Part shown: positions 1 to 13,663 of the stretch, in pieces
How the letters are laid out: every line of letters starts with the position of its first letter
Numbering within the stretch: the first letter of the stretch is position 1
Notes under the pieces: generated by a model
The model's input: only the letters and a program-made list of their open reading frames with translations
What the model was told of the DNA's origin: nothing
Database searches by the model: none
NCBI GenBank assembly: GCA_016209665.1
Contig: JACQVT010000032.1
Location: 1-13,663 of the forward strand
Source of the DNA: Planctomycetota bacterium
GTDB taxonomy: Bacteria; Planctomycetota; Phycisphaerae; UBA1845; PWPN01
Direction of reading: 5' to 3'
Length of the DNA stretch: 13,663 nucleotides
Made by a program: the position numbers and the translations under genes

Positions 1-1
1 A

Positions 2-79
2 ACCAGCACGAAGCGCAAGCGAGTGCCCATGAGTTGGCGCGAACCGCGCGAGTCGCACTCGCTTGCGCTTCGTGCTGGT
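2..79. repeat. Perfect 25-bp inverted repeat with nested hairpin (REP-like)
   Basis: Bases 2-26 are the exact reverse complement of 55-79, separated by 28 bases. Inside the loop, 37-41 and 45-49 (GCGCG/CGCGC) form a second small hairpin. The core of the right arm, CACTCGCTTGCGCTTCG, resembles the palindromic unit in the 3' end of nuoN (11543-11564 read in reverse), so both probably belong to one dispersed family. It lies 17 bases beyond the methyltransferase stop codon and could also end that transcript, but the downstream side is cut off by the window edge, so no T-tract can be judged. Confidence 0.8.
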
Positions 80-96
80 ACATGACTCGTTCCCAC

Positions 97-942
97 TCAG
101 GTGGGGGCGATCTCGCGCCGGCAGACGACGATCAGATCGGGGCTGCGGTCGCGGTCGTAGGGTTCGCCTTTGAACGAACCGAACAGATCGACCCGCGCCG
201 CACCCTGGCTGCGAGCGGCGCCGACGAGGTCGTCAACCTCGATCCCCAGAAATTCGGCGGCGTCGTAACGCGGCTCGGCAGACGCTCCGTCCAGGCGCAG
301 ATCGACGAAATCGACGTGGCCGCGGTCGCCGATGCGGCGCACGGCCTTGAGCAGCACGTGATCACCGCCGGCGTGGGCAACCCGTCGGCATTTCTGCCAG
401 ATGGTCGTCGCTTCAGGCAAGCTCCAGAGATTCAGCACCTGCACGATGAGGGCCCCGCCGGGCCGCAGGGCCGCGATAAGCCTGCCCATCGCGCGGTCCA
501 TCGTGTCTATGTCCGACGCCAGGGCCAGCGAGTTGCCCACGCACAGCACGGCATCGAACGGCCCGCCGGTGTCCGCCAGCTGGCCCTGGACACGCGACGG
601 ACGCGAGGCGTCCAAGGGCGACGAAGTCGCGTCGTGTGTCCAGGGCTGGTCGAACGACCGCACGACCCACCGCAGACCCGGCGGCTCGCCGAACTGCCGG
701 CGGCACTCGGCGATCATGCCCGGACTGACGTCCGCCGCCTCGACCTGAAGGCCCCAGGCGTGCAGCATCGCGGCATGGCGGCCAGTGCCGCAGGCGGCGT
801 CCAGAAGCCGTCGAACCCCCACCTCGGCGAACAACCGCCGATAGAACGGCTCCTCGTTGGCCAGCCGCCGCGGCCAGTCGATCAGAAGGTCGTAGACAGC
901 GGCGTGCTGGTCGAATGTGGTGGCGGTCTGCTGGGTGCCCAT
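97..942 (-). CDS. Class I SAM-dependent methyltransferase
   Basis: A 281-residue protein with a Rossmann-type methyltransferase fold. Motif I is LLDAACGTGRHA at residues 46-57, followed by the acidic residue D71 that would bind the SAM ribose at the end of strand 2, and by GGPFDAVLCVGNSL (126-139), the usual strand-4 motif of small cytosolic methyltransferases. The substrate cannot be read from the sequence. The ATG at 942 has a GGAG Shine-Dalgarno site (950-953) 7 bases upstream and a perfect TATAAT at 963-968. Residues 100-121 (PWTHDATSSP... to ...RVQGQ) lie between strand 3 and the strand-4 motif and coincide with a palindromic DNA insertion. Removing these 22 residues joins SFDQ to LADTGGPFD and restores a normal spacing. 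The insertion lies in a loop, so the enzyme may still be active. It is transcribed divergently from the TetR gene. Confidence 0.9.
   Translation of the reverse strand: MGTQQTATTFDQHAAVYDLLIDWPRRLANEEPFYRRLFAEVGVRRLLDAACGTGRHAAMLHAWGLQVEAADVSPGMIAECRRQFGEPPGLRWVVRSFDQPWTHDATSSPLDASRPSRVQGQLADTGGPFDAVLCVGNSLALASDIDTMDRAMGRLIAALRPGGALIVQVLNLWSLPEATTIWQKCRRVAHAGGDHVLLKAVRRIGDRGHVDFVDLRLDGASAEPRYDAAEFLGIEVDDLVGAARSQGAARVDLFGSFKGEPYDRDRSPDLIVVCRREIAPT
579..649. mobile_element. 66-bp in-frame palindromic insertion inside the methyltransferase gene
   Basis: An outer stem pairs 584-598 with 631-645 (15 pairs, one of them G-U). It encloses two perfect short hairpins: 599-604/608-613 (GGACGC, loop GAG, GCGTCC) and 618-622/626-630 (GCGAC, loop GAA, GTCGC). 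The direct repeat GCTGG lies at 579-583 and again at 645-649, exactly 66 bases apart (22 codons), as a target-site duplication would. The element is open in the host frame and adds 22 residues. The architecture is like the Rickettsia palindromic elements that insert within genes, but no membership in a named family is claimed. Confidence 0.6.
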
Positions 943-962
943 TATCGGACTCCGATGACCTG

Positions 963-989
963 ATTATACCGGGCTTGCCTGTGCGCCAA
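963..989 (-). promoter_or_regulatory. Predicted sigma70-like promoter of the methyltransferase gene
   Basis: Read on the minus strand, 968-963 is a perfect TATAAT -10 box. The best -35 match is TTGGCG (989-984), but the spacer is only 15 bases, so the -35 is weak. Transcription would start near 956, leaving a leader of about 14 bases that contains the GGAG site. Confidence 0.5.
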
Positions 990-1058
990 CGCTCGACCGC
1001 CCGTTTAGCCGCAGGCCCGCAGGGCCGCGCCCTCAACCCGACGAGGGCGGCAGCGGTT

Positions 1059-1087
1059 TTGAGGCCGGTCGTCTGAACCGTTACAAT
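1059..1087 (+). promoter_or_regulatory. Predicted sigma70-like promoter of the TetR-family gene
   Basis: TTGAGG (1059-1064) and TACAAT (1082-1087) are separated by exactly 17 bases, matching 4/6 and 5/6 of the consensus. The start of transcription would be near 1094, giving a leader of about 65 bases before the ATG at 1159. No clear TetR-type palindromic operator was found around it. Confidence 0.6.
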
Positions 1088-1158
1088 GGATGTCTCGCGA
1101 TGACCCGCGGCTCGCCGCCGGCGTGACGAAGTTCGTACACCCGAGGATTTGACCAGCT

Positions 1159-1782
1159 ATGGCACGAATGAGAGCCGTGGACCGCAAGCAGCAGCTCCTG
1201 GAGTCGGCGGCCCAATGCTTCGCCCGCCACGGCTACCGCGGCACGACGACGGCCATGATCGCCGCCGAGGCCGGCGTCACTGAGCCCATCATTTATCGGC
1301 ACTTCAAGAACAAGCACGATCTGTTCATCGCCCTGATCGACGCGGTGGGCGAGCGGGTGTTCAAGAACTGGGAGAAGGCCACCGCCGCTGCCCGGACGCC
1401 CCTCGAGAAGCTGCGGACGATGATGTACGCCAATCCGGCCACGTCCGACCCCACGACGGCCAGCGTCTACCAACTGCTGTTCCACGCCTCGACGGAAATC
1501 GCCGAGCCCGCCATCCAGCAGGCGATCCGCGACCACTACGAGCGGTACGTCAAGGCCCTGGCCTCGATCATGCAACAGGCCCAGAAGGCCGGCGAACTCC
1601 GGCGGGACGTGCCGCCCGAGTGGCTGGCCTGGCAGATCATCCACGCCGCCGTGGGCTTCGCCATGGTCCGCCCGCTGAAGATCCCCAGTCACACCAACCT
1701 GGAATTCGTCCAGGGCACGATCCGTCTGCTGATGGAAGTCCTGACCCGCCGCCCGGATGATGTGCCGGCCAGACGCGGGTAG
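1159..1782 (+). CDS. TetR/AcrR family transcriptional regulator
   Basis: A 207-residue one-component regulator. The N-terminal DNA-binding domain carries the family helix-turn-helix at about residues 29-52 (TTTAMIAAEAGVTEPIIYRH and then FKNKHDLF). The YRHF-KNK-LF pattern is diagnostic of the family. The all-helical C-terminal half (about 60-200) would bind an unknown small ligand and dimerise. The length is typical. The ATG at 1159 has a GAGG 12 bases upstream, a little far; the in-frame ATG at 1168 is an alternative but has no better site. It has its own promoter, is divergent from the methyltransferase and lies 59 bases before the Lon-domain gene. Its target is not evident. Family assignment is secure; the regulon is unknown. 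Confidence 0.95.
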   Translation: MARMRAVDRKQQLLESAAQCFARHGYRGTTTAMIAAEAGVTEPIIYRHFKNKHDLFIALIDAVGERVFKNWEKATAAARTPLEKLRTMMYANPATSDPTTASVYQLLFHASTEIAEPAIQQAIRDHYERYVKALASIMQQAQKAGELRRDVPPEWLAWQIIHAAVGFAMVRPLKIPSHTNLEFVQGTIRLLMEVLTRRPDDVPARRG

Positions 1783-1783
1783 T

Positions 1784-1807
1784 CACCCTGTTTCTCGAAA
1801 ACGGGTG
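1784..1807 (+). terminator. Hairpin just after the TetR gene, possible weak terminator
   Basis: CACCC-T-GTTT (1784-1793) pairs with AAACGGGTG (1799-1807) around the loop CTCGA. This gives 9 base pairs with one bulged T, starting 2 bases after the stop codon. No T-run follows, so it is not a canonical intrinsic terminator. It separates the TetR gene from the promoter of the next gene. Confidence 0.35.
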
Positions 1808-1828
1808 GGATGCCGCCCCCTTCACCGA

Positions 1829-1834
1829 TATAAT
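1829..1834 (+). promoter_or_regulatory. Perfect -10 box directly before the Lon-domain gene
   Basis: TATAAT at 1829-1834 lies only 7 bases before the ATG at 1842. No good -35 is seen at the right distance (TGGGAT at 1806-1811 is poor). If it is used, the transcript would begin at or next to the start codon and be leaderless, which fits the absence of a Shine-Dalgarno site there. Confidence 0.45.
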
Positions 1835-1841
1835 TGAATGT

Positions 1842-2540
1842 ATGGACGGAGGCATTGTTCCATCGTTAAGCGATGCAGTCGGGCTGTTCCCGCTGCCCAA
1901 CGCGGTGCTTCTGCCCGGAGGGACGCTGCCGCTGCACGTGTTCGAGCCCCGGTATCGCCAGCTCGTCCACGACGCCCTGGACGAGAACGCCCTGATGGCA
2001 ATGGCGTTCCTGTTGCCCGGCTACGAACCCTACTACCACACGCTGCTGGCGAAGATTCACCCGGTCGTTTGCGTCGGGCTGATTCGGGAGTGCCTCCAGA
2101 CGGGCGACGGGCGGTACTTCATCAATCTCGTGGGCATCTGCCGGGCCAAGGTCCTCGATGAGGACCGGACGGGCGATTACCGCCGGGCCTACCTGGAGCC
2201 GATCGTCGCCCCCAACCCGAGCGTCGACCAGGACGGCGAGTTCACCGCCGCCCAACTGTGCCGTCAGATGTTGAACGCGCCGGTCTTGGATGGGGTCGAA
2301 GCCGTGCAGAAGCTGCGGAAGGTGTGCGGCAACTCCATGTCGCTCGAACAGGTGGTCGACCTGATGGCCGCCGCACTCTTGCCGGCCGAAACGGTGGAAG
2401 TCCGACAACTCATCCTGAGCGAATCGCGCGTGCTCCAGCGGGCCGAGATCCTTCTCGCCGAGCTGCAGGCCCTCGCCAAGAGGCTGCAAGTCCAGCGCAC
2501 CCAACGCGACGACACCAGCCACGGCAGCATGATGAACTGA
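1842..2540 (+). CDS. Lon N-terminal (substrate-binding) domain protein
   Basis: A 232-residue protein consisting of a Lon substrate-binding domain without the AAA+ ATPase or the Ser-Lys protease parts. The hallmark is LFPLPNAVLLPGGTLPLHVF followed by EPRYRQLVHDAL in the first 50 residues, then VVCVGLIRECLQTGDGRYFI in the middle of the domain. The C-terminal third is helical and charged and ends in a likely coiled coil (LLAELQALAKRLQVQ). Stand-alone proteins of this type are widespread; their role is poorly defined and is presumably peptide or protein binding. The ATG at 1842 has no ribosome-binding site but a perfect -10 box 7 bases upstream. The stop is 7 bases from the convergent pyrD stop, leaving no room for separate terminators. 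Confidence 0.92.
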   Translation: MDGGIVPSLSDAVGLFPLPNAVLLPGGTLPLHVFEPRYRQLVHDALDENALMAMAFLLPGYEPYYHTLLAKIHPVVCVGLIRECLQTGDGRYFINLVGICRAKVLDEDRTGDYRRAYLEPIVAPNPSVDQDGEFTAAQLCRQMLNAPVLDGVEAVQKLRKVCGNSMSLEQVVDLMAAALLPAETVEVRQLILSESRVLQRAEILLAELQALAKRLQVQRTQRDDTSHGSMMN

Positions 2541-2547
2541 CACGACT

Positions 2548-3531
2548 TCAGCCGGCGGGTGGTTCGTCGCGCTTGGGTTGCAGTTTCCCGACGAGCTGCG
2601 TGACCGACGTGAGCGAGTGGCGCCGCAGGTAGTCCTCGAGGCCCGCGATCACCCGCAGCGGGGTGGTGGGATCGACGAACAGGGCCGTCCCGATGCCCAC
2701 CGCCGTCGCCCCCACGAGCATGAACTCCACCGCGTCCCTCCAGTTCTGGACGCCGCCCATGCCGATGATCGGCACCTTGGCCGGCCCGGCCACCTCGCGG
2801 TAGACCCGATACACCAGATTGAGGGCCAGCGGCTTGATCGCCGGCCCGCTGAGCCCCCCGGTCAGGTTGGCGAGGATCGGCTGTCGCTTCTCCACGTCGA
2901 TGGCCCTCCCGACGAAGGTGTTGACCCTGGACAGCGCCTCGGCCCCGGCCTCGACGGCCGCCCGGGCGGTCGCGGTGATGTTGGTGACGTTGGGTGACAG
3001 CTTGACGATGAGCACCGCCCGCCGGACCACGCCGCGCACCGCCGACACCAGTTCGCGCAGAGCCGCCGGATCGGTCCCAAACACCAACCCGTCGCATACG
3101 TTCGGACAACTGACGTTGAGTTCCAGGCCGCGGACGGTCTCGATCGGGTCCAGGCGGCGGCAAACGGTGAGGTAGTCGTCGATCGAGTGGCCGGCCACGT
3201 TCACGATCGCCGGCACGTCCAGCCGGGCCAGCACGGGTAGCTTCTCGGCCACGAACCGCTCCAGGCCCACGTTGGCCAGGCCGATCGCGTTAAGCATGCC
3301 GCCCGCCGTCTCGACGATCCGCGGCGGAGCGTTTCCCTTGCGCTCCTCGACGGTGACGCTCTTGGTCGTGAACGCCCCCAACCGCGCGAGGTCCATGAAC
3401 GGGGCGTACTCGTCGCCGTACCCGCACGTGCCGGACAGTGTGACGACCGGGTTGCGCAGTTCGAGCCCCCCGATGCGCACGGACAGATCGGTTCCGGCTA
3501 TCCCCGTCGAAAGACCCATGCAACCAAGCAT
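2548..3531 (-). CDS. pyrD: Dihydroorotate dehydrogenase, class 1 (1B-like)
   Basis: Catalyses oxidation of dihydroorotate to orotate, step four of pyrimidine synthesis, on FMN in a TIM barrel. Seen: DLSVRIGGLELRNPVVTLSG near the N-terminus; NVSCPNVCDGLVFGTDP, in which C142 (counting from 3531) sits at the position of the class 1 catalytic cysteine, where class 2 enzymes have serine; and the FMN phosphate-binding motifs IGMGGVQ and VGATAVGIGTALF near the C-terminus. The FGTDP continuation favours class 1B, which normally works with the electron-transfer subunit PyrK; no pyrK is in this window. Two starts are possible. The ATG at 3531 (327 aa) has a G-rich ribosome-site-like stretch 9 bases upstream; the ATG at 3519 (323 aa) has none. 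Converges with the Lon-domain gene and diverges from the 102-aa gene. Confidence 0.92.
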   Translation of the reverse strand: MLGCMGLSTGIAGTDLSVRIGGLELRNPVVTLSGTCGYGDEYAPFMDLARLGAFTTKSVTVEERKGNAPPRIVETAGGMLNAIGLANVGLERFVAEKLPVLARLDVPAIVNVAGHSIDDYLTVCRRLDPIETVRGLELNVSCPNVCDGLVFGTDPAALRELVSAVRGVVRRAVLIVKLSPNVTNITATARAAVEAGAEALSRVNTFVGRAIDVEKRQPILANLTGGLSGPAIKPLALNLVYRVYREVAGPAKVPIIGMGGVQNWRDAVEFMLVGATAVGIGTALFVDPTTPLRVIAGLEDYLRRHSLTSVTQLVGKLQPKRDEPPAG

Positions 3532-3574
3532 CGAACAAAGCCCCCGTCGTGTCAAGAGATCGCTGCAAGCGAAT

Positions 3575-3603
3575 TTGATCTTTCTGCTCCGAGGACATAG
3601 GAT
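3575..3603 (+). promoter_or_regulatory. Predicted promoter of the 3624-5657 plus-strand cluster
   Basis: TTGATC (3575-3580) and TAGGAT (3598-3603) with a 17-base spacer each match 4/6 of the sigma70 consensus. Transcription would start near 3610, just before the GAGGAG ribosome-binding site at 3610-3615. On the opposite strand a perfect TTGACA (3555-3550) points at pyrD, but no acceptable -10 box follows at the right distance. Confidence 0.45.
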
Positions 3604-3623
3604 ATCATCGAGGAGATGATGCC

Positions 3624-3932
3624 ATGTCAATTGTGGCCGTTGACCCCCCCGAGTGGGGGAAATCAAACACTGTTCAGTTGGACAGTGACGCTCCGCGCAA
3701 TGAGATGGCCATCCACGAGATTGACGAGTGGGCGGCCGAAAACGGCTTTGCCCGGGTAACTGAGTATTATCTGCGTCCCATCCTAAGACATGATGGGCGC
3801 CGGGTGTTTCGGGGGATCTGTTACCGATTGACCGCCGAGGAGATATCTTCGGCGGAGGAAGCATGCCGGAAGAATGCTGAGGCCTTGGCCACGATGCCCG
3901 TCACGCCTCACCGGGCCGGCAGGGGTCGTTGA
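3624..3932 (+). CDS. Unknown 102-aa protein upstream of a PIN-domain gene (antitoxin candidate)
   Basis: I do not recognise a family. The ATG at 3624 has a strong GAGGAG site 8 bases upstream (3610-3615), so the start is well supported. The first 25 residues look disordered (DPPEWGKSNTVQLDSDAPRN). Residues about 28-68 look folded, with alternating helix and strand (AIHEIDEWAAENGFARVTEY then YLRPILRHDGRRVFRGICYR). A charged helix follows (LTAEEISSAEEACRKNAEAL). Only 12 bases separate it from the PIN-domain gene, the usual antitoxin-before-toxin order, so it may be the partner; it lacks a recognisable VapB-type DNA-binding motif. A 60-base sample of the gene is about 52% GC, lower than the surroundings, which suggests separate acquisition. 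Confidence 0.75.
   Translation: MSIVAVDPPEWGKSNTVQLDSDAPRNEMAIHEIDEWAAENGFARVTEYYLRPILRHDGRRVFRGICYRLTAEEISSAEEACRKNAEALATMPVTPHRAGRGR
3668..3687. repeat. Small inverted repeat near the 5' end of the 102-aa gene
   Basis: CACTGTTC (3668-3675) pairs with GGACAGTG (3680-3687) around the loop AGTT: 8 pairs, one G-U. It lies about 45 bases into the coding region. In toxin-antitoxin loci such palindromes can be autoregulatory operators, or it could be an mRNA hairpin. It may also be chance. Confidence 0.3.
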
Positions 3933-3944
3933 CCGGACACTGAC

Positions 3945-4439
3945 ATGGCTCACCGTCGCCGGATCGTACCTGACAACTCGGTCATACTGCCGGCGTTCTT
4001 CCAAGAGGAATTCGTCTACAAAAACAACCGTTTTGATCTCACTCGGCGGGCTAAACCCCTCGCCGACGCCATCCGCAGCCGTGGGGTGGATGCCTTCGCC
4101 CCGGACTTCTTGATGCATGAGTTCATGGCCCAGGCAACCGAAAAGGCCCGGTGCCGCGACCACTCACCAGTCCTGGAAATGGACGTGGTTGGCCGCCAGC
4201 TTGAGCAGTTCAGAGCCTTGCCCATCACCTACGCTCCCTGCAATAAGCTGGCCCCCAGAGCCTGGACGCTGGCAACAGACCTTGACCTTTCCGTGGCCGA
4301 CGCATGGTATCTTGCCTGTGCGATTGAATACGATGCGGAGTTCTGGCTGTCCCACGAACACTCCGATGGACTCGCGGAACGCGCAGCGAGAGCCCATCCG
4401 GGCGGCGTCCATTTGCTCGTCCATGAGCGTTTCGGGTGA
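3945..4439 (+). CDS. PIN-domain protein, VapC-like ribonuclease toxin candidate
   Basis: A 164-residue single-domain protein of the PIN nuclease superfamily, whose acidic residues bind Mg/Mn to cleave RNA. Seen: the first acidic residue D10 in VPDNSVILPAFF, a second acidic residue E59 in APDFLMHEFM, and D119 in LSVADAWYLACAIEYDAEFW, followed by LSHEHSDGL where VapC proteins usually have T-x-D. Because that last motif is altered (S136/E138), the fourth metal ligand is uncertain. It lies 12 bases after the 102-aa gene and 15 bases before the AI-2E-family gene. There is no clear ribosome-binding site, so translation may be coupled to the gene before it. The family is fairly sure; that it is a toxin is inferred from gene order. 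Confidence 0.82.
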   Translation: MAHRRRIVPDNSVILPAFFQEEFVYKNNRFDLTRRAKPLADAIRSRGVDAFAPDFLMHEFMAQATEKARCRDHSPVLEMDVVGRQLEQFRALPITYAPCNKLAPRAWTLATDLDLSVADAWYLACAIEYDAEFWLSHEHSDGLAERAARAHPGGVHLLVHERFG

Positions 4440-4454
4440 ACAGGGAGGCACCGC

Positions 4455-5657
4455 GTGGAACTCGACCTTCAACGTTTCTACAACATCAACCGCCGGGTGC
4501 TGATGTGGATCGCGTTCTTCGCGATCCTGTACCTGCTGCGGCACTTTTTCGCGGTGATGTTCCTGACGTTCATCTTCGGGTTCGTGATGCGCAAGGTGGC
4601 GCGGTTCCTGGCCCAGCGGACCGGGGCTCCGCACTGGCTGGCGGTGGTCGGGCCCTATCTGGTGATGCTCGCGCTGCTGATCGGCCTGCTGACGATGGCC
4701 GTGCCGCGGGTCGTGGATGAGGGGGTGCGGTTCTCGCAAAAGGTGCCCAATTTGCTGCACACGCTGGCCACCGAGGTGGAGAAGGCAGCCGGCGAGTACG
4801 GCCTGGAGTCGACGCTGGCCCGCCTGGTCAACCCGGAGACCGCGGCCAGTGCCCCGGCCACCGCGGCGGCCGACGTCGAACTGACCACCCGCCCCGTCGA
4901 GCCCGCCGTGAACATCGCGAGCATGACGGCCCGAATCCAGCGCTGGCTCCTGGACCTGTTCCCGCCGGCGATGATCGTCGACTTCATGCAGGCCGTCCTC
5001 AGCGGCACGCTGCAGTTCCTGCTGGCGTTTCTGCTGTCGTTCCTGATCGTGCTGGACTTCGACCGGATCGCCCACGAACTGCGGGTCTGGCGGGAAAGCC
5101 CGGTCGGCCGGTTCTTTCACGAGGCGGCTTCCAGCGTGGTCGAGTTCTCCGAAGTCGTGGGGACGGCGTTCCAGTGCCAGATGGTGATCGCCCTGCTGAA
5201 CGCCTCCATCACGTCCATCGGGCTGACCATCCTCGACATCCAGCCGGTCGCCCTGCTGACCACCATCGTTCTGTTGTTCGGGCTGATCCCCGTGCTCGGC
5301 GTGTTCGTCTCGTCGGTGCCCATCATCCTGATCGCGTTCAACGACTTCGGGTTGAGCCACGCCCTGCTGGCCCTGGGGGTGATCGTGATCGTCCACCTGC
5401 TGGAGGCCTACGTCTTCAACCCGCGGATCTACGCGGCCCGGTTCCATCTCAACCCGGTCATCGTGTTGATCATTCTGCTGGTGGCCCACGAGCTGTTCGG
5501 CGTGTGGGGCATGCTGCTGGGCATCCCGGTGACGCACTATGTCCTCAACGTCGCCCAGATGCCGTCCTATCCCCGCAAGCGGCGCCGGTCGCGGAGGCAG
5601 CAGGGGCTCCCCGGCGACGGGGCGGCCGGACCCGCTCCCGACGGCTCACGCCCGTAG
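4455..5657 (+). CDS. AI-2E family transporter (PerM/UPF0118)
   Basis: A 400-residue inner-membrane protein of the AI-2E exporter/PerM family, members of which export small molecules or exchange ions; the substrate here is unknown. Hydrophobic segments lie at about 15-45 (two), 61-84, 180-200, 241-260, 264-295, 300-320 and 333-365, with a soluble stretch at about 85-170. Family motifs are GLIPVLGVFVSSVP (276-289), HLLEAYVFNPRIY (314-326) and the final NPVIVLIILLVAHELFG. The tail from 370 is basic, then Gly/Pro-rich. The start is GTG at 4455, chosen because AGGGAGG (4442-4448) sits 6 bases upstream. The last 12 bases overlap the end of the convergent permease gene. It is close behind the PIN gene and probably shares its transcript. 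Confidence 0.93.
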   Translation: MELDLQRFYNINRRVLMWIAFFAILYLLRHFFAVMFLTFIFGFVMRKVARFLAQRTGAPHWLAVVGPYLVMLALLIGLLTMAVPRVVDEGVRFSQKVPNLLHTLATEVEKAAGEYGLESTLARLVNPETAASAPATAAADVELTTRPVEPAVNIASMTARIQRWLLDLFPPAMIVDFMQAVLSGTLQFLLAFLLSFLIVLDFDRIAHELRVWRESPVGRFFHEAASSVVEFSEVVGTAFQCQMVIALLNASITSIGLTILDIQPVALLTTIVLLFGLIPVLGVFVSSVPIILIAFNDFGLSHALLALGVIVIVHLLEAYVFNPRIYAARFHLNPVIVLIILLVAHELFGVWGMLLGIPVTHYVLNVAQMPSYPRKRRRSRRQQGLPGDGAAGPAPDGSRP

Positions 5658-7280
5658 CACCGGCCGGCGGATTTCCACGCGGATGGCATCGGCCAACGGG
5701 TGATCGACGCGACGCTGCGTACCGTCCGGACAGCGGATGGTCCAATCGACCTCCCCGGACTGCCCGACGACCTGGATCTCGGCCCCCAATGGCAGAGCCA
5801 GCGCGGCGATCCGCGAGAGGACCTCGCCGGTCGCCGATCCGTCGATCCCCCGGATGAGGGCCACGTCGCCTTCCCGCAGCCGCGCCAGGTGCGTCTCCGC
5901 GCCTGCGGCCAGCAGCTCCGGCGGGCGGGGAATCCGCTTGCCATGCGGGTCGTGCACGGGGTGGCCGAGCAGGTCGTCAACCCGATCCAGCAGTCGCTCG
6001 CTCAGCAGGTGCTCGATCTCCTCGGCGTCGGGATGGGCGTGGTCCAGGGCGATCCCCACCTGGTTGACCAGATAGGTCTCCCACAACCGATGTGCCCGCA
6101 CGATCCGTCTGGCCTGCCGGAAGCCCTTGTCGGTCAGGCGGACCTGGTCCTCGGGATCGCACTCGATCCAGCCATCGCGCTGGAGACGGCGGCAGTATTT
6201 CCGCAGATCGGCCGGCAGCATCCGAAGCTGTTCGCCCAGCACCGAGGCCCCCACGACGGCCTCCGGCGCCGGCGAGGGGCGCAGGTTGAACGCCGCCCGC
6301 AGGAAGTTCTCGCGGGCAATGCGCGTCGCCAGTTGCCAGCGCCGCAACACTCGCAGCAGCACGCCGTGTCTGGGCGAGGCCAGCCAGGTCACCAGGAACA
6401 TGCCGAACGACACCACGGCGATCGCCCCGGCGGTCGAGCAGTCGAGCCACAGGGCCACGTGGAAGCCGACCACCGCCGAGACGGCGCCCAACCCCGCCGC
6501 CAGCAACACCATGCGGGCCAGCCGGTCCGTCAGCAGGTAAGCCGTCGCGCCCGGGGCGATCAGCATGGCCACCACCAGGATCGCCCCCACCGCCTCCATG
6601 CCGCTCACCACGGTAACGGACACGGCCGCCATCAGGGCGTAGTGTACGGCGGCGGCGGGAATGCCCAGGGCGGTCGCGGTGGCCGCGTCGAACGACGTGA
6701 TCTTGAGTTCCTTGAAGAACAGGACGGCCGCGACAACCACGGCCACCGCCACCCCGCCCATCGTCTTGACGCGATCCGGCCGCAGCCACGACATCTCGAT
6801 CTCACCATACAGCACGCAGTGGGCGTCGAGGTCCACCCCCTCCGTGAACCGGGTGATCAGCACCACGCCCAGCGCGAACAAGGTCGAGAACACCACGGCG
6901 ATGGAGGCATCCTCCTTGACCCGCGTCCGCCGGTGAATCAGCTCGATGAGCACGACGGTAAGCAGCCCCGCCGCCACCGCCCCGGCGATCATCGCCACCG
7001 CCCCGCGGCTGCCCGTCACCAGAAAGGCACCGGCCAGGCCCGCGAGCAGGGCGTGGCTGATCGCGTCCCCGAGCAGGGCCTTGCCGCGCAGCACCAGGAA
7101 ACATCCCAGTACCGCGCAGGGCACTGCCACGAACACGCCCATCGCCACGATCCAACCTGTGAACTCGACGTTGCGCGTCCAGGGCTCGATCAGGTGCTCG
7201 AAGAAGTCGAAGCGGCGGACCAGCGGCTCCGCCGAGGAAGCCAGGAGGCAGACGGCCGGGTGTGGAATCGCGATACTCAT
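5646..7280 (-). CDS. Metal ABC transporter permease fused to a full DtxR-type repressor (with FeoA-like domain)
   Basis: A 544-residue fusion. Residues about 35-305 are an ABC-3 family permease with seven to nine membrane helices, including LVLRGKALLGDAISHALLAG (63-82) and GMEAVGAILVVAMLIAPGAT (227-246), as in ZnuB/MntB/TroC. Residues about 320-395 are a winged helix-turn-helix. Residues about 396-455 match the DtxR/MntR metal-binding dimerisation domain: H398 and E401 (AHRLWE), H416, E420, E423 and H424 (HPDAEEIEH), and DPHGKRIP. Glutamate at 420, where DtxR has cysteine 102, is the MntR-like state. The N-terminal ligand (Asp8 of MntR, Met10 of DtxR) aligns with N325, so that site is altered. 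Residues about 456-544 look like the FeoA/SH3-like domain. The ATG at 7280 overlaps the stop of the preceding permease (ATGA). Confidence 0.92.
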   Translation of the reverse strand: MSIAIPHPAVCLLASSAEPLVRRFDFFEHLIEPWTRNVEFTGWIVAMGVFVAVPCAVLGCFLVLRGKALLGDAISHALLAGLAGAFLVTGSRGAVAMIAGAVAAGLLTVVLIELIHRRTRVKEDASIAVVFSTLFALGVVLITRFTEGVDLDAHCVLYGEIEMSWLRPDRVKTMGGVAVAVVVAAVLFFKELKITSFDAATATALGIPAAAVHYALMAAVSVTVVSGMEAVGAILVVAMLIAPGATAYLLTDRLARMVLLAAGLGAVSAVVGFHVALWLDCSTAGAIAVVSFGMFLVTWLASPRHGVLLRVLRRWQLATRIARENFLRAAFNLRPSPAPEAVVGASVLGEQLRMLPADLRKYCRRLQRDGWIECDPEDQVRLTDKGFRQARRIVRAHRLWETYLVNQVGIALDHAHPDAEEIEHLLSERLLDRVDDLLGHPVHDPHGKRIPRPPELLAAGAETHLARLREGDVALIRGIDGSATGEVLSRIAALALPLGAEIQVVGQSGEVDWTIRCPDGTQRRVDHPLADAIRVEIRRPVLRA

Positions 7281-8647
7281 CCCTTCACCCGTGGAATCTC
7301 GTGGCCGTGGGGGTCGAGGTCGGGATGGTCAAGCCCGGCTTCCAGCCGGGCCACGATCTCCTCGCCGAGCACGTGCTCGATCTCCTCGGCATCGCGATGC
7401 ACGTGATCGGCGGCGATCCGCGCCTCCTGCGTGAGGTACAGCTCCCACAGGCGATGATTCCGGATGATCTGCCGGGCGCGTTGCTGCCCGACCGACGTGA
7501 GCGTCAACCGGTCGCCCGCCAACCCGGCCAGCCCCGACGCCGCCAGCGTGCCGGCCACGCGGCGGACGTAGCCGACGGTCTCGGATCGGGCTCGAGCCAG
7601 CCGCTCGAGCGTCACCGGTTGGTCGAGTCCCTCGCCACCGAGTTCGTGATAGAACGTCTTGAGCAGGTTCTCCAGGCGCACGCGGCGGCTGCGCCTGGAC
7701 CGTCGGATCGCGCGTATCGCCACTCCTTGCCGGGGACTGAGCAGGTAGGCCAGTCCGAACCACGTAGTGGCGGCCAGGACCATGCACGGCCCGGTGGGGA
7801 TGCGGTTCAGCAAGAAGCTGAGCAGGACCCCGACGAAGCCCGACAACACCCCCAATAACGCCGACAACGCCAACATGCGGCCCAGCCGGTCCGTCAGCAG
7901 GTAGGCCGTCGCCGCCGGCGTGATCAGCATGGCTGACACCAGCACCACCCCCACCGCCTGCAGGGCGATCACGATGGCCAGGGCGAGCAGAGTCATTAAC
8001 GCAACCTGGATCAGCCTGACCGGCATGCCGATCGACGCCGCGAAGCTCTCGTCGAAGCTGGTGGCCAGGAAGTACCGGAAGAACAGCGAGATCACCAGCA
8101 CCACCACCAGCGTCACCAGGCCCATGAGCTGCAAGTCACCGCGGCCCAGGGCCGCCGCGTCGCCGAACATGTAGCGGTCCAGCCCGCTCTGGTCGCCGTA
8201 GGCCATCCGCTGAATGCGGGTCAGCAGGATGATCCCCAGGCCGAAGAAACCCGACAGGGCCAGACCCACGGCGGTGTCGGATTTGATCCGGCTGTACCGC
8301 GAGATCACGGAGATGACCAGACTGGCGAGCACGCCGGAGATGATCGCCCCGGCGAAGATCGCCAGGGCATTCTTGGTCTGCACGACCACGAACGCCAGGC
8401 AGATGCCCGGCAGGACGGCATGGCCGATCGAATCCCCCAGCAGCGACATCTTCCGCAGGACGACGAAGGAGCCCAGCAACCCGCAGCAGACGCCCAGCAG
8501 CACGGCCCCCACCACACCATAGACCAGGCTGACGTGCTGGAACGAGAAGAACGCGCCGAGCTGCTCCCACAGCCCCGCGGTGCTTTCCACCCGGGCGGCC
8601 AGGATCCTCGGCATACCAAAGGCCAGCATGTCCGCCGAAGCCATCAT
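7277..8647 (-). CDS. Metal ABC transporter permease fused to DtxR-type repressor domains (no FeoA-like domain)
   Basis: A 456-residue paralogue of the next gene in the operon. Residues about 38-305 are the ABC-3 permease (LVYGVVGAVLLGVCCGLLGS; VVLRKMSLLGDSIGHAVLPG; AVGVVLVSAMLITPAATAYL). A basic linker (AIRRSRRSRRVR, 312-323) follows, then a winged-helix region (about 324-396) and the metal-binding dimerisation domain: H398, E402, H417, E421, E424 and H425 (NHRLWELYL; HRDAEEIEHVLGEE), ending with DPHGHEIP. The protein stops there, so the SH3/FeoA-like part present in its partner is missing. The start ATG at 8647 shares ATGA with the ATPase stop; the ATG at 8644 is also possible. The two unequal permeases probably form the heterodimeric channel of one importer. 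Confidence 0.92.
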   Translation of the reverse strand: MMASADMLAFGMPRILAARVESTAGLWEQLGAFFSFQHVSLVYGVVGAVLLGVCCGLLGSFVVLRKMSLLGDSIGHAVLPGICLAFVVVQTKNALAIFAGAIISGVLASLVISVISRYSRIKSDTAVGLALSGFFGLGIILLTRIQRMAYGDQSGLDRYMFGDAAALGRGDLQLMGLVTLVVVLVISLFFRYFLATSFDESFAASIGMPVRLIQVALMTLLALAIVIALQAVGVVLVSAMLITPAATAYLLTDRLGRMLALSALLGVLSGFVGVLLSFLLNRIPTGPCMVLAATTWFGLAYLLSPRQGVAIRAIRRSRRSRRVRLENLLKTFYHELGGEGLDQPVTLERLARARSETVGYVRRVAGTLAASGLAGLAGDRLTLTSVGQQRARQIIRNHRLWELYLTQEARIAADHVHRDAEEIEHVLGEEIVARLEAGLDHPDLDPHGHEIPRVKG

Positions 8648-9429
8648 CGCTCGCTCTCCGCCACCGCCTGTGCCGCGTCAGACAGGATCGTCAGCCGTCC
8701 ACCGTATGTCTTTTGCAGCAACTCGGGCGTGAAGACCTGCGGGGTCGGCCCACACGCCACCAATCGCATGTTGAGCAGGATCATCGTGTCGAAGTACTCG
8801 GGGGCCGTCTGCAAGTCGTGGTGCACCACCAGGCAGGTCTTGCCCCGGTCTCGCAGTTCCTTCAGCAGGGTGATGATCGACGTCTCGGTGGCCGCGTCCA
8901 CGCCCACGAACGGCTCATCCATCAGGTAAACCGTGCTTTCCATCGCCAGGGCTCGGGCCAGAAAGACGCGCTGCTGCTGCCCGCCGGACAGGTTGCTGAT
9001 CTGCCGCCCCGCGAACGGGGCCATGCCCACCTTCTCCAGGCACTCGCGGGCGATCCGCTTGTCGTCGCGCCGCGGATGCCGCAGCAACCCCACCCGGCCG
9101 TACCGCCCCATCAACACCACGTCGAACGCCGTCACCGGGAAATCCCAGTCCACGCTCTCGCGCTGCGGCACGTAGCCGATCAACCGCCGCTGCTTGTGAA
9201 CCGGCTGGCCGTAGCACTTCACCCACCCGCTGGAGAGCGGCAGCAGGCCCATCACCGCCTTAATCAGCGTGCTCTTGCCGGCGCCGTTGGGCCCGATGAT
9301 CCCGACGAGCTGGCCCTCGCCGACGGTCAGGTCCACGCCCCACAGCACGGGCCGGCGGTGGTAGCTGACCGTCAGATCGTGGATCTCCACGGCCGGTTCA
9401 CCATTCGATCGGCGAGAATCCTTGTGCAT
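8644..9429 (-). CDS. Metal ABC transporter ATP-binding protein (ZnuC/MntB/TroB type)
   Basis: A 261-residue ATPase that powers the importer on the cytosolic face. Walker A is GPNGAGKST (46-54), the Q-loop glutamine is Q89 in YVPQRESVDWDFPVT, the signature is LSGGQQQR (147-154), Walker B is VYLMDEP (167-173), and the H-loop is VVHHD (201-205). The PQRESVDWDFPVTAFDVVLMGRYG-type context, here residues 88-111, is typical of Mn/Zn/Fe transporters. The ATG at 9429 is supported by GAGGG (9437-9441) 7 bases upstream, so the gene overlaps the end of the binding-protein gene by 32 bases. A later GTG at 9390 would avoid the overlap but lacks a good ribosome site. The tight overlaps on both sides indicate translational coupling. 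Confidence 0.95.
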   Translation of the reverse strand: MHKDSRRSNGEPAVEIHDLTVSYHRRPVLWGVDLTVGEGQLVGIIGPNGAGKSTLIKAVMGLLPLSSGWVKCYGQPVHKQRRLIGYVPQRESVDWDFPVTAFDVVLMGRYGRVGLLRHPRRDDKRIARECLEKVGMAPFAGRQISNLSGGQQQRVFLARALAMESTVYLMDEPFVGVDAATETSIITLLKELRDRGKTCLVVHHDLQTAPEYFDTMILLNMRLVACGPTPQVFTPELLQKTYGGRLTILSDAAQAVAESER

Positions 9430-10417
9430 CTGGTCGCCCTCGGATCTCCGCGGAGCCGGACCCCGCGGCCGACTTCATCCATTTTAGCGCATCGGCGATC
9501 GTGTTCATGTTGTGCCGGACCATCCCAATGTAGGTACCCTCCGGGGTGCCCGGCCCGCCCAGGGCGTCGCTGAACAGCTCTCCACCTTCCACCACGTTCC
9601 AGCCGGCCCGGCGACAATCCTCGATCACCGCCCGTATGGCCTTCGGTGAGACGCTGGACTCGGTGAAGATCGCCTTGATCCGCCGGGCCGCGATCAGGCG
9701 GCTCAACTCGACAATCGCCCGACTGGTGGCCTGCTCCTCGGTGGAAATACCCTGGATGCCGATGACCTCGAACCCGTAGGCGCGCCCGAAATAGTTGTAG
9801 GCGTCGTGGCTGGTCACCAGGACCCGCTGATGGGGGACCAGCTCCGCCGCCCGGCTCCTGCACCAGGCGTCCAGTTCCGTCAGACGGGCGAGGTAGGCTG
9901 CCGCCGCCCGATCGTAGTCGTCCGCGTGCCGGGGGTCGGCCTCCCGCAGGGCGTCCCGGATGGTTTCGGCCGCCCTCGCCCACAATTGGACGTCGAACCA
10001 GACGTGCGGATCGTAAAGGCCGCCGAACTGCGGCGGCTGCAACAGCCGCGCCCGGTCGATGTCGCGGGTCACGGCAATCGTCGGCTTCCGCCGGGCCAGC
10101 GCCTCCAAGACCTCGGTCAGCTTGCCCTCGAGATGCAGGCCGCCATAGAGGACCAGATCCGCCCCCACCAGCCGGGCCACGTCGCCGGCACTGGCCTTGT
10201 ACAGGTGCGGGTCGACCCCTGGCCCCATCAGGGCGGTCACCTGCACGTGCTCCCCGCCGATCTCGCGGATCACGTCCGCGATCATCCCGATCGTGCAGGT
10301 GACGCGGAGGCGCCGCTGCCCCGCCGAATCGGCGCGCGGCTCACCCGACCCGCAACCGCCAAACAGACCGGCTGCCAGAACGATCCACCACAATCCCTGC
10401 TTCGACCAGGTGTTCAT
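9398..10417 (-). CDS. Metal ABC transporter substrate-binding lipoprotein (TroA/ZnuA/MntC family)
   Basis: A 339-residue cluster A-I solute-binding protein that captures a divalent metal outside the inner membrane. The N-terminus has a signal peptide (WWIVLAAGLFGG) ending at C22, a lipobox-like site, so it is probably a lipoprotein. Metal ligands are visible: H71 (GVDPHLYKAS), H138 (YDPHVWF), H204 (VTSHDAYNYF) and D284 (ELFSDALG). Three histidines plus aspartate is the TroA/ZnuA pattern rather than the two-His/Glu/Asp PsaA pattern. There is no His-rich loop, so zinc versus manganese cannot be decided. GISTEEQAT (223-231) and FTESSV are family motifs. The ATG at 10417 was chosen because it precedes the signal peptide and lies 8 bases after the stop of the small ORF. 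An upstream in-frame GTG at 10555 would bury the signal peptide and is rejected. Confidence 0.93.
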   Translation of the reverse strand: MNTWSKQGLWWIVLAAGLFGGCGSGEPRADSAGQRRLRVTCTIGMIADVIREIGGEHVQVTALMGPGVDPHLYKASAGDVARLVGADLVLYGGLHLEGKLTEVLEALARRKPTIAVTRDIDRARLLQPPQFGGLYDPHVWFDVQLWARAAETIRDALREADPRHADDYDRAAAAYLARLTELDAWCRSRAAELVPHQRVLVTSHDAYNYFGRAYGFEVIGIQGISTEEQATSRAIVELSRLIAARRIKAIFTESSVSPKAIRAVIEDCRRAGWNVVEGGELFSDALGGPGTPEGTYIGMVRHNMNTIADALKWMKSAAGSGSAEIRGRPDAQGFSPIEW

Positions 10418-10425
10418 GCGTGGGA

Positions 10426-10773
10426 TTACGGGCCCTCGGTCACCCATTGTAGCCAGCCGCCGATGCCCAACATCGCCAGCATCGTTCCCGATATCGCCAC
10501 GGGCCACGGTATCGCTGATTCCGTCGTAGACTCCATCCACCAGTGCTTCCGTCACCTTGCAGCCCGCGGCGGGGACTCCATCGACGGCGAAGGCTCTCCC
10601 GAATCGGGCGGCACCGGCTGCGAGAAGGGGAAGGACCCAGGCGCATCACGGCCCTCGACGGACCGACTCGTGGCACTGCCGTCGGATGTCTCCTCGACGC
10701 AGGGCCGAGGCACTCCATTCAGCGCCCAGGCCGCCTGGCCCACCCGCAACGTGTGATTCCGTTCCAACGGCAT
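10426..10773 (-). pseudogene. Small putative membrane-protein gene interrupted by an in-frame TGA, first gene of the metal operon
   Basis: One reading frame runs 115 codons from ATG 10773 to TAA 10426-10428, broken only by TGA at 10552-10554. The first part (73 aa, from MPLERNHTLRVGQAAW) has a GGAAGGG ribosome site (10783-10789) 9 bases upstream and ends in a Pro/Ser-rich linker (PVPPDSGEPSPSMESPPR). The second part (41 codons) contains one membrane helix (PVAISGTMLAMLGIGGWLQW). It could instead be translated alone from ATG 10536 as a 36-aa protein. By hand count, G/C at third positions is about 78% before and 80% after the TGA, against about 59% for the competing troA-frame reading of the same DNA, which supports real coding sequence on both sides. 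It ends 8 bases before the binding-protein ATG. No family is recognised. Nonsense mutation, two small genes, recoding or a sequencing error all remain possible. Confidence 0.4.
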
Positions 10774-10815
10774 CGATCCAAGCCCTTCCGCGGCCACCGT
10801 GAAACCGTTCCAAAA

Positions 10816-10829
10816 TTAGGGACACCTAA
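10816..10829. promoter_or_regulatory. DtxR/MntR-type operator palindrome
   Basis: TTAGG-GACA-CCTAA is a perfect 5-base inverted repeat. Two further A/T pairs outside it (10813-10814 with 10831-10832) extend the symmetry. The TTAGG...CCTAA half-sites are those of DtxR/IdeR-family boxes. It lies at about +5 to +19 relative to the start predicted from the minus-strand promoter, where a bound repressor would block transcription of the metal operon. Confidence 0.6.
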
Positions 10830-10840
10830 CTTCGTCGGAT

Positions 10841-10868
10841 AGTATAGCCTGATCATCGGCGAAGGCAA
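10841..10868 (-). promoter_or_regulatory. Predicted promoter of the metal-transport operon
   Basis: On the minus strand, TTGCCT (10868-10863) and TATACT (10846-10841) are separated by 16 bases, matching 4/6 and 5/6 of the sigma70 consensus. Transcription would start near 10834, right beside the operator and about 60 bases before the small ORF. From here to 11000 no gene or clear terminator is seen. Confidence 0.5.
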
Positions 10869-11000
10869 GTCCTGATTTTTCGGGAAAACCGCGCGGCCGG
10901 ATCGTTTGCCTCCGTGCGTCCCGGGCGAGGGCGTGCGAATCCAAACCATCGCCGGAGTCGGGGTGGGAGGAAATGGAGATATGGCTGACTCACGCACCGA

Positions 11001-11456
11001 TCAGGCGACCGTGTGCTGCATTCGGGTACACAGGCCACGAAGTTGCTCGATATGCGCTTGATGCCGGTTGTAGATGCGGGCGACGGTCTCGGCCGCCTCG
11101 GGCAGCAGCGAGTTCGCCTCCCGCATCGTACGGTCGTACAACTGAACGAGGTGCTCCACGCCGGCCACGACGCGGGGCAGAAGCGTCTGCAGATCCAGGT
11201 AGTGCAGGTTGGCCGTGGTCACATCGGCACAGGCGGGCCGCAGGGCGCCGCCGCAGGCTTCCGCCGCCTCCAGCAGCCACGCCTCGTGAAGGGCCTGGTC
11301 GGCGGCCATCCGCCTCACCTGCTCCATCTCGTGGGCCAGGGCCCACTGGGCGAACACGCCCATCTCGGCCAGCCGCGGCAGCAGGGACCTCTTCTCCGCC
11401 GCGTACAGCTTGTTCAGCACGTCGAGGGTGTCGTCTCGCTGGTTCTGCGGAGTCAT
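11001..11456 (-). CDS. Small helical protein, possibly ferritin-like, at the end of the nuo operon
   Basis: A 151-residue, almost entirely helical protein with four amphipathic helices at about 8-33, 36-68, 82-112 and 117-147. Acidic and histidine residues are spaced as in ferritin-like four-helix bundles: E21, E43, H57/E58, E101/H102, H132/H135/E137. The pattern is not a clean E-x-x-H pair in each half, so the assignment is tentative; a DUF892/DUF2383-like helical bundle is an alternative. The ATG overlaps the nuoN stop as ATGA, so translation is coupled to nuoN. Because nuoN ends in inserted repeat DNA, this junction may have arisen after the insertion. No signal peptide or membrane helix is visible. 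A role in complex I is not established. Confidence 0.8.
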   Translation of the reverse strand: MTPQNQRDDTLDVLNKLYAAEKRSLLPRLAEMGVFAQWALAHEMEQVRRMAADQALHEAWLLEAAEACGGALRPACADVTTANLHYLDLQTLLPRVVAGVEHLVQLYDRTMREANSLLPEAAETVARIYNRHQAHIEQLRGLCTRMQHTVA

Positions 11457-13231
11457 GGATGCCCACCTGAGAGTGCGTCGCCCGATGTCATGGCGAAGTC
11501 CGTCTCCGTGGCGACCCGTCGCTCGCGCTCCGGAAAAACAGAGCCCCGAGCGCCAGCGAGTGGGCTGCTGCGGGCAGCGACGCCCCCCCTCACCGGATCA
11601 ACCCGTCGCTCGCGCTCCGGGCTCTGAAGCGTTGTCTGCTGGCCGGCGGGGAAGAAGAGGTTCGATGCGTAGGCGCTGGCCCGATCGCCGAGCGGACCGA
11701 AACAGATCGTCCCCAGCAACAGCAGCAGCACCGCACAGGCGTGCACCATCACCAGGCCGCCAAAGGGCGCGTCGAACGCCGGCTGCCGCGGATCGTCGGC
11801 GAGGTACATCTGCCGAACGACGCCCACGTAGTAATACAGGCTGATGACCGTGTTCACCACCGCGACGATCACCAGCACCCACAGCCATTCCTGCCCCGCC
11901 ACGGTCGCCGCCTTGCCCAGGGCGATCAGGAGCCACCACTTGGCGGCAAAGCCGCCCAGGGGCGGCAGGCCGATCAGCGAGAACAGACACACCGCCATCG
12001 GCAGGGCGAGCCAGGGTGACCGCCGGCCCAGGCCCGTGAACGACGAAAGCTGGTCGCTGCCCGTCCGCCAGGCGACCATCGCCGTGATGCCGAACGCCCC
12101 CAGGTTCATCAGCAGGTAGACGAAGAGGTAGGCGATCAAGGCCGCGGTCGCGGCGTTCGAGCGCGCCGCCAGCGCGGGCGGCACGAAGATCGCCGTCAGC
12201 ATCATCATGTAGCCCGCGTGTGCGATCGAGGAGTACGCCAGCATCCGCTTGACGCTGGTCTGCCGCAGGGCCGCCAGGTTACCGACGGTGCAGGTGACGG
12301 CGGCGATCGCGCCGATGCCGTAGGCCAGCGGCATGGCCGCCTCGCCCGCGCCGGCGCTCACGAACGCGAGCACGATCCGCAGCAGGAGGCCCAGGCCGGC
12401 CGCTTTGCTGGCCACGCTCAGCCAGGTGGTGACCTCGATCGGGGCCCCCTCGAACACGTCCGGGCACCAGAAGTGCACGGGCACGGCCGATATCTTGAAC
12501 GCGATCCCCACGCCCACGCCGAGCAGGCCGAGCCAGCCCAACACCCCCACCGGGGCCGGGTCCAAGGCCATTCGGGCCGCGATCGTCGGCACGTCCAGGG
12601 TATGGAAGACGCCGTACAGCAGCGAAATGCCATAGACCATCACCGCGGCCGTCGTCGCCCCGAACAGCACGTACTTGAGCGAGGCCTCGGCCCCCGGCCG
12701 CGAACGCTTGTCGCTGGCGACGATCGCATAGCTGGGCAGCGAAGCGGTCTCGATCGCGATCATGATCACCAGGAGGTTCAACGTACCCACCATCAGGCAC
12801 ATGCCCAGGGCGCTGGTCAGCAGCAGGACGAAGAACTCGGGCGGACTTTGCAGCGCCGCCCGCGTCCGGTCGGGGGCGGCTTCCCGCGACGCGACGCCGA
12901 TCAACCACAGCCAGGTGATGAGGGCCAGGAACATCGAGATGAACAGCTTGAAGAACACCGAGAAGTTGTCGACGATCAGCATGGGCGTCGATTGCGCCGG
13001 GGCCATGCCGGCCAACCCGCCCGACACCACCCGAACGGCGGTGTGGGCCGTCAGCATCAGCGCTGCGAGCGTGCCCAGCAGCGCCACTGCGGAGGTCACC
13101 TGGGCATTGCGGCCCGCGACCATGGCCACGATCAGCACCCCCACGATCGCCCCCACCAAGCCCAATTCCGGCCCGAAGAGGTGCAATTCCTGTGCCGTGG
13201 GCATCCAGATGTCCGCTTGTCCCAGAATCAT
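11453..13231 (-). CDS. nuoN: NADH-quinone oxidoreductase subunit N, with repeat-derived C-terminal tail
   Basis: An antiporter-like, proton-pumping membrane subunit of complex I, with about 14 hydrophobic segments. Family residues are visible: E161 in MIAIETASLPSYA, K186 in AEASLKYVLFG, K246 in GIAFKISAVPVHFW, and PDVFEGAPIEVTTWLSVASK ending at K276. The start is ATG 13231, 43 bases after nuoM, with GGA a few bases upstream; ATG 13204 is possible. The protein is 592 residues, longer than the usual 480-550. The last 55 residues (538-592) are not membrane protein: PERERRV occurs twice and PLAGARGSV once, encoded by the GC-rich repeat element at 11514-11620. The native protein probably ended near residue 537 (LFFPAGQQTTLQS). 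The stop overlaps the next gene by four bases. Confidence 0.95.
   Translation of the reverse strand: MILGQADIWMPTAQELHLFGPELGLVGAIVGVLIVAMVAGRNAQVTSAVALLGTLAALMLTAHTAVRVVSGGLAGMAPAQSTPMLIVDNFSVFFKLFISMFLALITWLWLIGVASREAAPDRTRAALQSPPEFFVLLLTSALGMCLMVGTLNLLVIMIAIETASLPSYAIVASDKRSRPGAEASLKYVLFGATTAAVMVYGISLLYGVFHTLDVPTIAARMALDPAPVGVLGWLGLLGVGVGIAFKISAVPVHFWCPDVFEGAPIEVTTWLSVASKAAGLGLLLRIVLAFVSAGAGEAAMPLAYGIGAIAAVTCTVGNLAALRQTSVKRMLAYSSIAHAGYMMMLTAIFVPPALAARSNAATAALIAYLFVYLLMNLGAFGITAMVAWRTGSDQLSSFTGLGRRSPWLALPMAVCLFSLIGLPPLGGFAAKWWLLIALGKAATVAGQEWLWVLVIVAVVNTVISLYYYVGVVRQMYLADDPRQPAFDAPFGGLVMVHACAVLLLLLGTICFGPLGDRASAYASNLFFPAGQQTTLQSPERERRVDPVRGGVAARSSPLAGARGSVFPERERRVATETDFAMTSGDALSGGHP
11514..11620. 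repeat. REP-like direct and inverted repeat element in the 3' end of nuoN
   Basis: A 20-base sequence ending in CGCTCGCGCTCCGG occurs identically at 11514-11533 and 11601-11620, 87 bases apart (29 codons, so in frame). Between the copies, 11543-11564 forms an imperfect inverted copy able to pair with the first, and 11564-11568/11574-11578 (GCTGC/GCAGC) forms a small hairpin. On the nuoN strand it encodes the PERERRV and PLAGARGSV peptides. From memory, similar peptides recur at the ends of unrelated planctomycete proteins, as expected of a dispersed element. Confidence 0.75.
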
Positions 13232-13245
13232 GTCGTTTTTCCGAG

Positions 13246-13264
13246 CCGGGTTCTGTGAACCCGG
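13246..13264. other. Perfect 8-bp hairpin in the nuoM-nuoN gap
   Basis: CCGGGTTC-TGT-GAACCCGG fills most of the 43-base gap between the nuoM stop (13275) and the nuoN start (13231). On the transcribed minus strand no T-run follows, so it is not a normal terminator there. It ends 14 bases before the nuoN ATG, so it could be an mRNA processing or stability element that adjusts subunit ratios. Confidence 0.6.
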
Positions 13265-13274
13265 TGCAGTCCCG

Positions 13275-13663
13275 TCAATGCAGCCCCATCGTTGCCATCG
13301 CCACGTCCTGGACCGCGGTCGCGTGCAGCAGGCCCGCGATCTGCTCCAGCGTGCCGTTCATGAACCTAAACAACGTCTGCTCGGGCAGCACGCCCAGGGC
13401 AATCGCCAGGATGGCAAAAGGTGTCAGGATGAATACTTCGCGTCCGGTCGCCTCGGGCAGCCCGGCGTACTCCTCGCGGACCTTGCCCAGATAGACCCGC
13501 TGGATCATCCACAGGATGTAACCCGCGGTGAGCACCACGCCGAAGGCCGCGATGACCGCCATCGGCTTGGCCCACGTAAATGGGGCCGACAGCGTGGCGA
13601 TCAGCACCCAGAACTCGCCGATGAAACCGCACAGCCCCGGCAGGCCCAGCGACGCAAAGAACC
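13275..13663 (-). CDS. nuoM: NADH-quinone oxidoreductase subunit M, C-terminal part
   Basis: The last 129 codons of a complex I antiporter-like subunit; the 5' part runs off the right edge of the window. FFASLGLPGLCGFIGEFWVL right at the edge is the conserved NuoM motif, followed by WAKPMAVIAAFGVVLTAGYI and LWMIQRVYLG. A further hydrophobic segment (VFILTPFAILAIALGVLPEQ) precedes a short tail ending GLH. The place just upstream of nuoN on the same strand is the standard nuoL-nuoM-nuoN order. No irregularity is seen in the visible part. Confidence 0.93.
   Translation of the reverse strand, partial: FFASLGLPGLCGFIGEFWVLIATLSAPFTWAKPMAVIAAFGVVLTAGYILWMIQRVYLGKVREEYAGLPEATGREVFILTPFAILAIALGVLPEQTLFRFMNGTLEQIAGLLHATAVQDVAMATMGLH

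What the first reader, a model, noticed from the sequence alone, without database searches (positions are those of the whole stretch)
5646..8647. Two tandem metal-ABC permeases each fused to a DtxR/MntR-type sensor: a transporter with a built-in metal sensor
Seen: both permeases continue past the last membrane helix into a winged-helix region and a DtxR-type dimerisation domain. The ligand set is nearly complete (H398/E401/H416/E420/E423/H424 and H398/E402/H417/E421/E424/H425). Known: DtxR/MntR proteins are normally soluble dimers that bind DNA when metal-loaded. Inferred: the two tails could dimerise beneath the channel and either gate uptake when cytosolic metal is high, or act as membrane-tethered repressors. 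Glu at the DtxR Cys102 position points to an MntR-like site. The fused architecture itself may already occur in databases; its mechanism is what seems undescribed.
Basis: partly seen in the sequence, partly recalled or inferred. Interest (0 to 1): 0.75.

Follow-up and report, generated by a model that had tools for sequence, protein, structure and literature searches.

The report
Metal importers carrying repressor-like metal sensors
Both membrane subunits of this bacterial metal importer end in a domain built like a metal-sensing gene repressor, which seems to have lost its DNA-reading signature but kept its metal site and a fixed link to the channel, so it probably switches the pump rather than a gene.

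Summary
Confirmed: a - strand operon encodes a ZnuA-type binding protein, an ATPase and two tandem ABC-3 permeases, each ending in a DtxR-type domain with the expected ligands. The architecture is widespread. Its precedent is Chlamydia YtgC-R, whose tail is reported to be cleaved off as an iron-dependent repressor.

Comparison favours transporter control over DNA binding. Core metal ligands are invariant (63 of 63 tails in the set not found by that motif). Pfam's DNA-binding model hits 3 of 64 fused proteins against 38 of 38 stand-alone DtxR. The tail starts exactly 18 residues after a fixed glycine at the last membrane helix (159 of 159), on what AlphaFold2 models as one helix. Some relatives bury the tail between two permease halves in one chain. 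An ordinary DtxR gene coexists, in this genome behind the only other copy of the operon's operator-like palindrome. A related sensor stands beside FeoB in other genomes.

Best reading: a DtxR switch recast as a transporter-mounted metal sensor, probably slowing uptake when cytosolic metal is high. Gating is inferred, not shown; YtgR-like release remains the main rival.

The parts
7277..8647 (-). First ABC-3 permease with DtxR-type tail (456 aa)
   Evidence: PF00950 41-300, PF02742 384-453
7643..7723 (-). First permease: coupling helix, residues 309-335, G308 to E326 = 18 residues, runs into alpha1 of the tail (N327 at the MntR D8 position)
   Evidence: length; helix by homology with the models, not modelled itself
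7499..7615 (-). First permease: eroded winged-helix region, residues 345-383
   Evidence: no PF01325; 5.4 bits against a 59.5 median for stand-alone DtxR
7289..7498 (-). First permease: metal-binding/dimerisation domain, residues 384-453, ligands H398 E402 H417 E421 E424 H425
5646..7280 (-). Second ABC-3 permease with DtxR-type tail and SH3/FeoA-like end (544 aa)
6282..6362 (-). Second permease: coupling helix, residues 307-333 in one modelled helix, includes N325
   Evidence: (block pLDDT 89-96)
6135..6248 (-). Second permease: eroded winged-helix region, residues 345-382
   Evidence: 13.8 bits
5925..6134 (-). Second permease: metal-binding/dimerisation domain, residues 383-452, ligands H397 E401 H416 E420 E423 H424
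5664..5897 (-). Second permease: C-terminal SH3/FeoA-like beta domain, residues about 462-539
   Evidence: model; FeoA hit in 38 of 64 members of A2, not in this protein itself
8644..9429 (-). ABC ATPase of the importer
9398..10417 (-). ZnuA-family substrate-binding lipoprotein (start taken at the ATG before the lipoprotein-like signal; the mechanical ORF starts at 10555)
   Evidence: start is inference
10816..10829 (-). DtxR-type operator-like palindrome TTAGGTGTCCCTAA
   Evidence: one of two in the genome
10841..10868 (-). Promoter-like site TTGCCT-16-TATACT immediately upstream of the palindrome, facing the operon
   Evidence: 1 found, 0.1 expected

Best explanation
Each tail is a DtxR-type metal sensor that has been taken off DNA and mounted on the transporter. 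Shown by comparison: the core metal site is kept, the DNA-binding signature is eroded, and the domain is joined to the last membrane helix by a fixed 18-residue spacer that (in the models) continues into the sensor's alpha1. Inferred: cytosolic metal (Fe2+ or Mn2+) binds between alpha1 and the HRLWE...H..AE..EH helices, moves the winged-helix unit as it does in DtxR/IdeR (recalled), and the movement passes along the helix to the permease and its ATPases, slowing uptake when internal metal is high (trans-inhibition). Transcription is left to the separate, ordinary DtxR/IdeR-like protein, probably acting on the TTAGG-N4-CCTAA site.
For: (1) Metal site: H397, W400, E401, E423, H424 in 159 of 159 tails (157 distinct), and position 325 is always D, N or H; the same five in 63 of 63 tails of the set not retrieved with the HRLWE pattern. 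(2) DNA half eroded: PF01325 hits 38 of 38 stand-alone DtxR but 3 of 64 fused proteins and 0 of 29 single-chain fusions, while PF02742 hits all of them. Against a stand-alone winged-helix HMM, stand-alones score a median of 59.5 bits held out; group medians of tails are 0.7-5.6 and 0 of 159 reach the stand-alone lower quartile. In 20 loci that hold both kinds, mean pairwise identity of winged helix / metal part is 0.608/0.611 for stand-alone DtxR, 0.331/0.813 for first-permease tails, 0.325/0.635 for second-permease tails. (3) Link: G306 to position 324 is 18 residues in 159 of 159 tails although loops inside the tail vary; 239 of 241 listed proteins by pattern, the other two also 18 when read. 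AlphaFold2 draws one helix, residues 307-333 in the window protein and 291-319 in a single-chain relative (mean pLDDT 78); the segment is basic (K+R mean 6.2 of 20). (4) 29 of 241 proteins are permease-tail-permease in one chain, where freeing the tail needs two cuts; 6 are permease-permease-tail. (5) A separate DtxR-type frame is present in 18 of 18 named genomes searched and in 35 of 38 genomes with a fused-size frame; in this genome TTAGG-N4-CCTAA occurs twice only, before this operon and before the stand-alone DtxR. (6) A related sensor with FeoA domains stands beside FeoB in 14 of 22 loci chosen by me; 8 of the 14 have a hydrophobic segment before it, 5 of those 8 with the same 18-residue spacing.
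Against: No measurement of transport, metal binding or DNA binding. The only studied relative, Chlamydia YtgR, is reported to be released and to bind DNA; I could not obtain its sequence to test whether its helix-turn-helix is eroded too. The winged-helix fold is still predicted, and divergence does not exclude DNA binding: 3 of 64 fused proteins hit PF01325, and the window's second tail has the best winged-helix score (13.8 bits) among second-permease tails of two-tailed operons. The tails' metal part has drifted from stand-alone DtxR as well, though less: only 2 of 159 reach the stand-alone lower quartile there; alpha1 and residues 427-452 are somewhat less conserved in tails than in stand-alones; position 420 is Gly or Met in 8 of 159. 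Position 325 is Asn, not Asp, in both window tails. A GTG at residue 343 of the second permease is preceded by GGAGG at 5 nt, so an internally started tail is conceivable. Many systems have one tail per permease pair, so a dimeric tail is not general. Metal and direction of effect are assumed.
Confidence: 0.6

Rival explanations
1. YtgR-like: the tails are cut off the permeases (or made from an internal start) and act as soluble metal-dependent repressors of their own operon.
For: Reported for Chlamydia YtgC-R, including release when expressed in E. coli (PMC5599777, PMC7755916; passages). Same domain order; 16 loci have the first permease tailed and the second bare, as in Chlamydia (in one of them, L069, the bare permease belongs to another operon). 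A GTG with GGAGG 5 nt upstream at residue 343 of the second permease.
Against: DNA-binding signature eroded in every tail group; invariant link length with a continuous modelled helix; tails buried between two permease halves; a separate DtxR with intact PF01325 is present in this genome.
Confidence: 0.15
2. Metal acceptor or buffer: the tail sits at the channel exit and takes the incoming metal for delivery to users, without gating.
For: Invariant metal ligands on a cytosolic domain at a fixed place; FeoA-like domain on some tails.
Against: The conserved fold is that of a two-state sensor, and the helix that enters the permease carries position 325; residues 325 and 416 exchange identities (D/H in 89, H/D in 32 of 159), which suggests, but with few independent events does not prove, one site across the hinge.
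Confidence: 0.12
3. Membrane-tethered repressor: the intact permease binds the operator at the membrane.
For: Winged-helix fold predicted; operator-like palindrome in front of the operon.
Against: As for the first rival; the winged helix varies within one bacterial order (identity about 0.33) where the stand-alone DtxR keeps it (0.61).
Confidence: 0.06
4. The tail is an assembly or dimerisation module with a structural metal and no regulatory role.
For: PF02742 is the dimerisation domain; loci with a single tailed permease (47 of 115, some on short contigs) could form a symmetric tail dimer.
Against: Single-tail pairs and permease-tail-permease chains need no tail dimer; does not explain the FeoB-linked sensor.
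Confidence: 0.07

Closest known systems
Chlamydia YtgC-R (CT069), ytgABCD operon
   Same: ABC-type permease with C-terminal DtxR-like domain in a binding protein-ATPase-permease operon (PMC5599777, PMC6504234, passages read)
   Different: Here both permeases are tailed, a separate canonical DtxR exists, and the tail lacks the Pfam DNA-binding signature. YtgR is reported as released, DNA-binding and the only identified iron-dependent regulator in Chlamydia
MetNI and ModABC trans-inhibited ABC importers
   Same: ABC importer with an added substrate-sensing regulatory domain (PMC10710835, passages read)
   Different: There the domain is on the ATPase and of other folds; here it is on the permease and of DtxR fold; inhibition is not shown here
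DtxR/IdeR/MntR/DR2539 repressors
   Same: Fold (TM 0.86 to DR2539) and the metal-ligand set
   Different: Membrane-fused; PF01325 not hit; HRLWE invariant; recognition helix and wing poorly conserved
PsaBC and ZnuB permeases
   Same: Permease domain (7kyp TM 0.86; ZnuB by sequence)
   Different: Their PDB chains (260-290 aa) are too short to carry such a tail
FeoA/FeoB ferrous iron system
   Same: In relatives a similar sensor joined to FeoA domains sits next to FeoB
   Different: Not part of this window; link is by neighbourhood only

Membership tests
ABC-3 (Mn/Zn/Fe) importer permease | PF00950 domain, PsaBC-like fold | tested here: met
   both; second permease
ABC-3 (Mn/Zn/Fe) importer permease | Operon with ZnuA-type binding protein and ABC ATPase | tested here: met
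DtxR/MntR transcription factor | PF02742 metal-binding/dimerisation domain | tested here: met
   both tails
DtxR/MntR transcription factor | Metal ligands of the H/E...H...E..EH pattern | tested here: met
   lined up with DR2539
DtxR/MntR transcription factor | PF01325 DNA-binding domain | tested here: not met
   neither tail; 3 of 64 relatives; 38 of 38 stand-alone controls
DtxR/MntR transcription factor | Metal-dependent operator binding | not testable with these tools
   needs a binding assay
YtgC-R permease-repressor fusion | ABC permease followed by DtxR-like domain | tested here: met
YtgC-R permease-repressor fusion | Tail is released and binds DNA | not testable with these tools
   cleavage cannot be tested; residues 300-384 scanned for internal starts: none with a Shine-Dalgarno in the first permease, one in the second (GTG 343, GGAGG)
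YtgC-R permease-repressor fusion | Tail is the only DtxR-type regulator in the genome | tested here: not met
   stand-alone 217-aa DtxR with PF01325, PF02742 and FeoA on C224
YtgC-R permease-repressor fusion | Second permease without a tail | tested here: not met
   both tailed (the bare chlamydial YtgD is recalled)
YtgC-R permease-repressor fusion | Helix-turn-helix as in YtgR | not tested
   no YtgR sequence obtained: the phylum search shows no organism names and I identified no chlamydial genome in it; the 2011 and 2012 papers are not held
Trans-inhibited ABC importers | Regulatory domain binds the substrate and stops the cycle | not testable with these tools
   inferred only

The most novel reading that the evidence does not exclude
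A DtxR-type switch has been converted from a gene repressor into a portable, helix-coupled metal sensor of metal importers: DNA recognition lost, core metal site fixed, mounted 18 residues after a membrane helix, used on one, both or the fused pair of ABC-3 permeases across several phyla and, in a related form with FeoA domains, beside FeoB. It gives direct post-translational feedback while a paralogous DtxR handles transcription.
Probability: 0.5. Interest if true: 0.85.

Novelty: new variant of a known kind. Interest (0 to 1): 0.7.

Why it matters
How cells stop high-affinity metal importers quickly, before the metal turns toxic, is known for few systems. If right, a family of Mn/Fe/Zn ABC importers in Planctomycetota, Verrucomicrobiota, Bacteroidota and others carries its own cytosolic metal gauge, built from the same fold that controls its transcription. 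It would also mean that permeases annotated as fused to DtxR transcriptional regulators are often not regulators of genes, and that the Chlamydia YtgR story may be a special case. The prediction is cheap to test: point mutants in one domain, uptake and DNA-binding assays.

Tried and rejected
Rejected as the main reading: cleaved repressor, tethered repressor (see rivals). A first conservation table mixed some truncated tails into the stand-alone set and was replaced. The HRLWE invariance in loci L023-L102 is partly built in, because the genome scan used that motif as a pattern; I therefore rest on the 63 tails of L103 onward, found by the PF02742 model; permeases whose tail had decayed would still be counted as bare. 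Two of the 159 tails are copies of two others (L132 = L037). The stand-alone sets (51, 27 and 35 rows) include up to four FeoB-type rows without the canonical helix-turn-helix; leaving them out widens the contrast (recognition helix 2.52 bits for stand-alones against 1.25 for tails). A hunt for Chlamydia in the phylum of a verrucomicrobial genome shows no names, and I identified no chlamydial genome in it. In the tail tree the window's second tail does not fall with the other second-permease tails, but few columns support many rows and the bootstrap had not settled, so I draw no firm history from it. Operator scan of 38 further stretches (L103-L140): one exact copy (L137, this genome) and three with one mismatch (L103 of the same genus; L121 and L128, near the stand-alone DtxR), so the operator is argued for this genus only.

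Literature: no paper on permease-DtxR fusions outside Chlamydia was found (the last lists 15 of 131; listings only). The original YtgR papers (2011, 2012) are not held and I did not read them.
Full report
What is there. The window is contig C272 of a 4.87 Mb, 77.55% complete, 940-contig genome. On the - strand lie a ZnuA-family binding lipoprotein, an ABC ATPase and two ABC-3 permeases of 456 and 544 aa, neighbouring frames overlapping. The second also has a C-terminal SH3/FeoA-like domain. AlphaFold2 of the second permease (64 sequences, mean pLDDT 90.3) shows the permease, one long helix (307-333), the winged-helix unit, the metal helices and the beta domain; Foldseek matches PsaBC (TM 0.86) and Mn-bound DR2539 (TM 0.86, 2.0 A). 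A single-chain relative (P0132, mean pLDDT 78) matches PsaBC and, more weakly, DtxR/MntR chains.

How common it is. 55 of 61 genomes around the window have a PF02742 match; 38 of the 61 carry it in a frame of 430 aa or more, 30 of them in two or more such frames (recount). Named loci come from Planctomycetota, Verrucomicrobiota, Bacteroidota, Balneolota, Latescibacterota, Poribacteria, Bipolaricaulota, a contig titled Deltaproteobacteria and Symbiobacterium. Among 115 loci with a permease, the window included, 47 have two permeases both tailed, 19 have two with one tailed, 47 have one tailed permease, and 2 have none counted as tailed (one of these, L078, is cut by the contig end, some single ones lie on short contigs, and in L069 the second permease belongs to another operon). 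Of 241 proteins (the window's two and the best 120 and 119 others of two searches that scored 8000 candidates each), 206 are permease-tail, 29 permease-tail-permease in one chain and 6 permease-permease-tail.

Metal site kept. In 159 tails (157 distinct) H397, L399, W400, E401, E423, H424 and G386 never change; 325 is D 91, H 37, N 31; 416 is H 112, D 46, Q 1; 420 is E 82, D 58, H 9, G 4, M 4, Q 1, N 1. Because loci L023-L102 were found partly through the HRLWE motif, the fairer set is L103 onward: 63 of 63 for each of H397, W400, E401, E423, H424. The residues at 325 (alpha1) and 416 (metal helix) exchange identities: D/H in 89, H/D in 32 of 159. In two-tailed loci the commonest pairing is H-D-D on the first tail and D-H-E on the second (22 of 46 pairs). 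These are related sequences and may reflect one or few events. The window's own tails both read N-H-E.

DNA half lost its signature. Pfam PF01325: 38 of 38 stand-alone DtxR, 3 of 64 fused, 0 of 29 single-chain. The 38 are 38 of the 51 stand-alones; the 13 left out by me were near-duplicates, some short or others of no set pattern, and the four FeoB-type rows, which do not hit PF01325. A stand-alone winged-helix HMM gives stand-alones a held-out median of 59.5 bits (n = 35, minimum 7.5) and tails group medians of 0.7-5.6, maximum 24.1; none of 159 reaches the stand-alone lower quartile. For the metal part the same test gives 72.2 against group medians of 44.8-59.6, and 2 of 159 reach the lower quartile, so the metal part has drifted too, but far less. 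Per-column information agrees: tails exceed stand-alones in the metal helices 397-426, fall clearly below them in helix-turn-helix and wing, and somewhat below in alpha1 and 427-452. In 20 loci that hold both kinds of gene, stand-alone DtxR has mean pairwise identity 0.608 in the winged helix and 0.611 in the metal part; first tails 0.331 and 0.813; second tails 0.325 and 0.635. The permease cores in the same loci are 0.603 and 0.625, the coupling helix 0.527 and 0.494. So of the parts measured the winged helix is the least conserved, and the metal part equals or exceeds the permease core.

Fixed coupling. From the invariant G306 to position 324 there are 18 residues in 159 of 159 tails (63 of 63 in the fairer set), while one loop within the tail varies mostly between 13 and 21 residues. 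239 of 241 listed proteins fit the pattern, and the two misses also have 18 by reading, differing only in a later letter of the pattern. Both models draw the stretch as one helix (291-319; 307-333). It is basic (K+R mean 6.2, D+E 0.6 of 20), as expected for a cytosolic segment next to the membrane. The helix carries position 325, so a metal held there and in the HRLWE/EH helices would bear directly on the helix that enters the membrane. This is the basis for proposing that the DtxR hinge movement (recalled knowledge of DtxR/IdeR) is read out by the transporter.

Division of labour. In the held assembly there is one further PF02742 gene, a 217-aa DtxR with PF01325, PF02742 and FeoA domains on contig C224. 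18 of 18 named genomes with a fused permease that I searched (for 18 of the 80 loci found) also have a separate, shorter frame. So do 34 of 38 by listed frame length, 35 with G032, whose listed frame reads through stops and is a 184-aa ORF; G002, G007 and G024 show none. The separate gene lies in the fetched stretch in 23 of 34 loci L103-L136, and in 21 of 39 named loci that hold a binding-protein gene. TTAGG-N4-CCTAA occurs at window 10816-10829, just after a promoter-like site facing the operon, and once more in the whole genome, before the stand-alone DtxR (the reversed-pattern control also gives one site, so the count alone is not decisive). The two sites lie in a duplicated stretch of about 420 bp, 79% identical, in which the arms agree and the four spacer bases differ. 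The same-genus genome has a site two mismatches from the recalled DtxR consensus, 29 bp from the edge of its binding-protein frame.

The FeoB link. In the tail tree 19 of 22 stand-alones fall outside the tails with full support; the other three group among tails. Those are proteins with a membrane segment, a tail-like sensor and two FeoA domains, next to split FeoB genes. In 22 loci I chose mainly by frame length (not a random sample), 14 have such a sensor with a FeoA region beside FeoB (7 with HRLWE exactly), 3 have a canonical-looking DtxR with FeoA beside FeoB, and 5 show no FeoB; 8 of the 14 have a hydrophobic segment before the sensor, and 5 of those 8 keep P..G plus 18 residues. In five genomes of the window's family this is the only PF02742 match. 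A similar sensor beside a second, unrelated metal importer supports a transport role, but by neighbourhood only; FeoA is reported to interact with FeoB's G-domain (PMC8980893, passages; that study removed FeoA-DtxR fusions from its data).

What is known. YtgC-R of Chlamydia is the precedent and contradicts a blanket claim that such tails do not bind DNA (PMC5599777, PMC6504234, PMC7755916; passages only). The review of transporter control (PMC10710835, passages) lists MetNI and ModABC among ABC importers, and a word search of its text found no DtxR. I found no report of the non-chlamydial fusions.

Verdict. The fused architecture is a known kind through YtgC-R; the window belongs to a wide group whose tails look like sensors without the DNA-recognition signature. 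Shown: architecture, conservation pattern, fixed link, coexistence with DtxR. Predicted: fold and helix. Inferred: metal, gating and its direction. Confidence 0.6 in the sensor reading.

Noticed in passing
L024:3011-6300; L139:2014-5001; L140, L138, L141, L142, L156, L158: Membrane-anchored DtxR-like sensor with FeoA domains next to split FeoB (FeoB_N and Gate/FeoB_C as separate frames); a version without the membrane segment stands beside FeoB in L144 and L146-L150.
   Followed up: partly
10564-10975: About 420 bp, 79% identical to C224:1197-1620 in the same genome; holds the 5' part of a gene that is full-length (361 aa, no Pfam hit) on C224, with its promoter and operator, as if a DtxR-controlled promoter had been copied in front of this operon.
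   Followed up: partly
11001-13663 and L103:7433-9999: nuoM/nuoN and the 151-aa ORF (about 60-76% identical) flank the metal operon in the same-genus genome too, but there the operon is in the other orientation and of a distant subtype (permeases about 30-43% identical), suggesting replacement of the operon at one site.
   Followed up: partly
L046:6178-7929 and L068:6217-7935: In two Bacteroidota loci the ZnuA-type binding protein and the ABC ATPase read as one open frame (584 and 573 aa), odd for a periplasmic and a cytosolic protein; both domains confirmed by Pfam.
   Followed up: partly
36 loci among L023-L102, many Saprospiraceae: Tailed permease gene with no ATPase or binding-protein gene found within the fetched stretch (some stretches are short or cut); 12 of the 36 looked at again with looser limits, still none.
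   Followed up: partly
P0132-P0226 (29 proteins), P0133, P0137, P0146, P0151, P0201, P0240: Single-chain importers with both permease halves fused, the sensor either between them or at the end; some are named Phycisphaerales or Pirellulales by the source.
   Followed up: yes
3624-4439: Small ORF followed by a PIN-domain protein, a possible toxin-antitoxin pair beside the operon.
   Followed up: no
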